A stretch of DNA of 64,000 nt, taken from positions 1,258,501-1,322,500 of the forward strand of contig NZ_CP011479.1 of assembly GCF_001011155.1 (NCBI RefSeq). Reading direction: 5' to 3'. The notes beneath the pieces are model-generated. The model was not told where the DNA came from. It ran no database searches and worked only from the letters and a program-made list of their open reading frames with translations. Below are positions 1-64,000 of this stretch, piece after piece; within the stretch, counting starts at the first letter, position 1, and each line of letters begins with the position of its first letter. The DNA is from Hoeflea sp. IMCC20628. Lineage in GTDB: Bacteria; Pseudomonadota; Alphaproteobacteria; Rhizobiales; Rhizobiaceae. Both the position numbers and the translations under genes were made by a program.

Positions 1-1
1 C

Positions 2-151
2 CGCTACACCACGATTTATGTCGCCAATAAGTCGCAGATCCAGGATCCGGACCGGATCAAGCCAGGACAGGTGTTTTCGGTTCCCGACAGTCCGCTGGAA
101 AATGCCGAAGAACTGCACAAGCAATTGCTGGATGGCGGCAACAAGTCCTGA
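2..151 (+). CDS. C-terminal end of a LysM-like protein (partial)
   Basis: An open frame runs from the window edge to a TGA at 149-151 and encodes 49 residues. The piece contains YVANKSQIQDPDRIKPGQVF, which fits the second half of a LysM peptidoglycan-binding domain (asparagine, D-P-D-x-I-x-P-G-Q-x-F pattern), followed by a short charged tail. LysM domains of this kind commonly sit at the C-terminus of periplasmic or envelope proteins in alphaproteobacteria. The rest of the protein lies outside the window, so the full function cannot be given. The family call rests on this one motif. Confidence 0.6.
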   Translation, partial: RYTTIYVANKSQIQDPDRIKPGQVFSVPDSPLENAEELHKQLLDGGNKS

Positions 152-223
152 AACAGGCTGCGGGCTGCGATCTGGTGGTCGCATTTCGCCATGGCGGACG
201 GCCGTGTCTGGTTGACTGATTGG

Positions 224-256
224 CATTCATCGTATATCGCCGATGAACGATGAATG
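224..256. promoter_or_regulatory. Inverted repeat, probable ArsR-family operator
   Basis: Ten-base arms CATTCATCGT (224-233) and ACGATGAATG (247-256) are perfectly complementary across a 13-base spacer. A second, nested pair TTCATCG (226-232) and CGATGAA (241-247) is also perfect. The structure covers the ATG of the ArsR-type gene at 250. Imperfect palindromes overlapping the start or promoter are typical of autoregulated ArsR/SmtB repressors, so autoregulation is the natural inference; no binding has been shown. Confidence 0.55.
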
Positions 257-630
257 TATCTGAACCCCAATTCGACGTCCGCGATGATGCGGTGGCGCGC
301 AAGCTGGCAGCACTGGCGCATCCGGCGCGGCTGCGTTTGCTCAGGCATCTGGGCGCCACCGACAGCTGTTGCGTCAAGGATCTGACTGGACAGGCCGGCC
401 TGGCGCAATCGACGGTCTCGCAGCATCTCAAGGTGCTTGTCGAGGCCGATCTGGTCAGCTTCCGGGCCGAGCGGCAATGCTCCCGCTACACCGTCAACGC
501 CGAAGCCCTGCGCGAACTTGCGAGCATCATCGGGCAAACACTAGATCATTGTTGCGGCGGCGGCTGTTGCGCGGCCCAGGATGACGAAAATTCGAATATC
601 GAACGGCAGGCAGACGCACCGGCGGCCTGA
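250..630 (+). CDS. ArsR/SmtB-family transcriptional regulator
   Basis: A 126-residue winged-helix protein. The N-terminal half carries the ArsR signature: LAHPARLRLLRHL, then DSCCVKDL, then the recognition helix region QSTVSQHLKVL, and a wing with CSRYTV. The CC pair at about residues 39-40 sits where metal- or arsenite-sensing members place their alpha-3 cysteines. The C-terminus adds an unusual CCGGGCC cluster (about 100-106), which could add thiol ligands. The gene lies 21 bases upstream of an Atm1-like ABC exporter on the same strand, so a metal- or thiol-responsive repressor of that exporter is plausible. The ATG at 250 is the only usable start because the frame at 243 closes at once. 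The ligand is unknown. Confidence 0.85.
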   Translation: MNVSEPQFDVRDDAVARKLAALAHPARLRLLRHLGATDSCCVKDLTGQAGLAQSTVSQHLKVLVEADLVSFRAERQCSRYTVNAEALRELASIIGQTLDHCCGGGCCAAQDDENSNIERQADAPAA

Positions 631-651
631 CCGGACACAAGGACATGTGAT

Positions 652-2544
652 TTGAACACCAAGACTGTATCCGCCGAAAAGGGAAACCCCTTCGGCACTC
701 TCAAAAACCTGTGGCCCTATATGTGGCCGGCAGACCGGCCAGATCTGAAAATGCGGGTGTTGTGGGCAACGCTGTTCCTGCTGCTGTCCAAACTCGTGCT
801 GATCTCGGTGCCCTATTTCTTCAAATGGGCCACCGATGCGCTCAATGGCGACCCGACGGTGGCGAGCTGGATGCCGGCGCTGATCGCCACACCGGTGATG
901 CTGGTGGTCGCCTATAATGTGGTGCGGATCGTGCAATGGGGCTTCAACCAGTTGCGCGATGCGCTGTTTGCCCGGGTCGGCCAGCACGCCGTGCGGCAAC
1001 TGGCCTACAAGACATTTGTCCACATGCACGAATTGTCGCTCAGGTTTCATCTGGAGCGGCGCACCGGCGGCCTGTCGCGGGTCATCGAGCGCGGCACCAA
1101 GGGCATCGAGACCATTGTCCGCTTCACCATCCTCAACACCGCACCGACGCTGATCGAATTCGCCCTGACGGCCGTCATTTTCGGTGTGGCCTATGGCTGG
1201 GGCTATGTCGCGGTCACAGCCGTCACGGTCTGGTTCTATATCTGGTTCACCGTGCGGGCCTCGGACTGGCGGATTGCGATCCGGCGCTCGATGAACGCGT
1301 CGGACACGGATGCCAACACCAAGTCGGTCGATTCGCTGCTCAATTACGAAACGGTCAAATATTTCGGCAATGAGGACATGGAGGCGCGCCGCTTCGACGT
1401 GTCGATGGCGTCCTATGAGAAATCGGCGACACAGGTCTGGACCTCGCTTGGCTGGCTCAACATGGGGCAGGGCGTCATTTTCGGGGTCGGCATGACCGTT
1501 ATGATGGTGATGTCGGCGCTTGCGGTGCAGGCGGGCACCCAGACCATCGGTGACTTCGTCTTCATCAACGCCATGCTGATGCAGCTCTCCGTGCCGCTGA
1601 ATTTCATCGGCTTCGTCTACCGGGAAATCCGCCAGGGGCTCACCGATATCGAGCAGATGTTCGAGCTTCTCGATGTCGAGCCTGAAGTGCGCGACGCGCC
1701 CGATGCAAAGCCGCTGGCAGTCGGCCAGGGCGCGATCCGCTTTGACAATGTCAATTTCAGCTATGACCCGTCGCGTCCTATCCTCAAGGGCGTCTCGTTC
1801 GAGGTTCCGGCCGGCAAGACCATTGCCATTGTCGGGCCGTCGGGGGCAGGTAAATCGACGATTTCGCGGCTGTTGTACCGGTTTTACGACATCCAGTCGG
1901 GCAGCATTTCCATTGACGGGCAGAATGTGCGCGATGTGACGCAAAAAAGCCTGCGTGCCGCCATCGGCATGGTGCCGCAGGACACGGTTCTGTTTAATGA
2001 CACGATCGCCTACAATATCCGCTATGGCCGCATCGACGCCAGTGAAGAGGAAGTCAATCAGGCGGCTGACCTTGCCCAGATCGGCGGCTTCATTCGCAGC
2101 CTGCCGGAAGGCTTCAAGGCCATGGTTGGTGAGCGCGGGCTTAAACTCTCCGGTGGCGAGAAGCAGCGTGTGGCAATTGCCCGGACCATCCTCAAGGCGC
2201 CGCCGATCCTGATCCTGGATGAGGCAACGTCGGCGCTCGACACCGCTACCGAGCAGGAAATCCAGACGGCGCTCGACTTCGTCTCCAAGGACCGCACCAC
2301 GGTGGTAATCGCTCACCGGCTGTCGACAGTGGTCAGCGCCGACGAGATCATCGTGCTCAAGGATGGCCAGATTGCCGAACGTGGACGCCATGCCGACCTG
2401 CTGGAGCAAAAGGGCCTCTACGCCTCGATGTGGGATCGCCAGCGCGAAGCCACAGAAGCCGAAGAACAGCTCAAGCGGATGCGTGAAGACGACGAGTTCG
2501 GCATCGTGACGCGGCGGCGCACGCCGGAAGTCGGCGAAACCTGA
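652..2544 (+). CDS. Atm1/HMT-type ABC exporter (fused permease and ATPase)
   Basis: A 630-residue half-transporter. Residues about 35-330 form the ABC type-1 membrane domain, including [11 protein letters not shown] at about 231-241, a motif characteristic of the Atm1 family. The ATPase domain follows: Walker [10 protein letters not shown] (395-403), signature LSGGEKQR (about 499-506), Walker [13 protein letters not shown] (about 519-530) and an H-loop in VVIAHRLST. Atm1 relatives export glutathione-linked compounds and in bacteria confer heavy-metal tolerance or support Fe-S metabolism. The start is TTG, chosen because AAGGA lies about 8 bases upstream and no in-frame ATG precedes the conserved region. 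It probably forms an operon with the ArsR-type gene. The substrate cannot be read from sequence. Confidence 0.88.
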
Positions 2545-2635
2545 TCAGCCCGCGTGCAATTGCCGCCGGAAAGTGGTTTCCCCTTTGGGGGGAATTGCTG
2601 TAGGCACGGCCAATGGACAAATCAGGGAAGACGTC

Positions 2636-3337
2636 ATGAGCATTATCGACAGCGTTCGCAACGCGCTGGTTCCGGTTCACCGGGAAGGCTACAAATTTGT
2701 CGCCGCATTCTTTGGCGCATCGGTTCTGCTGGGCTGGATCGCCGATCCGCTGTTCTGGATCGGCATGGTGCTGACCGCATGGTGCGCCTATTTCTTCCGC
2801 GACCCGGAACGGGTGACGCCGCTGGATGATGATCTGGTGATCAGTCCCGCCGATGGCCGCGTCTCCTCGGTGGTGCGGATGATGCCGCCGGTCGAGCTTG
2901 GTCTGGGGACCGACGAAATGCTGCGTATCTCGGTGTTCATGAATGTGTTCGACTGTCATGTGAACCGTGCACCGGTCAAAGGCCGCGTTGTCCGCAAGAT
3001 CCATTCACAGGGCTCGTTCCTCAATGCAGAGCTCGACAAGGCCAGCACCGAAAACGAGCGCAGCGGCCTGGTGATTGAAACGACCCGCCATGGCGAGATT
3101 GGTGTGGTGCAGATCGCCGGACTGGTGGCGCGCCGCATCCTGTGCTGGGCCGACGAGAACGAGCAGCTTGATGCAGGCGAACGCTTTGGCCTGATCCGGT
3201 TTGGCTCACGACTCGACGTGTTCCTGCCGACGTCTGCCCGATCGCTGGTCAGCGTTGGCCAGACAGCAATTGCAGGCGAAACCATGCTTGCCGAATTTGG
3301 ATCAGACAAGGGACCCGTAGTCAGCCGCCGCGATTGA
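2636..3337 (+). CDS. psd: Phosphatidylserine decarboxylase proenzyme
   Basis: A 233-residue short-form (PSD-A type) decarboxylase that converts phosphatidylserine to phosphatidylethanolamine at the inner membrane. An N-terminal hydrophobic hairpin (about residues 22-55) anchors it, followed by [11 protein letters not shown] and the SPADGRV segment. The RFGSRLD motif near residue 190 holds the Gly-Ser bond where the proenzyme cleaves itself to make the pyruvoyl group. The ATG at 2636 is preferred because AGGGAAG lies just upstream; an in-frame ATG at 2573 would add 21 residues unlike the family. The next gene is pssA, 32 bases downstream, making the two-step PE pathway an operon. Confidence 0.93.
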
Positions 3338-3369
3338 GGCTGGCTGCTCAGGTGACAAGGGAGAAATGC

Positions 3370-4245
3370 ATGCCGACGCCGTTCCCACCCTATGAACCGC
3401 ATGGTCCGGAAGACGAAGAACTGGATGAGGGCCGTGGCCCGCGTTTACGTGAAATCCCGTTCCGGATGCTCGTTCCCAATCTGATCACCGTACTGGCGAT
3501 CTGTGCCGGCATGACCGGTATCCGGCTGGCATTCGAAAACCGCTTCGAAATGGCGGTCGCCATGGTGCTCATCGCTGCGTTCCTCGACGGCATTGACGGA
3601 CGGGTGGCGCGGCTGTTGAAAGCGCAATCGAAATTTGGCGCGCAGATGGATTCGCTGGCCGATATCGTCAATTTTGGCGTGGCGCCGGCGCTGGTGCTCT
3701 ATGTCTTCATTCTTGATCAGGCACGGTCATTCGGATGGATCGCGGCGATTGTCTTTGCTGTCGCTGCAGGCCTGCGCCTGGCTCGGTTCAACGTCATTTC
3801 CGAGACCACCGCCAAATCGGCCTGGCAGAGCTATTATTTTGTCGGTGTGCCGGCACCTGCCGGGGCAATGCTGGTGTTGTTGCCGATCTATCTCGGCTTT
3901 CTCGGTATGCCGATCGACAAAAGCACCGGTTTCATTGCGGCTGCCTACACCATGTTCATCGGCTTTCTGCTGGTCAGCCGGGTGCCGGTGTTTTCCGGCA
4001 AGGGTTCCAGTGGTGGCGTCCGCCGCGACCTGGTGATGCCGTTCATCTTGGCGGCGGTGGTCTATGTCTCGCTGCTGATGAGCTTCACCTGGGAGACACT
4101 GACGCTGACGGCACTCGGCTACCTGGTGTCGCTGCCATTCGGCGCGCGGGCCTGGTCGCGCAAATATGGGCCAATGTCACGTCTGAAGACGCAACAGGAC
4201 GCGGCGGACAGCGGCTCGGATGCCGGAGAAGACCCGAAAGACTGA
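3370..4245 (+). CDS. pssA: CDP-diacylglycerol-serine O-phosphatidyltransferase
   Basis: A 291-residue integral membrane protein that makes phosphatidylserine from CDP-diacylglycerol and serine, the substrate for the upstream decarboxylase. The CDP-alcohol phosphatidyltransferase motif DG-x2-AR-x8-G-x3-D-x3-D is complete: DGRVAR, then G at fixed distance, then QMDSLAD. Several hydrophobic helices follow up to about residue 265, ending in a charged cytosolic tail. The ATG at 3370 is chosen because AAGGGAG lies about 6 bases upstream. The N-terminal 35 residues are acidic and proline-rich, as is common in rhizobial PssA. Confidence 0.92.
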   Translation: MPTPFPPYEPHGPEDEELDEGRGPRLREIPFRMLVPNLITVLAICAGMTGIRLAFENRFEMAVAMVLIAAFLDGIDGRVARLLKAQSKFGAQMDSLADIVNFGVAPALVLYVFILDQARSFGWIAAIVFAVAAGLRLARFNVISETTAKSAWQSYYFVGVPAPAGAMLVLLPIYLGFLGMPIDKSTGFIAAAYTMFIGFLLVSRVPVFSGKGSSGGVRRDLVMPFILAAVVYVSLLMSFTWETLTLTALGYLVSLPFGARAWSRKYGPMSRLKTQQDAADSGSDAGEDPKD

Positions 4246-4249
4246 AGCG

Positions 4250-6487
4250 CTACTTTGTCTGTTGGCCGGCGCGGTGTGAACTTATCCATTCGTCGGCGAT
4301 CTTCTGCGCCGTGACATAGTCTGTCTTGCCCGAGCCCAGAACCGGAATTTCCGGCACATTGACGATCTCGCCCGGAACCATAAGGTCGGTGGCGCCGAAC
4401 CTGCGGGAGTAATCGCGCAACTCGTCGCGCAAGGCAGGCATCTTGGTTGTCACCAGCACGATGCGTTCGCCCTTGCGGGCGTCCTCCACCGCGACGGCGG
4501 CGTGGAAGTATTCCGGCCAGAGTTTTTGCACCATTATCTCAATGGCGCCCAGAGAGATCATCTCTCCGGCGATCTTGGCGAAGCGTTTGGCGCGCCCGCG
4601 AATGGAGATGAAGCCGTCATCATCAACGGCAACGATATCGCCGGAATCGTGCCACCCATCGGCAAGCGGGTGCAGCGCGCCGGGATCGGAGGCCAACATG
4701 TAGCCGATCATGACATTGGGGCCCGAGACAAATAACCTGCCGCCATCGTTGATGCCTTCTACCGGCTCCAATCTCAGCGCCATCCCCGGCAGCAATCGGC
4801 CGACGGTTCCGTCCTTTGAGTGGCTGCCGGAATTGACTGCCGCAACCGGTGCCGCTTCGGTCATGCCGAAGCCTTCAACGATGACTGCGCCAAAGCGCTC
4901 CAGGTAGATTCTTCGGGTTTCGGCGCGTACCGCTTCCGCACCGGCCACGATCAGCCGCAAGCTCTGGAAATCGGTGTCCTTGGCGGTGCGGGCGTAGCCT
5001 GCCAGAAATGTGTCGGTGCCGAACATGATCGAGGGTTTGACCTCGCGGGCCACTGCCGGAATGATCCGGTAATGCAGCGGTGACGGGTAGAGAAACAATC
5101 TGATGCCATAGAGCAGCGGCAGGATGGCGCCGCCGGTCAGCCCGAAGGAATGAAACACCGGCAGCACATTGAACAATTTGTCGCGCACCGAAATGTCGAT
5201 GCGGGCTTCTGCCTGGGCGGCGTTGGCGTGCAGGTTCTTGTGGGACAGGACCACGCCCTTGGGCGTGCCCTCGGAGCCGGAGGTAAACAGGATCACCGCC
5301 GCATCACTCGCCTCGACCGGACGCAAGGGGCTGCGCCACATCAGGAACGCGCTGGCTTTTTCTTGACGTGAGATGGTCTCGCGCAGTTCCTCGAGCCAGA
5401 CGATTTTCACGCCTGCCGCTTCAATGGCAGCAATTTGAGGCTCGAGACCTGCCTTGTCGACAAAGGCGCGGCTGGAAAGCACTGTGCGGATCCTGGCCGT
5501 CGACAGCGCCGAGACGAGTGCAGCCGATCCCGCAGTGTAGTTCAGCATCGCCGCGACCCGACCTGCCGATTGCAGCGCCAGAAAGGTGACGATCACGGCG
5601 TTGGCATTGGGCAACATGATTCCCAGCGCTTCGCCCGGCTCGCTCATCCGCTCGAAGCGGGCGCCGAGCGCGCGCGCGCCGATCATCATCCGCTTGTAGG
5701 TGAGCTTGCCGCCAAGCGCGTCCTCAAGCACCGGTCCGGCCTTGCCATAGCGGTCGGCAGCGTCTCGGAACGCCAGGAACAGACCGCGCTCGAGGTCGTT
5801 GCTGGCAAACCGTGCCAGCGCCAAAGCATCATGCACCCGGTCTTCATCACGTGACGCAGTCGAACCGTTGCCCGCCGGGGCGATGTCGTCGAAATCAACC
5901 AGCCCTGATTGCGCCAGCCTGAAGCTCGGTAACAACTGGCGCGGGGCTTCTTCTCGCGGATGGGCTGACCAGAGCGACAAGCTCGATCCGCGGACATGCA
6001 TGGCGCGGAGTGGCGCCTTGTGCTTGCGTGCGAGCGTTGCAATTGCTGCGTAGCGGGCGAGGGTTTCAGGCGCAGGCTCGATCGGGTATGGGAGCGCAAT
6101 CGTCACAGAAGAGCCGGCAGCCAGCGCAGTCTGGATAGCTGCCGTGTCGCCGGCCGGAGCGGTGCGGGCGAACAGCCGCAGGCCGAACAGGATCAGCGAG
6201 CGCTGGTCGCCCTCGTGCAGCACATGCAGGCAGTTGCGGTCGAGTACGGACCATAAGACCGCCACGTCAAGGCCTGACTGGCGCGCGTAGACATGGATGA
6301 CCGGGCTGGCGGTTTTGGAACCGGTTGGCTCAATGGTTTCAGGCAAGTGCAGCCGGAACAGGGTCTTGAACTTGGTCAGCGCAATGGCTTGCGGCAGGCT
6401 GATGCCGTGCTTTGCCGAGGTCCGGAAAGCTGCCACCAGAACGGCACCCAGCACAATAATGATCAGTGTTGCGACCCAACCCGCCAT
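4250..6487 (-). CDS. Acyl-ACP synthetase-like AMP-binding enzyme with N-terminal extension
   Basis: A 745-residue protein. A hydrophobic N-terminal segment (about 3-22) is followed by about 200 residues that occupy the place of the acyltransferase half of Aas (2-acyl-glycerophosphoethanolamine acyltransferase/acyl-ACP synthetase), but no H-x4-D catalytic motif is visible there. The AMP-binding domain starts near residue 235: FTSGSEGTPKG at about 401-411, GFGMTEAAP near 560, and a C-terminal GSGKTDY lysine loop. It probably activates fatty acids as acyl-adenylates for transfer to ACP or CoA. It converges on pssA with only 4 bases between stops, which fits a phospholipid-repair role. A plain acyl-CoA ligase is the alternative. 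Confidence 0.75.
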   Translation of the reverse strand: MAGWVATLIIIVLGAVLVAAFRTSAKHGISLPQAIALTKFKTLFRLHLPETIEPTGSKTASPVIHVYARQSGLDVAVLWSVLDRNCLHVLHEGDQRSLILFGLRLFARTAPAGDTAAIQTALAAGSSVTIALPYPIEPAPETLARYAAIATLARKHKAPLRAMHVRGSSLSLWSAHPREEAPRQLLPSFRLAQSGLVDFDDIAPAGNGSTASRDEDRVHDALALARFASNDLERGLFLAFRDAADRYGKAGPVLEDALGGKLTYKRMMIGARALGARFERMSEPGEALGIMLPNANAVIVTFLALQSAGRVAAMLNYTAGSAALVSALSTARIRTVLSSRAFVDKAGLEPQIAAIEAAGVKIVWLEELRETISRQEKASAFLMWRSPLRPVEASDAAVILFTSGSEGTPKGVVLSHKNLHANAAQAEARIDISVRDKLFNVLPVFHSFGLTGGAILPLLYGIRLFLYPSPLHYRIIPAVAREVKPSIMFGTDTFLAGYARTAKDTDFQSLRLIVAGAEAVRAETRRIYLERFGAVIVEGFGMTEAAPVAAVNSGSHSKDGTVGRLLPGMALRLEPVEGINDGGRLFVSGPNVMIGYMLASDPGALHPLADGWHDSGDIVAVDDDGFISIRGRAKRFAKIAGEMISLGAIEIMVQKLWPEYFHAAVAVEDARKGERIVLVTTKMPALRDELRDYSRRFGATDLMVPGEIVNVPEIPVLGSGKTDYVTAQKIADEWISSHRAGQQTK

Positions 6488-6621
6488 GAACGGTCTCCTC
6501 CACCTGTGACCGATTGCAAACGCATGACGCGCTCGAATAGGTCAACTGCTCCTGTCGGGGAGCCTAGAGCCGATTTCAGAGAAAGGGAACCGGTCAGATG
6601 GTCGTGGAAACGGCGGGCAGC

Positions 6622-7359
6622 CTATTCGGGCAGCCGGTAGTCGAAGAAGCGGTTTTCTTTGACGCGGAACAGTTTGCCTGATTCAGTGCAGGACGGACTG
6701 CAGAGCGGGACCAGCTTTTCTGCAACTTCGGACGGATGGGGCAGGGTGTCGGGGTTTTCGCCCGGTACCGCCTGGGCTCGCATCGCTGTGCGGGTGGCGC
6801 CCGGATCAATCGAATTGACAGTCAGCGCCGTCTTTTCAGTCTCCGCGGCCCAGACCCGCGCCAGCGTCTCAACCGCTGCCTTGGACGCAGCATAGGGGCC
6901 CCAGAAGGCACGGGCCGAATGGGCAACACCTGAGGACAGGATCAGTGCCCGGCCGGCGTCGGAGTTGATCAGCAGCGGCTCGACCGAACGGATCACCCGC
7001 CAGGTAGCGGTGACGTTGACCGCCATCACCTTGTCGAAAACCTTGGCCTCGACATGACCGACAGGCGAGATGGTGCCCAGCACGCCGGCATTGGCCACGA
7101 GTATGTCGAGCTTGCCCCAGCGGTCGTTGATAGCCGAGCCGAGCCGGTCGATGGCGGGCATGTCGGTCAGGTCCATCGGCACCAGTGTGGTGCTGCCGCC
7201 CTCGGCCTGAATGGCGTCATCGAGATCTTCGAGGCCGCCGGTGGTGCGGGCCACCGCAATCACATGCGCGCCCTGTTTGGCCAGCGCCAATGCGGTCCAG
7301 TAGCCAATGCCGCGTGAAGCGCCGGTGACAAGCGCGATACGTCCGTCAAGAGAAGTCAT
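6622..7359 (-). CDS. SDR-family NAD(P)-dependent oxidoreductase
   Basis: A 245-residue classical short-chain dehydrogenase. TGASRGIG (about 14-21) is the cofactor-binding glycine motif, NAG (about 90) follows the fourth strand, and the catalytic set is S in ILSSGVAH plus Y-x3-K in YAASKAA. The substrate is not predictable. It follows purF by 8 bases on the same strand, so it is probably the last gene of the radA-cvpA-purF group, an arrangement seen widely in rhizobia. Confidence 0.88.
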   Translation of the reverse strand: MTSLDGRIALVTGASRGIGYWTALALAKQGAHVIAVARTTGGLEDLDDAIQAEGGSTTLVPMDLTDMPAIDRLGSAINDRWGKLDILVANAGVLGTISPVGHVEAKVFDKVMAVNVTATWRVIRSVEPLLINSDAGRALILSSGVAHSARAFWGPYAASKAAVETLARVWAAETEKTALTVNSIDPGATRTAMRAQAVPGENPDTLPHPSEVAEKLVPLCSPSCTESGKLFRVKENRFFDYRLPE

Positions 7360-7367
7360 GCTTTGGA

Positions 7368-8834
7368 TTATCCGTTGTTGGCCAGCAGCGACAGGCTGCG
7401 CACATTGACGTGGTCTTCCTGATCGGTGAGCACGGTCGGGTAGTCGCCAGTGAAGCAGGCGTCACAGAATTGCGGGCATTCCGCATTGCGGCCAGGCTCG
7501 CGCACGGCGCGATAGAGCCCGTCGATGGAGACAAAACCGAGACTGTCGACGCGGATGAAGTCAGCCATGGCGGCCACAGACATGCGCGAGGCGAGCAGTT
7601 TGGACTTTTCCGGCGTATCGACGCCATAGAAACACGACGACATGGTCGGCGGAGAGGCGATGCGCATATGCACTTCCCGCGCCCCGGCCTCGCGCACCAG
7701 CTTGACGATCTTCTGGCTGGTGGTGCCGCGGACGATCGAATCATCGACCAGCACGACGCGCTTGCCTTCGATCATGTTGCGGTTGGGATTGAGCTTGAGC
7801 TTGACGCCCATGTGGCGGATCGCCGAGGAGGGCGCAATAAAGGTGCGGCCGACATAGTGGTTGCGGATGATGCCGAGTTCAAACGGCAGATTGGATTGCT
7901 GGGCAAACCCGATGGCCGCCGGCGTGCCCGAGTCGGGAACCGGGATGATGACGTCAGCCTCGACCGGGCTTTCCTTGGCCAGTTCTTCGCCGATTCTCTT
8001 GCGCGCCTCGTAGACGTTGCGGCCCTCGATGTTGGAATCGGGCCGTGCGAAATAGACATATTCGAAGATGCAAAGCCGGGGCGGCTGTTTTTCGAAAGGA
8101 AAATGGCTTTCGATGCCTGTGGTGGTGATCACCACGACTTCGCCGGGGGCGACGTCGCGGACAAATCGGGCGCCGATGATGTCGAGCGCGCAGGTCTCCG
8201 ACGCCAGGATATAGGCGCCGTCGAGATCGCCGATGCACAGCGGCCGGATGCCGAGCGGATCGCGGGCGCCGATCATCTTTTTCTCCGACAGTCCGACCAG
8301 GGAATAGGCACCCTCGAGTCTGGACAGCGCATCGATGAATTTTGGGACAATCCGGCTTTTCTCGCTGGTGGCGATCAGGTGCAGGATAACCTCGGTGTCC
8401 GATGTCGAGGAGAAGATCGAACCGCGCTTTTGCAATTCGCTCTGCAAGGTGAGTGCATTGGTGATGTTGCCATTGTGCGAGATGGCGAAGCCGCCACCGG
8501 CAAATTCGGCAAAGAACGGCTGGATGTTGCGCAGGCCTTCGCCGCCAGTCGTGGAATAGCGGTTATGGCCAATGGCGCGGTCGCCGGGCAAGCGGTCCAT
8601 CACCGAACGTTTGGTGAAGGTGTCCCCGATCAGGCCGACATGGCGCTCGACCGAGAATTGTTGGCCATCGAAAGAGACGATGCCGGCGGCCTCCTGGCCG
8701 CGATGCTGAAGTGCATGCAATCCGAGTGTCACAACGGCAGCGGCCTCGGGCTTGCCGAAAATTCCGAACACTCCGCATTCGTCATGGAAACAGTCGGCTT
8801 CGTTATCGACAGGTATCACGCCAGTGTCTGTCAT
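7368..8834 (-). CDS. purF: Amidophosphoribosyltransferase
   Basis: A 488-residue enzyme for the first committed step of purine synthesis, using glutamine and PRPP to make 5-phosphoribosylamine. A 19-residue propeptide precedes Cys20 in DECGVFGIF, which becomes the N-terminal nucleophile of the glutaminase domain after processing. HNGNITN and the type-II glutaminase core follow. The phosphoribosyltransferase half holds the PRPP loop VVLVDDSIVRGTTS near residue 365. Length and domain order are normal. It sits between cvpA and an SDR gene on the minus strand. Confidence 0.96.
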   Translation of the reverse strand: MTDTGVIPVDNEADCFHDECGVFGIFGKPEAAAVVTLGLHALQHRGQEAAGIVSFDGQQFSVERHVGLIGDTFTKRSVMDRLPGDRAIGHNRYSTTGGEGLRNIQPFFAEFAGGGFAISHNGNITNALTLQSELQKRGSIFSSTSDTEVILHLIATSEKSRIVPKFIDALSRLEGAYSLVGLSEKKMIGARDPLGIRPLCIGDLDGAYILASETCALDIIGARFVRDVAPGEVVVITTTGIESHFPFEKQPPRLCIFEYVYFARPDSNIEGRNVYEARKRIGEELAKESPVEADVIIPVPDSGTPAAIGFAQQSNLPFELGIIRNHYVGRTFIAPSSAIRHMGVKLKLNPNRNMIEGKRVVLVDDSIVRGTTSQKIVKLVREAGAREVHMRIASPPTMSSCFYGVDTPEKSKLLASRMSVAAMADFIRVDSLGFVSIDGLYRAVREPGRNAECPQFCDACFTGDYPTVLTDQEDHVNVRSLSLLANNG

Positions 8835-8886
8835 CGGTGTCGGACCTTTTTATAGACCGGCCGGATTGATCCCCGACCGGAATCAC

Positions 8887-9447
8887 TCATCCGCTGGTAG
8901 CGGGTGCCTCGTCGGTGGCGGGGTCTTCCGCATCGCTGCCGCGCAGGCGTTCAAGGATTGTTGCGTCCGCATCATCGGGCAGCATGTTGATCAGCTTGGT
9001 TCCAAGTGAATCAAGCATCGGCTTCGATTTTGCTGTCGCCACCCATTCGGGCTGCTTCGGCGCGGCAACGAGCCAATTGAAAAACAACATTGCGACGACC
9101 ACCAGCAAAACGCCGCGGGCGGCGCCAAAGACAAAACCGAGGGTCCGGTCAAGCGCACCGATTCGGCTGTCGATAATGAAATCTGCAATCCGCATGGTGA
9201 TGTAGGACACGATGATCAGCGCGACCAGAAACACAACCGCCGCAGACCCGATCATGGCGATCTTGTCGGACGAGGTGTAATTCAGCGCAAATGGGGTCAG
9301 GATCGGATAGAGGAAAAATGCAGCCGCAGCCGCAGCGATCCAGGAAGCGACGGCCAGAACCTCGCGTGAAAATCCACGAACCATCGCAAGCACCGCCGAA
9401 AACAGCGTGATAACAAGCAGGATGGCGTCAAGAAGGGTAATAGGCAT
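8887..9447 (-). CDS. cvpA: CvpA-family membrane protein
   Basis: A 186-residue protein with four predicted membrane helices (about residues 5-25, 30-50, 65-85 and 100-125) and a polar C-terminal tail. The N-terminus MPITLLDAILLVITLFSAVL and the following R-G-F-x-R-E-V pattern are typical of CvpA. The family is linked to colicin V production and envelope maintenance in enterobacteria, but its biochemical role is unsettled. The position between radA and purF is the usual one. Confidence 0.88.
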   Translation of the reverse strand: MPITLLDAILLVITLFSAVLAMVRGFSREVLAVASWIAAAAAAFFLYPILTPFALNYTSSDKIAMIGSAAVVFLVALIIVSYITMRIADFIIDSRIGALDRTLGFVFGAARGVLLVVVAMLFFNWLVAAPKQPEWVATAKSKPMLDSLGTKLINMLPDDADATILERLRGSDAEDPATDEAPATSG

Positions 9448-9510
9448 GAAATCGCGTTCCGTTCAGTCGCTGCCCGCCATCGCCGATTCGGGCGTAAGGA
9501 TGGGCTGAAT

Positions 9511-10920
9511 TCAGTTTTCGTCCTCGTCACCTTCGGTCAGCTGTGCCGCTTTCGAACCGGCAATGCGCGCCACCAAATCCGCCAGTGTTTCCATCAGTGC
9601 CAGACCTGCGCCCGATTTGGAAGGCAGATCGGCTGATCCCGATGGCAACACTGCGTTGGCGAAGCCCAGTTTTTCGGCTTCCTTCAGCCGTAAACCTGTT
9701 TGCGCCACTGGCCGGATGGCTCCCGACAGGCTGACTTCGCCGAAATAGACGCAATCGGCGGGAAGGGCAAGCCCGGCAAGCGAGGAAACCAAGGCTGCGG
9801 CCACAGCCAGATCGGCCGCCGGTTCGGTGATCCGGTAACCACCGGCGATATTGAGGTAGACATCATGGCTGCCTAGCCGCACGCCGCAATGGGCTTCAAG
9901 CACGGCGAGGATCATCGCCAGGCGGGAGGAATCCCAGCCGATGACGGCGCGCCGCGGCGTCCCCAGGCTTGACGGTGCGACCAGCGCCTGGACTTCGACC
10001 AGCACCGGGCGTGTGCCCTCGATGCCGGCGAAAACCGCAGCACCCGGTGATTTGGCGTTGCGCTCGCCAAGGAAAAGTTCCGACGGGTTGGCGACCTCGC
10101 GCAATCCCTTGTCGGACATTTCGAACACGCCGATCTCATCGGTGGCGCCGAAGCGATTCTTGACCGTGCGCAGAATCCGGTAGTGATGGCCGCGGTCGCC
10201 TTCGAAATAAAGCACCGCATCGACCATGTGTTCAACAACGCGCGGGCCGGCGATCTGACCGTCCTTGGTGACGTGTCCGACCAGAACCATGGCAGCGCCG
10301 GTCTGCTTGGCGTAGCGCACCATGGCGTGCACGCCGGTGCGCACCTGGGTCACGGTGCCAGGCGCCGATCCGGCGAGATCGCTCCACAGGGTCTGGATCG
10401 AATCGATAATGACAAAATCCGGGCGCTTGCCGTCGGCCAATGTGGCGAGGATGTCTTCGACATTGGTTTCGGCGGCCAGAAGCACGCCAGAATCGGCAGC
10501 ACCCAGCCGCTGCGCCCGAAGCCGCACCTGGGCTACGGCTTCCTCGCCCGAGACATAGATCACCCGGTGGCCCTGACGGGCCAGGGCAGAGGCCGCTTGC
10601 ATCAGCAGCGTCGACTTGCCGATGCCGGGATCGCCGCCGACCAGCACCGCCGATCCGCGGACAAAGCCGCCGCCGGTGGCCCGGTCGAGCTCATTGATCA
10701 GGGTAGAGATGCGCGGCGCTTCCTCGATTTCGCCAGCCAGACTCGCCAGCGCCACCGGGCGGCCCTTGCGCGCTGCAGTCCCCGGACCACCACCAATGCC
10801 GGCTGTCGGACTGTCCTCGACAATGGTATTCCATTCGCCGCAGCCGTCGCATTTGCCGGCCCAGCGGGCATGCACGGTTCCGCAACTCTGACAGACGAAT
10901 TGAACGCGGGCTTTGGCCAA
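9511..10920 (-). CDS. radA: DNA repair protein RadA (Sms)
   Basis: A 469-residue branch-migration ATPase of recombination. An N-terminal zinc finger uses Cys10, Cys13, Cys24 and Cys27 (VCQSCG and KCDGCGEWNT). A RecA-like ATPase domain has Walker A GGDPGIGKST (about 95-104), and the RadA-specific KNRFG motif follows in the middle. The C-terminal third is a Lon-protease-like domain (GGYRITEPAADLAVAAAL). The length is normal. It lies between alr and cvpA in the conserved rhizobial order. Confidence 0.95.
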   Translation of the reverse strand: MAKARVQFVCQSCGTVHARWAGKCDGCGEWNTIVEDSPTAGIGGGPGTAARKGRPVALASLAGEIEEAPRISTLINELDRATGGGFVRGSAVLVGGDPGIGKSTLLMQAASALARQGHRVIYVSGEEAVAQVRLRAQRLGAADSGVLLAAETNVEDILATLADGKRPDFVIIDSIQTLWSDLAGSAPGTVTQVRTGVHAMVRYAKQTGAAMVLVGHVTKDGQIAGPRVVEHMVDAVLYFEGDRGHHYRILRTVKNRFGATDEIGVFEMSDKGLREVANPSELFLGERNAKSPGAAVFAGIEGTRPVLVEVQALVAPSSLGTPRRAVIGWDSSRLAMILAVLEAHCGVRLGSHDVYLNIAGGYRITEPAADLAVAAALVSSLAGLALPADCVYFGEVSLSGAIRPVAQTGLRLKEAEKLGFANAVLPSGSADLPSKSGAGLALMETLADLVARIAGSKAAQLTEGDEDEN

Positions 10921-11027
10921 GAGTTGCTACCTTCCAAGTTGCTGTATCGGTGCCGGTTTGTCAGGAAGAGAAAGGTTTGTCCACCCTTTGTTCCGTTTTG
11001 TCGGCGAGCATCGCTGTTCGAAAAGGT

Positions 11028-12161
11028 TCAACCCAGATAGCTGCGCGCGTAACGTCTGCCCAGCGAGGTCAGCAATTCGTAGCTGATGGTTCCTGCTGCA
11101 TCGGCGGCTTCTTCCAGCGGAATGGTCGGGCCGAGCAGTTCAATCCAGTCGCCCGGGTTGATCGCGCCATCAGGCAGATCGGTGACGTCGAACATGGTCA
11201 GGTCCATGGTGATCTTTCCAATCACCGGGATGCGGACGCCGTTGATTGCGCCGCAGGCGCCCTGTGGCACGGCCGATCGCAGCGGAACGCCCGAGCCGGA
11301 TGCCGAGCGGTGAAAGCCGTCGGCGTATCCTATGCCGCAGACTGCGATCCGGCTGTCGCGGGTGCAGCTGTGTGCGCCGCCGTAACTCACCGTCTCGCCA
11401 GCCTTGGCCTCGCGGATGACAAGCACACGGGTCTCGGCGGTGACAACGGTACGGAGACGGTTGGCCACGCCTGACACCGGCTCGCCGCCATAAAGCGCAA
11501 TGCCCGGCCGTGTCAGATCGTGGTGGACGGCTGCGCCAAGGAAAATGCCGCCAGAATTGGCGAGGCTTGCCTCGATCCCGGGAAAACAGGATCTGATGCC
11601 ATCAAACAGTTTGATCTGCCGTGCGTTGAGCGGATGGGCCGGGTCATCGGCACAGGCAAAATGGCTCATCACCAGACAGGGGGATGGAGCGCTGCCTTGC
11701 GAATGGGCCGCGGCCTGTTCGGGCGTCAGTCCAAGCCGGTTCATGCCGGTGTCGATGTGCAGCGCATAATCCCGGGTGCCGGCGTTCTCAAGCCAAAAGG
11801 CGGCCTGTTCCGGCGAGTTGATGATCGGAATGAGATCATGCGCCAGTGTCTGCGCAAACGAACCTTCAAAAACGCCGTTCAGAACATAAATGCGGGCGTC
11901 GGGCAGCAATGGCCGCAAGCCCGCACCTTCATTGGCATCGGCGACGAAGAAGTCCCTGCACCCCTCGCGTGCCAGTCTCGGCGCAACCCGGTCTGCGCCG
12001 GTTCCATAGCCATTGGCCTTTACCGCCGCGCCGCAACGGGCGCTGCCGGAGAGGTCACGCATTTTCCGCCAGTTTTCAGCAAGTGCTGTCAGATCAACGC
12101 TCAGGCGCGTTGTCGCTGCGGACAGGGAAGCGTGGTCAATGGCGCTCGCGGATGTCGTCAA
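11028..12161 (-). CDS. alr: Alanine racemase
   Basis: A 377-residue PLP-dependent enzyme that supplies D-alanine for peptidoglycan. The PLP lysine lies in AAVKANGYG (Lys48), where the family usually reads VKANAYG, a conservative change. The catalytic tyrosine region is CGIGYADGFHR in the C-terminal beta domain. It is 9 bases downstream of dnaB on the same strand, so the two are likely cotranscribed. Confidence 0.94.
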   Translation of the reverse strand: MTTSASAIDHASLSAATTRLSVDLTALAENWRKMRDLSGSARCGAAVKANGYGTGADRVAPRLAREGCRDFFVADANEGAGLRPLLPDARIYVLNGVFEGSFAQTLAHDLIPIINSPEQAAFWLENAGTRDYALHIDTGMNRLGLTPEQAAAHSQGSAPSPCLVMSHFACADDPAHPLNARQIKLFDGIRSCFPGIEASLANSGGIFLGAAVHHDLTRPGIALYGGEPVSGVANRLRTVVTAETRVLVIREAKAGETVSYGGAHSCTRDSRIAVCGIGYADGFHRSASGSGVPLRSAVPQGACGAINGVRIPVIGKITMDLTMFDVTDLPDGAINPGDWIELLGPTIPLEEAADAAGTISYELLTSLGRRYARSYLG

Positions 12162-12170
12162 ACCGTGGAC

Positions 12171-13703
12171 CTATTCGTCGTGGGTGAACTGGTTGTAGGA
12201 ATTGTCTGCCAGATCGGCAAAGCGGGTGAATTCCGCCTGGAAGCCCAACTGCACGGTGCCGGTCGGTCCGTGGCGCTGCTTGGCGATGATGACGTCGGCG
12301 GTGCCTTTGACCTTCAGCATCTTTTCTTCCCAGGCCAGGTATTCCGGGGTCTTGATGTCGGCGGCAATCTCGTCCTGCGCCCGGCGTGGCTCGCCGTTCT
12401 TGACATAATATTCTTCGCGGAACACGAACAGCACCACGTCGGCGTCCTGCTCGATCGAACCCGATTCACGCAAGTCGGAGAGCTGCGGGCGCTTGTCCTC
12501 GCGGCTTTCCACCTGACGCGACAGCTGCGACAGGGCGATGATGGGAACATTGAGTTCCTTGCCGAGCGCCTTCAGGCCGGTGGTGATCTGGGTGATTTCC
12601 TGCACCCGGTTGTCGCTCGACTTGCCCGAACCGGTCATCAGCTGGATGTAGTCGATGACCAGCACGTCAAGGCCGCGCTGGCGCTTGAGGCGGCGGGCGC
12701 GGGCCGACAATTGCGCAATCGAGATACCACCGGTCTGGTCGATGAATAGCGGGATCTTCTGCATCATCTGCGAGCAGCCGACGAGCTTTTCGAAATCGGC
12801 CTCGGAAATTTCACCACGGCGAATTTTCGACGACGAGATTTCGGTCTGCTCGGAAATGATACGGGTGGCGAGCTGTTCTGCCGACATTTCCAGCGAATAG
12901 AAGCCGACAACGCCGCCATTCTTGGCCTTCATCGAACCATCGGCCTGCACCTCGCCCTCATAGGCCTGGGCGATGTTGAAGGCGATGTTGGTGGCAAGCG
13001 AGGTCTTGCCCATGCCCGGGCGTCCGGCCAGCACGATCAAGTCGGACGACTGCAGGCCGCCCATGCGCTCATCGAGCGACGAGATGCCGGTTGACACGCC
13101 AGACAGTCCGCCATCGCGCTGAAAGGCGGCGCCGGCCATGTCGATGGCCATTGAAACGGCGTCATTGAAGGACTGGAAGCCTCCATCATAACGGCCGGTT
13201 TCGGCGAGCTCGAACAGGCGGCGTTCGGCATCTTCGATCTGGGTGCCCGGCGGCATGTCGAGCGGCGCGTCATAGGCAATGTTGACCATGTCCTCGCCGA
13301 TCGAAATCAGCGCCCGGCGCTGCGCCAGGTCATAGATGGCGCGGCCATAGTCTTCGGCATTGATGATGGTGACGGCTTCAGTCGCCAGACGGGCGAGATA
13401 TTGTGCCACGGTCATGTCGCCGACTTTCGAGTCGGCGGGCAGGAAGGTCTTGATCGTCACCGGGTTGGCGGTCTTGCCCATGCGGATGATGTCGCCGCCG
13501 ACCTCGTAAATCTTGCTGTGCAGCGGTTCCTGGAAATGGGTCGGCTTGAGGAAATCCGAAACGCGGTAAAACGCGTCATTGTTGACCAGCATGGCTCCGA
13601 GCAACGCCTGTTCGGCCTCGATGTTGGACGGAGCCTCGCGAAACAACGGGCTTTTCTCGGCTCTGGCCGGAATAGGCTCTATTTTTCGCGCAGCATCATT
13701 CAT
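12171..13703 (-). CDS. dnaB: Replicative DNA helicase DnaB
   Basis: A 510-residue hexameric helicase that unwinds DNA at the replication fork. The N-terminal domain holds NIEAEQALLGAML, and the RecA-like C-terminal domain has Walker A GRPGMGKTS, Walker B LDVLVIDYIQLM, and the SQLSRQVESR and LRESGSIEQDAD motifs. The ATG at 13703 is chosen because the protein then begins MNDAARK, as expected for relatives, with GAGGA about 11 bases upstream. An in-frame ATG at 13739 would add 12 residues. No intein interrupts it. Confidence 0.95.
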   Translation of the reverse strand: MNDAARKIEPIPARAEKSPLFREAPSNIEAEQALLGAMLVNNDAFYRVSDFLKPTHFQEPLHSKIYEVGGDIIRMGKTANPVTIKTFLPADSKVGDMTVAQYLARLATEAVTIINAEDYGRAIYDLAQRRALISIGEDMVNIAYDAPLDMPPGTQIEDAERRLFELAETGRYDGGFQSFNDAVSMAIDMAGAAFQRDGGLSGVSTGISSLDERMGGLQSSDLIVLAGRPGMGKTSLATNIAFNIAQAYEGEVQADGSMKAKNGGVVGFYSLEMSAEQLATRIISEQTEISSSKIRRGEISEADFEKLVGCSQMMQKIPLFIDQTGGISIAQLSARARRLKRQRGLDVLVIDYIQLMTGSGKSSDNRVQEITQITTGLKALGKELNVPIIALSQLSRQVESREDKRPQLSDLRESGSIEQDADVVLFVFREEYYVKNGEPRRAQDEIAADIKTPEYLAWEEKMLKVKGTADVIIAKQRHGPTGTVQLGFQAEFTRFADLADNSYNQFTHDE

Positions 13704-13919
13704 TGTGTCTTCAATCCTCGTCGGGGTGCGGGCAATCATCTGACATAACCGGATGGGACGGCCATGTCTGCGTTAAACGGACGCGATTCGACCAAGCTCC
13801 ATTTTTGTTCCCATTGTCCTCGTTGTCCACAGGCCAGTTCAACCATGAGCGGACCAAGACATGAAAATCCAAAAAAGTGCTTGGCTGTGACAATTGCCGA
13901 ATCGAATCAGACGCCCGGT

Positions 13920-14471
13920 TCAGGGAGCACTCACAAGGCTGTTGCTGTCGACAAGCCTGGCATAGGTGCCTGAGAGCCCGGCCATGAACGCCGCATGGAC
14001 CTGGACCGCCGGAACCGCGACGCCGTCAAACTCACTGTCGCGCGCTGCGCAGGCGTCGTGAACCACAGTAACGTCATAGCCCAGATCCTTGGCGGCGCGG
14101 GCGGTGGCGTCGATGCACATCTGGCTCATGGCGCCGATGATGATGACGCGCGATATGCCCCGCGACGAAAGCGTGTCCTGAAGCCTTGTGTCGACAAAAC
14201 TGTTGGGCCGGTGCTTGAGGATCTTTTCCTCACCCGCAACCGGGGCGACGGAGGGGTGTATTTCGGCGCCCTTGCTGCCGGGCCTGAAGAACGGCGCTTC
14301 GTCGGAGGGAATCTCATGATGGATGTGAACCACCATTTGCCCCTGCTTGCGGGCGTGTTCGAGAACCCTGGCCGCATTCGTGCTGGCTTCGTCCATCTTG
14401 TGGAGTGGCCAGCGGCCGCTCTCGAAGTAGTCATTCTGGATATCGACGAGGATAAGAGCTGTGTCGGTCAT
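13920..14471 (-). CDS. Isochorismatase-family cysteine hydrolase
   Basis: A 183-residue protein with the family fold: ALILVDIQNDYF (catalytic Asp about residue 9), a lysine in the central segment KILKHRPNSF, and the nucleophile in IIGAMSQMCIDATAR (Cys about 118) followed by VVHDACAARD. Relatives act on nicotinamide, N-carbamoyl compounds or isochorismate; the substrate is not clear here. It is transcribed away from the GlxA-type regulator at 14565, which probably controls it through the 93-base intergenic region. Confidence 0.87.
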   Translation of the reverse strand: MTDTALILVDIQNDYFESGRWPLHKMDEASTNAARVLEHARKQGQMVVHIHHEIPSDEAPFFRPGSKGAEIHPSVAPVAGEEKILKHRPNSFVDTRLQDTLSSRGISRVIIIGAMSQMCIDATARAAKDLGYDVTVVHDACAARDSEFDGVAVPAVQVHAAFMAGLSGTYARLVDSNSLVSAP

Positions 14472-14564
14472 GAGGATCTCCTTTGATTGGTGATGCAGAT
14501 TTACAGAAGGTATCGATCCGAATAAATTGGCGGGTATGACAAATACTATGCTGATATCGCCAAG

Positions 14565-15503
14565 ATGATGGCGCCCGATCGATTGCTTGCCATCATGGCC
14601 TATTCAGGCGCTCAGGAATCAGCGGTTCTCGGATTGGCCGACCTGCTGGATGCCGCCAATCTCATCAGCACCGGCCAGAACGGCGTGGTGATCAAGGTCA
14701 GTACCATCCGGCCAGAGGACCTGGCTCAAAGCCGAACATCGTTTGATGCGCTGATTCTGCCGCCAAACCGGAGCGGTGCGCGTGGCGCGGAGGATCAAGC
14801 GGTGCACAGCTGGATCCGGCAGCAGCACGGGGCAGGGACGTTGACGGCATCGGTCTGCGCCGGAGTGTTCTGGCTTGGCCACGCCGGATTGCTCAGCTCG
14901 CGGCCGGTGACAACCCATTGGGCACTTGAAGATGAATTTCGCCAGACCTTTCCGGATGCGGATTTGCAGCCAGAGCATCTGCTGATTGACGACAACGACA
15001 TTGTCACCGCGGGCGGCATGATGGCCTGGGTGGACCTTGGCCTGTTCTTCGTCGAGCGCTGGCAAGGCATCGATGTGTTGACCAGCACAGCGCGACATCT
15101 GCTGATTGATCCCGGCAAACGCGAGCAGCGCAATTACCGCAGCTTTCGCCCCAATCTCCACCATGGCGACGAAACCATCCTGGCGCTGCAGTTGTGGATG
15201 GAAGGCCATGTCGAGGATGATTTGAGCGCGGAGGCGCTCGAGCTCAGGACCAGGCTGTCCGGGCGCACCTTCCTGCGCCGCTTCAAGGCCGCGACTGGGG
15301 TGAGCCCCAATGCCTATGTACAGGCGTTGCGGATCGAAAAGGCGCGCGGATTGCTCGAGCGGACCCGGGAGCCGGTCAGTGCCGTGGGCTGGTCGGTGGG
15401 CTATCAGGATATCTCGGCCTTTGGTCGGGTGTTCCGGTCGATCACCGGGCTCAGCGCCGTAGAATACAGACGCCGTTTCAGCGTTCTCGATGTCAGGCGC
15501 TGA
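14565..15503 (+). CDS. GlxA-type AraC regulator with DJ-1/PfpI domain
   Basis: A 312-residue protein. The N-terminal 180 residues form a DJ-1/PfpI domain with a cysteine at the nucleophile elbow (TASVCAGVFWLG). The C-terminal 100 residues are an AraC-type double helix-turn-helix: SGRTFLRRFKAATGVSP, then VGWSVGYQDISAFGRVFRSITG. This architecture is shared by GlxA, CdhR and ArgR-type activators of nitrogen-compound catabolism. It lies divergent to the isochorismatase-type hydrolase, which is its likely target. The effector is unknown. Confidence 0.88.
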   Translation: MMAPDRLLAIMAYSGAQESAVLGLADLLDAANLISTGQNGVVIKVSTIRPEDLAQSRTSFDALILPPNRSGARGAEDQAVHSWIRQQHGAGTLTASVCAGVFWLGHAGLLSSRPVTTHWALEDEFRQTFPDADLQPEHLLIDDNDIVTAGGMMAWVDLGLFFVERWQGIDVLTSTARHLLIDPGKREQRNYRSFRPNLHHGDETILALQLWMEGHVEDDLSAEALELRTRLSGRTFLRRFKAATGVSPNAYVQALRIEKARGLLERTREPVSAVGWSVGYQDISAFGRVFRSITGLSAVEYRRRFSVLDVRR

Positions 15504-15511
15504 CTCTGGCT

Positions 15512-16015
15512 TTACGGCTGATGATGATCATCATCTTTTGGACGATCGGCCGCTGTCAATTCTTCCTGGGCGAGCAAGTGTTCGCTTTCAAAGGCAATGT
15601 GGCGGCGCATGGCTTCAAAAAATCCGCGCAGCATGTAGCCGGTGGCCTCGACATTGATATCGGCGTTGCCTGCTCCCATTGCGTGCAGGGCTTCGATCAA
15701 TTCCTCGGCGAAACATTCATCCTCGCAATGCTCGAATCGCAACCGGTTGAGCGTCGCCTCGATTTTGCTGTCGCCTTTGAGCCGTTCGGCGATCATCGGA
15801 AACACCACGTCTTCCTCGAACCGGTGAACGCCGCGGATCATCGGGCCGAGAGCGCGGGCAGCATAAATGCACTTCTGCCGATTGATGCCGCCCGGAAGAG
15901 AATCAGCAATTTCTTCGAGCCGGTCGCACAGCAGCAGTTGCTCCTTGTGTGCCTTGCGCAGGGCGGCAATCGGGTCTTCGCCGTGCGCCAGCCTGATTGT
16001 GGCATCGTCTGTCAT
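15512..16015 (-). CDS. Hemerythrin-domain protein
   Basis: A 167-residue four-helix-bundle protein with the spaced His/Glu ligands of a hemerythrin-like domain: KAHKEQLL, VHRFEEDVVFP, FEHCEDECFAEEL and RRHIAFESEHLL. Such proteins bind oxygen, NO or iron through a di-iron site. The gene is divergent to ccoN, and the FNR-type box at 16104-16117 lies between them, so oxygen-responsive expression is plausible. The ATG at 16015 is preferred over a TTG five codons upstream (16030). The tail ends in a histidine-rich DDDHHQP. Confidence 0.82.
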   Translation of the reverse strand: MTDDATIRLAHGEDPIAALRKAHKEQLLLCDRLEEIADSLPGGINRQKCIYAARALGPMIRGVHRFEEDVVFPMIAERLKGDSKIEATLNRLRFEHCEDECFAEELIEALHAMGAGNADINVEATGYMLRGFFEAMRRHIAFESEHLLAQEELTAADRPKDDDHHQP

Positions 16016-16103
16016 GAAGCGGTATCCCAATGTAAAGAGCGGATATTATTGGTTCTTATGTCCCTCTTCGCAGCAAGACTAAGATCGGGATCATTGGGCG
16101 TCC

Positions 16104-16117
16104 TTGACTTGGATCAA
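16104..16117. promoter_or_regulatory. FNR/FixK-type box upstream of ccoNOQP
   Basis: TTGAC-TTGG-ATCAA matches the anaerobox TTGAT-N4-ATCAA with one mismatch, and the FixK consensus TTGA-N6-TCAA fully. Its centre is about 128 bases before the ccoN ATG and about 95 bases before the hemerythrin ATG, so it could serve either or both divergent promoters. ccoNOQP operons in rhizobia are classically activated through such a box in low oxygen. Confidence 0.75.
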
Positions 16118-16238
16118 GGCGGCAGGCGGTTGCTTCTGCGATTTGTTCCACAGCTCGGCAAAGTCCGCGGTTTGTCCAAGGGGGCGGCGTAGCGGATTTG
16201 GCCGGTTACAGATTTGATATCCCTGGGGAATACCAACC

Positions 16239-17858
16239 ATGAAATACGCTTTCGAAACAATCGCCGTGGGCATAGGTGCCTTTTTGGCGTTGCTCGGCGT
16301 GGCTTTCGCCAAGGACGACCAGTTCGAGGCCCATATGTGGGTCTTGTTCGTCGTGCTTCTGGCGGGAACCGTGCTGCTGCTGCGGCGCGTCAATTTTTCA
16401 CCCGTCACCGGCCAATCCGCTGACGATGGATCCGGCTATTTCGACGAGGTGGTGCGATACGGCATCATTGCCACGACCATCTGGGGCATCGTCGGATTTC
16501 TGGTCGGCGTCATTGTCGCCTTCCAGCTGGCCTTTCCGGATCTCAACATTGAGCCGTGGTTCAATTTCGGTCGTACAAGGCCATTGCACACCTCGGCGGT
16601 GGTTTTTGCCTTTGGCGGTAACGCGCTGATCGCAACATCGCTTTATGTTGTCCAGCGTACGTCTCGGGCACGGCTGTTCGGCGGCAATCTCGCCTGGTTC
16701 GTGTTCTGGGGCTATCAGCTGTTCATCGTCATGGCTGCGACCGGCTATCTGCTTGGTATCACCCAGGCACGCGAATATGCCGAGCCTGAATGGTATGTCG
16801 ACCTGTGGCTGACCCTTGTCTGGGTGGCCTATCTGGTGGTCTTCATGGGGACGCTGTTCAAGCGCAAGGAACCCCACATCTATGTGGCGAACTGGTTCTA
16901 CTTGGCCTTCATTATCACTATCGCCATGCTGCACATCGTCAACAATCTGGCGATGCCGGTGTCGTTTCTCGGTGTGAAGAGCTATTCGCTGTTTGCGGGG
17001 GTGCAGGATGCCCTGACGCAATGGTGGTATGGCCATAACGCGGTCGGGTTCTTCCTCACTGCCGGCTTTCTGGGCATGATGTATTACTTCATCCCCAAAC
17101 AGGCCAACCGGCCGGTCTATTCCTACCGGCTGTCGATCATCCATTTCTGGTCGCTGATCTTCCTCTATATCTGGGCCGGTCCGCACCATCTGCACTACAC
17201 GGCTCTGCCGGACTGGGCGCAGACGCTGGGCATGGTGTTCTCGATCATGCTGTGGATGCCCTCATGGGGCGGCATGATCAACGGTCTGATGACGCTGTCG
17301 GGCGCCTGGGACAAGATCCGCACCGATCCGATCATCCGGATGATGGTGATTGCGGTGGCGTTTTACGGCATGTCGACCTTTGAGGGTCCGATGATGTCGA
17401 TCAAGGCGGTCAATTCGCTCAGCCACTACACCGACTGGACCATTGGTCACGTGCATTCCGGTGCGCTCGGCTGGGTCGGCATGATCACCTTTGGCGCCAT
17501 CTACTATCTGGTGCCGAAACTGTGGAACCGCCCGCGGCTCTACTCCATGCGGCTGGTCAACTGGCACTTCTGGCTGGCCACACTCGGCATCGTTGTCTAC
17601 GCAGCGGTTCTGTGGGTTGCCGGTATCCAGCAGGGCCTGATGTGGCGTGAATACAATGATCAGGGCTTCCTGGTGTATTCCTTCGCTGAATCCGTGGCGG
17701 CGATGTTCCCTTACTATCTGCTGCGCGCCATTGGCGGGCTGATGTACCTCGCTGGCGGCATCATCATGGGCTGGAACGTGTTGATGACCATCCTTGGCCA
17801 TGAACGGGACGAGGTCCCGATTCCGGGCAGCGAACCCGTCATGCAGCCGGCAGAGTAG
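16239..17858 (+). CDS. ccoN: cbb3-type cytochrome c oxidase subunit I
   Basis: A 539-residue catalytic subunit of the high-affinity cbb3 terminal oxidase, in the cytoplasmic membrane. It has about 12-14 hydrophobic helices and the conserved histidine segments [14 protein letters not shown] (heme b ligand region), [19 protein letters not shown] (CuB and cross-linked Tyr region), [15 protein letters not shown], and [17 protein letters not shown] (heme ligands). GGGGA lies about 11 bases before the ATG. It is the first gene of ccoNOQP. Confidence 0.97.
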
Positions 17859-17870
17859 GAGACAAGAACG

Positions 17871-18602
17871 ATGTCACTTTTAGATAAACACGGTATCATT
17901 GAGCGGAACGCAACCCTGCTTATGGTCGGCTCGCTGGTGGTGGTCAGTATCGGCGGTATCGTCGAAATCACACCGCTCTTCTATCTCGAGAACACCATCG
18001 AGAAAGTCGATGGAATGCGGCCCTACTCGCCGCTGGAACTGGCCGGGCGCAACATCTATATCCGCGAAGGCTGCTATACCTGCCACAGCCAGATGATCCG
18101 CCCCTTCCGGGACGAGGTCGAACGCTATGGCCATTACAGCCTTGCGGCGGAATCGATGTATGACCATCCGTTCCAGTGGGGATCGAAGCGGACGGGGCCA
18201 GACCTCGCCCGCGTCGGCAATCGCTACTCGAATGAATGGCATGTCGAGCACCTGACCGAGCCCCGCTCGGTGGTGCCCGAATCGATCATGCCGAGTTACT
18301 CGTTCCTGAAGACGACGCCGCTCAAGGTGGCCAATGTCACCGCCGATCTGCAGGCAAACCTTGCAGTCGGTGTGCCTTACACCGAGGACATGATCGCCAA
18401 TGCCAAGGCAGACCTGATGGGGCAATCCGACCCCAATGCGGATACCTCGGGCATCGAGGAGCGTTATCCGAAGGCCAAGCTGGGTGATTTCGATGGCGAC
18501 CCGGCTGTGGTCACCGAGATGGACGCGCTTGTGTCCTATTTGCAGATGCTTGGTACGTTGGTCGATTTCTCGACCTACGACGAAGCGGCCGGTTACCGGT
18601 AG
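17871..18602 (+). CDS. ccoO: cbb3-type oxidase subunit II (mono-heme cytochrome c)
   Basis: A 243-residue subunit with one N-terminal membrane anchor (about 18-40) and a periplasmic cytochrome c domain. The heme motif is CYTCH near residue 65, followed by [15 protein letters not shown]. Met axial ligand candidates lie in [10 protein letters not shown]. It passes electrons to CcoN. It follows ccoN by 12 bases. Confidence 0.97.
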
Positions 18603-18613
18603 GGGGCTAAGCA

Positions 18614-18766
18614 ATGGAAACCTATACAGCAATGCGCCACTTCGCCGACAGCTGGGGACTCGTCTTCCTGTTTGTCGTGTTCGTTGGCATGGTGCTCTTT
18701 CTGCTCAGGCCCGGCGCCAAGAAAGCCGCCGATGATGCAGCGCAAATCCCGTTGAAGGAGGACTGA
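18614..18766 (+). CDS. ccoQ: cbb3-type oxidase subunit IV (CcoQ)
   Basis: A 50-residue protein from ATG 18614 to TGA 18764-18766. A short amphipathic start (METYTAMRHFADSWG) leads into one membrane helix (about 15-31) and a charged lysine/aspartate tail. This is the standard size and layout of CcoQ, which stabilises the cbb3 complex. It sits between ccoO and ccoP with 11- and 3-base spacings. Confidence 0.93.
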   Translation: METYTAMRHFADSWGLVFLFVVFVGMVLFLLRPGAKKAADDAAQIPLKED

Positions 18767-18769
18767 GAG

Positions 18770-19633
18770 ATGTCCGAGAAACACATTGATGAGGTTACCG
18801 GTGTCGAGACCACCGGCCACGAGTGGGATGGTATCCGGGAATTGAACAACCCGATGCCGCGCTGGTGGCTGTGGACGTTCTATCTCTGCATAATCTGGGC
18901 CATCGGTTATGCCATCGCCTATCCGGCGATACCGCTGATCAATGGGGCCACACCCGGACTGCTGGGCTATTCCAGCCGTGCCGATGTGGTTGCCGAACTG
19001 GCCGACGCGAAGGTCGCTCAGGGGGCTCTGCTCGAAAAGATCGCCGCCACTCCGGTGGCAGATATCGCCGGTGATCAGGAATTGCTGCAATTCGCCATTG
19101 CCGGCGGCTCGTCCGCCTTCAAGGTCAATTGTGCCCAGTGCCACGGCTCGGGCGCTTCCGGGTCAGCCGGTTATCCCAATCTCAATGATGACGACTGGAT
19201 GTGGGGCGGAACGATCGACCAGATCTACCACACCATTGCCCACGGCATTCGCTATGATGCCGATGAAGACACCCACTTTTCCGAAATGCCGGCCTTTGCC
19301 GACATGCTCGAGCCCGAACAGATCAACCAGGTTGCCGCCTATGTGGTGAGCCTGAGCGATACGCCATCCGACGCGGCTCTGGTCGCGCCCGGCCAGGAGG
19401 TGTTTGCTGAAAACTGCGCCGCCTGCCATGGCGACAATGCCGAAGGTATCGTTGATTTCGGTGCGCCACGGCTGTCAGACGGCATCTGGCTCAAGGGCTC
19501 TACCGAAGCGCAGATCGTGGCGCAGGTGCGGGCTCCCAAGCATGGTGTCATGCCAGCCTGGGTCGGTCGCCTCGGCGAACCAACAGTCAAGCAGCTGGCG
19601 GTCTATGTCCACACGCTGGGCGGCGGGCTGTAA
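18770..19633 (+). CDS. ccoP: cbb3-type oxidase subunit III (di-heme cytochrome c)
   Basis: A 287-residue subunit with an N-terminal domain, one membrane helix at about 34-56 (preceded by NNPMPRWWLWTFY, diagnostic for CcoP), and two periplasmic cytochrome c domains with CAQCH (about 123-127) and CAACH (about 217-221). It receives electrons from soluble cytochrome c and hands them to CcoO. It is the last gene of the operon, which ends at the hairpin at 19689. Confidence 0.97.
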   Translation: MSEKHIDEVTGVETTGHEWDGIRELNNPMPRWWLWTFYLCIIWAIGYAIAYPAIPLINGATPGLLGYSSRADVVAELADAKVAQGALLEKIAATPVADIAGDQELLQFAIAGGSSAFKVNCAQCHGSGASGSAGYPNLNDDDWMWGGTIDQIYHTIAHGIRYDADEDTHFSEMPAFADMLEPEQINQVAAYVVSLSDTPSDAALVAPGQEVFAENCAACHGDNAEGIVDFGAPRLSDGIWLKGSTEAQIVAQVRAPKHGVMPAWVGRLGEPTVKQLAVYVHTLGGGL

Positions 19634-19688
19634 AGGCTGAGCTATCCGGGGTCTTGGAAATAGGGCCTGTCAGAGATCAGGCAATGAA

Positions 19689-19722
19689 CCCCGCCGGATG
19701 CAAGTCCGGCGGGGTTTTGTTT
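19689..19722 (+). terminator. Rho-independent terminator of ccoNOQP
   Basis: CCCCGCCGGA (19689-19698) and TCCGGCGGGG (19705-19714) form a perfect 10-bp stem with a 6-base loop, followed directly by TTTTGTTT. It lies 55 bases after the ccoP stop. Confidence 0.92.
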
Positions 19723-20046
19723 GGGCCGCAGGGCGGAAAACCGGCGGTAGAACGGTGGTGCGGATTGTTCATTCTGCATGGGCGAGTGGCCGCTATGCCG
19801 GAATTTGCAGCCCTTCGCTTGATCCGGGTTCTTGGTCGTTTCGGGCGGTGATCTGGCTTTTGTCGCGATGCCCACCAAGGTCCGCAATGGGGGCTTTTCT
19901 GCCGCCTGAATCTCTTCGTGCTCGATCTGAAATTCATGACATCCGATTGTGCGGTTAGCCCGCCGTTGTTCGTGGCATTTTTAACTGCTTTCACAATGTC
20001 ACCAGACGCAGTAAGCATCCTGATCTTTGAACTTTTGGAACATGTC

Positions 20047-20592
20047 ATGGCGCAAAATGCCACTATCTACAAAGTCGAACTTTCAGTCTCCGACATGGAT
20101 CGTCACTATTATGACACCCATAAACTGACCGTTGCCAAACACCCCTCGGAGACGGATGAACGGCTGATGCTGCGTATTTTGGCTTTTGCGCTGAACGCCC
20201 ATGAGCATCTGGAAATGACAAAGGGGCTTTCAACGGATGACGAGCCGGACATTTGGCAGAAAAGCCTGAGCGGCGAACTTGATGTGTCGGTGGCGCTTGG
20301 GCTTCCCAGCGAAAAAGTGGTGCGCCAATCCTGTGGCAAGGCCGGCAAGGTGATCATCTATCCCTACGGCGGCAGGACGGCCGAGATGTGGTGGGACAAG
20401 ATCAAAAGCACTACCGCCCGGTTCGACAATCTTCAGGTGACAAGTTTTTCCGAGAAAGACACCGGTGAACTGGCAAAACTGGCAAGCCGCGCAATGAGCC
20501 TGCAGGTCAATATTCAGGACGGCGAGGTGATGGTGAGTGCTGGTGACAGCATCGTTTACGTTACCCCGCTAAAATGGAAGAGTGCTGCTTAA
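20047..20592 (+). CDS. YaeQ-family protein
   Basis: A 181-residue protein with the family's hallmark blocks: ATIYKVELSVSDMDRHYYD, KHPSETDERLMLRILAFALNA, DEPDIWQKSLSGE, and IIYPYGGRTAEMWWDK. YaeQ has a PD-(D/E)XK nuclease-like fold in structures, and the DEPD and Q-K pair sit at the expected active-site positions, but its cellular role is not settled. The ATG at 20047 starts exactly where relatives do; the open frame extends upstream to 19918 without family similarity. It stands alone after the cco terminator. Confidence 0.9.
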   Translation: MAQNATIYKVELSVSDMDRHYYDTHKLTVAKHPSETDERLMLRILAFALNAHEHLEMTKGLSTDDEPDIWQKSLSGELDVSVALGLPSEKVVRQSCGKAGKVIIYPYGGRTAEMWWDKIKSTTARFDNLQVTSFSEKDTGELAKLASRAMSLQVNIQDGEVMVSAGDSIVYVTPLKWKSAA

Positions 20593-21009
20593 CATCTGCG
20601 CAAAAACGGGTTCAAGTTGCCCGGTGGTGCCCATCATGATCAGATGTGGCTCATCAATGTCAGCACTTAAGAAGCTGCGCTGCAGCGTCGAGAGCTTACG
20701 TGAACGGCAGTTTCGGGCCAAAATTTCCATTTCACCCAATGCCAGAAAAGTCTGCTTTCCGACCGTCGAGTAGGTGCCTTATCTGTCTTCCGGAATCACG
20801 CGGGATGAATTTATGGACGCTTACCGGGTCGATTTGTTCCTTCTCCTTTTGGCTGTTGCGGGAGTCGATTTGATCGCTTTCAAGTTCGGGTAAATTCAAG
20901 CGACCTCACCAGCTGTGCGGGGAACCTGGCTTGACCAGCGCGTCTATCAGACTCAAACTGAAAAGAGGAAACGCAAATGGGGACGGCCTGTTTGTGCAAG
21001 AGGTGACGA
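20593..21009. other. Intergenic stretch without a recognisable gene
   Basis: This 417-base gap between yaeQ and the kinase/ATPase gene contains only short open frames without family motifs or convincing ribosome sites. No strong hairpin followed by a T-run was seen. It presumably holds the yaeQ 3' end and the promoter of the next gene. Confidence 0.5.
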
Positions 21010-22548
21010 ATGCCGGAAGCGATGAATCCAGACCCGACCGATCAGACGGAAGTTGTGGAATTTCTAAGCGATCCGGAAACCTACGGGGTCGAAAAGCCTG
21101 TTGAAATGATCACAACGCATTCGGCTTACGTGTTTCTCGCTGGTGATCTGGCTTTCAAAATCAAGCGGGCGGTCAAATACAACTATCTAGACTTCAGCAC
21201 GCTCGATGCCCGCCGCAATGTCATTGCGCATGAACTCGCCCTGAATGCCCCGGCGGCTCCTGCGATCTATGATCGCGTGGTCACAATTACCCGCGAGGGG
21301 CCGGGCCGGCTCGCTCTGGACGGCAAGGGGATACCGGTGGAGTATGCGCTGCGGATGCACAGGTTTCGCCGCGAGGATGAGCTGACCTGTATCGCCGATG
21401 CGGGAAAGCTGACCGACGATCTTGCCGAAAAGCTGGGCCACGTTATCGCCGGCCTCCACGCCGCAGCCGAGAAACGCCCCTCCGATGGCGCAGTTCTGAT
21501 TGGCGAGATCATCGACGAATTGCGCGAGGCGTTTGCCCGCATGGAACCGGTTCTGGGCCATGACAGGCTGGGGGAATATTTCAGGCGAACGGATCGAACC
21601 TTCGGCGACGTCGCTTCACTTCTGTCGCAACGATCCGCTGAAGGGTACGTGCGCCGGTGTCACAGCGATCTGCATCTGAAAAACCTTGTCATGATCGACG
21701 GGCAGCCGGTGGCCTTTGACGCGCTCGAGTTCGACGAACGGCTCGGGACCTGCGATATTTTTTACGACTTCGCCTTCCTGGTGATGGACCTGCTGCACCG
21801 GGGACTGGCCTTGCAAGCGAACGTCCTGCAGAACAGCTATCTTTGGAAATCGCGAGATTATCCCGGGCTCGCCACTTTGCCGCTATTCTTGAGCATTCGC
21901 GCCGCGATCCGCTCCATGGTTGCGGTGCAAACCATGTCCAGTGCTGTCACCGGCGATATCGCCCGAGACGCACAGACTTACCTTGAGCAGGCCATAGATT
22001 TCCTTACTCCTATAGCGCCACGGCTGGTGGCTGTCGGAGGGCTCTCCGGCTCGGGCAAGACCACGATTGCCGCTCGTATCGCTCCGAACCTGGGGTCTTC
22101 TCCGGGAGCTGTCCACCTGCGCAGCGATCTGGAGCGCAAGGCGATGTTTGGTGTCGATCCGTTGGACCGGCTGCCCGCAAATGCGTATCGGTCCGAAGCC
22201 AACAGGGATGTCTACGCCCGGTTACTGGACGAGGCAGAGCAGGTCTTGTGTGCCGGGCACAGCGTCATCCTCGACGCAACCTTTCTCGCCGAGGCTGATC
22301 GCGGGGCCTTCGGTGAGCTTTCCGTTCGTTTGGGTGTCCCGTTCGACGGCATCTGGTTGAATTCCGATCCTGCCACGCTGGAACGCCGTATTTCCACCCG
22401 CACTGCTGATGCCTCCGATGCGGATGCCGATGTGCTGCATGCGCAACTCAAGCGTGGGACCGGACCTGTGACCTGGACCGAAATCGACGCCAGCGGCGGG
22501 CTGCAGCAGGTCGTTGGATTGGTCGAAGCAGCCTTGTTCAGGGTGTGA
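21010..22548 (+). CDS. Fused aminoglycoside-phosphotransferase-like and P-loop ATPase protein
   Basis: A 512-residue two-domain protein. The first 330 residues resemble APH-type kinases: FKIKRAVKYNYLDFST near the N-terminus, then HSDLHLKNLVMID (catalytic Asp region, about 218-230) and FDALEFDERLGTCDIFYD (metal-binding Asp). The last 170 residues are a gluconate-kinase-like P-loop domain with VGGLSGSGKTTIA (about 343-355), LRSDLERKAMFG and a lid segment. The fusion is common in alphaproteobacteria and is usually annotated as a bifunctional protein; its substrate is unknown and antibiotic resistance should not be assumed. GAGGTG precedes the ATG. Confidence 0.83.
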   Translation: MPEAMNPDPTDQTEVVEFLSDPETYGVEKPVEMITTHSAYVFLAGDLAFKIKRAVKYNYLDFSTLDARRNVIAHELALNAPAAPAIYDRVVTITREGPGRLALDGKGIPVEYALRMHRFRREDELTCIADAGKLTDDLAEKLGHVIAGLHAAAEKRPSDGAVLIGEIIDELREAFARMEPVLGHDRLGEYFRRTDRTFGDVASLLSQRSAEGYVRRCHSDLHLKNLVMIDGQPVAFDALEFDERLGTCDIFYDFAFLVMDLLHRGLALQANVLQNSYLWKSRDYPGLATLPLFLSIRAAIRSMVAVQTMSSAVTGDIARDAQTYLEQAIDFLTPIAPRLVAVGGLSGSGKTTIAARIAPNLGSSPGAVHLRSDLERKAMFGVDPLDRLPANAYRSEANRDVYARLLDEAEQVLCAGHSVILDATFLAEADRGAFGELSVRLGVPFDGIWLNSDPATLERRISTRTADASDADADVLHAQLKRGTGPVTWTEIDASGGLQQVVGLVEAALFRV

Positions 22549-22659
22549 CCGCAAACGTCGCGAATGACTCCACAGCCCCAGCAACTGCCATCAGGACGAA
22601 AGCCGACCTTTGCCGAGCCTTGAAACATCGACATGTTGGGCTCGACCTGCCGTTCTGCC

Positions 22660-23487
22660 TTATTCCACCGCAAATGTCAGCGAAGCCCAATAGCTTTCCC
22701 AGTCGGCGTTGCGCTCAGCGGGCGCCTCGATCATGTGCACACCCGCAGCCAGATAGGTTCCTGAAGCAGGGAGGGTAAAGCTGGCCTGGCCGTTCTCATT
22801 GGTGCGGGCTAGGGTTCGTGCCGCCAGGGTGCCGTCGTTGCCACGCTGGAACAGGGCCACTTGCGTGTCGTCGAGCGGCTGACCTTCCCACAACAAGGTG
22901 AAGCTCATCTTCGCACCCGCCGAAAGCGCTTGCGGGTTTTGGCCTGCGACAAGTTCCAGCCGCATGCCGGTGGCGCGGTCCTGATCACGTGTTGCATCAC
23001 CGACGTTGACGAGCGTCTTGGCGCAGCGTGTGTAGAGTTCACGGACATCGTCGCGCGACAGCCCGCGGGCGTCATGACGGGCGGGTATGGAATTCAATCC
23101 TTCAAGTTCGAGATAGGCGGCAAATTTTTCCCACTCCTTGAAGCGGATACGTTCCCCGACTGACACATAGGTGAAAATGTTGAGCCCCTCGGACTGCGGC
23201 ATCAATGTCAGGGCGGGAAGATCTCCGGTTGTGCCGGTGATGTCGGTTTCGCCAAGGCTGTCGTAATGCTTGAAGGCCGTAAACCGCGACGGGATATAGG
23301 GAAAGGCATCGCCCTTGAAATCCTGCCCGACACGGAGGTCGGCTCGGATTTCGGTTTGCGGCTTGATTGAAAAAACGTGTGGTTCAATCCAGAATTCATG
23401 GGCAGAGACTGGACTAACCGCCAGCATCGCTCCAACTAGTGCCCAAGCAATGTTGCGGGCAGTTTTGCGGCGTGCCGGTTGTCCCAT
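22660..23487 (-). CDS. DUF4198-type secreted protein
   Basis: A 275-residue protein with a clear signal peptide (basic start MGQPARRKTARN, hydrophobic core, cleavage after PVSA) and a mature start HEFWIEPHVF, the hallmark of DUF4198. The second half has an Ig-like layout (SAGAKMSFTLLWEGQPL ... GQASFTLPASGTYLAAGVHMIE). Family members are periplasmic and often accompany cobalt/nickel or other metal transporters. The ATG at 23487 follows TGGAGA. It is divergent from the HupE-type gene with only 24 bases between starts. Confidence 0.82.
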   Translation of the reverse strand: MGQPARRKTARNIAWALVGAMLAVSPVSAHEFWIEPHVFSIKPQTEIRADLRVGQDFKGDAFPYIPSRFTAFKHYDSLGETDITGTTGDLPALTLMPQSEGLNIFTYVSVGERIRFKEWEKFAAYLELEGLNSIPARHDARGLSRDDVRELYTRCAKTLVNVGDATRDQDRATGMRLELVAGQNPQALSAGAKMSFTLLWEGQPLDDTQVALFQRGNDGTLAARTLARTNENGQASFTLPASGTYLAAGVHMIEAPAERNADWESYWASLTFAVE

Positions 23488-23511
23488 GGTGTTTTCTCCA
23501 AAGTGGTTCTG

Positions 23512-24672
23512 ATGATGAATCTGTTCTTCCGTTCGATAAATCAAGTGTTTGCTGCCCTGATTTTTGCCGCGCTGCTTTTGGCAGCATCCTCTGCAAGCTT
23601 GCGCGCCCACGAAATCCGTCCGGCGATTGTCGATCTGCTTTTCCCCTGCGATGGCACGGTGCGGCTTGAGATGTCGCTGATCCTCGAAGCCGCGCTGGCC
23701 GAAATCGGCGCGGAGCATGGCGATACCGACGACAGCCCCAACGCGCAGCGCTACGACGCCTTGCGGCTGCTGGACGAGACCGCATTGGCGTCAGAGTTCG
23801 AGCGCTTCAAGGCCCGGTTTCTCGACGGTGTCAGGCTGACATCGGATGGAACCAACATTCCCCTTGATGTCACCACTGTGGATCTCGATCCGGTCGGCGA
23901 TACCGATTTCGCCCGGCTGAGCCGGTTGACATTGTCGGGGCCCTTGCCGCCAAGTGCCAGCGACGTGGTGTTCTCGTTCGATCCGGCCTTTGGCCCGAGC
24001 GTCATCCGCGTTCCCGACGCTGATGGCGAATACAGCTATTCGGCCTATCTCGCAGATGGCGGACCCAGCGAAGCAATCCCGGTGGAGGGCGGCCTGGTTC
24101 TCAGCGCCGGAGAAGTCTTTGTCGATTATGTCGGCATCGGCTTCACCCACATCGTGCCCAAGGGGCTGGATCACATTCTCTTCGTGGTCGGGCTGTTTTT
24201 GCTGTCGCCGCGGCTCAAGCCGCTGCTGGTGCAGATCACCGCCTTTACCATTGCGCATTCGGTGACATTGGCGATGGCGATGCTGGGGGTGATTTCGCTG
24301 CCTGCCAGCATTGTCGAGCCGCTGATTGCCGCCTCGATCGTCTTCATCGCGGTTGAGAACCTGGCGACCAACCGGCTCAGCCCCTGGCGGCCTTTCGTGG
24401 TGTTCGGCTTCGGGTTGCTGCATGGCCTCGGCTTTGCCGGCGTGCTGACCGAAATCGGCCTGTCGCCGGCGCATTTTGCCAGCGGGTTGATTGCCTTCAA
24501 TGTCGGTGTAGAGGCTGGTCAACTGGCTGTCGTCGCTGGATGCTACGCGTTGTTCGGCGCCTGGTTTTCCGACAAGCCCTGGTACCGGACGCGGGTCACC
24601 ATGCCGATGTCGCTGGCCATCGCGGCCATTGCTGCGTGGTGGTTTGTCGAGCGTCTCGGATGGGTCGGTTGA
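23512..24672 (+). CDS. HupE/UreJ-family membrane protein with periplasmic N-domain
   Basis: A 386-residue protein. A signal-like helix (about 10-28) ends at LRAHEIRPAIVDL; the next 170 residues are polar and probably periplasmic. The C-terminal half is a six-helix HupE/UreJ domain: HIVPKGLDHILFVVGLFLLS, then FTIAHSVTLAMA, VFIAVENL, and GLLHGLGFAGVL, with histidines suited to metal binding. The family is implicated in nickel or cobalt uptake. The start at ATG 23512 (or 23515) is favoured over an upstream TTG at 23479, which would overlap the divergent gene. Metal identity is unknown. Confidence 0.8.
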   Translation: MMNLFFRSINQVFAALIFAALLLAASSASLRAHEIRPAIVDLLFPCDGTVRLEMSLILEAALAEIGAEHGDTDDSPNAQRYDALRLLDETALASEFERFKARFLDGVRLTSDGTNIPLDVTTVDLDPVGDTDFARLSRLTLSGPLPPSASDVVFSFDPAFGPSVIRVPDADGEYSYSAYLADGGPSEAIPVEGGLVLSAGEVFVDYVGIGFTHIVPKGLDHILFVVGLFLLSPRLKPLLVQITAFTIAHSVTLAMAMLGVISLPASIVEPLIAASIVFIAVENLATNRLSPWRPFVVFGFGLLHGLGFAGVLTEIGLSPAHFASGLIAFNVGVEAGQLAVVAGCYALFGAWFSDKPWYRTRVTMPMSLAIAAIAAWWFVERLGWVG

Positions 24673-24782
24673 GGCGTAAAAATAGTTCTCTGATGACGCG
24701 ATTTGGCGCGCGTCTGCGGAAATGTCGCAACTAGTCTGCCGGTGCACAGCGCGTGACGCGCCTCTTGTTCCGGAGACAGCCA

Positions 24783-25889
24783 ATGCCGCCATTTCTGTCG
24801 ATTTCCCGCCGCACCCGGCGCACCCCTTTTACGGACCGTGTCACTGCGGCGGGCGTGTCGGCCTATACGGTCTACAACCGCATGCTGCTGCCGACCGTGT
24901 TCAAGTCGGTTGTCGAGGACTATCACCATCTCAAGACCGCCGTTCAGGTCTGGGATGTGGCCTGCGAACGGCAGGTGGAAATCCGCGGGCCGCAGGCAGC
25001 CGAACTGGTGCAGATGCTGACCCCGCGGGATCTCTCGGAGATGGTGGTCGGGCAATGCCTCTACACGCCGATGGTTGACGAGACCGGCGGCATGCTCAAC
25101 GATCCGGTCACCGTCAAGCTCGAAGAGGATCGCTACTGGGTGTCAATCGCTGACAGCGATCTTCTCTTGTGGGTCAAGGCGCTGGCGGTGGGCTTCCGGC
25201 TGGCTGTCGACGTGATCGAACCCGACGTGTCGCCGCTGGCGATCCAGGGCCCGCGCGCCGATGATCTGGCCGCCCGGGTGTTTGGCGACGAAGTCCGTTC
25301 GATCCGGTTCTTCCGCTACAAGCGCCTGGCCTTCAATGGCGTCGATCTGGTCGTCGCCCGCTCGGGCTATTCCAAACAGGGCGGGTTCGAGATCTATGTC
25401 GAGGGTGGACAGAACGGCGAGCCGCTGTGGGACGCGCTGTTCGAAGCCGGCCGGGATCTCGATGTGCGTGCCGGATGCCCCAACCTGATCGAACGCATCG
25501 AGGCGGGGATGCTGTCTTATGGCAATGACATGACCCGCGCCAACACGCCGCATGAATGCGGGCTCGGCCGCTTCTGCGATACCAGATCAGCCATCGGCTG
25601 CGTCGGACGGGACGCGCTTTTGCGGGTCGCCAGGGAAGGTCCGCTCAAGCAGATCCGCTATCTGGAAATCGAAGGTGACGCGGTGCCTCCGTGCCCGGAG
25701 CCGTGGATGGTGAGTGCCGGTGGAGAGTTGGTTGGCCAGATCACCTCGGCGTCCTGGTCGCCTGACTTCAATACCAATGTGGCGATCTCCATGATCGGCC
25801 GCGATTGCTGGGACGAGGGAACCGTGGTTGACGTCGCCACCCCTGACGGCAACCGCTCGGCGCGGGTGCGTGACAAAAGCTGGTTGTAA
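24783..25889 (+). CDS. dmdA: DMSP demethylase-like aminomethyltransferase
   Basis: A 368-residue GcvT-family protein. It shares DmdA-like blocks: RRTRRTPFTDRV at the N-terminus, AYTVYNRMLLPTVF, VQVWDVACERQVEI, PRADDLAARVFGD, and SGYSKQGGFEIYVEGG, followed by CPNLIERIEAGMLSYGNDMT. DmdA transfers a methyl group from dimethylsulfoniopropionate to tetrahydrofolate, the entry to the demethylation route in marine bacteria. GGAGA lies about 10 bases before the ATG. No dmdBCD genes are adjacent. Close GcvT-like paralogues without DMSP activity exist, so the substrate needs confirmation by clade placement. Confidence 0.72.
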   Translation: MPPFLSISRRTRRTPFTDRVTAAGVSAYTVYNRMLLPTVFKSVVEDYHHLKTAVQVWDVACERQVEIRGPQAAELVQMLTPRDLSEMVVGQCLYTPMVDETGGMLNDPVTVKLEEDRYWVSIADSDLLLWVKALAVGFRLAVDVIEPDVSPLAIQGPRADDLAARVFGDEVRSIRFFRYKRLAFNGVDLVVARSGYSKQGGFEIYVEGGQNGEPLWDALFEAGRDLDVRAGCPNLIERIEAGMLSYGNDMTRANTPHECGLGRFCDTRSAIGCVGRDALLRVAREGPLKQIRYLEIEGDAVPPCPEPWMVSAGGELVGQITSASWSPDFNTNVAISMIGRDCWDEGTVVDVATPDGNRSARVRDKSWL

Positions 25890-25939
25890 TACCGGGTTGC
25901 GTGGAAGGGCTCACTATCAGTGCCGCTTGGTATAACCGC

Positions 25940-25953
25940 TTGATCTTGATCAA
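25940..25953. promoter_or_regulatory. Perfect FNR/FixK box upstream of ccoGHIS
   Basis: TTGAT-CTTG-ATCAA is an exact match to the anaerobox consensus. If it works at the usual -41.5 position, transcription would begin near 25988, which argues for a ccoG start codon at 25995 or later. It implies that the assembly operon is induced in low oxygen together with ccoNOQP. Confidence 0.82.
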
Positions 25954-26003
25954 GGCATCTGCGGTGTGTCTCGCGCATGGTGCAGCCCAAATCAATGGTG
26001 CCC

Positions 26004-27590
26004 ATGATGAACACGCAAACGACCACCGCCGCTTCAGAAGATGCGGATGAAATCGAACGGCTTGATGCCGAATCGGTCAATGCCGCCTGGAAGCGCAAGC
26101 CGCTCTACGAGGCGCGCAAGAAGATATTTCCGAAACGCGCCGAAGGTACTTACCGGCGGTTCAAGTGGCTGGTCATGCTGGTCACCCTCGGTATCTATTA
26201 TGTTACGCCCTGGCTGAGATGGGATCGCGGGCCATTTGCGCCTGATCAGGCGGTGCTGCTCGATGTTGCCAACCGGAGGTTCTATTTCTTTTTCATCGAG
26301 ATCTGGCCGCAGGAGTTCTTCTTCGTCGCCGGGTTGTTGGTGATGGCCGGGTTCGGGCTGTTCCTGATCACCTCGGCCGTCGGCCGGGCCTGGTGCGGCT
26401 ACACCTGTCCGCAGACCGTGTGGGTTGATCTGTTTCTGGTGGTCGAGCGCTGGATCGAGGGCGAGCGCAATCAGCGGATGAAGCTCGAGGCCGCGCCATG
26501 GAGCGCGTCGAAACTGGCCAAGCGGGTGCTCAAGCACGCTGTCTGGATCTTTATCGGAATCGCCACAGGCGGCGCCTGGATTTTCTATTTTGCCGATGCA
26601 CCGACGCTGCTGATGGACTTCCTCACCGGCAATGCCGCGCCGATCGCCTATATCACCGTGGCCGTGCTGACCGCGACGACCTACACTTTTGGCGGTCTGA
26701 TGCGTGAGCAGGTCTGCATCTATATGTGCCCATGGCCACGCATTCAGGCAGCGATGTTGGATGAGAATTCGCTGGTGGTGACCTATAATGACTGGCGCGG
26801 CGAACCGCGCGGACGTCACGCCAAGAAGGCTGCGGCTCAGGGGCTGGTGCAGGGGGATTGCGTCGATTGCAATGCCTGTGTCGCGGTCTGCCCGATGGGT
26901 ATCGACATCCGCGACGGCCAGCAGCTCGAATGCATCACCTGCGCGCTGTGCATTGATGCCTGCGACACGGTCATGGACAAGCTCGACCGGCCGCGCGGGC
27001 TGATTTCCTACGCCACCCTGGCTGATTATGCCGACAACATGGCGCTTGCCCAGGATCCTGTCACGGGCACGCTGGATCCACGGCGCAGCCGCACCGAAGA
27101 TGGCGGCTTTGTCGATGCGGTCAAGCATTTCAACTGGCGCATCGTTTTCCGGCCGCGGTCATTGATGTATATGGGCGTATGGTCGCTGGTCGGCATTGCC
27201 CTGGTGGTCGGGCTGTTGTCGCGCGACCGGCTTGAGGTCAATGTGCTGCATGACCGCAATCCGCAATATGTGCTTGAATCCAATGGCGATATTCGCAATG
27301 GTTATTCGGTGAAGATTCTCAACATGATCCCAGAGCCGCGGGTGATCTTCCTGTCGATCGAGGGACTGCCGGGCGCGACGATGCGGATACCGGGCATCGA
27401 TCAACCCGCCGGGGTGTCTTTTGCAATTCCGGTCGAGCCCGACCGTTTGCGTGAATTGCGGGTTAATGTGCTTCAGCCCAAGGAGTATGTTACCTCCGAT
27501 ACCGCGAAGTTCCGCTTCATCACCGAAGACAGAGCCAGCACTGAACGCGACAGCTATACCGCCAACTTCCATGGGCCGGAGACAAAGTGA
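26004..27590 (+). CDS. ccoG: Cytochrome c oxidase accessory protein CcoG (FixG)
   Basis: A membrane-bound iron-sulfur protein of about 528 residues needed for cbb3 oxidase copper-site maturation. It has several helices, WCGYTCPQTVWVD early, a [4Fe-4S]-type pair CVDCNACVAVCPMGIDIRDG and CITCALCIDAC in the middle, and a C-terminal Ig-like FixG domain. ATGs occur at 25977, 25995, 26004 and 26007; the later ones are preferred because the FNR box at 25940 predicts a transcript start near 25988. The call does not depend on that choice. It overlaps ccoH by four bases. Confidence 0.95.
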   Translation: MMNTQTTTAASEDADEIERLDAESVNAAWKRKPLYEARKKIFPKRAEGTYRRFKWLVMLVTLGIYYVTPWLRWDRGPFAPDQAVLLDVANRRFYFFFIEIWPQEFFFVAGLLVMAGFGLFLITSAVGRAWCGYTCPQTVWVDLFLVVERWIEGERNQRMKLEAAPWSASKLAKRVLKHAVWIFIGIATGGAWIFYFADAPTLLMDFLTGNAAPIAYITVAVLTATTYTFGGLMREQVCIYMCPWPRIQAAMLDENSLVVTYNDWRGEPRGRHAKKAAAQGLVQGDCVDCNACVAVCPMGIDIRDGQQLECITCALCIDACDTVMDKLDRPRGLISYATLADYADNMALAQDPVTGTLDPRRSRTEDGGFVDAVKHFNWRIVFRPRSLMYMGVWSLVGIALVVGLLSRDRLEVNVLHDRNPQYVLESNGDIRNGYSVKILNMIPEPRVIFLSIEGLPGATMRIPGIDQPAGVSFAIPVEPDRLRELRVNVLQPKEYVTSDTAKFRFITEDRASTERDSYTANFHGPETK

Positions 27591-28099
27591 TGCAGATGAT
27601 CCGGGCGATTTTCCAGCCCAAGGAATTTACCGGCAAGCACATGCTTTTCAGCATGGTGGCGTTTTTCGGGGTGATCATCACGGTCAATCTGATCATGGCG
27701 CGGTTCGCGATCACCAGCTGGAGCGGGCTGGTTGTGCCCAATACCTATGTGGCGAGCCAGCAATTCAATGCCAAGGCAGCGGAGTCACGCGCGATTGCTG
27801 CTCTGGGCTACCAGATGAAACTGATCCCGAATGTCGATGGCCTTGAGATAGACTTTATCGATTCAGCCGGAAATCTGGCGCTGGCTGACACCATGGTTGC
27901 GGAACTGCGCCGCCCGGTGGGCGAGCATCATGACCGTCACATGGTTTTGACCCGCGATGCTGACGGGATCTATCGGGGTGCCGGCGAGCTTGCGGAAGGC
28001 GAATGGATCGCCACGGTGACCGCCACGCGCGATGGCCAGACGATCTACAAGCGGGGGCGGCGGTTTCACGTCAAGGCGGATGGAAGCCTGCGGCCATGA
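27587..28099 (+). CDS. ccoH: FixH-family cbb3 assembly protein
   Basis: A 170-residue protein with one N-terminal membrane helix (about 22-45, in KHMLFSMVAFFGVIITVNLI) and a periplasmic beta-rich domain ending in HVKADG. This is the FixH/CcoH layout; the protein assists cbb3 assembly together with CcoG and CcoI. ATGA-type overlaps with both neighbours suggest translational coupling. Confidence 0.93.
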   Translation: MMQMIRAIFQPKEFTGKHMLFSMVAFFGVIITVNLIMARFAITSWSGLVVPNTYVASQQFNAKAAESRAIAALGYQMKLIPNVDGLEIDFIDSAGNLALADTMVAELRRPVGEHHDRHMVLTRDADGIYRGAGELAEGEWIATVTATRDGQTIYKRGRRFHVKADGSLRP

Positions 28100-30435
28100 G
28101 CTGTTGCGCTGCAGGCACGGAAAGCGCTGCAGAGCTTGAGGCGCTGAAATCCGAAGCGCCATCGGCGGAGGAAATGTGGCTGTCGAGCCGGCCTCTGAGC
28201 GACGGTATGCGGCAGGTGGATCTGATTGTGCCGGGGGTGCATTGCGGCGCCTGCATCGCGCTTCTGGAACGCGAACTTCCCAAAACAGCTGGCGTCGATC
28301 ATGCCCGGGTCAATCTGTCGACCCGGCGGGTGTCGGTGGTGTTTGGCGACACGTCCAGCACAAAGACAGCTGGTGACCATGCCGAGGCCGTGCTGACGGC
28401 GCTGGGTGAAAAACTAAAGGCTCTGGGCTATCCGGCGCATTTGCCCGGCGGCGGCGAAGAGGGCGTAGACCCTGCCTTCCGCGAGTTGCTCAAGGCGCTG
28501 GCGGTGGCGGGCTTTGCCTCGATGAATGTGATGCTGTTGTCGGTGTCGGTCTGGTCGGGCGCCGATGATGCAACGCGCGACCTCTTTCACTGGATCTCGG
28601 CGCTGATTGCCGCCCCGGCACTGGCCTATTCGGGCCGGATCTTTTTCCGCTCTGCCTGGGATGCGCTCAGCCATGGCCACGCCAATATGGATGTGCCGAT
28701 CTCGCTCGGCGTAATTCTGGCCTATGCGATGTCGCTGTATGAGACCATCACCCATGGCGAACATGCCTATTTTGACGCTTCGGTGACCTTGCTGTTCTTT
28801 CTGCTGGCTGGCCGGACGCTCGATCATATGATGCGCGAAAAGGCTCGCTCCGCGGTGCGCAATCTGGTTCGGCTGTCGCCGCGCGGCGCGATGGTGATCA
28901 GGGACGACGGCAGTCGCGAATATCTGGCGCTCGACGAGATCGAGCCGGGCATGCGACTGGCGATAGCACCGGGCGACCGGATCCCGGTGGACGGACGGGT
29001 GGTTTCGGGCCGCTCGGACATGGATTTCGCCGTCGTCAATGGCGAGAGTGCGCCACTTCTGGTCGAAGCCGGATCACTGACCCCGGCGGGCACGCTCAAC
29101 CTGACCGGATCGCTGGTGCTGGAGGCGACGAAGAGCGCCCGCAACTCGTTCCTGGCCGAAATGGTGTCGATGATGGAGGCTGCGGAGAGCGGCAGGGCGG
29201 GTTACAGGCGCATTGCCGACCGGGCGTCGTCCATCTATGCGCCCGCAGTGCATTTGCTGGCGCTGGGCACCTTTATCGGCTGGATGCTGGTGTCTGGCGA
29301 CTGGCGCATGGCGATGATGACGGCGGTCGCAGTTCTGATCATAACCTGTCCCTGCGCGCTGGGGCTGGCTGTACCTGTGGTCCAGGTCGTGGCTGCGGGA
29401 CGATTGTTCGAGAACGGAATCATGGTCAAGGACGGCTCGGCGATGGAACGGCTGGCCCAGACCGATCATGTTGTCTTCGACAAGACCGGAACCCTGACGC
29501 GGGGGCGGCCGCAGCTGATCAATTCTGCATCAGTATCGCCGGATCATCTGGCGATGGCGGCGCGGATCGCGCGGGCCTCGCGGCATCCGCTGAGCCAGGC
29601 GCTCGCGGTTCATGACCTTGCCGGTGATGCGGTGCCGGACTTTGATATCACAGAAACGCCCGGCGACGGGGTGGAGGCGATCTCGCCCGAAGGCGACGTC
29701 TACCGGCTGGGCCGGGCTGTGTTTGCGCTTGATGGCCACGATCAGGGGATCGATGGGGCGGCCGACGGCAGCCAGGTCGTCCTGTCGAAGAATGGCGTGT
29801 TCATGGATGTATTCCTGTTTTCGGACCAGTTGCGACGCGGTGCGGTGCAGGCCGTGGCCAGATTGTCGGCGTTGGGCATTGATGCCGAAATCCTGTCAGG
29901 CGACCGGGAAGCACCGGTAAAGGCATTGGCAAGCGAGTTGGGCATGAAAAACTATGTCGCCGGTGTGCGGCCGCGCGGCAAGGTCGACCGGGTCAAGGCG
30001 CTTGCGGCGGCTGGCGGCAAGCCGCTTATGGTGGGAGACGGTCTGAATGACGCGCCGGCCTTGTCGGCTGCGCATGTGTCGATGGCGCCGGCCAGTGCTG
30101 CCGATGTCGGCCGGATGGCGGCGGACTTCGTGTTCCTGCATGATTCACTCGAGGCGGTGCCGTTGGCAATCTCCGTGTCACGCAAGGCCGGCAGCCTGAT
30201 CAGGCAGAACTTTGCGCTGGCTGTGCTCTACAACTGTGTGGCGGTCCCGGTGGCCGTGATGGGCTATGCCACTCCTTTGATCGCGGCGCTCGCCATGTCG
30301 TCGTCTTCGGTAATCGTGGTGCTGAATTCGCTGAGATTGCGCCGCAAGACCGCAGTCGAAAACTTCGCCAGATCAGCTTCCGATCAGCGCGCGCCGGTGG
30401 GTGTTTCCGATGCAGGTCTTGGGGCATCTGCATGA
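28096..30435 (+). CDS. ccoI: Copper-translocating P1B-type ATPase CcoI (FixI)
   Basis: A 779-residue ATPase that exports copper for cbb3 oxidase assembly. It starts MSCCAAG, then a heavy-metal-associated domain with GVHCGACIALLER (C-x2-C). Membrane helix 6 has the CPC metal site in ITCPCALGLAVP; the phosphorylation motif is DKTGTLTRG and the hinge GDGLNDAPALSAA. The ATG at 28096 overlaps the ccoH stop (ATGA), which settles the start over an open frame that extends upstream to 28003. Confidence 0.95.
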   Translation: MSCCAAGTESAAELEALKSEAPSAEEMWLSSRPLSDGMRQVDLIVPGVHCGACIALLERELPKTAGVDHARVNLSTRRVSVVFGDTSSTKTAGDHAEAVLTALGEKLKALGYPAHLPGGGEEGVDPAFRELLKALAVAGFASMNVMLLSVSVWSGADDATRDLFHWISALIAAPALAYSGRIFFRSAWDALSHGHANMDVPISLGVILAYAMSLYETITHGEHAYFDASVTLLFFLLAGRTLDHMMREKARSAVRNLVRLSPRGAMVIRDDGSREYLALDEIEPGMRLAIAPGDRIPVDGRVVSGRSDMDFAVVNGESAPLLVEAGSLTPAGTLNLTGSLVLEATKSARNSFLAEMVSMMEAAESGRAGYRRIADRASSIYAPAVHLLALGTFIGWMLVSGDWRMAMMTAVAVLIITCPCALGLAVPVVQVVAAGRLFENGIMVKDGSAMERLAQTDHVVFDKTGTLTRGRPQLINSASVSPDHLAMAARIARASRHPLSQALAVHDLAGDAVPDFDITETPGDGVEAISPEGDVYRLGRAVFALDGHDQGIDGAADGSQVVLSKNGVFMDVFLFSDQLRRGAVQAVARLSALGIDAEILSGDREAPVKALASELGMKNYVAGVRPRGKVDRVKALAAAGGKPLMVGDGLNDAPALSAAHVSMAPASAADVGRMAADFVFLHDSLEAVPLAISVSRKAGSLIRQNFALAVLYNCVAVPVAVMGYATPLIAALAMSSSSVIVVLNSLRLRRKTAVENFARSASDQRAPVGVSDAGLGASA

Positions 30436-30590
30436 GCAATCTGATCTTCCTGATTCCGATTGCGCTTTTTCTGGGTGCCCTGGGTCTTGCCGCATTTCTC
30501 TGGACGATGAAAAGCGGTCAGTATGATGATCTGGAAGGCGCAGCATGGCGCATTCTGGACGAAGGGGATGACAAGCCGAAACCGGATTGA
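30432..30590 (+). CDS. ccoS: cbb3 oxidase assembly protein CcoS
   Basis: A 52-residue protein from ATG 30432 (overlapping the ccoI stop as ATGA) to TGA 30588-30590. One membrane helix (about 3-25) is followed by SGQYDDLEGAAWRILDE, the diagnostic CcoS sequence after the helix. CcoS is needed for heme and copper incorporation into CcoN. It closes the ccoGHIS operon. Confidence 0.94.
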   Translation: MSNLIFLIPIALFLGALGLAAFLWTMKSGQYDDLEGAAWRILDEGDDKPKPD

Positions 30591-30893
30591 GGTTTTCCGC
30601 GTTGGTCCCCGTGAGCCAGCCGGAGGTGCTGCTGCGGTCCGGGGGCGCTGCAGCGCCGCGCATCCAATTGGATGGGAAAAGTCACCGTTTTGCTTGGCAA
30701 GGTTTTGAACACGGTCCTGCCCGTCAGGGGAAGCTGCCTGGGCAGACTGCATCTTGTTAATCCTGCGTTGCTTTTCGTCTGAAAACTGGTGATCACCTCT
30801 TCGGTTATGTGGGGGTGAGTGGTTCTGAGGCTTGCCGCCCGCATCTGCATGGGTCACAACTTGACGTGACAAATGCCGAAGGGGAGACCGGAC

Positions 30894-32306
<1,413 letters not shown>

Positions 32307-32349
32307 CCGGCGACACCGCTGGGCAGCGCTTCGGTTGATTGCAAGCTTG

Positions 32350-32829
32350 TCAGGGGCGGTCGAACTTGTTCTCGATGGCGGTGATGCCTGCCTCGAGTGG
32401 GGTCGCTCCAGACTCTCCGAGCATGCCTGTAAGCCTGGCCTCATAGGTTCGGGCAAGCGCAACAAGATCACGATAACGGTTGCGGCCTTCGCGCGTCAGT
32501 TCGATGTGCTCGACCCGGCGATCAGTGTCGTCAACCTGTCGGGAGATCCATTTGCGCTGTTCCAGCGCACGGATTGCCCGGCTGACCTTGGTCTTGTGCA
32601 TGGATGAGTGGGCGCCGATTTCAGTCGCGGTAATGCGGTTGAACTGGCCGATCGTAGCCAATGTTCGCCATTCCGGCCGGGTCATGCCGTGGCGTTCCCG
32701 ATACAGCGCAGCGAACTGGCGGCTGACGATTTCTGCGGCGCGCGCCAACCGGTAAGGCAGGAAGCTTTCCAGCGCCAGCACGTCGTCTGCCGGTTCATCG
32801 GCGTGGTGTTTGCGATGCGGGTTCATCAT
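32350..32829 (-). CDS. MarR-family transcriptional regulator
   Basis: A winged-helix regulator of about 159 residues with LPYRLARAAEIVSRQF, MTRPEWRTLATIGQF, the recognition helix in MHKTKVSRAIRALEQRKWISR and a wing DDTDRRVEHIELTREG. Several ATGs lie close together (32826, 32829, 32838); 32829 is preferred for the GGA just upstream, and an extension to 32898 looks non-conserved. It is divergent from the D-lyxose isomerase-like gene and may regulate it. The ligand is unknown. Confidence 0.85.
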   Translation of the reverse strand: MMNPHRKHHADEPADDVLALESFLPYRLARAAEIVSRQFAALYRERHGMTRPEWRTLATIGQFNRITATEIGAHSSMHKTKVSRAIRALEQRKWISRQVDDTDRRVEHIELTREGRNRYRDLVALARTYEARLTGMLGESGATPLEAGITAIENKFDRP

Positions 32830-32963
32830 TGCATCCATGATCGTTGCGTTTGTAACTGTGCCGACATAGGGCCAAACCGCCATGCATTCAATTGCCATGA
32901 CCGGATCAAGGCTCTAAATCTCGAGCCAATCTTTATTAAACCGGCTTCGGCCCGGAGGACGCC

Positions 32964-33650
32964 ATGGAACGCAGCCAGATCAACGAGATCCTCGAGGAAA
33001 GTAACGCCTTCATCCGATCCTTTGGATATGTGATGCCGCCCTTCGCCTATTGGAGCCCGCAAGAGATGCGCGCCCGCACGGCAACGGATGCCGGCAGTAT
33101 CCGCGAGAACCGGCTGGGTTGGGACATTACCGATTACGGGCAGGGAAATTTCGAGGATCTGGGCCTGTTCCTGTTTACCGTGCGCAACGGCTCCGCCGCT
33201 GATCTGGAACAGGGCAGGGGCATGTTGTACGCCGAGAAAATCATGATCTCGCGCAAGGATCAGATCTCGCCGATGCACCGGCACAACTTCAAGGCCGAGG
33301 ACATCATCAATCGCGGTGGCGGCAAGCTGGTGCTGGAGCTGTTCGGCTCGACCCCGGATGGATCGGTCGATCCCGATGCGGCGGTCTCGGTGCACACCGA
33401 TGGCGTGGTCCGGACATTGGCCGCCGGTGGTTTGCTCAAACTTGATCCGGGCGAGAGTGTCACGCTGCTGCCGGGCGTCTGGCATGCGTTCTGGGGTGAA
33501 GGCAGTGATGTGCTGATCGGCGAGGTTTCGACCGTCAATGACGATCTGACCGACAATGTCTTCCGCGAGCCAATTGGCCGGTTCTCGACAATCATCGAGG
33601 ATGAGAAGCCGAAGCATCTTCTGGTGTCGGATTACGACAGCTGGCTTTGA
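32964..33650 (+). CDS. D-lyxose/D-mannose-type sugar isomerase (cupin)
   Basis: A 228-residue cupin enzyme. It carries the isomerase pattern RDQISPMHRHNFKAEDIINRGGG, giving two His and one Glu metal ligands, and a second cupin motif LLPGVWHAFWGE with the third His. This matches the D-lyxose ketol-isomerase family, which interconverts lyxose/xylulose and mannose/fructose with a divalent metal. CGGAGGA sits about 6 bases before the ATG. It is divergent to a MarR regulator, with no sugar transporter nearby. Confidence 0.85.
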   Translation: MERSQINEILEESNAFIRSFGYVMPPFAYWSPQEMRARTATDAGSIRENRLGWDITDYGQGNFEDLGLFLFTVRNGSAADLEQGRGMLYAEKIMISRKDQISPMHRHNFKAEDIINRGGGKLVLELFGSTPDGSVDPDAAVSVHTDGVVRTLAAGGLLKLDPGESVTLLPGVWHAFWGEGSDVLIGEVSTVNDDLTDNVFREPIGRFSTIIEDEKPKHLLVSDYDSWL

Positions 33651-33718
33651 TGCATGTCACGTTCAAATGGATTCATTTGAACGATAACGAACATGCAACA
33701 ATTCAAAGAGTTGCAGCG
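33651..33718 (+). repeat. 68-bp dispersed repeat, copy 1
   Basis: This copy starts TGCATGTCACGTTC and ends CAAAGAGTTGCAGCG immediately after the isomerase stop. It aligns without gaps to 33971-34038 at about 54 of 68 positions. Inside it, GTTCAAATG-GATT-CATTTGAAC is a perfect palindrome. The ending resembles a repeat common downstream of rhizobial genes, which is from memory and needs a search. Confidence 0.7.
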
Positions 33719-33746
33719 CTGTAGGTCATTTCAGGGTCGGACAATG

Positions 33747-33924
33747 ATGTCTTGTGTGTCGACGTCAGCCGGAACCCCGCATGGCTCCGGCTGACGTCTA
33801 GGAAAAACTGCGCCTCAAGCCCGGTCCCCGCCCCGAGGAGGCTGGGCTGCAGTTCTTCGTCCGGACGGCAGGGTCTGAGTCTGTCCTAAACACAGGTTGC
33901 TGCCAAGCCAGGAATGTCTTGTGT
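33747..33924. other. Structured non-coding segment between 11-bp direct repeats
   Basis: ATGTCTTGTGT occurs at 33747-33757 and again at 33914-33924. Between them lies a perfect 13-bp hairpin (33761-33798) and a second foldable region in which GGAAAAACTGC pairs with GCAGTTCTTC and AGCCC with GGGCT. No open frame, T-run or known RNA family was recognised. It could be a small RNA, a degenerate insertion with target duplications, or part of the flanking repeat family. Neither strand can be favoured. Confidence 0.4.
33761..33798. repeat. 13-bp perfect inverted repeat
   Basis: GACGTCAGCCGGA (33761-33773) is matched exactly by TCCGGCTGACGTC (33786-33798) across a 12-base loop. No T-run follows on either strand, so it is not a canonical terminator. 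Confidence 0.8.
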
Positions 33925-33970
33925 ACGGTGGCGTTCAAATGGATCACTCGAACGCAAGTAGTCAGCCTAA

Positions 33971-34064
33971 TGCATGTCGCGTTCGAATGTATTCAGCGGA
34001 AAGATAATGTATATTCATCAATTCAAGGAGTTACAGCGTGCTTTGCGCATCCAGTCGGATGCGC
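33971..34064 (+). repeat. 68-bp dispersed repeat, copy 2, with adjacent hairpin
   Basis: The copy (33971-34038) begins TGCATGTCGCGTTC and ends CAAGGAGTTACAGCG. It is followed by GCGCATCC-AGTC-GGATGCGC (34045-34064), a perfect 8-bp stem with a 4-base loop. Copy 1 lies 320 bases upstream in the same orientation. A shorter related palindrome, GCGTTC with GAACGC, lies at about 33931-33955. Confidence 0.65.
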
Positions 34065-34080
34065 GTCAACGTAGGCGGCT

Positions 34081-34314
34081 TTAGCTCTGCTGCATTTCGA
34101 GAAGTCCCAGTCTGGCCGCTTTGGCCAATCCGGCCATGCGGTTGGGAACGCGCAGTTTCATCATGATGACGGAGAGAACCGATTTCACCTCACCGGCCGT
34201 CAGTTCCATCTCTTTACCGATCTGAATATCGGTGTGACCTTCTGCACAACGGCGCAGGCAATTCATCTCTGTTCGCGTCAATGGGTGAAACCCTCTCTCT
34301 TTTCCGAGATCCAT
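34081..34314 (-). CDS. Small stand-alone LuxR-type HTH protein
   Basis: A 77-residue protein consisting almost only of a LuxR/GerE helix-turn-helix: HPLTRTEMNCLRRCAEGHT, then IQIGKEMELTAGEVKSVLSVI, then MKLRVPNRMAGLAKAARLGLL. No receiver or sensor domain precedes it. The ATG at 34314 is chosen because AAGGGG lies about 12 bases upstream and similarity starts there; the frame stays open to 34470 but that part is not family-like. It may be a quorum-type or stand-alone regulator, or a remnant. It shares orientation with the AraC-type gene upstream. Confidence 0.7.
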   Translation of the reverse strand: MDLGKERGFHPLTRTEMNCLRRCAEGHTDIQIGKEMELTAGEVKSVLSVIMMKLRVPNRMAGLAKAARLGLLEMQQS

Positions 34315-34538
34315 TATTATTAAGCCCCTTTTTCGGATCGCTCGGTCCTCATTTTGGAGCGAGAAAATGCGGCGAGCTGAAGCCCGCCACGAATACCACC
34401 AGTTGTGTTTCATAATGCTGGGAAGCTTATGCACTGAGTTGCGCACGACCGCATTCACGCGGCGCGCCAATAAAGCGACACTAAATCAGTTTTCTTGATT
34501 TATATTGATGGAGTGCCGGCGACCGTCCGGCCCAGCGG

Positions 34539-35567
34539 TCACGCAGATTTGCTTTGATCTTGACGATACTGGCTGGGAGTCATGTCAAACCAGCGGATTG
34601 CCGATCGGGTAAAGGCGGCGGGTGCTGAAAATCCGAGTTTGTAACCAATGCTTGAGAGGGAGTGTGTCGTCTCCAGAAGCAGACGCCTGGCCATTTCCCT
34701 GCGGCATTCATCAATGATCGACTGCATGCTGGTTCCGGCGTCGGTCAGTCGCCGCTGCAAGGTGCGCGAGCTCATGCCGAGTCTCTCGGATTCGCTGGCC
34801 AGAGTGGGGGTGTTGAAGGACAGATTTTCCGCCACGTGAAGCCGGATGGCGACCAGGGGATCGCTGACATCGGAGCGACGAAGTGGTATCGCATCCATCT
34901 GCTGGCTCATCATGGCAAACAGCTTGGGGTCAGCATCGGGATTGATCCGCTCAAGAAACTCCGCGGGCAGGATCATGGCATTTATAGGTGCGTTGAAACT
35001 CACGTTCTGAGTTAGTAACTGTTTGTGTAAACTTGTATTTATCGGTTTCTTGCGCTCAAGTTCCAGCCGCACCTTGTTGATGTCGTCCCCAAGCAAAGCG
35101 CGCAGATGAATGAATGTTTGAGCAGCGCCGAGATCAACATATTGGTCGCGGCGAAGTATCAGCGGTGAGTAAGTCCATTCAAAATGGGCAGAACGGGCGC
35201 TGACTTCCAGAGTGCAGATGCGGGTTTCACTAATCTTCTGCATGTTGCGGCCAAAGAACATCAGGAATTCGCGCACCGTAGCCGCGTTCATCAGTCCGTA
35301 TCCGAACGGCCCGGACGAGCCTTTTTCGAAGGATGAGATCGATTTCAACCCGAAGGTGTCATCGCCCGAGATCAGGGCCAGGGCCTCCAGATAACGGCAC
35401 ATCCGGTCCAGGCTTATCCGTTCATTGATGAGCGTGAAGCGGTCGGGATCGAGGCCGCAAGCCCGGGCTATCGGATCAACCTCCATCCCGAGATTTGCAG
35501 CATAACGGCTGATCCCGGAGGCGAGACCGGCAGCAACTTCAATCTGGTCAGCAAGCGTCGTAATCAT
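34539..35567 (-). CDS. AraC-family transcriptional regulator (OruR-like)
   Basis: A 342-residue regulator with an arabinose-binding-type N-terminal domain (residues about 20-210, including GPFGYGLMNAATVREFLMFFGRN) and a C-terminal AraC double HTH: LASESERLGMSSRTLQRRLTDAG and SLSSIGYKLGFSAPAAFTRSAIRWF. Such regulators control amino-acid or aromatic catabolism. It is divergent to the PAS-type protein at 35669 with about 100 bases between. The target is unknown. Confidence 0.86.
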   Translation of the reverse strand: MITTLADQIEVAAGLASGISRYAANLGMEVDPIARACGLDPDRFTLINERISLDRMCRYLEALALISGDDTFGLKSISSFEKGSSGPFGYGLMNAATVREFLMFFGRNMQKISETRICTLEVSARSAHFEWTYSPLILRRDQYVDLGAAQTFIHLRALLGDDINKVRLELERKKPINTSLHKQLLTQNVSFNAPINAMILPAEFLERINPDADPKLFAMMSQQMDAIPLRRSDVSDPLVAIRLHVAENLSFNTPTLASESERLGMSSRTLQRRLTDAGTSMQSIIDECRREMARRLLLETTHSLSSIGYKLGFSAPAAFTRSAIRWFDMTPSQYRQDQSKSA

Positions 35568-35668
35568 TCAGTTGGCGTCCAGGGTTAAAGAATTGGCATG
35601 TAAAGTAAACGTCAAAGAGATGTAGTTGTCGAGTTCAAAGCTATCCTAGATACGAGATAGGCAACCAA

Positions 35669-36157
35669 TTGGATCCGTTTTCCGTGAACCACCACATTTC
35701 GTCCGCAGGATTTGAGTTGCCGCACAGCGCGCCTCAGCGCATCCGTGACTTTCATGCACTTTGGCACCGTGTGGCGGATGGTGATTTGCCGCAGTCCACG
35801 GACTTCGATGTGGTGGAGTTGAGTCGCGACTATCCGCTGCTGATTCGCGTCCGCCTTGAAGGGCCGAAAAACACTCTGGTGTTGCATGACATTTCCGCCA
35901 CCGACCGCTGGCCGTTCAAGACACCGGTCAAGGGCAAGCCCTTGGCGGACTTTGTTCCCGAGCATAGCAAGAAGCGGGTCCTCGGTGCCTTTGAGGAGAC
36001 ATTGGCAAGCGGAATTCCCAATTACTATGAGACAACATCGTGGTTGCATGGCGGGAAAATTGTCAGCCTGGCGCGGCTGGTGGCGCCATTGGCAGCTGGC
36101 GAGGGGCGGGAACTGATCGCGCTTTGGGACTTGATGGAGCCGGCAGTCGCTGGCTGA
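35669..36157 (+). CDS. PAS-like sensory domain protein
   Basis: A protein of about 162 residues that matches a single alphaproteobacterial PAS-type domain: RIRDFHALWHRVADGDLP, RDYPLLIRVRLEG, DFVPEHSKKRVLGAFEETLASG, then VSLARLVAPLAAGEGRELIALWD. No output domain is attached, so it may signal through a partner or regulate by binding. The start is uncertain: TTG 35669 or GTG 35684, with no ATG in frame before the conserved part. GC and codon use fit the neighbours. Confidence 0.6.
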   Translation: MDPFSVNHHISSAGFELPHSAPQRIRDFHALWHRVADGDLPQSTDFDVVELSRDYPLLIRVRLEGPKNTLVLHDISATDRWPFKTPVKGKPLADFVPEHSKKRVLGAFEETLASGIPNYYETTSWLHGGKIVSLARLVAPLAAGEGRELIALWDLMEPAVAG

Positions 36158-36405
36158 GCAAGTGCTACAGGGCCACGTGGCGGGCTGAAAAATATTTTAA
36201 GCCTATAGTATCTCGGAAAATCCGTGATAAAGAGAGCGCAAGGCGGCCTCGCGCCGCACGTGCGTGTCGCGTTCGCACGGATTTTTCTGACCGCGACAGG
36301 CACTGGTTCGCCATGATGCTGCGTCGTTTGCGCATTCGATTGAATGTGGCGCTCGCTGCAGACAAAGGGTAATGCTACCTTTCTGGATCAAACTGGAGTT
36401 TTGCG

Positions 36406-37620
36406 ATGTCCGTGTCCCCCGCCGTTTCGACCAAGTCCTCGAAATCCTCGTTTCAATGGGACGACCCGTTCCTGATCACTGATCAATTGACCGAAGAAGA
36501 GCGAATGATCGCCGATGCGGCAGCCGCATTTGCAGCCGACAAGCTCGCCCCGCGGGTGACCGACGCCTATCTCAACGAGACCACTGATCGCGACATCTTT
36601 TCCGAAATGGGTGCAGCCGGACTGCTCGGCGTCACCGTTCCGGAACAATATGGCGGCGCGGAAGCCGGCTACGTGTCCTACGGGCTGGTGGCGCGCGAAG
36701 TCGAGCGGGTCGATTCAGGCTACCGTTCGATGATGAGCGTGCAGTCGTCGCTGGTGATGTACCCGATCCAGGCTTACGGCAGCGAGGAGCAGCGGATGAA
36801 ATATCTGCCGAAACTCGCAAGCGGCGAATGGGTTGGCTGTTTCGGCCTGACCGAGCCGGATGCCGGTTCCGATCCCGGCGGCATGAAAACCCGCGCCAAG
36901 AAGGTTGACGGCGGCTATGTGCTCAATGGCGCCAAAATGTGGATCTCGAATTCGCCGATCGCCGATGTGTTCGTGGTCTGGGCCAAGTCCGAAGCGCATG
37001 ACAACGAGATCCGCGGCTTTGTGCTGGAAAAGGGCATGAAGGGCCTCTCGGCGCCGAAGATCGGCGGCAAGCTTTCGCTTCGCGCCTCGATCACCGGTGA
37101 AATCGTCATGGAAAATGTCGAAGTCAGCGAAGATGCGATCCTGCCGAATGTCTCGGGCCTCAAGGGTCCATTCGGCTGTCTCAACCGGGCGCGCTACGGC
37201 ATTTCCTGGGGCGTTATGGGCGCGGCCGAGGATTGCTGGCACCGGGCGCGGCAATATGGTCTTGACCGGCACCAGTTCGGCAAGCCGCTGGCCGGCACGC
37301 AGCTGTTCCAGAAGAAGCTCGCCGACATGCAGACCGAAATCGCACTCGGCCTGCAGGGCTCGCTTCGCGTAGGCCGGCTGATGGACGAGGGCCGCTTTGC
37401 GCCGGAGATGATCTCGATCATGAAGCGCAACAATTGCGGCAAGGCGCTCGATATCGCGCGGATGTCGCGCGACATGCATGGCGGCAACGGCATCCAGGCC
37501 GAGTATCACGTCATGCGCCATGCGCAGAACCTTGAAACCGTCAACACCTATGAGGGCACGCATGATGTGCATGCGCTGATCCTGGGCCGGGCGCAGACCG
37601 GCATTCAGGCGTTTTTCTGA
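36406..37620 (+). CDS. gcdH: Glutaryl-CoA dehydrogenase
   Basis: A 404-residue acyl-CoA dehydrogenase. The family blocks are [20 protein letters not shown] (FAD/substrate binding), [18 protein letters not shown], and the C-terminal [20 protein letters not shown], whose Glu in TYEGTHD is the catalytic base of GCDH. The [15 protein letters not shown] segment also supports glutaryl-CoA rather than short-chain substrates. It decarboxylates glutaryl-CoA to crotonyl-CoA in lysine and tryptophan breakdown. It is monocistronic and ends at a hairpin terminator at 37651. Confidence 0.93.
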
Positions 37621-37650
37621 GGGCTTTGTTGCCACCACGATGATTTTCAA

Positions 37651-37675
37651 GGCGGGCCATTCGGTCCGCCTTTTT
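37651..37675 (+). terminator. Rho-independent terminator of gcdH
   Basis: GGCGGGCC (37651-37658), loop ATTC, and GGTCCGCC (37663-37670) form an 8-bp stem with one G-T pair, followed by TTTTT. It lies 30 bases after the stop. Confidence 0.85.
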
Positions 37676-37818
37676 CGTGTGCAGCTCATCCGATCGGACT
37701 GCCAGAAAAACGGCGCGGTTGAGGAAAAACGTCGTCCGGAAAAATTTACGCTTTCGCAATCACATCTATTTATATTCCAATTCCATAATGTATTTGATTG
37801 CCACTCTCAGGTCCTCTG

Positions 37819-38742
37819 ATGCTCACACGCATTCCCAAGGCTGACATAGAAAAAGGCATGTTCGTCGAGGCGGTTGAGTGCTCCGAGACGATGTTCGGCA
37901 AGCGCCGCTTCGTGCTCGAATCCGACAGCGATATGAGCGCCATTCTGACTTGCCCGGCGGCGTTCGTGTTGATCAACACCGCATTCGGCGCTGACCGCTT
38001 GAAAGCCAGGTCTGCACTCAAGACCCGCACCAGGGCGCCGCTTTCGCCTGCCGAAGCGCAGGTGGAAGCCGCCGCGATCGTCGGGCGTTCGGTCAGGGTT
38101 CTCAAGTCAGAGCTGATCACCATGGTGACCGGTGGCGACTTCGATATGGCCGGGATCGCACCGGTGGTGGATGAAATCACCCAGGCAGACCCGACGACGT
38201 CGTCTTTGTTTTTCCAGGTGACCCGGCTCAAGCACAAGGACGAAACCACCTTCCAGCATTCGCTGGCCGTCGGCATCCTGATGGGCAAACTCGGTGAAGC
38301 GCTGGATCTGGACACTGGCACCATCGAGATGCTGATCCTTTCCGGCCTGCTGCACGATGTCGGCAAGTTGACGATTTCAAAGGATATCCTGCAAAAACAG
38401 GGGCCGCTGACACCGGTGGAACGCAAGCTGATCCAGTCCCATCCGCGACGCGGCCACCAGATCCTGCAAAAACATGCCGGCATCCCCGCCGAGGTGTTGG
38501 AAATCTGCCTGCATCATCATGAAGCTCTTGACGGCAGCGGCTATCCATCCCGGCTGTCAGGACCGCAAATCGGGCCTCTGGTGCGGATTTCGACCGTCTG
38601 TGATGTCTTTGACGCGCTGACATCGGCGCGCCCTTACAAGCGGGGCTGGACCGTAGCCGATGCGCTGACCTGGATGTACGAGCGGAATACTATTTTCGAC
38701 AGGAAACTTGTCCTGCGGCTCGGCGCCCTGATCGACTCCTGA
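37819..38742 (+). CDS. HD-GYP domain protein, probable c-di-GMP phosphodiesterase
   Basis: A 307-residue protein. An N-terminal DUF3391-like region (LTRIPKADIEKGMFV) is followed by an HD-GYP domain near residues 120-290: TTFQHSLAVGILMGKL, GLLHDVGKLTI, HPRRGHQIL, HHHEALDGSGYPSRLSG and ISTVCDVFDALTSARPYK. The HD, HHE and GYP residues are all present, so hydrolysis of cyclic-di-GMP to pGpG or GMP is expected. ATG 37819 is chosen because similarity begins at MLTRIPK; the upstream extension to 37798 lacks support. Confidence 0.9.
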   Translation: MLTRIPKADIEKGMFVEAVECSETMFGKRRFVLESDSDMSAILTCPAAFVLINTAFGADRLKARSALKTRTRAPLSPAEAQVEAAAIVGRSVRVLKSELITMVTGGDFDMAGIAPVVDEITQADPTTSSLFFQVTRLKHKDETTFQHSLAVGILMGKLGEALDLDTGTIEMLILSGLLHDVGKLTISKDILQKQGPLTPVERKLIQSHPRRGHQILQKHAGIPAEVLEICLHHHEALDGSGYPSRLSGPQIGPLVRISTVCDVFDALTSARPYKRGWTVADALTWMYERNTIFDRKLVLRLGALIDS

Positions 38743-38766
38743 CATTCCTGGCGCTGAAGGCGAGCC

Positions 38767-39378
38767 TTACAGCCCGCCTTCGACCGTGGTCAGGCCGAGG
38801 ATCTTCCAGGCCTGCATGCCGCCGCGATAGTAAAAGATGCGATCGGCAGGATAGGTTTCGCGCAGCATGGCGCGGATGGCGGTGGGGGACTGGCCGCACC
38901 ACAGGCCGTTGCAGTAAAGCGCCACATTCCTGGCATTCGTGCAGTCCCAGGCACCGCTGCTACCCACGCAACCGAGTTCATCCAGACGGCCGGCGATTTC
39001 GGTGTAGGGAATGTTGAGCGCGCCCGGAATGGTTTCCTCGGCATGCCAGTCGACCGTGCGGGCGTCGACCACTGTTGCCGTCTCGTCAGCCAGCATGTCG
39101 AGCAGTTCCAGCTCACCAATGGCGACGACGCCCTCGGCGACCTGTGCCGGCTGGATGCAGAACGGCGGACAGGCGCGCGAGGTCTTGGCAAAATAGCCGC
39201 TGATTTCGTGCTCGGTGTCCTGAATGCGCTCGATGGTCACCGGGCCGTCAGGAGTCTGAACCTCGACACTGGCGATGTCGGGGCGGATATTGACCTCCTT
39301 CTTGTCGTCTGCGGCAAAGGCAGTATTTGAGCCAAGCAGCAGACATAAAGCTGAGATGAGAGCAATCATGCGGGGCAT
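38767..39378 (-). CDS. Secreted rhodanese-like protein
   Basis: A 203-residue protein with a signal peptide (MPRMIALISALCLLLGSNTAFA) and a rhodanese-like domain: TVVDARTVDWHAEETIPGALNIPY, and an active loop YCNGLWCGQSPTAIRAM with a cysteine at the catalytic spot. Further cysteines in RACPPFCIQPAQ and GCVGSSGAWDC may form disulfides in the periplasm. It may handle persulfide sulfur or act in periplasmic redox chemistry. It converges on the HD-GYP gene with 24 bases between stops. Confidence 0.84.
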   Translation of the reverse strand: MPRMIALISALCLLLGSNTAFAADDKKEVNIRPDIASVEVQTPDGPVTIERIQDTEHEISGYFAKTSRACPPFCIQPAQVAEGVVAIGELELLDMLADETATVVDARTVDWHAEETIPGALNIPYTEIAGRLDELGCVGSSGAWDCTNARNVALYCNGLWCGQSPTAIRAMLRETYPADRIFYYRGGMQAWKILGLTTVEGGL

Positions 39379-39636
39379 TGGTTTCTCCTCACTGGCCCGG
39401 TTGTCTCGCGAGCAAGCCTGCGCGGGGGCCGGGTAAAATATTCAGATACGCCTATGTAATGGTCTGACTTCCGTCGGGTCAATGCCGGGATTTGCGCATG
39501 CGGCAGCTCCGCGCGCAACGTCAGGCTCTTTGCGGCAGTGGTCTTGGCAGGGTGCAGCAAGCAAAGTACTGACTGTTCAAGACCAGTTGCCGGGCGACGG
39601 TGAATGGCTCAACCCGAAAATCGACAGGAGTGCAAA

Positions 39637-40326
39637 ATGGCGGATGACAGCCAGGTGGTGATGATCGGGGCAACCGGCGCCGTGGGTGGCGAGGTGGTCA
39701 AGGCGCTGATCGGCATGAACAGCGTTGCCGGCATCACCTTGCTCGGACGCAAGCGCTATGAGGGACCGGACGACGCCAGGATCAGCCAGCATGTGGTTGA
39801 TGTCTCCGACGCTGAGAGCTACCGGCATCTGTTGCCGGGTCACAGCCATGCGATCTGCACGCTTGGTGTCGGCCAGCCATCAAAGGCAGAGCGGGCGCAA
39901 TTTCTCAGGATCGACCGCGATCTGCCGCTGGCGTTCGGTGGCGCCTGCCGCGATGCCGGGGTCGGGCATTTCGAATTGCTGAGTTCGGTCGGCGCCGATT
40001 CCGCCTCGAAATCCTTCTATCTGCGCAGCAAGGGCGAACTGGAAGACGGGCTTTCCGCACTTGGTTTTGCGCGGCTGAGCCTGTTTCACCCGAGCATGAT
40101 CCTGACGCCCACCAACCGCTACGGGGTGAGCCAGGCGCTGACGCTGGCGGTCTGGCCCTGGCTCACACCGCTGCTTGCCGGGCCAATGCGCAAGCTGCGC
40201 GGCGTCAAAGTGGCGCGGCTGGGGCAGGCCATTGCGCTCAATCTCGACCGCACCGCGCTTGCGCGCACGGGAGCTGCCAGCGAGATGCTCGAATGGGATG
40301 ATTTCAACCGGATTGTTGAAGGTTAG
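39637..40326 (+). CDS. NAD(P)-binding oxidoreductase of the TIP30/HTATIP2 type
   Basis: A 229-residue atypical short-chain dehydrogenase. VVMIGATGAVGGEVVKALI is the Rossmann G-x-x-G-x-x-G motif, followed by LLGRKRYEG and a catalytic-like stretch YLRSKGELEDGLSALGF (Y-x3-K). The pattern matches proteins annotated as HTATIP2-like or NAD(P)H-binding; the substrate is unknown. CAGGAGTG precedes ATG 39637; an upstream in-frame ATG at 39604 lacks this. Confidence 0.78.
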   Translation: MADDSQVVMIGATGAVGGEVVKALIGMNSVAGITLLGRKRYEGPDDARISQHVVDVSDAESYRHLLPGHSHAICTLGVGQPSKAERAQFLRIDRDLPLAFGGACRDAGVGHFELLSSVGADSASKSFYLRSKGELEDGLSALGFARLSLFHPSMILTPTNRYGVSQALTLAVWPWLTPLLAGPMRKLRGVKVARLGQAIALNLDRTALARTGAASEMLEWDDFNRIVEG

Positions 40327-40431
40327 GCGACAGTCCTGGCTTGGTGACGGGGCAGGGCTGCTGTTGGGGTTTTGGCAAAGATTTCCCTCACCCACCAAGG
40401 AAGAGGCAGACTGCCAGCGCTTGCCGAGCCC

Positions 40432-40968
40432 CTAGCCAACAGGTCCCGGCTTGCCCGGCTTCAGTCTCTGCAGGAGCGGCCCGCGCCGGGTGACGGGATC
40501 GAAAACGCCGTAGCCGCCCTGCGCCGCCACACTGATGTGCCGGTACAGATCCATAAACTCCCTGCCATGCAGTTTTCCGTCGCTGTCATAGGTCGGAATG
40601 ATCAGGATGCGGTCGACAGGCTTGACCGCGTCGGCGTAGCCCATCTCCCAGCCGCACCAGCGACTGGCGGACGCATTTGCAGTGGCGAGGTAGACAAACC
40701 AGTCAAGCCGCTTGATCCGCTCCCTGGAGTTCTGGGCGGTCAGCGGATTGGGCGTTGGCTGCATCGACGAGCCTTCCCAGTCGATATAGACCATCCAGCC
40801 TTCCGATTGCAGGAAGCCCTGGAGTCCCTTGGCCAGATTGGCATCCTTGCGGCTGTGGCACAGGAACGCCGTCTGCTTTCCGCCGCGCAACGCATCGTTG
40901 ACAATTTTCCCCGATTTTTCGAAATCCGCACTTGCCGTGAAAGCACGGATCAATGTTTCCTGGATCAT
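40432..40968 (-). CDS. TIR-domain protein with conserved NADase-type glutamate
   Basis: A 178-residue protein. The TIR domain begins at about residue 32 with TAFLCHSRKDANLAKGLQGF and EGWMVYIDWEG, the strand and helix pattern of bacterial TIR domains. SRWCGWEMGYADA near residue 102 places a glutamate (about 108) after W-C-x-x, the position of the catalytic Glu in TIR NADases. The C-terminus ends in a basic proline/glycine-rich tail. Stand-alone TIR proteins of this type often act in NAD-depleting anti-phage defence, as in Thoeris, but no partner gene is adjacent. ATG 40968 is chosen by similarity. Confidence 0.72.
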   Translation of the reverse strand: MIQETLIRAFTASADFEKSGKIVNDALRGGKQTAFLCHSRKDANLAKGLQGFLQSEGWMVYIDWEGSSMQPTPNPLTAQNSRERIKRLDWFVYLATANASASRWCGWEMGYADAVKPVDRILIIPTYDSDGKLHGREFMDLYRHISVAAQGGYGVFDPVTRRGPLLQRLKPGKPGPVG

Positions 40969-41513
40969 CGCCGGTTTTCCTCGGGGCCGGTTCGAGGGGG
41001 CCGACTTGCAATCTGGTCCTGGCTTTGTCTCATCACGAAGCTTCCTGCGCGTTGGTCCGGTGGTCAGGCGGGAAAGCTGCTGCGGGGTGCGGTCCACCGC
41101 GGTCCTTGTCCTGACTGTTGCCTTTGGACTGCATTTTTGCACGGCAGGTTTACGGGGACGTTAAGGCGGGGTTTTGGTGGGTTATCCGTTAATCTCTGTT
41201 TGGAGGGTTGGACATCGCAACCGCTGCGGTCAACGCGCGATTCTTGACCAACTGCGTTGAGCCAATCTCCCTCTTGCGGGGGAGATGTCGGCATCGCCGA
41301 CAGAGGGGGACGTGTTTCGGCCTGGTTTGATGGGGCGGTGTGTGGCGCGGTTTGCCCCCCTCTGTCACTTCGTGACATCTCCTCTGCAAGGGGGAGATTG
41401 GGGGCATGTACCACTTCGGATTCCAAAAAGCAGATACTATTAAAAGCTTGTTATTTTCCAAAGCTTTGTCAAAGATGCAACATGACAAGATGTGGCGTTT
41501 TGGATAAATTCTT
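40969..41513. other. 545-bp intergenic region with a MITE-like palindrome
   Basis: The stretch between the divergent TIR and HNH genes contains no credible gene. The palindromic element at 41262-41404 fills part of it, and the first 290 bases contain only short open frames. Promoters for both genes must lie here. Confidence 0.5.
41262..41404. repeat. MITE-like palindromic repeat
   Basis: The left arm (about 41262-41310, starting CCAATCTCCCTCTTGCGGGG) and the right arm (about 41355-41404, ending GCAAGGGGGAGATTGGGG) are inverted repeats of nearly 50 bases with roughly 85 percent complementarity. Each arm carries its own small palindrome, GTCGGC-ATC-GCCGAC on the left and GTCAC-TTC-GTGAC on the right. 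Elements of this form are frequent in rhizobial genomes. No transposase is encoded. Confidence 0.78.
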
Positions 41514-42398
41514 ATGGCGGCGGCAGTTTTCTATCACAAGGCGGACAGTGCCTATGACGACCTGCCGTCTCTCTATTATCATTTTCCCAAGCAATATCTT
41601 TCGCGTGTAGAGCAAGTCATTGGACAGTCGATTGTCTATTACGGTCCCTTGGGCAGCCAAAAGGGGCGGTTCTATTGGGCGACGGCAATTGTCACGGGTG
41701 TCCGCCAAGATCCCTTGAGACCTGACCATTTCTATGCAGATCTAGACAAGTACATCGATTTTGATCGATTGGTTGGCTACCAGGAAAATGGCGGCTTTGA
41801 GCGCAAATTGATCCTCGCGGATGGCAAGGTAAGCGGAGGACGCGCTGTTCAAGCGGTTCGTGTGATCAGTGATGAAGAATATGATTCTATCCTGAATGCG
41901 GGAATGAGTGAGCAGAGCCCTTGGCCAGAACGCTATGATCTGCCCGTTGGCATTGACGATGGATTTGACGACCAGCCGCAAGTCCCCTTGGAACGTCCGT
42001 TCATTGAACAACTGGTTAATCGTCGTTTCCGCGATGTCAAATTTCGCCAGCATGTTCGCATTGCCTATGATCGCCGCTGCGCCTTCACTGGATTGCGGTT
42101 GATCAATGGCAAAGGCCGCCCGGAAGTGGAAGCGGCGCATATTATGCCGGTTGAAAAGAACGGGCCCGACTCAGTGCAAAATGGAATTGCGCTTTCAGGG
42201 ACAGTGCACTGGATGTTTGATCGCGGACTGCTGTCGATGGAGGATGATTTCACCATTTTGAAATCCCGTCAGCTTAACCATGATGTTTCGCATCTGCTAA
42301 GGCCGGATATGAAAGCGATTGTGCCTGACAATCCTCGATTGCGGCCGCATCCCTATTATCTCGATTGGCATCGAACCAATTGTTTCAAGGCCGCCTGA
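41514..42398 (+). CDS. HNH endonuclease
   Basis: A 294-residue protein. The C-terminal HNH domain reads CAFTGLRLINGKGRPEVEAAHIMPVEKNGPDSVQNGIALSGTVHWMFDRG in the sequence; the key residues are the His in AAHIMP, the Asn in VQNGIAL and the His in TVHWMFD. The N-terminal 170 residues (beginning MAAAVFYHKADSAYDDL) look like a DNA- or modification-recognising region of a restriction-type enzyme. No methyltransferase is adjacent, so it could be modification-dependent. GC is lower than in the flanking genes, suggesting transfer. Confidence 0.82.
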   Translation: MAAAVFYHKADSAYDDLPSLYYHFPKQYLSRVEQVIGQSIVYYGPLGSQKGRFYWATAIVTGVRQDPLRPDHFYADLDKYIDFDRLVGYQENGGFERKLILADGKVSGGRAVQAVRVISDEEYDSILNAGMSEQSPWPERYDLPVGIDDGFDDQPQVPLERPFIEQLVNRRFRDVKFRQHVRIAYDRRCAFTGLRLINGKGRPEVEAAHIMPVEKNGPDSVQNGIALSGTVHWMFDRGLLSMEDDFTILKSRQLNHDVSHLLRPDMKAIVPDNPRLRPHPYYLDWHRTNCFKAA

Positions 42399-42501
42399 CT
42401 GCACACCCCGCAAACAATCCCGTCTTCCGACGCTCCGCACCATTGACTCAACGCCTCCTCGGGCTTTCCTATGCGGATGATTTCGGGGCAGGGCGTAGCG
42501 C

Positions 42502-43752
42502 ATGAAATATTCCGCATATTCGATTTTCAAGCAGGCGCTTTCGGGCAACAAAAACTGGCAGCCGGCGTGGCGGGAGCCGGAGCCGAAAAGCCATTATGAT
42601 GTGATTATTGTCGGCGGCGGCGGGCATGGGTTGGCGACGGCGCATTATCTGGCGAAAAATCACGGCATCACCAATGTGGCGGTGGTCGAGAAGGGTTATC
42701 TCGGGTCGGGCAATGTCGGGCGCAACACCACCATTGTGCGGGCCAATTATCTGCTTGAGGGCAATGAGCCGTTTTTCGCACATTCGCTCAAGCTGTGGGA
42801 GGGGCTCGAGCAGGAGCTGAATTTCAACGCGATGATGTCGCAGCGCGGGGTGATCAATCTCTATCACTCCGACGGCCAGCGCGACGCCTATGCGCGGCGC
42901 GGCAATGCGATGCGGCTGGCAGGCGAGGATGCGGAGCTTTTGGGGCGCGAAGAGGTGCGCGAGATGGTGCCGTATCTGGATTTCGACAATGCGCGGTTCC
43001 CGATCCACGGCGGGTTGTTGCAGCAGCGCGGTGGCACGGCGCGGCATGACGGCGTGGCCTGGGGTTACGCGCGCGCCGCCGACAGCCGCGGCGTGGATCT
43101 GATCCAGAATTGTGAGGTGACCGGCATTCGCCGCGAGGGCGGACGGGTGGTTGGCGTAGAAACCTCGCGCGGTTTTATCGGCTGCAACAAGCTGGGATTG
43201 GCTGCGGCGGGCAATTCGGGCCGGGTAGCGGAAATGGCCGGGATGCGGCTGCCGATCGAGAGCCAGGTTCTGCAGGCGTTCGTGTCTGAAGGTATCAAGC
43301 CATTCATCGACCAGGTGGTGACCTTTGGCGCGGCGCTGTTTTACATGTCGCAGTCGGACAAGGGCGGGCTGGTGTTTGGCGGCAGTCTGGATCTGTACAA
43401 TTCCTACGCTCAGCGCGGCAATCTGGCGACGGTGGAAAGCGTGATGGAGGCGGCCTGCGCCATGGTGCCCGCCGTGAGCCGCGTGAAAGTGCTGCGTGCC
43501 TGGGGCGGGGTGATGGATATGTCGATGGATGGCTCGCCGATCATCGACAAGACGCCGGTCGACGACCTCTATCTCAATTGCGGCTGGTGCTATGGCGGCT
43601 TCAAGGCAACGCCGGCCTCGGGCTGGTGCTTTGCCCATCTGCTGGCAACCGGCGAGACGCATGAGCTAGCCAAAGCGTTCCGACTCGACCGGTTTTCGCG
43701 CGGTTACCAGATTGATGAAACCGGGCACGGCGCCCAGGCAAACCTGCACTAG
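42502..43752 (+). CDS. soxB: Sarcosine oxidase subunit beta
   Basis: A 416-residue flavoprotein subunit of the heterotetrameric oxidase that demethylates sarcosine. VIIVGGGGHGLATAHYLAK (about 35-52) is the FAD dinucleotide motif, and NVGRNTTIVRANYL, TARHDGVAWGYARAADS and CYGGFKATPASGW are SoxB signatures. The start MKYSAYSIFKQAL matches the family. It is the first gene of soxB-soxD-soxA. Confidence 0.95.
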   Translation: MKYSAYSIFKQALSGNKNWQPAWREPEPKSHYDVIIVGGGGHGLATAHYLAKNHGITNVAVVEKGYLGSGNVGRNTTIVRANYLLEGNEPFFAHSLKLWEGLEQELNFNAMMSQRGVINLYHSDGQRDAYARRGNAMRLAGEDAELLGREEVREMVPYLDFDNARFPIHGGLLQQRGGTARHDGVAWGYARAADSRGVDLIQNCEVTGIRREGGRVVGVETSRGFIGCNKLGLAAAGNSGRVAEMAGMRLPIESQVLQAFVSEGIKPFIDQVVTFGAALFYMSQSDKGGLVFGGSLDLYNSYAQRGNLATVESVMEAACAMVPAVSRVKVLRAWGGVMDMSMDGSPIIDKTPVDDLYLNCGWCYGGFKATPASGWCFAHLLATGETHELAKAFRLDRFSRGYQIDETGHGAQANLH

Positions 43753-43764
43753 GGGGCGGAACCA

Positions 43765-44070
43765 ATGGCCAGTCTGATCACCTGTCCCCATTGCGGGGTT
43801 CGTCCGAAAGAGGAATTCACCATTCGCGGTGACGCCAAGCCGATGCGGCCCGCGCCAGAGGCGAAGTTTGCCGCCTGGGATGAGTTCGTGCATTTGCGCG
43901 ACAATGTGCGCGGCGTGATGGCCGAGCACTGGCAGCATTCGGGTGGTTGCCGGCGCTGGCTGGTGGTGGAGCGGGATACGTTTACCCATGATGTGCATGG
44001 GGTGACGGATGCAGCGGAATTTACCCGGGCGCGTGTGGCGAACGCCACCAAGGGGAGGGCGAAATCATGA
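43765..44070 (+). CDS. soxD: Sarcosine oxidase subunit delta
   Basis: A 101-residue zinc-binding subunit. ITCPHCGVRPKEEFT at the N-terminus and HSGGCRRWL supply the Cys/His ligands; NVRGVMAEHW and TFTHDVHGV are family blocks. It is 12 bases after soxB and overlaps soxA by ATGA. Confidence 0.95.
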   Translation: MASLITCPHCGVRPKEEFTIRGDAKPMRPAPEAKFAAWDEFVHLRDNVRGVMAEHWQHSGGCRRWLVVERDTFTHDVHGVTDAAEFTRARVANATKGRAKS

Positions 44071-47000
44071 GCTTTTCCCGGTTTGACAATGGCGGGCTGA
44101 TCGACCGCTCCGAACGCATCGGATTCAGCTTCGATGGAAAACAGCTTGAGGGCTTTGCCGGCGATACGCTGGCCTCGGGACTGCTCGCCAACGGCATCAG
44201 CCTGATGGGGCGGTCGTTCAAATATCACCGGCCGCGCGGGTTGTTGAGCGGCGGGGCGTCGGAACCCAATGCGCTGGTGACGCTGGGCGATGGCGCGACG
44301 CGGGAGCCGAATCTGCGCGCTTCGATGGTGACGTTGCGTGACGGGCTGGTGGCGGAAAGCCAGAACCGCTGGCCGTCGCTGGGCTTTGACGTCGGCGCAG
44401 TCAACCAGACTCTGTCGCCGTTTCTCGGCGCCGGCTTTTACTACAAGACCTTCATGTGGCCGGCCGCACTTTGGGAAAAGCTCTATGAGCCGCTGATCCG
44501 CAGGGCGGCGGGATTGGGCCGCGCCAGTCATGCGCCGGACGCGCAAGAGTACGAGAAGCGCTGGGCGCATTGCGACCTGCTGGTGATTGGTTCCGGGCCC
44601 ACCGGGCTGATGGCGGCGCTGGCGGCGGCGCGATCAGGGGCGCGGGTGGTGCTGTGTGACGAGAATGCGGGCTTTGGCGGGCGGCTGCTCAAGGACCGGG
44701 TCGAAATCGGCGATGCCGACGGGCCGGGTTTTGTCGCGGGCGTGATCGCGGAACTGGCAGGCAATGCGAATGTGCGGCTGCTGAGCAACACCACGGTGTT
44801 CGGCGCCTATGACAGCGGCGTCTATGGCGCAGTCGAGCGGCGCGATGGCGTAGGTTCAGGACCGGCACAGCGGGTCTGGCGGATCGTGGCCAAGCGCGCC
44901 GTGCTGGCTGCTGGCGCCGAAGAGCGGCCGCTGGTGTTTGGCGGCAATGACCGCCCCGGCGTGATGACGGCCTCGAGCTTGCGCGGGCTGGTCAATGGCC
45001 AGGCAATCCGGCCGGGCGATCATGTGGCGGTGTTTGCCACCGGCGGGTCCGGCCACGAGACAGCGCGGGATCTTTTGGCGCGCGGCCTTGAGGTAACGCT
45101 TGTTGATGTGCGGGCGGATGTTCCCGCTGCCGAGCTTGCAGCGTCGCAAGGTGCGCGGTTGCTCAACGGTCACGTGGTGGCGGATGCGCTGGGCGGCAAG
45201 GTTGTTTCGGGCGTTGAGGTGATCGACCGGACGTCGGGCAAGCGGCAGAAAATCAAGGCAAATGCACTGGCGATGTCGGGCGGCTGGAACCCGGTGGTGG
45301 GGCTCGCGTGTCATCGCGGCGACAAGCCGGTGTGGGACGAGGGTACAGGCATGTTCCTGCCGCCAGCTGAACGGGACGGTTTGAGCGCTGCGGGCAGTGC
45401 GGCGGGGGGTCTCGATCTGGCCGGATGCCTCAAGAGTGGCGCCGAAGCCGGGGCGCGGGCTGCATCCGATCTGGGCTTCAAGCCACGCAAGGCAGATGTG
45501 CCGGCGGTGCGAGAAGCCTGTGGCGGGTCAACCGGTTTCACGACGCTGTGGCATGTGGCGGAAGCCAAAGGCAAAGCCTTTGTCGATTTCCAGAACGATG
45601 TCACCGTGTCCGACCTGGGGCTGGCAGTGCGTGAGGGTTATGGTCATGTCGAGCTCGCCAAGCGCTACACCACCACCGGCATGGCCACCGACCAGGGCAA
45701 GCTGTCGAACGTCAACGCCATCGGCATTCTGGCGGAAAGCCGGGGGCTGACGCCGGATCAGGTCGGGACGACGACATTCCGACCGTTTTATACACCTGTG
45801 AGCATCGGGGCATTAGCGGGCGAGCTCAGAGGCGCACACTATCGCCCGGTGCGGCGCTCTCCGCTGCACGGCTGGGCCGAGAAACAGGGTGCTGTGTTTA
45901 TCGAGGCCGGTGCCTGGATGCGGGCGTCGCATTTTCCGCGTGACGGCGAGGCGGGATGGAAACAGGCCTGCGACCGCGAGACATTGGCCGTGCGTGCGAG
46001 TGTGGGTATTTCCGATGCCTCGACACTGGGCAAGATCGATCTGTCGGGCAAGGATGCTGCGAAGTTCCTCGACCTGATCTACACCGGCAAGATGTCGACG
46101 CTGGCGATCGGCAAGGCGCGTTACGGCCTGATGCTGCGCGAAGACGGGTTGTTGATGGATGACGGCACGGTGAGCCGCTTGGGCGAGAGCCATTATCTCA
46201 TCACCACCACGACGGCAGCGGCCGGCGAAGTCATGGCGCATCTGGAGTTCTGTGCCCAGGCGCTGTGGCCGGAACTCGATGTGCGGCTGACTTCGGTCAC
46301 CGACCAATGGGCGCAGATCACCGTTGCCGGGCCGCTCTCACGCTATGTGCTGGCGCGGATCGTCGATGCGGACCTCAGCGAAGAGGCGATGCCGTTTCTG
46401 GCGGTGCGCGAAGTGAAGCTGCATTCGGGGCTGGCCGCGCGGCTGTTCCGGATTTCGTTTTCGGGCGAACTGGCGTTCGAGCTGGCGGTGCCGGCGCGCC
46501 AGGGTGAGGCAGTGGCTGATGCGATTGTCGAAGCAGGCAAACCGTTCGGGATTACACCTTACGGGCTGGAGGCGCTGAATGTTCTCAGGATCGAGAAGGG
46601 CTTTATCACCCACGCCGAAATCGATGGCCGCACCACGCCGGGCGATCTTGGGCTCGCTAAGATGGTCAGCACCAAGAAGGATGATTTCATCGGCCGGGTG
46701 ATGCTTTCGCGCGAGGGATTGCAGCGCGACGACCGCGAACAACTGGTGGGGCTGAGGCCGGTCCATCCTGCGCATCGGGTGCTGGCCGGCGGACATGTAC
46801 TTGAGCCCGATACGGCGCCGACGATGGCCAATGACCAGGGACATGTGACCTCGGCCTGCTGGTCGCCGCATCTGAACTCGACCATCGCGCTGGCGATGCT
46901 CACGCGCGGCCGCGAGCGGCATGGTGAGACACTGGTGGTGTGGGACGGGCTGCGCGGCATCGAGACAGACGTGAGCGTCTGCGCGGCGGTGTTTGTCGAT

Positions 47001-47567
47001 GCGGCAGAAGGTGATGTGGTGCGTCCGGGGCGTGCGGATCAATCGGTGCTTGCCGCGCAAGCTGTTCCGCTGGACCTGCTTGATGGCTTGTCGGCCAGCG
47101 CCTCGGACAGGGTTTGGCTTACGCAATTGCCCGATGCGCCGGTCTGTCTGGTCGCCGGGCCTGCAGGCAAGGATGCTGCGGTGCGCCGCGTAGCCAAGAA
47201 GGGTGATGGCCTGCTTCGTCCGGTCCAGCCTGGTCAGGCGCTGGCTGTCGGCAATGATGGCGAGAGTTTTGCGGATCTGGCGGTGCGTCTGGTTGCACCT
47301 GCCGGGCTGAGCCTGTGCGACCTGTCGGATGCCCGGGTGCGGTTCTCGATTTCGGGGCCAGAGGCGAGCGAGATCATCGCCACCCAGTCGGGCCTTGATA
47401 CCAATGCCCCCGCGTTCAAGACCGGGGCCAGCGCGCCAACCCTGTTTGGTCATGTGCCGGTGCAGCTCACGCGCACCGCGGCCGACAGTTTCGAGATCAT
47501 GGCGTTTTCGACTTATGCGCGGGATCTGGCGGAAAGCCTCACGCGGGCGATTGTTTTGGCGGACTGA
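44067..47567 (+). CDS. soxA: Sarcosine oxidase alpha subunit fused to gamma subunit
   Basis: A 1166-residue protein. It starts with the SoxA 2Fe-2S/FAD-type half (GDTLASGLLANG, RSFKYHRPRGLLSGG, VIGSGPTGLMAALAAARSGA) and continues into a GcvT-like tetrahydrofolate-binding half (TPVSIGALAGELRGAHYRPVR, AEKQGAVFIEAGAWMRASHFP, ERHGETLVVWDGLRG), which normally ends near residue 1000. About 165 further residues follow in the same frame. Their last part, LCDLSDARVRFSISGPEASE and then VPVQLTRTAADSFEIMAFSTYA, matches SoxG. A separate soxG does not follow. The enzyme makes glycine, H2O2 and 5,10-methylene-THF from sarcosine. Confidence 0.9.
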   Translation: MSFSRFDNGGLIDRSERIGFSFDGKQLEGFAGDTLASGLLANGISLMGRSFKYHRPRGLLSGGASEPNALVTLGDGATREPNLRASMVTLRDGLVAESQNRWPSLGFDVGAVNQTLSPFLGAGFYYKTFMWPAALWEKLYEPLIRRAAGLGRASHAPDAQEYEKRWAHCDLLVIGSGPTGLMAALAAARSGARVVLCDENAGFGGRLLKDRVEIGDADGPGFVAGVIAELAGNANVRLLSNTTVFGAYDSGVYGAVERRDGVGSGPAQRVWRIVAKRAVLAAGAEERPLVFGGNDRPGVMTASSLRGLVNGQAIRPGDHVAVFATGGSGHETARDLLARGLEVTLVDVRADVPAAELAASQGARLLNGHVVADALGGKVVSGVEVIDRTSGKRQKIKANALAMSGGWNPVVGLACHRGDKPVWDEGTGMFLPPAERDGLSAAGSAAGGLDLAGCLKSGAEAGARAASDLGFKPRKADVPAVREACGGSTGFTTLWHVAEAKGKAFVDFQNDVTVSDLGLAVREGYGHVELAKRYTTTGMATDQGKLSNVNAIGILAESRGLTPDQVGTTTFRPFYTPVSIGALAGELRGAHYRPVRRSPLHGWAEKQGAVFIEAGAWMRASHFPRDGEAGWKQACDRETLAVRASVGISDASTLGKIDLSGKDAAKFLDLIYTGKMSTLAIGKARYGLMLREDGLLMDDGTVSRLGESHYLITTTTAAAGEVMAHLEFCAQALWPELDVRLTSVTDQWAQITVAGPLSRYVLARIVDADLSEEAMPFLAVREVKLHSGLAARLFRISFSGELAFELAVPARQGEAVADAIVEAGKPFGITPYGLEALNVLRIEKGFITHAEIDGRTTPGDLGLAKMVSTKKDDFIGRVMLSREGLQRDDREQLVGLRPVHPAHRVLAGGHVLEPDTAPTMANDQGHVTSACWSPHLNSTIALAMLTRGRERHGETLVVWDGLRGIETDVSVCAAVFVDAAEGDVVRPGRADQSVLAAQAVPLDLLDGLSASASDRVWLTQLPDAPVCLVAGPAGKDAAVRRVAKKGDGLLRPVQPGQALAVGNDGESFADLAVRLVAPAGLSLCDLSDARVRFSISGPEASEIIATQSGLDTNAPAFKTGASAPTLFGHVPVQLTRTAADSFEIMAFSTYARDLAESLTRAIVLAD

Positions 47568-47742
47568 CCTGCGTCTTCTTTGCGCATGTTCGCAACTGGC
47601 TCCGCACACCCGTCAGCTTTTTCGGAACTCGTGACCGGTCATGTTCGGCGCTATTAAAATCAGTTCGGGTTGGTTTGTCGTCTGTATCCAGCGTTCGCAG
47701 GCAAGGCGCCACATCTGAATGGGCGTCGATCCGGCAATGATC

Positions 47743-48510
47743 TCAGTTGATGGCCCAGGGCGGGACCGCCAGAATCAGATGGGTCACCGCCGCATCGAAG
47801 GCGTAAAACGACCAGTGCAACCCATAGGCCCAGCGAAAGCCGTGCTTCAGGCGCAAATAGAGATAGGGAACGACAAGCCCGAACAGGGTCGCGGCAATGG
47901 TGAAGCGTGTCACATAGAGCGGTGAAAAGCCGTCGAGCGCCAGCAGCAGATGGAATCCGCCGAACATCAGTCCCATGCCGATTGCGATGGTCGTCAGGCG
48001 CAATTTCAACTCGGCGGCGGTGTAGATCAGTGACGCCACGAGAACCTGCTGGAACAGGATGTCGGCCGATTTGGGCAGGTAATACCAGCCGGACGCGAAC
48101 ATGAATTCCGGCGGGTCACTGGGCGCCCGCCACATTGAGACCGGCGGCAGGCTGGGCAGGATGACCGCGACGAAAATGGCAAACACCGCCATGACGGGAA
48201 CCATCGCCTTGGCGTGGGCCAGGATCTTCCGGCGCACCAGGCTGCCAGCCAGAACCCGGCGGAACCAAAGCACCGCCAGTCCGGTCCATATCAGGTAATA
48301 GGCGGCAAACAGACCCGGCGCGTCGTTGTAGCCGCTCTCCAGACCGAAAGCCTCGACCAGAACGTAGTAACCGTAGCTCGAGACCGACCACAGGCCAGCC
48401 ACGCTGAGCAGGGTGAGCACCAAAGTGACGGCGGGATACTCCACGCCGTCTTTTTGAAAGAAACGGAACCAGCCCGGCCGCATATTGCCCATGATCACCT
48501 CATCGTTCAT
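47743..48510 (-). CDS. Integral membrane protein of unknown function
   Basis: A 255-residue protein with about seven hydrophobic helices, beginning GVEYPAVTLVLTLLSVAGLW. Histidines occur in or near the later helices (GGFHLLLALDGF, YGLHWSFYAFDAAVTHLIL). I do not recognise the family. The ATG at 48510 overlaps the stop of the upstream YHYH gene as ATGA, which both fixes the start and indicates translational coupling. It presumably works with the secreted YHYH proteins, for example in membrane redox or metal handling, but that is inference from position. Confidence 0.7.
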   Translation of the reverse strand: MNDEVIMGNMRPGWFRFFQKDGVEYPAVTLVLTLLSVAGLWSVSSYGYYVLVEAFGLESGYNDAPGLFAAYYLIWTGLAVLWFRRVLAGSLVRRKILAHAKAMVPVMAVFAIFVAVILPSLPPVSMWRAPSDPPEFMFASGWYYLPKSADILFQQVLVASLIYTAAELKLRLTTIAIGMGLMFGGFHLLLALDGFSPLYVTRFTIAATLFGLVVPYLYLRLKHGFRWAYGLHWSFYAFDAAVTHLILAVPPWAIN

Positions 48511-49517
48511 GGGCGCGGCGGGCGTACCGAAGCGTCGCAAATTGCAGTGTCATCCTCGAATACGCAGCCTGCCTGGGCGGTGAGGCAGCCGAGAATCGCG
48601 TTCGAGCCCGCCGTTCCGGCGTGGTAATGATAGGCCAGCCCCTCGCTCTGATGGCCGTTGCAGCTGTCGAGATCGTCAGGGTCGGTACCTGCTGCCGTCT
48701 GGTGCGAGAGGATCTGGAAGCCATCCATCGCAATGCCGATCTGGGTGCCATGCTCTGCTGTGACGGGACCGTAGGTTGCCGGTGACTGCTGCAGGCAGTC
48801 GGTCACGGCATGATAGTGATACCCGACATGGGGGTTTACGTGGCCGCCGCAATCATCAAAAGGAGCGATGGTATGGGCGGCGAGAATCGCGTCGAGCGGC
48901 GCCGGGCCATCCAGCCTGATGCCGTTATAGGCGACGCCGGATCCGGAAAAATTCGTCGGCTGCGACTGGCTTGCGGCCTGTGGCTCAACCGGGATCACAT
49001 AGGTCATGGTTGCATCCTCAGGCATGTATTCAGGCAGGCACTGGACGCAGTAATTCTGGTAGGCCGGATCGACATCCGGACGGGCGGCTGCCTGACAGGC
49101 CTGCAATGTCCCGGTGAAACGGACATTGCCGGTGTCGGGGTCATAGAGCTGCCACTTGGCGTCGCCATAGAGTTCCGCAAGATTCTTGATGAAACTTCCG
49201 TCGACATCGTGAACCTCGCCATCCTTCAGCCAGATGCCGCCAGCCTCTGCACCGTCGGCAATGTTGCTCGGGCACCAGGGGCCGGGTGTGTAGCTCTGCG
49301 GGTCAGCTTTGACCGTGATCGAGAGGCATTTTGTCTGAGCCCCTTGTGACAGCGTGCAATCGACAATTTTCGGTTCTCCAACCAGATCCGCGCTAGCAAA
49401 GAAGGCGGACGCCTGAGTGATGCTGTCGTTCGATGTCTGGGCGACGGCTGCGGTTCCGCAGACAACCAGGCCTGCGATAAGGGCGGTCTTGAGCCCAAGG
49501 GCATTGAATGATGTCAT
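48507..49517 (-). CDS. Secreted YHYH-domain protein (paralogue 1)
   Basis: A 336-residue protein with a signal peptide ending VAQTS (hydrophobic core TALIAGLVVCGTAAVA). The N-terminal half has VDCTLSQGAQTKCLSITV, GPWCPSN and GGIW blocks; the C-terminal half has CGGHVNPHVGYHYHAVTDC, GIAMDGFQI, and CNGHQSEGLAYHYHAGT, the YHYH-domain pattern with paired His and Cys. Its function is not established; histidine and cysteine spacing suggests a metal or disulfide site. It is divergent from a MarR regulator whose operator overlaps the intergenic region. ATG 49517 is chosen at the signal peptide. Confidence 0.78.
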   Translation of the reverse strand: MTSFNALGLKTALIAGLVVCGTAAVAQTSNDSITQASAFFASADLVGEPKIVDCTLSQGAQTKCLSITVKADPQSYTPGPWCPSNIADGAEAGGIWLKDGEVHDVDGSFIKNLAELYGDAKWQLYDPDTGNVRFTGTLQACQAAARPDVDPAYQNYCVQCLPEYMPEDATMTYVIPVEPQAASQSQPTNFSGSGVAYNGIRLDGPAPLDAILAAHTIAPFDDCGGHVNPHVGYHYHAVTDCLQQSPATYGPVTAEHGTQIGIAMDGFQILSHQTAAGTDPDDLDSCNGHQSEGLAYHYHAGTAGSNAILGCLTAQAGCVFEDDTAICDASVRPPRP

Positions 49518-49581
49518 GAGTCTTCTGCGCCTTCCGTGAAGTGGTGCGGCAGCTTTTTGGCTTGCCATATGCAGATAGGTA

Positions 49582-49602
49582 GCATACTAACTGTTAGCAT
49601 GC
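49582..49602. promoter_or_regulatory. Palindromic operator overlapping the marR start
   Basis: GCATACTAAC (49582-49591), one T, then GTTAGCATGC (49593-49602) form a 10-1-10 inverted repeat with 9 of 10 matching pairs. It overlaps the presumed ATG of the MarR gene at 49599. It is suited to repress both divergent transcripts, including the YHYH gene on the other strand. Confidence 0.65.
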
Positions 49603-50078
49603 AAATCGAACCATACATTTTTCATCTCCTGCTTCACTCGGCGGCTCTTGTGGAAGAACGGCTTCGGCTCCGGCTGGCCGATCTGGATATTCCACCGCGT
49701 CAGGCGCGGATCCTTGATGCGCTGGGCCGGATGCAAAAGGCCTCCCAGGCAGAACTTGCACGCGAGTTTGATCTGACGCCTGCCAGCATGAGCACTATGA
49801 CGGGAAGGTTGTTGCAAGCCGGCTACATCTTGCGCACGCCGCATCCCGATGAGGCCCGAAGCAATGTCTTGCAACTCTCCGACAAGGGGCGTGGCTTGCT
49901 GGCGGAGGTGCACAGGGCCTGGTCTGAAATTGACCGGATGATTGTGGACACGATGGGGCAGGAGCATGCGGCGCACCTTGCCGGGCTGACACTTGAACTG
50001 CGCGACACGCTTGGCGGGCGTGGCCCCGGCCGTGCCCGGACGCCGGACCCTGCTGGCGACCAGCAACCCCAGCGCTGA
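49599..50078 (+). CDS. MarR-family transcriptional regulator
   Basis: A 159-residue winged-helix protein: LHSAALVEERLRLRLADLDI, PPRQARILDALGRM, the recognition helix in FDLTPASMSTMTGRLLQAGYI, and the wing HPDEARSNVLQLSDKG. It lies 33 bases upstream of the second YHYH gene on the same strand and divergent from the first, and a palindrome sits over its start. This makes it the probable local regulator of the YHYH locus. An in-frame ATG at 49569 could add 10 residues. The C-terminus is Pro/Arg/Gly-rich. Confidence 0.82.
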   Translation: MQIEPYIFHLLLHSAALVEERLRLRLADLDIPPRQARILDALGRMQKASQAELAREFDLTPASMSTMTGRLLQAGYILRTPHPDEARSNVLQLSDKGRGLLAEVHRAWSEIDRMIVDTMGQEHAAHLAGLTLELRDTLGGRGPGRARTPDPAGDQQPQR

Positions 50079-50111
50079 CTGTAAACGCTACAAATTGGAG
50101 AAGAGAACATC

Positions 50112-51284
50112 ATGGCAAGTTTGAACCATGCGCTGCGCGCCCTGCTGCTCGGCGGCGTATTAATGGCGCCCGGCGCGGCGATTGCCCATCCCGATCTGGC
50201 GACATTTGTTGCAGCTGCCTTTTCGAAGGAGCCGGTCACCGTCGATTGCACGCTCGAAAATGGTGTTGGCGCAAAATGCTACGAGATCACGGTCAATTAT
50301 CTTCCCGAGGGGCTGAAGATCGGACCGTTCTGCCCTGCAACGCTCGATGACGCCGGTGGTATCTGGCACTGGACCGGCGAGAATGGCGGGCTCTACCGTG
50401 TCGATGCGGAATTCCTGAAGATGCTTGACGGTCTGGGCTATCGCTTCTTTGACGATGACGGGACCGTCCATGTTGTCGACAACGCCACCGAGCGGCCAAC
50501 CGTGGATCACGCCTGCATCAACGTCTCGGCAGACGAGACGGTCAAGATCACCATGCGGCTGCCGGTGACCCCGGTCATGGCTGAAACCCCGACGGTGCTC
50601 GGTGTGGTAGGCAAGGTTGGCGTTGCGCTTGACGGCGTGCCGATCTTTTCCGATGCGCCCAGCATCCAGCAAACCGGCCATATGCCGGCCCTCGACACCT
50701 GTGGCGGCCATATCGATCCCGGCGGCTGGTATCATTGGCATGCGACGTCAACCGACATCGACACGGTGTTCGATCAGGCCAAGGTTGGGGCCCATTGTGC
50801 GCTAGAGCAGGACAGCAGGGCTCTCTTCGGCTATGCGTTTGATGGCTACCCTATGGTTGGCAGTACCGAAATGGACGGCACAGCTGCAGCCGGTCTTGAT
50901 CAGTGCAATGGCCATGTCGGTGAAACGGCGTTGGGCGTAACCTATCACTATCACGCCTCCGAAGAGTTCCCGAACCTGCCTGGTTGCCTTGTCGGAGTTC
51001 AGGCGCAGAACAATTTTTCAACAACTGCGACAGCCGGTATTGGGGCAACACGGGCCGGTGAAGGTGGCCGCAACGAGCCGCCACGTCCAGATGACGGCGG
51101 TCCCGGTCATGTGCCTCCGGGCTTCGACGAGGCTGCAGCAAGTCTGGGTGTGACCACCGATGTGCTGATGCAGGCGCTCGGAAATCCGCAAGGCGGCCGT
51201 CCTGATCTGGCTGCGGCAGCGGAGAACCTTGGCACCACCGAGGCCAAGTTGCGTGCCGTCCTGCCGCCACCTCCGGGGCGGTAA
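50112..51284 (+). CDS. Secreted YHYH-domain protein (paralogue 2)
   Basis: A 390-residue protein with a signal peptide (LNHALRALLLGGVLMAPGAAIA) and the same block order as the divergent paralogue: VDCTLENGVGAKCYEITV, IGPFCPAT, DAGGIWHW, CGGHIDPGGWYHWHAT, GYAFDGYPM, and CNGHVGETALGVTYHYHAS. The C-terminus adds a proline-rich linker and two short repeats of the A-x-L-G-V/T-T pattern (AASLGVTTDVLMQAL, AENLGTTEAKLRAVL). The two proteins share the VDCTL, KC, CP and GGIW pattern, so they are paralogues. Its biochemical role is unknown. Confidence 0.8.
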   Translation: MASLNHALRALLLGGVLMAPGAAIAHPDLATFVAAAFSKEPVTVDCTLENGVGAKCYEITVNYLPEGLKIGPFCPATLDDAGGIWHWTGENGGLYRVDAEFLKMLDGLGYRFFDDDGTVHVVDNATERPTVDHACINVSADETVKITMRLPVTPVMAETPTVLGVVGKVGVALDGVPIFSDAPSIQQTGHMPALDTCGGHIDPGGWYHWHATSTDIDTVFDQAKVGAHCALEQDSRALFGYAFDGYPMVGSTEMDGTAAAGLDQCNGHVGETALGVTYHYHASEEFPNLPGCLVGVQAQNNFSTTATAGIGATRAGEGGRNEPPRPDDGGPGHVPPGFDEAAASLGVTTDVLMQALGNPQGGRPDLAAAAENLGTTEAKLRAVLPPPPGR

Positions 51285-51455
51285 GTCCGCGCAGGATCTT
51301 GGCTCAAAAGAAAGCCTGACCCGGGCCGCCTGGAATATGCTCGCAACATGACATACATATCCATGACGTCACATAATTGTGTCTTGATTTTGCTGCAATG
51401 CACCATTAGATGACGGTCAGGAGATTTCGGGAGGAATGACCTTTGGAAGTCGACC

Positions 51456-52058
51456 ATGTTTTTGAAGTTTCTGTTCAAGCCGCGTGAGCCGCAATTTGCC
51501 CTTGGCGATGACGTCAAGCTGAGATATCTCGGCCCGGCGGACGCTGTGGCTTTCCGCGACCATATCCACGAACTGCATTTTGAAGATTTCCGGGATCGTT
51601 TCAACGGTCTGGTGTCGGACTTCTGGCTCGACAAATATATCGCCCGCTCGCTCAACGAGGCGCTCGTCATCGGCGCCTTTGACGACGACCATCTGGTCGC
51701 GGTTGCGGAGCTGCACACCGGCGGCAAGATCGAGCCGGGGCAGGGCGAATCGGCATTCTCCGTGGCATCGGACTGGCGCCACAAGGGGCTGGGCACGATC
51801 CTGCTCAAGGCTTTGCTGCGGGCCGCATCGGAAAATGACATCTCCACCATCATCGTCGAGACCGGTGCGCAGAACCATGCGATGAAAGCACTGGCGCGCC
51901 GGTTTGGCGCCCGGATGCAGTTTGCCGTCGATCAATCGATCGGGCGCATCAATGTCGCCGAAGGCTTGCGGCTGGCGGGCAGGCATGTGGCGAAACAGAA
52001 TTATCCGGTGCCGCTGCCAGTGGGCGAAGCCCCGTCAGTTCCGACTTCGCTGATCTGA
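51456..52058 (+). CDS. GNAT-family acetyltransferase
   Basis: A 200-residue protein with a GNAT fold: LRYLGPADAVAF near the start, VAVAELHTGGK (strand 4 region), SAFSVASDWRHKGLGTILLKALLRAASEN (acetyl-CoA binding, R-x-x-G-x-G) and IIVETGAQNHAMKALARRFGA. The substrate is unknown. It stands alone between the YHYH locus and the phasin. Confidence 0.82.
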   Translation: MFLKFLFKPREPQFALGDDVKLRYLGPADAVAFRDHIHELHFEDFRDRFNGLVSDFWLDKYIARSLNEALVIGAFDDDHLVAVAELHTGGKIEPGQGESAFSVASDWRHKGLGTILLKALLRAASENDISTIIVETGAQNHAMKALARRFGARMQFAVDQSIGRINVAEGLRLAGRHVAKQNYPVPLPVGEAPSVPTSLI

Positions 52059-52148
52059 GGAACGGATTCAACTGCCTGGCAGATTGAATCCGGTGTTTCC
52101 CTCAAGTCATTCAAAACAATAGAAAATCATTCTCTCGTGCGAGCGGAC

Positions 52149-52186
52149 AACAAAAGGCCCGGGAGGCGATCAACGCATCCCGGGCC
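52149..52186 (-). terminator. Rho-independent terminator of the phasin gene
   Basis: GGCCCGGGA (52156-52164) and TCCCGGGCC (52178-52186) form a perfect 9-bp stem with a 13-base loop. On the minus strand the hairpin is followed by TTTTG, and it lies 27 bases past the phasin stop. Confidence 0.85.
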
Positions 52187-52213
52187 ATATTTATGTGCCG
52201 GTCCTGAAACGGA

Positions 52214-52756
52214 TCAGGCGGCCTTGTTGCCGTGGTTCATGGCCTTGGCAGCGGCTTCGCGCGCGGTGGCTGCGGCCTGTTCCATCGATGCCTTGGCGGT
52301 CTCGGAGACATCCTTGAGGCGGTCGAAATTGGCTTTCGAGCTGTCGCGCAGAAAGTCGGCCTGGTGCTTGAGAGCGTCGGGCAGCGACTTGGCGCCAGCA
52401 ACCTTCTCGACTGTCTCGAAGGCGTGGCGGACATTGGCGGCGGTCATGTCGATCAGGCTCTTGGTGAAATTGGCGTAGTGGCCGACAAACGACACCGCGG
52501 CTTTTTCCGCTTCGGCGTTCAGCTTGGCAGCGCCTTCGTGGGCTGCTTCGGTGCGGGCCTGCACGGTGGCTGCCTGCTGGGCAACGAACTCGCGGGCGGC
52601 TTCCGGAGCAACCATCTTTTCCTGCAGGTTTTCGACCGCATCCATGATCATGGTCTTGGCGTCATTGGTGGAAGCTGCGCCTGTGTGGGCGGCGCTTGTG
52701 TCGGCTGCAGTGGTCTTGGCGTTTGATGTCTTGGTGGTCTTTGTCATGTCAGTCAT
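52214..52756 (-). CDS. Phasin-family protein
   Basis: A 180-residue, alanine-rich, helical protein. It starts with a disordered Thr/Ala/Lys segment, then the phasin core: DAVENLQEKMVAPEAAREFVAQQA, VSFVGHYANFTKSLIDM, VRHAFETVEKVAGAKSLPDALKHQADFLRDSSKANFDRLKDV. Phasins coat polyhydroxyalkanoate granules. A second in-frame ATG at 52747 is possible. It has its own terminator. Confidence 0.85.
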   Translation of the reverse strand: MTDMTKTTKTSNAKTTAADTSAAHTGAASTNDAKTMIMDAVENLQEKMVAPEAAREFVAQQAATVQARTEAAHEGAAKLNAEAEKAAVSFVGHYANFTKSLIDMTAANVRHAFETVEKVAGAKSLPDALKHQADFLRDSSKANFDRLKDVSETAKASMEQAAATAREAAAKAMNHGNKAA

Positions 52757-53006
52757 CCTCGAGTGTGAGCAATGTCATGCCCCGTTCATTGTGACCCGGG
52801 GCGAATTGTTGTTGTGCACTGCAACATATATTGCGCCGCAACATAAGCTTCAAGGGGCGTCGGACACTTTTTCACGGCTTTGGCGGCGCGGTGGCGATGT
52901 GGCCGGAAGGTCCTGGAAAATTGGCATTGGGACAACACGGCCGGGCCTGTATAGTCGGCCTCAGTGCAACTGGCGGCCTCCTGCCGCCGTAACCGGGAGA
53001 GTTTCC

Positions 53007-53447
53007 ATGGCCGAGAAGAAGAACAGCACCGAAGACATGGTTTCCATGTTCATGAATTTCGGCAAGGACATGAAGCTGCCGTCGCCGGATCTGGAAGCGC
53101 TGGTCGAGCGGCACAAGAAGAACCTGCAGGCGCTGGACACGGCCGCCAAAAAGGCAGGCTCGGGGGCGACGTCGATTCTCGAGCGCCAGCGCGAAATGGT
53201 TCAGGAGGCGCTCGATGAAATCTCCGCCATGGCCGAAAATCTCAAGGGCGGCAGCGATCCGCAATCGATGATGAAGGCGCAGGCGGATTTCGCCAAGCGC
53301 TCGTTTGAAACCGCGATCAAGAACACCAGCGAGATTGCCGGCATGGCGCAGAAATCCAGCGCCGACGCCTTCAAGATGATGCAGGACAACATGCAGGAAA
53401 CGCTGGAAGAAGTGCGCAAGGCGATGACCCAGCACACCAGAAAATAG
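53007..53447 (+). CDS. Phasin-family protein, second type
   Basis: A 146-residue helical protein distinct from the divergent phasin. Blocks include MVSMFMNFGKDMKLPSPDL, ERHKKNLQALDTAAKKA, ILERQREMVQEALDEI and a long amphipathic C-terminus (DFAKRSFETAIKNTSEIAGMA). This fits the TIGR01841-type phasins. ATG 53007 follows GGGAGA. Having two divergent phasins suggests a polyhydroxyalkanoate lifestyle. It ends at the hairpin at 53485. Confidence 0.82.
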   Translation: MAEKKNSTEDMVSMFMNFGKDMKLPSPDLEALVERHKKNLQALDTAAKKAGSGATSILERQREMVQEALDEISAMAENLKGGSDPQSMMKAQADFAKRSFETAIKNTSEIAGMAQKSSADAFKMMQDNMQETLEEVRKAMTQHTRK

Positions 53448-53484
53448 GCATTTGCCGCACCAGGCCTGTTTGGGACTGGAAGCG

Positions 53485-53517
53485 TCCCGTTCTGCCGCAG
53501 GGCAGGACGGGATTTTT
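53485..53517 (+). terminator. Rho-independent terminator of the second phasin
   Basis: TCCCGTTCTGCC (53485-53496), loop GCAG, and GGCAGGACGGGA (53501-53512) make a 12-bp stem with one G-T pair, followed by TTTTT. Confidence 0.9.
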
Positions 53518-53600
53518 GCAGCTGATGCGCCCTTGCGACAGGGTGCGGGCGAGGGTTAGATGCGCCTGGAAACTGCTGACTGACTGATAAAGGACTAATC

Positions 53601-54536
53601 ATGCGCATTGTTACCGGAGACGATATCCGTTCGGTCTGTTCCTGGCCATTTGCCGTGGAGGCGCTGCGCGCCGGCCACCTGATGCCGCCGGCGGACTTGC
53701 GCGATTCGCTGGTGGAAAATGCCGGCCGCAAGATGCTGGTGCGCACCGCCTGGATTCCGGGCCTTGCCTCGGGCGTCAAGGCGGTGACGATCTATCCCGA
53801 CAATCCCTCGGCCGAGCCGGCGCGGCCATCGGTGCAGGGCCAGGTGCTGCTGTTTGACGAGGCGCGCGGCGATGTCGTTGCCGTGCTCGAAGGCGTTGAC
53901 CTCACCGCCTGGAAGACGGCGGGGGATTCAGCGCTTGGCTCGTCGTGCCTGTCGCGGCTTGATGTGCGCACCATGCTGATGGTCGGCGCCGGCTCGATGG
54001 CGCGGCCGTTGATTGACGCGCACCGTACCGTGCGGCCAACGCTCGACCGGGTGCTGGTCTGGAACCGCAGCCAGGGCCGGGCCGAGGATCTGGTGCAATC
54101 GCTCGCCGACGACGGAATTTCCGCCGAAGTGGTAAGCGATCTGGATGCGGCAGTGGCGCGCGCCGACCTGATCTGCTCGGCCACCATGTCGACCGAGCCG
54201 CTGATCCGTGGCGCGGCGCTCAAGCCCGGCACCCATGTCGATCTGGTCGGCGCCTATACGCCGTCGATGCGCGAGGCCGACGATGCGGTGCTGACCCGCG
54301 GCCGGCTGTTTGTCGACAGCTTTGCCACCACCGTCGGCCATATCGGCGAAGTGATGATCCCGATGGCCTCCGGCGTGATAACCAAAGCCGATATCCAGGG
54401 CGATCTGCATGATCTGGTTCAGGCCAGGGCCGGACGCGGCGCGACCGACGAGATCACCATCTTCAAGAACGGCGGCGGCGCCCATCTCGACGTGATGATC
54501 GCCCACGCGGTGTATCTGGCGCTTGAGGGGCGGTGA
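53601..54536 (+). CDS. Ornithine cyclodeaminase/mu-crystallin family protein
   Basis: A 311-residue protein with a Rossmann domain in the centre: TMLMVGAGSMARPLIDAHRTVRP (G-x-G-x-x-A) followed by NRSQGRAEDLVQSL. N-terminal KAVTIYPDNP and the LLFDEARGDVVAVLEG block are family hallmarks. Members include ornithine cyclodeaminase, alanine dehydrogenase and ketimine reductase; the residues seen do not decide between them. It is downstream of the phasin, separated by a terminator. Confidence 0.85.
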   Translation: MRIVTGDDIRSVCSWPFAVEALRAGHLMPPADLRDSLVENAGRKMLVRTAWIPGLASGVKAVTIYPDNPSAEPARPSVQGQVLLFDEARGDVVAVLEGVDLTAWKTAGDSALGSSCLSRLDVRTMLMVGAGSMARPLIDAHRTVRPTLDRVLVWNRSQGRAEDLVQSLADDGISAEVVSDLDAAVARADLICSATMSTEPLIRGAALKPGTHVDLVGAYTPSMREADDAVLTRGRLFVDSFATTVGHIGEVMIPMASGVITKADIQGDLHDLVQARAGRGATDEITIFKNGGGAHLDVMIAHAVYLALEGR

Positions 54537-54739
54537 GGGGAGGGTGGATCGACTGTTTGTGGTGTGAGGCTGGATTGGGAGGGGATCGGAATTCGGTTCG
54601 CCAGCTAAATGACAGGGCCAGCTAGCAAAACCCGGATTAACGCATACAGCCCGACGGTCCGGTGTGGATGTTATAGAGGAGGCTTGTGGGAAATTGTCTC
54701 GGTGCTTAATCTCTCCAGATATCAATTCTAGGAATCCCA

Positions 54740-55406
54740 ATGCACATTAGCCGTTTGAAACTCAAGAATTGGCGGAACTTTAAGTCTGGCGAGATTCAGA
54801 ACCTTCCTGAATCTGTCTACATTTTGGGACCTAATGCTGCGGGCAAGTCAAATCTCTTGGATGCTATACGCTTCTTGAGGGACGTGTCGAAGCATCGTGG
54901 CGGCGGACTTCAGGATGCAATCGAGCGTCGCGGTGGGGTCGGAAAAATCCGATGTTTACATGCACGAAACGACACTGAAATACTAATTGAAGCTGACGTA
55001 GTAGACGATAATGATACTCTAATTTGGAGATACGAACTTGGCTTCAACATTCCACCGAAAGGCAAGCGTGATCCGCAGGTCACGAAGGAACGAGTGACAT
55101 TATTTAAGCCGGATGGAAAGTCTACCGTTCTGATAGAGAGACCAGGACAGCCCGAGATAAGTGATGAACTTCTCCTTCGCTAAACGCATATCGAGCAGAT
55201 CAGTGCAAATGCGAAATTTCGCGAACTGGCAGATTTCTTTTCTGGTTCTACCTACGTCCATCTCGTTCCTCAGTTACTGAAATTCGGTGACCAAATTGGC
55301 GGGCGGGTCATAGATGATGACCCATTTGGTCAAGAATTCATGTTGAGAATCGCGCGGACTACACCGCGTACGAGAGAGGCTCGCCTGAAGCGCATAGAAA
55401 CAGCGT
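54740..55406 (+). pseudogene. N-terminal part of an AAA/OLD-type ATPase, interrupted
   Basis: This piece encodes the first ~222 residues of a RecF/OLD-like ATPase: ISRLKLKNWRNFKSGEIQNL, then the P-loop ILGPNAAGKSNLLDAIRFL. A TAA at 55181-55183 interrupts codon 148, after which the same frame continues (THIEQISANAKFRELADFFSG ... VHLVPQLLKFGD) until the IS at 55407. The missing remainder is found on the minus strand at 60510-60820 and 58929-59134. GC here is clearly below the window average. It is a dead fragment unless the stop is misread. Confidence 0.85.
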
Positions 55407-56781
55407 GTAATTACCCACCCCCTTGCCATGCACCACAATGTCTGAATCCATGATGATATGGATCGGACTGATTTGCAGCAGCTGAGCAAGGACGAATTGA
55501 TCGAGATGGTGCTTCGGCTCCAACGGCCTGCCAAGGATTCTCGGACGTCTTCCAAGCCGCCCTCTACGGACAAGAAAGAGAAACGCGTCAACTCACGACC
55601 GGGTGGAGCCAAGCCCGGGCATGAACCCCACAATAGGGTGCTGGCGGATTTTGCCGACATGTTTCGCGATCATGAACCGACCGCCTGCAAGAGATGCGGC
55701 CATGCGTTTTCCGGTGATGATACGATGGTGCTGGCCGGGGCCTATGACGAGATCGATATTCCTGCGATCCGTCCTCATGTCACCCGGCATCGGCGTTTTT
55801 CCTGTCATTGCCCGCAATGCGGCACGACGACAAAAGCCACCGCACCTGCCGTGGCAACCGCAACGCCGTTCGGGCCAGGCATTCACGCGCTGGCGATCTA
55901 CCTCAAGAGTTTCCATGCATTGTCTTACGAACGCCTGAGCGATGTGTTCATGGATATCTTCGGCCTCCATGCGAGCGAGGGCGCGATCATGAACATGTTT
56001 GCCCGCTCCCGTCCGAGCTTCCAGGCCACAGCACAGGCCGCCAAGGCCAGCCTTCGAGCCGCCCGCGTTGTCGCCAGCGACGAAACCGGTGTGCGTATTG
56101 AGGGCACAAATGCCCAACACTGGGTTTTTCATTGCAAGGATGCCGTTGTCCACCAGCCCGATTACTCCCGTGCAGCACGGGTCGTTCACGAGACCATGGG
56201 CGGCCATGTCCCCGAGGTATGGATATCTGATCGGTATTCAGCCCAGCAATCTCACGGCCATCGACATCAAACCTGCCTTGCACATTTGGCGCGTGATACA
56301 GCCTTTGCGCTGGAACATGGCGAGGATGATCTCCCTCTTCGCTTCCAGCTTTGGTTTGGCCGTGTGTTTGATTTCGCCAGAGCCATAAGCACATTCGCTG
56401 CGTCTACCGTCGCAAGCAAGAAGCGCAAATTCGATAAACAGCTTGCCGGGCTTCTATGCGCCCCGACTTCATGCGACCTGGCCCAGAAGCTCCAGGCCAA
56501 GGTCGGGCGGGCCCGCGATCAGCTGCTGACGTTTTGCGACTATCCCGGAGAAGTCGATGTCACCAACAACACATCTGAGCGAAAGCTCCGTCCATGGGTC
56601 ATTCAGCGAAAGGTGACAAACGGATATCGCGCCATGTGGGCCGCCCAAGCCGAAGCGAACATACGCACGACAGTCGATACCGCACGCCTCAAAGGCGCAA
56701 ACCCCTTCCAGGTCATCGCATCCGTCCTGGCATAGGCCGGTAGAAGAACCGGAAATCACGAATTCAGGGGTGGGTAATTAC
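55407..56781 (+). mobile_element. IS66-family element, full copy A (1375 bp)
   Basis: The element is bounded by inverted ends GTAATTACCCACCCC and carries one transposase gene and no tnpA/tnpB accessory genes, as in the ISBst12 subgroup. It abuts AACAGCGT at its left, which is repeated at the start of the ATPase middle pieces (60820 and 62506), i.e. the 8-bp target duplication. Its right end abuts the TGAACATG of truncated copy B. Confidence 0.9.
55458..56735 (+). CDS. IS66-family transposase (copy A)
   Basis: A 425-residue DDE transposase. An N-terminal leucine-rich helix (LQQLSKDELIEMVLRLQRP), a zinc finger (CKRCGHAF ... CHCPQCGTTT), then the catalytic triad: ASDETGV, ISDRYSAQQ, and the Glu in NNTSERKLRP. 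It appears intact and so could act in trans. Confidence 0.93.
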   Translation: MDRTDLQQLSKDELIEMVLRLQRPAKDSRTSSKPPSTDKKEKRVNSRPGGAKPGHEPHNRVLADFADMFRDHEPTACKRCGHAFSGDDTMVLAGAYDEIDIPAIRPHVTRHRRFSCHCPQCGTTTKATAPAVATATPFGPGIHALAIYLKSFHALSYERLSDVFMDIFGLHASEGAIMNMFARSRPSFQATAQAAKASLRAARVVASDETGVRIEGTNAQHWVFHCKDAVVHQPDYSRAARVVHETMGGHVPEVWISDRYSAQQSHGHRHQTCLAHLARDTAFALEHGEDDLPLRFQLWFGRVFDFARAISTFAASTVASKKRKFDKQLAGLLCAPTSCDLAQKLQAKVGRARDQLLTFCDYPGEVDVTNNTSERKLRPWVIQRKVTNGYRAMWAAQAEANIRTTVDTARLKGANPFQVIASVLA

Positions 56782-57573
56782 TGAACATGTTTGCCCGCTC
56801 CCGTCCGAGCTTCCAGGCCACAGCACAGGCCGCCAAGGCCAGCCTTCGAGCCGCCCGCGTTGTCGCCAGCGACGAAACCGGTGTGCGCATCGAGGGCACG
56901 AATGCTCAGCACTGGGTTTTTCATTGCAAGGATGCCGTTGTCCACCAGCCCGATTACTCCCGTGCAGCACGGGTCGTTCACGAGACCATGGGCGGCCATG
57001 TCCCCGAGGTATGGATATCTGATCGGTATTCAGCCCAGCAATCTCACGGCCACCGACATCAAACCTGCCTTGCACATTTGGCGCGTGATACAGCCTTTGC
57101 GCTGGAACATGGCGAGGATGATCTCCCTCTTCGCTTCCAGCTTTGGTTTGGCCGTGTGTTTGATTTCGCCAGAGCCATAAGCACATTCGCTGCGTCTACC
57201 GTCGCAAGCAAGAAGCGCAAATTCGATAAACAGCTTGCGGGGCTTCTATGCGCCCCGACTTCATGCGACCTGGCCCAAAAGCTCCAGGCCAAGATCGGGC
57301 GGGCCCGCGATCAGCTGCTGACGTTTTGCGACTATCCCGGAGAAGTCGATGTCACCAACAACACATCTGAGCGAAAGCTCCGTCCATGGGTCATTCAGAG
57401 AAAGGTGACAAACGGATATCGCGCCATGTGGGCCACCCAAGCCGAGGCGGATGTACGCACAACCGTCGATACCGCCCGCCTTAAAGGCGCAAATCCCTTC
57501 CAGGTTATCGCATCCGTCTTGGCGTAGGCCGACATCAAGGCCCGAAATCATAAATTCAGGGGTGGGTAATTAC
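56782..57573 (+). mobile_element. IS66-family element, truncated 3' copy B (792 bp)
   Basis: This keeps only the right 792 bases of the element, starting at TGAACATG within the transposase and ending in GTAATTAC. The truncated transposase (246 residues from 56787) holds the DDE half but not the N-terminus. Its start sequence in the full copy is preceded by CGCGATCA; here it directly follows copy A. Its coding variant (MLS-type at the AQH site, nucleotide ATGCTCAGCAC) matches copies D and E more than A. Confidence 0.9.
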
Positions 57574-57852
57574 CGTTATGGCACTAAATTCGGAGCAAGC
57601 AAAAACACTATCGCGGCCGCGCGGCAGAACAGAGTTCACTGTTTTGTCGCAAGACCCTGCCTTGTGGAACAGTCTGCCCCGGTCGAGGCGTCAAAAGCCA
57701 GCGACCCTGAACAGATGACGCCAGATGCTGATCCGGAAGCGAAAGCCTGCTACCCGCCGTCACGCGCTGCCGCAGTCTACGGCGTCATGCTCTCCACTTG
57801 CTTTGTCGTCACGCGTGCCCCTCTGGGGCGTCGCGCACGTCCCTCTCCGTCG
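57574..57852. other. Unassigned segment between IS copy B and a palindromic repeat
   Basis: About 280 bases with no recognisable gene or RNA. Open frames here run into the neighbouring IS and lack family motifs. Confidence 0.4.
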
Positions 57853-57955
57853 TCATCCTCGGCCTCCGAGCCGAGGATCCATGCCGTGCCCCATCCACGA
57901 GCAAACCACTGGGAAACATCACGGAATGGATCCTCGGGTCGGGGCCCGAGGATGA
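57853..57955. repeat. MITE-like palindromic repeat (103 bp)
   Basis: TCATCCTCGG at the left end and CCGAGGATGA at the right end begin an inverted-repeat pair of about 36 bases each. Each arm has an inner hairpin (CCTCGG with CCGAGG). The element resembles rhizobial dispersed palindromes with a CCGAGGATCCATGCCGTG core. Confidence 0.75.
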
Positions 57956-57990
57956 AGAAACGAGAGATCGGTGTTTGATGACGACGCGCA

Positions 57991-58155
57991 GCAAAGGGCG
58001 GCATGTGATGTACCTGCCGCTGCAAGACCATCGAATGCACCGCCATAATGGATGAGAATTATTCGCTCGAACACCGGGAAATCAAAGCTGGGTTTACGCT
58101 GAGTTGTCAGGCCCGACCGAATACCGAGAAGCTGGCGCTGGATTTGGATGCGCAA
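57991..58155 (+). pseudogene. Fragment of a PaaE-type ferredoxin reductase C-terminus
   Basis: In one frame from 57991 the DNA encodes AKGGM, a stop (TGA), then CTCRCKTIEC and TAIMDENYSLEHREIKAGF, then TLSCQARP and LALDLDAQ. This matches the 2Fe-2S domain end of phenylacetate-type oxidoreductases (CTCR-x-K, then the last Cys in LTCQARP). It is interrupted, and no upstream flavin domain is present. It is a remnant, probably left over from past recombination in the island. Confidence 0.6.
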
Positions 58156-58317
58156 GAGGGGGTGAGCATAGGCGGAAGAAAACTATCGGCTGGTCCTTAT
58201 CGTGGCATTTTCGGCCCGTAACTGTTGTTTACTAACGGACAAACCGCTGCAGCGCGGCTTACGTTTCGCATAGCGGTCATTACGAGCTCGAGAACGGCAA
58301 AATGCCGAAGCGGTCTT

Positions 58318-58932
58318 TTACACATTCAATAAAGATAGCTTAGCAATGGCACGGCGAAGGCTAAAACTATTTATTGCCGCTTCTTGAGGATTCCAATCAT
58401 TGCAGACAAACTGAGACAATCTAAAATTGTAACTGAGGCCGGTTGGCGCAGTACTTTTTGGAGCAGGTGTCAGGTCACGCCGAATGTCGGCGCTCGAAGA
58501 CCCCGTCGCCAATCGGACAAGATACTCCTTCGAGTCAACGATAGTCGACTCAATGTTACCCGCCAGCCTGCCGGGGCTGACTTCTAAAAACGCGGCGATG
58601 CCAATTGTATCGGCCAACAACCAAGATTCAATTTCTGTCTGGGCTATACAAAACAACATATTTCCCGGCAAAGGCTCAGGAATATTCGCGGACTGGAGCC
58701 ATCTACTTCTAAGCGAAGGTGCGCACGCTCCGCGATCCAAATCCGTTATAATAAGAACGGGCGATCTTTGCGCGAGATTATGAAATTACTGCAAATTGTT
58801 CCTTATATAACCAAATCCGCCATAGGTTTTCCCAAGTTCTTGCATTCCCGTACCGATTGGACAGCACTCACGGATCAACCTTTCAGCTACCGCTCGACTC
58901 AATTCGTCCTCTATACAATAAAATACGTTCAT
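58318..58932 (-). pseudogene. TOPRIM-like (DUF4276-type) partner gene, with stop
   Basis: On the minus strand a 204-residue frame starts at ATG 58932 and ends at 58318 with one internal TAA at 58786-58788 (codon 49). It reads FYCIEDELSRAVAERLI, then TDLDRG (a DxD pattern, with an upstream Glu as in TOPRIM folds), then EIESWLLADTIGIAAFLEV, a DUF4276 hallmark. The ATG overlaps the predicted TGA of the upstream ATPase (ATGA). It probably worked with the ATPase in defence; it is not intact here. Confidence 0.7.
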
Positions 58933-59134
58933 AGTAAGAAATCTAGTTGACCAGTCTTTCTGGCGTTCGGCAAAACCGCTTCCGCAGCAGAAAGACCTGC
59001 CCCCAAGCGCCAATTTCTCATCCACGGAAACTCCACGAATGATTGAACCATCATCCGAAGGTGTTATTATTACTATTCCACGAGGATCTATACCTGAATT
59101 TGACAGGAGCGCCTGACTATGCGTTGTAATAATG
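58929..59134 (-). pseudogene. C-terminal part of the AAA/OLD-type ATPase
   Basis: This piece begins (minus strand) ATTATTACAACGCATAG and encodes THSQALLSNSGIDPRGIVII, the H-loop segment, and VSVDEKLALG. If one G is removed from the C5 run at 59000-59004 (plus strand), the frame continues AGLSAAEAVLP ... GQLDFLL and stops at a TGA overlapping the next ATG. This ending matches the usual C-terminus of such ATPases. As written, the frame instead runs into the partner gene. Confidence 0.75.
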
Positions 59135-60509
59135 GTAATTACCCACCCCTGAATTTATGATTTCGGGCCTTGATGTCGGCCTACGCCAAGACGGATGCGA
59201 TAACCTGGAAGGGATTTGCGCCTTTAAGGCGGGCGGTATCGACGGTTGTGCGTACATCCGCCTCGGCTTGGGCGGCCCACATGGCGCGATATCCGTTTGT
59301 CACCTTTCTCTGAATGACCCATGGACGGAGCTTTCGCTCAGATGTGTTGTTGGTGACATCGACTTCTCCGGGATAGTCGCAAAACGTCAGCAGCTGATCG
59401 CGGGCCCGCCCGATCTTGGCCTGGAGCTTTTGGGCCAGGTCGCATGAAGTCGGGGCGCATAGAAGCCCGGCAAGCTGTTTATCGAATTTGCGCTTCTTGC
59501 TTGCGACGGTAGACGCAGCGAATGTGCTTATGGCTCTGGCGAAATCAAACACACGGCCAAACCAAAGCTGGAAGCGAAGAGGGAGATCATCCTCGCCATG
59601 TTCCAGCGCAAAGGCTGTATCACGCGCCAAATGTGCAAGGCAGGTTTGATGTCGATGGCCGTGAGATTGCTGGGCTGAATACCGATCAGATATCCATACC
59701 TCGGGGACATGGCCGCCCATGGTCTCGTGAACGACCCGTGCTGCACGGGAGTAATCGGGCTGGTGGACAACGGCATCCTTGCAATGAAAAACCCAGTGTT
59801 GGGCATTTGTGCCCTCAATACGCACACCGGTTTCGTCGCTGGCGACAACGCGGGCGGCTCGAAGGCTGGCCTTGGCGGCCTGTGCTGTGGCCTGGAAGCT
59901 CGGACGGGAGCGGGCAAACATGTTCATGATCGCGCCCTCGCTCGCATGGAGGCCGAAGATATCCATGAACACACCGCTCAGGCGTTCGTAAGACAATGCA
60001 TGGAAACTCTTGAGGTAGATCGCCAGCGCGTGAATGCCTGGCCCGAACGGCGTTGCGGTTGCCACGGCAGGTGCGGTGGCTTTTGTCGTCGTGCCGCATT
60101 GCGAGCAATGACAGGAAAAACGCCGATGCCGGGTGACATGAGGACGGATCGCAGGAATATCGATCTCGTCATAGGCCCCGGCCAGCACCATCGTATCATC
60201 ACCGGAAAACGCATGGCCGCATCTCTTGCAGGCGGTCGGTTCATGATCGCGAAACATGTCGGCAAAATCCGCCAGCACCCTATTGTGGGGTTCATGCCCG
60301 GGCTTGGCTCCACCCGGTCGTGAGTTGACGCGTTTCTCTTTCTTGTCCGTAGAGGGCGGCTTGGAAGACGTCCGAGAATCCTTGGCAGGCCGTTGGAGCC
60401 GAAGCACCATCTCGATCAATTCGTCCTTGCTCAGCTGCTGCAAATCAGTCCGATCCATATCATCATGGATTCAGACATTGTGGTGCATGGCAAGGGGGTG
60501 GGTAATTAC
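59135..60509 (-). mobile_element. IS66-family element, full copy C (1375 bp)
   Basis: It has the same ends as copy A, in inverted orientation, and lies between the ATPase C-terminal and middle pieces. Flanking AATAATG occurs on both sides (TAATAATG and CAATAATG, 7 of 8), as expected for a target duplication. Removing it joins QYII to TTHSQ in frame. Confidence 0.9.
59181..60458 (-). CDS. IS66-family transposase (copy C)
   Basis: A 425-residue, apparently intact DDE transposase, near-identical to copy A. Distinguishing residues include ERLSGVFMD instead of ERLSDVFMD, and CSQCG instead of CPQCG. Confidence 0.93.
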   Translation of the reverse strand: MDRTDLQQLSKDELIEMVLRLQRPAKDSRTSSKPPSTDKKEKRVNSRPGGAKPGHEPHNRVLADFADMFRDHEPTACKRCGHAFSGDDTMVLAGAYDEIDIPAIRPHVTRHRRFSCHCSQCGTTTKATAPAVATATPFGPGIHALAIYLKSFHALSYERLSGVFMDIFGLHASEGAIMNMFARSRPSFQATAQAAKASLRAARVVASDETGVRIEGTNAQHWVFHCKDAVVHQPDYSRAARVVHETMGGHVPEVWISDRYSAQQSHGHRHQTCLAHLARDTAFALEHGEDDLPLRFQLWFGRVFDFARAISTFAASTVASKKRKFDKQLAGLLCAPTSCDLAQKLQAKIGRARDQLLTFCDYPGEVDVTNNTSERKLRPWVIQRKVTNGYRAMWAAQAEADVRTTVDTARLKGANPFQVIASVLA

Positions 60510-60820
60510 CAATAATGTATTGCCTGCCGCTTCGTGATTTTGATTTGACTGATGCCATTATTCTAGGAAGTTGCGCCACAATCTCTTCGTTCAGCGACAG
60601 TTCAGGCTCCTCCAGAAGCAAAGGCGAGGTACCGCGCTCCTGCAAAAGCCAAAGGATCGACATTATTCTCAACGTTCCATCGGAAAATTGATCTTCTCGC
60701 TGTCTGGCTCCTCGCGGGCGGTGGTGCTTAAACTTGATCTCCAAATGCGGATGGCCAGTAATGTCATCGTTCAGAAACTTCAGGTCTTCCAGATGCGGGA
60801 CAATTGTCCTTAACGCTGTT
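60510..60820 (-). pseudogene. Middle part of the AAA/OLD-type ATPase, copy 1
   Basis: On the minus strand this 311-base piece begins AACAGCGT, the same 8 bases that end the N-terminal piece at 55399-55406. It encodes EDQFSDGTLRIMSILWLLQE (signature), then PLLLEEPELSLNEEI (Walker B region) and SGRQYII. Joined to the other two pieces it gives 388 codons plus stop. Confidence 0.85.
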
Positions 60821-62195
60821 GTAATTACCCACCCCTGAATTTATGATTTCGGGCCTTGATGTCGGCCTACGCCAAGACGGATGCGATAACCTGGAAGGGA
60901 TTTGCGCCTTTAAGGCGGGCGGTATCGACGGTTGTGCGTACATCCGCCTCGGCTTGGGTGGCCCACATGGCGCGATATCCGTTTGTCACCTTTCTCTGAA
61001 TGACCCATGGACGGAGCTTTCGCTCAGATGTGTTGTTGGTGACATCGACTTCTCCGGGATAGTCGCAAAACGTCAGCAGCTGATCGCGGGCCCGCCCGAT
61101 CTTGGCCTGGAGCTTTTGGGCCAGGTCGCATGAAGTCGGGGCGCATAGAAGCCCCGCAAGCTGTTTATCGAATTTGCGCTTCTTGCTTGCGACGGTAGAC
61201 GCAGCGAATGTGCTTATGGCTCTGGCGAAATCAAACACACGGCCAAACCAAAGCTGGAAGCGAAGAGGGAGATCATCCTCGCCATGTTCCAGCGCAAAGG
61301 CTGTATCACGCGCCAAATGTGCAAGGTAGGTTTGATGTCGGTGGCCGTGAGATTGCTGGGCTGAATACCGATCAGATATCCATACCTCGGGGACATGGCC
61401 GCCCATGGTCTCGTGAACGACCCGTGCTGCACGGGAGTAATCGGGCTGGTGGACAACGGCATCCTTGCAATGAAAAACCCAGTGCTGAGCATTCGTGCCC
61501 TCGATGCGCACACCGGTTTCGTCGCTGGCGACAACGCGGGCGGCTCGAAGGCTGGCCTTGGCGGCCTGTGCTGTGGCCTGGAAGCTCGGACGGGAGCGGG
61601 CAAACATGTTCATGATCGCGCCCTCGCTCGCATGGAGGCCGAAGATATCCATGAACACATCGCTCAGGCGTTCGTAAGACAATGCATGGAAACTCTTGAG
61701 GTAGATCGCCAGCGCGTGAATGCCTGGCCCGAACGGCGTTGCGGTTGCCACGGCAGGTGCGGTGGCTTTTGTCGTCGTGCCGCATTGCGGGCAATGACAG
61801 GAAAAACGCCGATGCCGGGTGACATGAGGACGGATCGCAGGAATATCGATCTCGTCATAGGCCCCGGCCAGCACCATCGTATCATCACCGGAAAACGCAT
61901 GGCCGCATCTCTTGCAGGCGGTCGGTTCATGATCGCGAAACATGTCGGCAAAATCCGCCAGCACCCTATTGTGGGGTTCATGCCCGGGCTTGGCTCCACC
62001 CGGTCGTGAGTTGACGCGTTTCTCTTTCTTGTCCGTAGAGGGCGGCTTGGAAGACGTCCGAGAATCCTTGGCAGGCCGTTGGAGCCGAAGCACCATCTCG
62101 ATCAATTCGTCCTTGCTCAGCTGCTGCAAATCAGTCCGATCCATATCATCATGGATTCAGACATTGTGGTGCATGGCAAGGGGGTGGGTAATTAC
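60821..62195 (-). mobile_element. IS66-family element, full copy D (1375 bp)
   Basis: It has the same ends, and its flanks are the start of the ATPase middle piece on one side and the end of the duplicated piece on the other. It has no own target duplication, which shows that it arose by duplication, not a separate insertion. With the 311-base piece it forms a 1686-base tandem unit. Confidence 0.88.
60867..62144 (-). CDS. IS66-family transposase (copy D)
   Basis: A 425-residue, apparently intact transposase. It has HQTYLAHLA where copies A and C have HQTCLAHLA, and MWATQ where they have MWAAQ. Confidence 0.92.
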   Translation of the reverse strand: MDRTDLQQLSKDELIEMVLRLQRPAKDSRTSSKPPSTDKKEKRVNSRPGGAKPGHEPHNRVLADFADMFRDHEPTACKRCGHAFSGDDTMVLAGAYDEIDIPAIRPHVTRHRRFSCHCPQCGTTTKATAPAVATATPFGPGIHALAIYLKSFHALSYERLSDVFMDIFGLHASEGAIMNMFARSRPSFQATAQAAKASLRAARVVASDETGVRIEGTNAQHWVFHCKDAVVHQPDYSRAARVVHETMGGHVPEVWISDRYSAQQSHGHRHQTYLAHLARDTAFALEHGEDDLPLRFQLWFGRVFDFARAISTFAASTVASKKRKFDKQLAGLLCAPTSCDLAQKLQAKIGRARDQLLTFCDYPGEVDVTNNTSERKLRPWVIQRKVTNGYRAMWATQAEADVRTTVDTARLKGANPFQVIASVLA

Positions 62196-62506
62196 CAATA
62201 ATGTATTGCCTGCCGCTTCGTGATTTTGATTTGACTGATGCCATTATTCTAGGAAGTTGCGCCACAATCTCTTCGTTCAGCGACAGTTCAGGCTCCTCCA
62301 GAAGCAAAGGCGAGGTACCGCGCTCCTGCAAAAGCCAAAGGATCGACATTATTCTCAACGTTCCATCGGAAAATTGATCTTCTCGCTGTCTGGCTCCTCG
62401 CGGGCGGTGGTGCTTAAACTTGATCTCCAAATGCGGATGGCCAGTAATGTCATCGTTCAGAAACTTCAGGTCTTCCAGATGCGGGACAATTGTCCTTAAC
62501 GCTGTT
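62196..62506 (-). pseudogene. Middle part of the AAA/OLD-type ATPase, copy 2
   Basis: This appears identical to 60510-60820, displaced by 1686 bases, and has the same AACAGCGT edge. It is bounded by IS copies D and E. Confidence 0.88.
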
Positions 62507-63298
62507 GTAATTACCCACCCCTGAATTTATGATTTCGGGCCTTGATGTCGGCCTACGCCAAGACGGATGCGATAACCTGGAAGGGATTTGCGCCTTTAAG
62601 GCGGGCGGTATCGACGGTTGTGCGTACATCCGCCTCGGCTTGGGTGGCCCACATGGCGCGATATCCGTTTGTCACCTTTCTCTGAATGACCCATGGACGG
62701 AGCTTTCGCTCAGATGTGTTGTTGGTGACATCGACTTCTCCGGGATAGTCGCAAAACGTCAGCAGCTGATCGCGGGCCCGCCCGATCTTGGCCTGGAGCT
62801 TTTGGGCCAGGTCGCATGAAGTCGGGGCGCATAGAAGCCCCGCAAGCTGTTTATCGAATTTGCGCTTCTTGCTTGCGACGGTAGACGCAGCGAATGTGCT
62901 TATGGCTCTGGCGAAATCAAACACACGGCCAAACCAAAGCTGGAAGCGAAGAGGGAGATCATCCTCGCCATGTTCCAGCGCAAAGGCTGTATCACGCGCC
63001 AAATGTGCAAGGTAGGTTTGATGTCGGTGGCCGTGAGATTGCTGGGCTGAATACCGATCAGATATCCATACCTCGGGGACATGGCCGCCCATGGTCTCGT
63101 GAACGACCCGTGCTGCACGGGAGTAATCGGGCTGGTGGACAACGGCATCCTTGCAATGAAAAACCCAGTGCTGAGCATTCGTGCCCTCGATGCGCACACC
63201 GGTTTCGTCGCTGGCGACAACGCGGGCGGCTCGAAGGCTGGCCTTGGCGGCCTGTGCTGTGGCCTGGAAGCTCGGACGGGAGCGGGCAAACATGTTCA
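62507..63298 (-). mobile_element. IS66-family element, truncated copy E (792 bp)
   Basis: This is a mirror-image counterpart of copy B, with the same breakpoint TGAACATG next to GTAATTAC at 63297-63300. It encodes a 246-residue transposase fragment (62553-63293, minus strand) with the HQTYLAHLA variant. Confidence 0.9.
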
Positions 63299-64000
63299 GT
63301 AATTACCCACCCCTGAATTTATGATTTCGGGCCTTGATGTCGGCCTACGCCAAGACGGATGCGATAACCTGGAAGGGATTTGCGCCTTTAAGGCGGGCGG
63401 TATCGACGGTTGTGCGTACATCCGCCTCGGCTTGGGTGGCCCACATGGCGCGATATCCGTTTGTCACCTTTCTCTGAATGACCCATGGACGGAGCTTTCG
63501 CTCAGATGTGTTGTTGGTGACATCGACTTCTCCGGGATAGTCGCAAAACGTCAGCAGCTGATCGCGGGCCCGCCCGACCTTGGCCTGGAGCTTCTGGGCC
63601 AGGTCGCATGAAGTCGGGGCGCATAGAAGCCCGGCAAGCTGTTTATCGAATTTGCGCTTCTTGCTTGCGACGGTAGACGCAGCGAATGTGCTTATGGCTC
63701 TGGCGAAATCAAACACACGGCCAAACCAAAGCTGGAAGCGAAGAGGGAGATCATCCTCGCCATGTTCCAGCGCAAAGGCTGTATCACGCGCCAAATGTGC
63801 AAGGCAGGTTTGATGTCGATGGCCGTGAGATTGCTGGGCTGAATACCGATCAGATATCCATACCTCGGGGACATGGCCGCCCATGGTCTCGTGAACGACC
63901 CGTGCTGCACGGGAGTAATCGGGCTGGTGGACAACGGCATCCTTGCAATGAAAAACCCAGTGTTGGGCATTTGTGCCCTCAATACGCACACCGGTTTCGT
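63299..64000 (-). mobile_element. IS66-family element, copy F, cut by the window edge
   Basis: The last 702 bases carry the 3' part of another copy in the minus orientation, with the transposase C-terminal half from 63345. Its variant at the AQH site (TTGGGCATTTGTG) matches copies A and C. E-F mirrors A-B, making an inverted pair around 57.6-62.5 kb. Confidence 0.9.
63345..64000 (-). CDS. IS66-family transposase (copy F, partial)
   Basis: The stop lies at 63345 and the start beyond the window. It contains ISDRYSAQQ and NNTSERKLRP. Confidence 0.9.
   Translation of the reverse strand, partial: ETGVRIEGTNAQHWVFHCKDAVVHQPDYSRAARVVHETMGGHVPEVWISDRYSAQQSHGHRHQTCLAHLARDTAFALEHGEDDLPLRFQLWFGRVFDFARAISTFAASTVASKKRKFDKQLAGLLCAPTSCDLAQKLQAKVGRARDQLLTFCDYPGEVDVTNNTSERKLRPWVIQRKVTNGYRAMWATQAEADVRTTVDTARLKGANPFQVIASVLA

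Follow-up and report, generated by a model that had tools for sequence, protein, structure and literature searches.

In Staphylococcus aureus, the glucosaminidase SagB is an extracytoplasmic enzyme that is paired with SpdC, an Rce1-like membrane protein. According to one report (PMC7387801), SpdC is almost certainly not a protease, because its key catalytic residues are absent. Another pair of S. aureus, the LnsAB system for lipoprotein N-acylation, is described in the same report: namely, an NlpC/P60 enzyme, LnsA, is combined with a CPBP-like protein with diverged motifs and only weak similarity to Rce1 and APH-1, and the two lns genes are noncontiguous. SpdC, Rce1, and APH-1 form one superfamily. 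The catalytic residues of Rce1 are given as Glu140, Glu141, His173, His227, and Asn231 in PMC10811503, which also describes DidK as an esterase with Asp-Glu at the place of the Rce1 Glu-Glu pair; EExxxR and HxxxN are the names of the CPBP motifs in PMC11980579.

Proteins of the YHYH family (PF14240) are distributed among bacteria, phages, and diatoms. In a jumbo-phage survey (PMC7824862), YHYH is predicted to have a Zn site and to act as a metal-dependent hydrolase associated with the tail. A literature search with the family name found no experimentally tested function of YHYH, and the two phage papers offer predicted roles.

The locus of Hoeflea sp. IMCC20628 examined here resembles SagB-SpdC and LnsAB in combining putatively exported proteins with a membrane protein of CPBP-like predicted fold. 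It also differs from them, since its exported proteins are of the YHYH family, which is unrelated to SagB and distinct from NlpC/P60, and since the present locus contains a MarR gene and encodes a membrane protein with Gln-Gln. Positions in Table 1 are those of the window, i.e., the whole stretch of 64,000 nucleotides that was analyzed.

Table 1. Positions of genes and sequence features in the window
Feature	Position	Strand	Remarks
Membrane gene	47743-48510	-	255 aa, seven helices; coordinates and frame rechecked
YA, YHYH-domain protein	48507-49517	-	336 aa; PF14240 2.3e-12; putatively exported, from visual inspection of the N-terminus
MarR-family regulator	49599-50078 (alternative start 49569)	+	MarR_2 (PF12802) 2e-12; MarR (PF01047) 6.5e-11
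YB, YHYH-domain protein	50112-51284	+	390 aa; PF14240 3.4e-17; putatively exported; C-terminal helical tail
ATGA overlap, YA TGA / membrane-gene ATG	48507-48510	-	Sequence
10-1-10 palindrome over MarR start, probable operator	49582-49602	none	Sequence
Gln154-Gln155 pair, membrane protein	48046-48051	-	Position of Rce1 Glu140-Glu141
His187, membrane protein	47950-47952	-	Position of Rce1 His173
His232 ... Tyr236, membrane protein	47803-47817	-	Positions of Rce1 His227 and Asn231
First DxCxGH...YHxH motif of YB, Asp195-His210	50694-50741	+	Sequence
Second DxCxGH...YHxH motif of YB, Asp263-His281	50898-50954	+	Sequence

YHYH proteins and the MarR gene

A first-pass annotation of this DNA had described two paralogous YHYH genes on either side of a MarR gene, and the coordinates and frames of the set hold. 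The paralogy of YA and YB is also borne out (31% identity over 358 aligned columns, E 6e-35), and the VDCTL, KCxxITV, CP, GGIW, CGGH, and YH(Y/W)H patterns are all present in both proteins, each of which has two YHxH sites. Both belong to PF14240, with scores (47.7 bits for YA and 63.5 bits for YB) exceeding the curated cut-off of 25, and differ from the family in being extended at the N-terminus and carrying the DxCxGH...YHxH motif a second time. The motif is present twice in 53 of 61 sequences, and among 13 YHYH members of other types, two copies were found in one, one copy in three, and none in nine. Asp195, His200, His208, His210, and Asp244 (YB numbering) are invariant in all of the 17 family members chosen, and Cys197, Cys265, and Cys292 are lost jointly, in that each of the three sequences missing one of these cysteines is missing all of them; two of the three are close relatives.

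The structure of YB was modeled with a pLDDT of 88.9. When solved folds were searched with this model (Foldseek, VIA-align), the matches were weak and mostly to the C-terminal helical tail, which is no proof of a new fold. When solved structures were searched by sequence, neither YA and YB themselves nor the profiles built for YB and the membrane protein gave anything at E 10; in PHROGs, YA alone was matched at the chance level (E 0.15), and the other two queries had no match.

The regulator has a MarR winged-helix domain (Table 1). None of the 15 NCBIfam families listed for named MarR equivalogs (HpaR, MarR, SlyA, and others) reached its cut-off, the best being HpaR with 42.1 bits against 121.2, and membership of a named MarR subfamily was rejected on these scores. 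The palindrome reported over the MarR start was found to be GCATACTAAC-T-GTTAGCATGC, which encloses the ATG at 49599 and has nine of its ten arm positions paired. In the window, a single copy of the 22-base site was found (in 100 shuffles, none), and the 5.12-Mb genome likewise has one with up to three mismatches allowed; furthermore, in 14 of 24 loci the operator outscored every one of ten shuffles. The palindrome, at the promoter of the MarR gene itself, is probably a MarR operator. In one of these 14 loci (L137), the operator precedes YA, and MarR was not found in the stretch examined. On the other side, the ATGA overlap of YA with the membrane gene is present, from which we infer that the two genes may be translationally coupled, a point that the annotation had given as fact.

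Predicted fold of the membrane protein

The membrane protein matched no Pfam family at E 1 and no NCBIfam family. Consistent with the earlier description of a seven-helix protein with histidines in later helices, its model is composed of seven long helices, of which helix 5 contains His187 and helix 7 contains His232. When the model was compared with 477 aligned chains, SpdC (6u0o) came first with Z 9.1 (193 residues); Rce1 (4cad; Z 8.2, 165 residues) was also within the top five, which was completed by chain C (APH-1) of three gamma-secretase entries (Z 6.9, 6.8, and 6.1), the lowest in a tie with MgtE (5.8 and 5.5). By the scale of the tool, Z 9.1 to 6.1 is a middling range for helical proteins, in which Z 8-9 can be a common arrangement, and in Foldseek alone, Rce1 was third with E 1.2. 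A profile of 24 relatives scored 45.2 against that of 16 CPBP proteins, with 30 column-block shuffles giving at most 20.6, and the alignment paired both histidines, namely His187 of motif 2 and His232 of motif 3.

Gln154, Gln155, His187, His232, and Tyr236 are kept in all of the 24 aligned sequences. The glutamate pair of Rce1 is hence replaced by Gln-Gln in every one, the Asn position is Tyr, and the Arg position of EExxxR is A, S, T, L, or M; neither EExxxR nor HxxxN is present in this alignment. Two of the three spacings are the same as in Rce1: 33 residues for Gln154-His187 (Glu140-His173) and four residues for His232-Tyr236 (His227-Asn231), whereas His187 and His232 are separated by 45 residues versus 54 in Rce1. 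PF02517 did not match the membrane protein at E 1 nor any protein of the whole genome at E 0.001. The membrane protein thus resembles the Rce1/CPBP glutamic proteases in its predicted fold, both histidines, and two spacings but has neither their motifs nor a match to their family. From the model, it looks like a protein of the Rce1/APH-1-type predicted fold in which the catalytic Glu pair is replaced, a feature absent from the first-pass annotation; by analogy with SagB-SpdC and LnsAB, it also looks like a pseudoprotease partner.

Recurrence of the set and its redox neighbors

The annotation had proposed a search for co-occurrence in other genomes, with an accidental neighborhood as the alternative. 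This search was run on 60 YB-type loci, and the accident was not upheld. MarR adjoins the YB-type gene or sits one gene away in 14 of the 60, and the membrane gene accompanies it in four; the remaining 56 have no membrane gene within the fetched flank. Starting from the membrane gene, nine loci of its close type were gathered by searches blind to YHYH. Whole YA was found nearby in three (L076, L136, and L137), and only broken YHYH remnants, detected by tblastn, in three others (L133, L134, and L135); MarR was near in four (L076, L133, L134, and L136). By our own arithmetic from five YHYH genes per 5 Mb, about 0.01 YHYH would be expected per locus by chance. As the membrane gene is open in L133, L134, and L135 with YHYH decayed, it can outlive its supposed partner. 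No YHYH was near any of 12 distant membrane-gene loci. These counts speak against an accidental neighborhood in the close clade, for which it is rejected, whereas it is retained for the distant clade.

Genome-wide, PF14240 was found in six of eight genomes with a close-type membrane gene, one of ten whose membrane genes are all distant or broken, and four of 20 without the membrane gene, the 20 being those listed among 376 without a match. These counts are underestimates, because the YA-type genes at the loci of G414 and G418 escape PF14240 at E 1e-5, and such co-occurrence is weaker support than gene order. In L136 and L137, the YHYH genes were missed by Pfam at E 1e-5 and were called by a custom profile, tblastn, and motifs. 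A Cys-rich small protein (c12) and an exported protein (c18) had no Pfam or NCBIfam name in the examples scanned.

In L137, one run of genes contains whole YA, the membrane gene, ferredoxin, two Ferric_reduct proteins, and a FAD_binding_2 protein. This redox operon is whole in L137 only; in L134 and L136 it is partly broken, with the YB-type gene reduced to residues 1-168 and YA to a 62-residue remnant in L134 and the flavin genes in pieces in L136. The flavoprotein is present in three of 13 genomes tested and absent from that of the window. Among the matches listed for papers on ferric reductase, flavoprotein, MarR, and Roseobacter, none was relevant by title. The metal or redox role suggested from conserved His/Cys pairs has thus gained support of an indirect kind, from the invariant His/Asp core, the Zn site predicted in the phage survey, and the redox run of L137 with its partly broken counterparts in two other loci.

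Possible roles of the set

Because the set recurs in other bacteria, and once in a complete electron-transfer operon, it looks like a real cell-envelope system. The reading that we tentatively favor, at clearly less than even confidence, is a MarR-autorepressed metal/redox module of the cell envelope with a non-protease membrane partner for the YHYH proteins. The His/Asp motifs of YA and YB would be metal-binding sites, and the two proteins would perform or aid a reaction of redox or metal type on the outer side of the cytoplasmic membrane. The membrane protein, paired with the YHYH protein as SpdC is with SagB, would hold or present either that protein or its substrate. MarR would bind the palindrome, thereby repressing its own gene as well as the divergent YA-membrane operon, and would release it when a signal appears. 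It is also conceivable, though unlikely, that this is an extracytoplasmic oxidoreductase system, in which YHYH would be a new class of secreted metalloenzyme having two repeated His/Asp/Cys sites and no solved relative found; electrons would come from the ferric-reductase-like and flavin proteins in L137 and from other donors elsewhere, the Gln-Gln pseudoprotease of Rce1 fold would be a dedicated partner, and MarR would answer oxidant or metal stress.

Alternatively, YHYH proteins might be metal-dependent hydrolases of the cell wall or a surface polymer, positioned by the membrane protein, in a pairing like that of SpdC with the peptidoglycan enzyme SagB, which we consider possible if on the unlikely side. 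The prediction in the phage survey, a cyanophage YHYH protein as the best viral fold match (E 4.9e-5), and SpdC at the top of the structural matches of the membrane protein are all consistent with this; however, the phage function is only predicted, and redox and transport genes but no cell-wall gene are prominent in the chosen part of the neighbors scanned. It is rather doubtful that YHYH proteins serve in binding or adhesion at the cell surface with structural His and Cys motifs: while the membrane gene has Lcl_C genes in its vicinity in four loci (L133, L136, L137, and L140), five residues invariant in 17 members exceed, in our judgment, what a binding scaffold usually needs.

The five residues kept in all 24 membrane-protein sequences, together with the Asp-Glu of DidK described in PMC10811503, might instead point to an active protease or esterase of altered CPBP type, processing YA, YB, or something attached, but loss of the Glu pair in 24 of 24 sequences and of the Arg in EExxxR makes this improbable. 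That the neighborhood is accidental is very improbable: the membrane gene is indeed missing from the flank of most YB loci, and all 12 distant loci are without YHYH, yet YHYH sequence, whole or broken in equal number, lies near six of the nine loci gathered blind to it, far above the chance expectation, and the operator is shared among loci.

With this locus, the YHYH family acquires a regulator and its likely operator, a membrane partner whose fold is recognizable, and one operon hinting at its chemistry, so that the function of YHYH becomes directly testable. The Gln-Gln pseudoprotease, if true, would join SagB-SpdC and LnsAB as a further pairing of an enzyme with a pseudo-CPBP protein, this one from Gram-negative bacteria.

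Anatomy and recurrence of the four-gene set

The four-gene set described in the first-pass annotation was found in the same arrangement when its coordinates were re-read: on the minus strand, the gene of a seven-helix membrane protein overlaps that of the YHYH (PF14240) protein YA by ATGA, and the plus strand carries a MarR gene and that of a second YHYH protein, YB. YA and YB are 31% identical, both score above the PF14240 cut-off, and, as judged by eye from the sequence, their N-termini resemble signal peptides. The genome possesses five PF14240 genes and two of the membrane family. A third YHYH gene overlaps a gene for an exported protein (c18 type), and genes near it resemble, by eye, a sox thiosulfate-oxidation cluster.

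Scanning with YB gave 60 loci, titled mostly as Rhodobacteraceae with some gammaproteobacteria, Acidobacteria, and others; these loci were selected by YB, and some end early at contig ends. A MarR of the window's type was beside YB, or one gene off (L029), in 14 of the 60, a YA-type protein occurred in 15 (a count omitting L057 at 4e-12), and the membrane gene was present in four (L017, L018, L039, and L061), all of which had both MarR and YB. In six loci (L009, L010, L011, L013, L014, and L021), a response regulator is followed by c12, a small Cys-rich exported protein, and then YB; the regulator of L009 scored best as BaeR, below the BaeR cut-off. No Pfam or NCBIfam name was obtained for the c12 copies scanned, some of which lie beside the membrane gene instead. 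In two Psychrobacter loci, a PEBP-like protein adjoins YHYH.

Nine loci were read from the membrane gene, blind to YHYH: seven close ones apart from that of genome G091 (L132-L138), plus L072 and L076 from the own genus. A whole YA was present in three (L076, L136, and L137) and only YHYH remnants in three (L133, L134, and L135), while no YHYH sequence was found in L132, L138, and L072. The remnants correspond to YB-type residues 1-168 and YA-type residues 138-199 in L134, YA residues 217-330 in L135, and, in L133, YA residues 149-202 (flanked by MarR and the membrane gene) and YB residues 342-389; YHYH has decayed in these three loci, whereas the membrane gene is still an open frame. MarR was found in four of the nine (L076, L133, L134, and L136) and c12 in L072 and L137. 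At the distant membrane genes, YHYH was found in none of 12 loci (L139-L150), and c12 was present in L144. In L151, where a contig end is near, a broken membrane gene adjoins a close MarR. In the congener G010, another YHYH protein occupies the place of YB and is followed by a sulfatase-looking gene (by eye).

Among 18 genomes of the genus, only G000 and G010 have the close membrane gene; G006 has a 43% relative, and G011 a weak match interrupted by stops. PF14240 is commoner there (12/18) and was found in 18 of 299 genomes across the phylum. Searching the family of G091 with the membrane family alone hit 18 of 394 genomes. Genome-wide, PF14240 occurred in 6/8 close-type, 1/10 distant-only or broken, and 4/20 membrane-gene-free genomes.

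Coordinates of the features (window, locus or contig C1 of the same genome)
Feature	Position	Remark
Membrane gene	47743-48510 (-)	255 aa
YA	48507-49517 (-)	336 aa
MarR	49599-50078 (+)
YB	50112-51284 (+)	390 aa
YB C-terminal tail	51102-51281
Acetyltransferase gene	51456-52058	neighbour of four-gene set
Second membrane-family gene	C1:761872-762549
Third YHYH gene, overlapping c18-type gene	L075:5013-6751	C1:1399012-1400750
Substitute YHYH gene	L076:4481-5467	G010
Decayed YHYH sequence	L133:6488-6649
YHYH remnants	L134:2550-3053, 5243-5428
YHYH remnant	L135:5694-6041
c12 beside membrane gene	L072:6916-7278, L137:6000-6317, L144:7152-7466
PEBP-like protein	L029:5101-5634, L031:4954-5475
Distant membrane gene and heavy-metal P-type ATPase	L145:4460-7281, L147:6178-9046	directly adjoining
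Peripla_BP_2 gene, distant membrane gene, catalase	L077:430-4803	congener; membrane gene in between

Predicted operator

The putative operator TAGCATACTAACTGTTAGCATG occurs once in the own genome at three or fewer mismatches. In 14 of 24 chosen loci, its best match exceeded that in every one of ten shuffles of the locus by two-base blocks: 13 of the 19 loci in which MarR is a neighbour, where the match falls on the MarR start or immediately before it, and one of the five lacking such a neighbour (L137, upstream of YA). The remaining ten failed (L016, L040, L046, L048, L050, L056, L072, L132, L135, and L138); in four of these (L046, L048, L050, and L056), MarR is of a divergent class, and another palindrome (near AGTTAGGACCCTAACT) sits just upstream of its ATG.

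Predicted structures

The membrane protein probably adopts an Rce1/APH-1-like fold; its structure model has a mean pLDDT of 90.3. While Foldseek alone gave weak matches, a second look at its candidates with VIA-align placed 6u0o (SpdC), 4cad (Rce1), and three gamma-secretase entries (APH-1 chain) at the top of 477 chains. A profile of 24 relatives scored 45.2 against 16 CPBP proteins, compared with at most 20.6 for 30 shuffles and 9.6 on reversal. Where Rce1 has E140, E141, H173, H227, and N231 (an excerpt of PMC10811503), the membrane protein has Q154, Q155, H187, H232, and Y236, all kept in 24/24 aligned sequences. Four members were omitted from this alignment: Gln-Gln is also present in L077 and L149, Arg-Gln is found in L144, a broken copy, and L151 has decayed too far. 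In SpdC, LnsB, and APH-1, too, the catalytic residues are described as absent or poorly conserved (an excerpt of PMC7387801), and histidine kinases are named as interaction partners of SpdC (an excerpt of PMC5854430).

With the YB model (mean pLDDT 88.9), no good match was found among solved structures, but a cyanophage YHYH protein matched well, at an E of 4.9e-5. P65, G175, D195, H200, Y207, H208, H210, D244, G245, L262, and Y280 are invariant across 17 chosen members. In an alignment of YA, YB, and 59 of 74 relatives sized 300-480 aa, D-x-C-x-G-H...YHxH appears twice in 53 of the 61 sequences, once in five, and not in three, and even a single copy was absent from 6100 shuffled sequences; all seven cysteines are retained in 56. 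In the model, the C-terminal tail of YB forms four short helices, shows a pattern of LGVT/LGTT type that recurs, and weakly resembles helix-turn-helix folds.

Neighbouring genes and possible roles

Genes neighbouring the YHYH and membrane loci are hints at function, not proof. Outside the four genes, the scan of the window's own neighbours covered the acetyltransferase gene alone, and no redox gene was seen there. In L137, a plus-strand run comprises YA, c12, the membrane gene, and a Ferric_reduct/FAD/NAD protein, and continues with Lcl_C, ferredoxin, a short Ferric_reduct, and an FAD_binding_2 protein; the assignments come from Pfam matches in L137 itself or from resemblance to the copies in L134. 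In L134, the membrane gene, ferredoxin, Ferric_reduct, a YB-type gene that is truncated, and the FAD protein follow one another in line, the last with a Tat-like start by eye; L136 has YA, the membrane gene, Lcl_C, and fragments of two flavin proteins. With the YB-type gene truncated in the former and the flavin genes fragmentary in the latter, YHYH and redox genes are therefore intact together in L137 alone. The larger Ferric_reduct protein has further relatives close to the distant membrane genes in L140 and L143. At E 1e-20, the FAD protein was found in three of 13 genomes, near the membrane gene every time, and not in the window's genome.

Alternatively, the YHYH proteins might be metal-dependent hydrolases of the cell wall or a surface polymer, which we consider rather unlikely, or cell-surface binding or adhesion proteins, which appears more doubtful still. 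The anatomy and recurrence of the four-gene set are firm, and a redox or metal role is our best, albeit tentative, guess at what it does.
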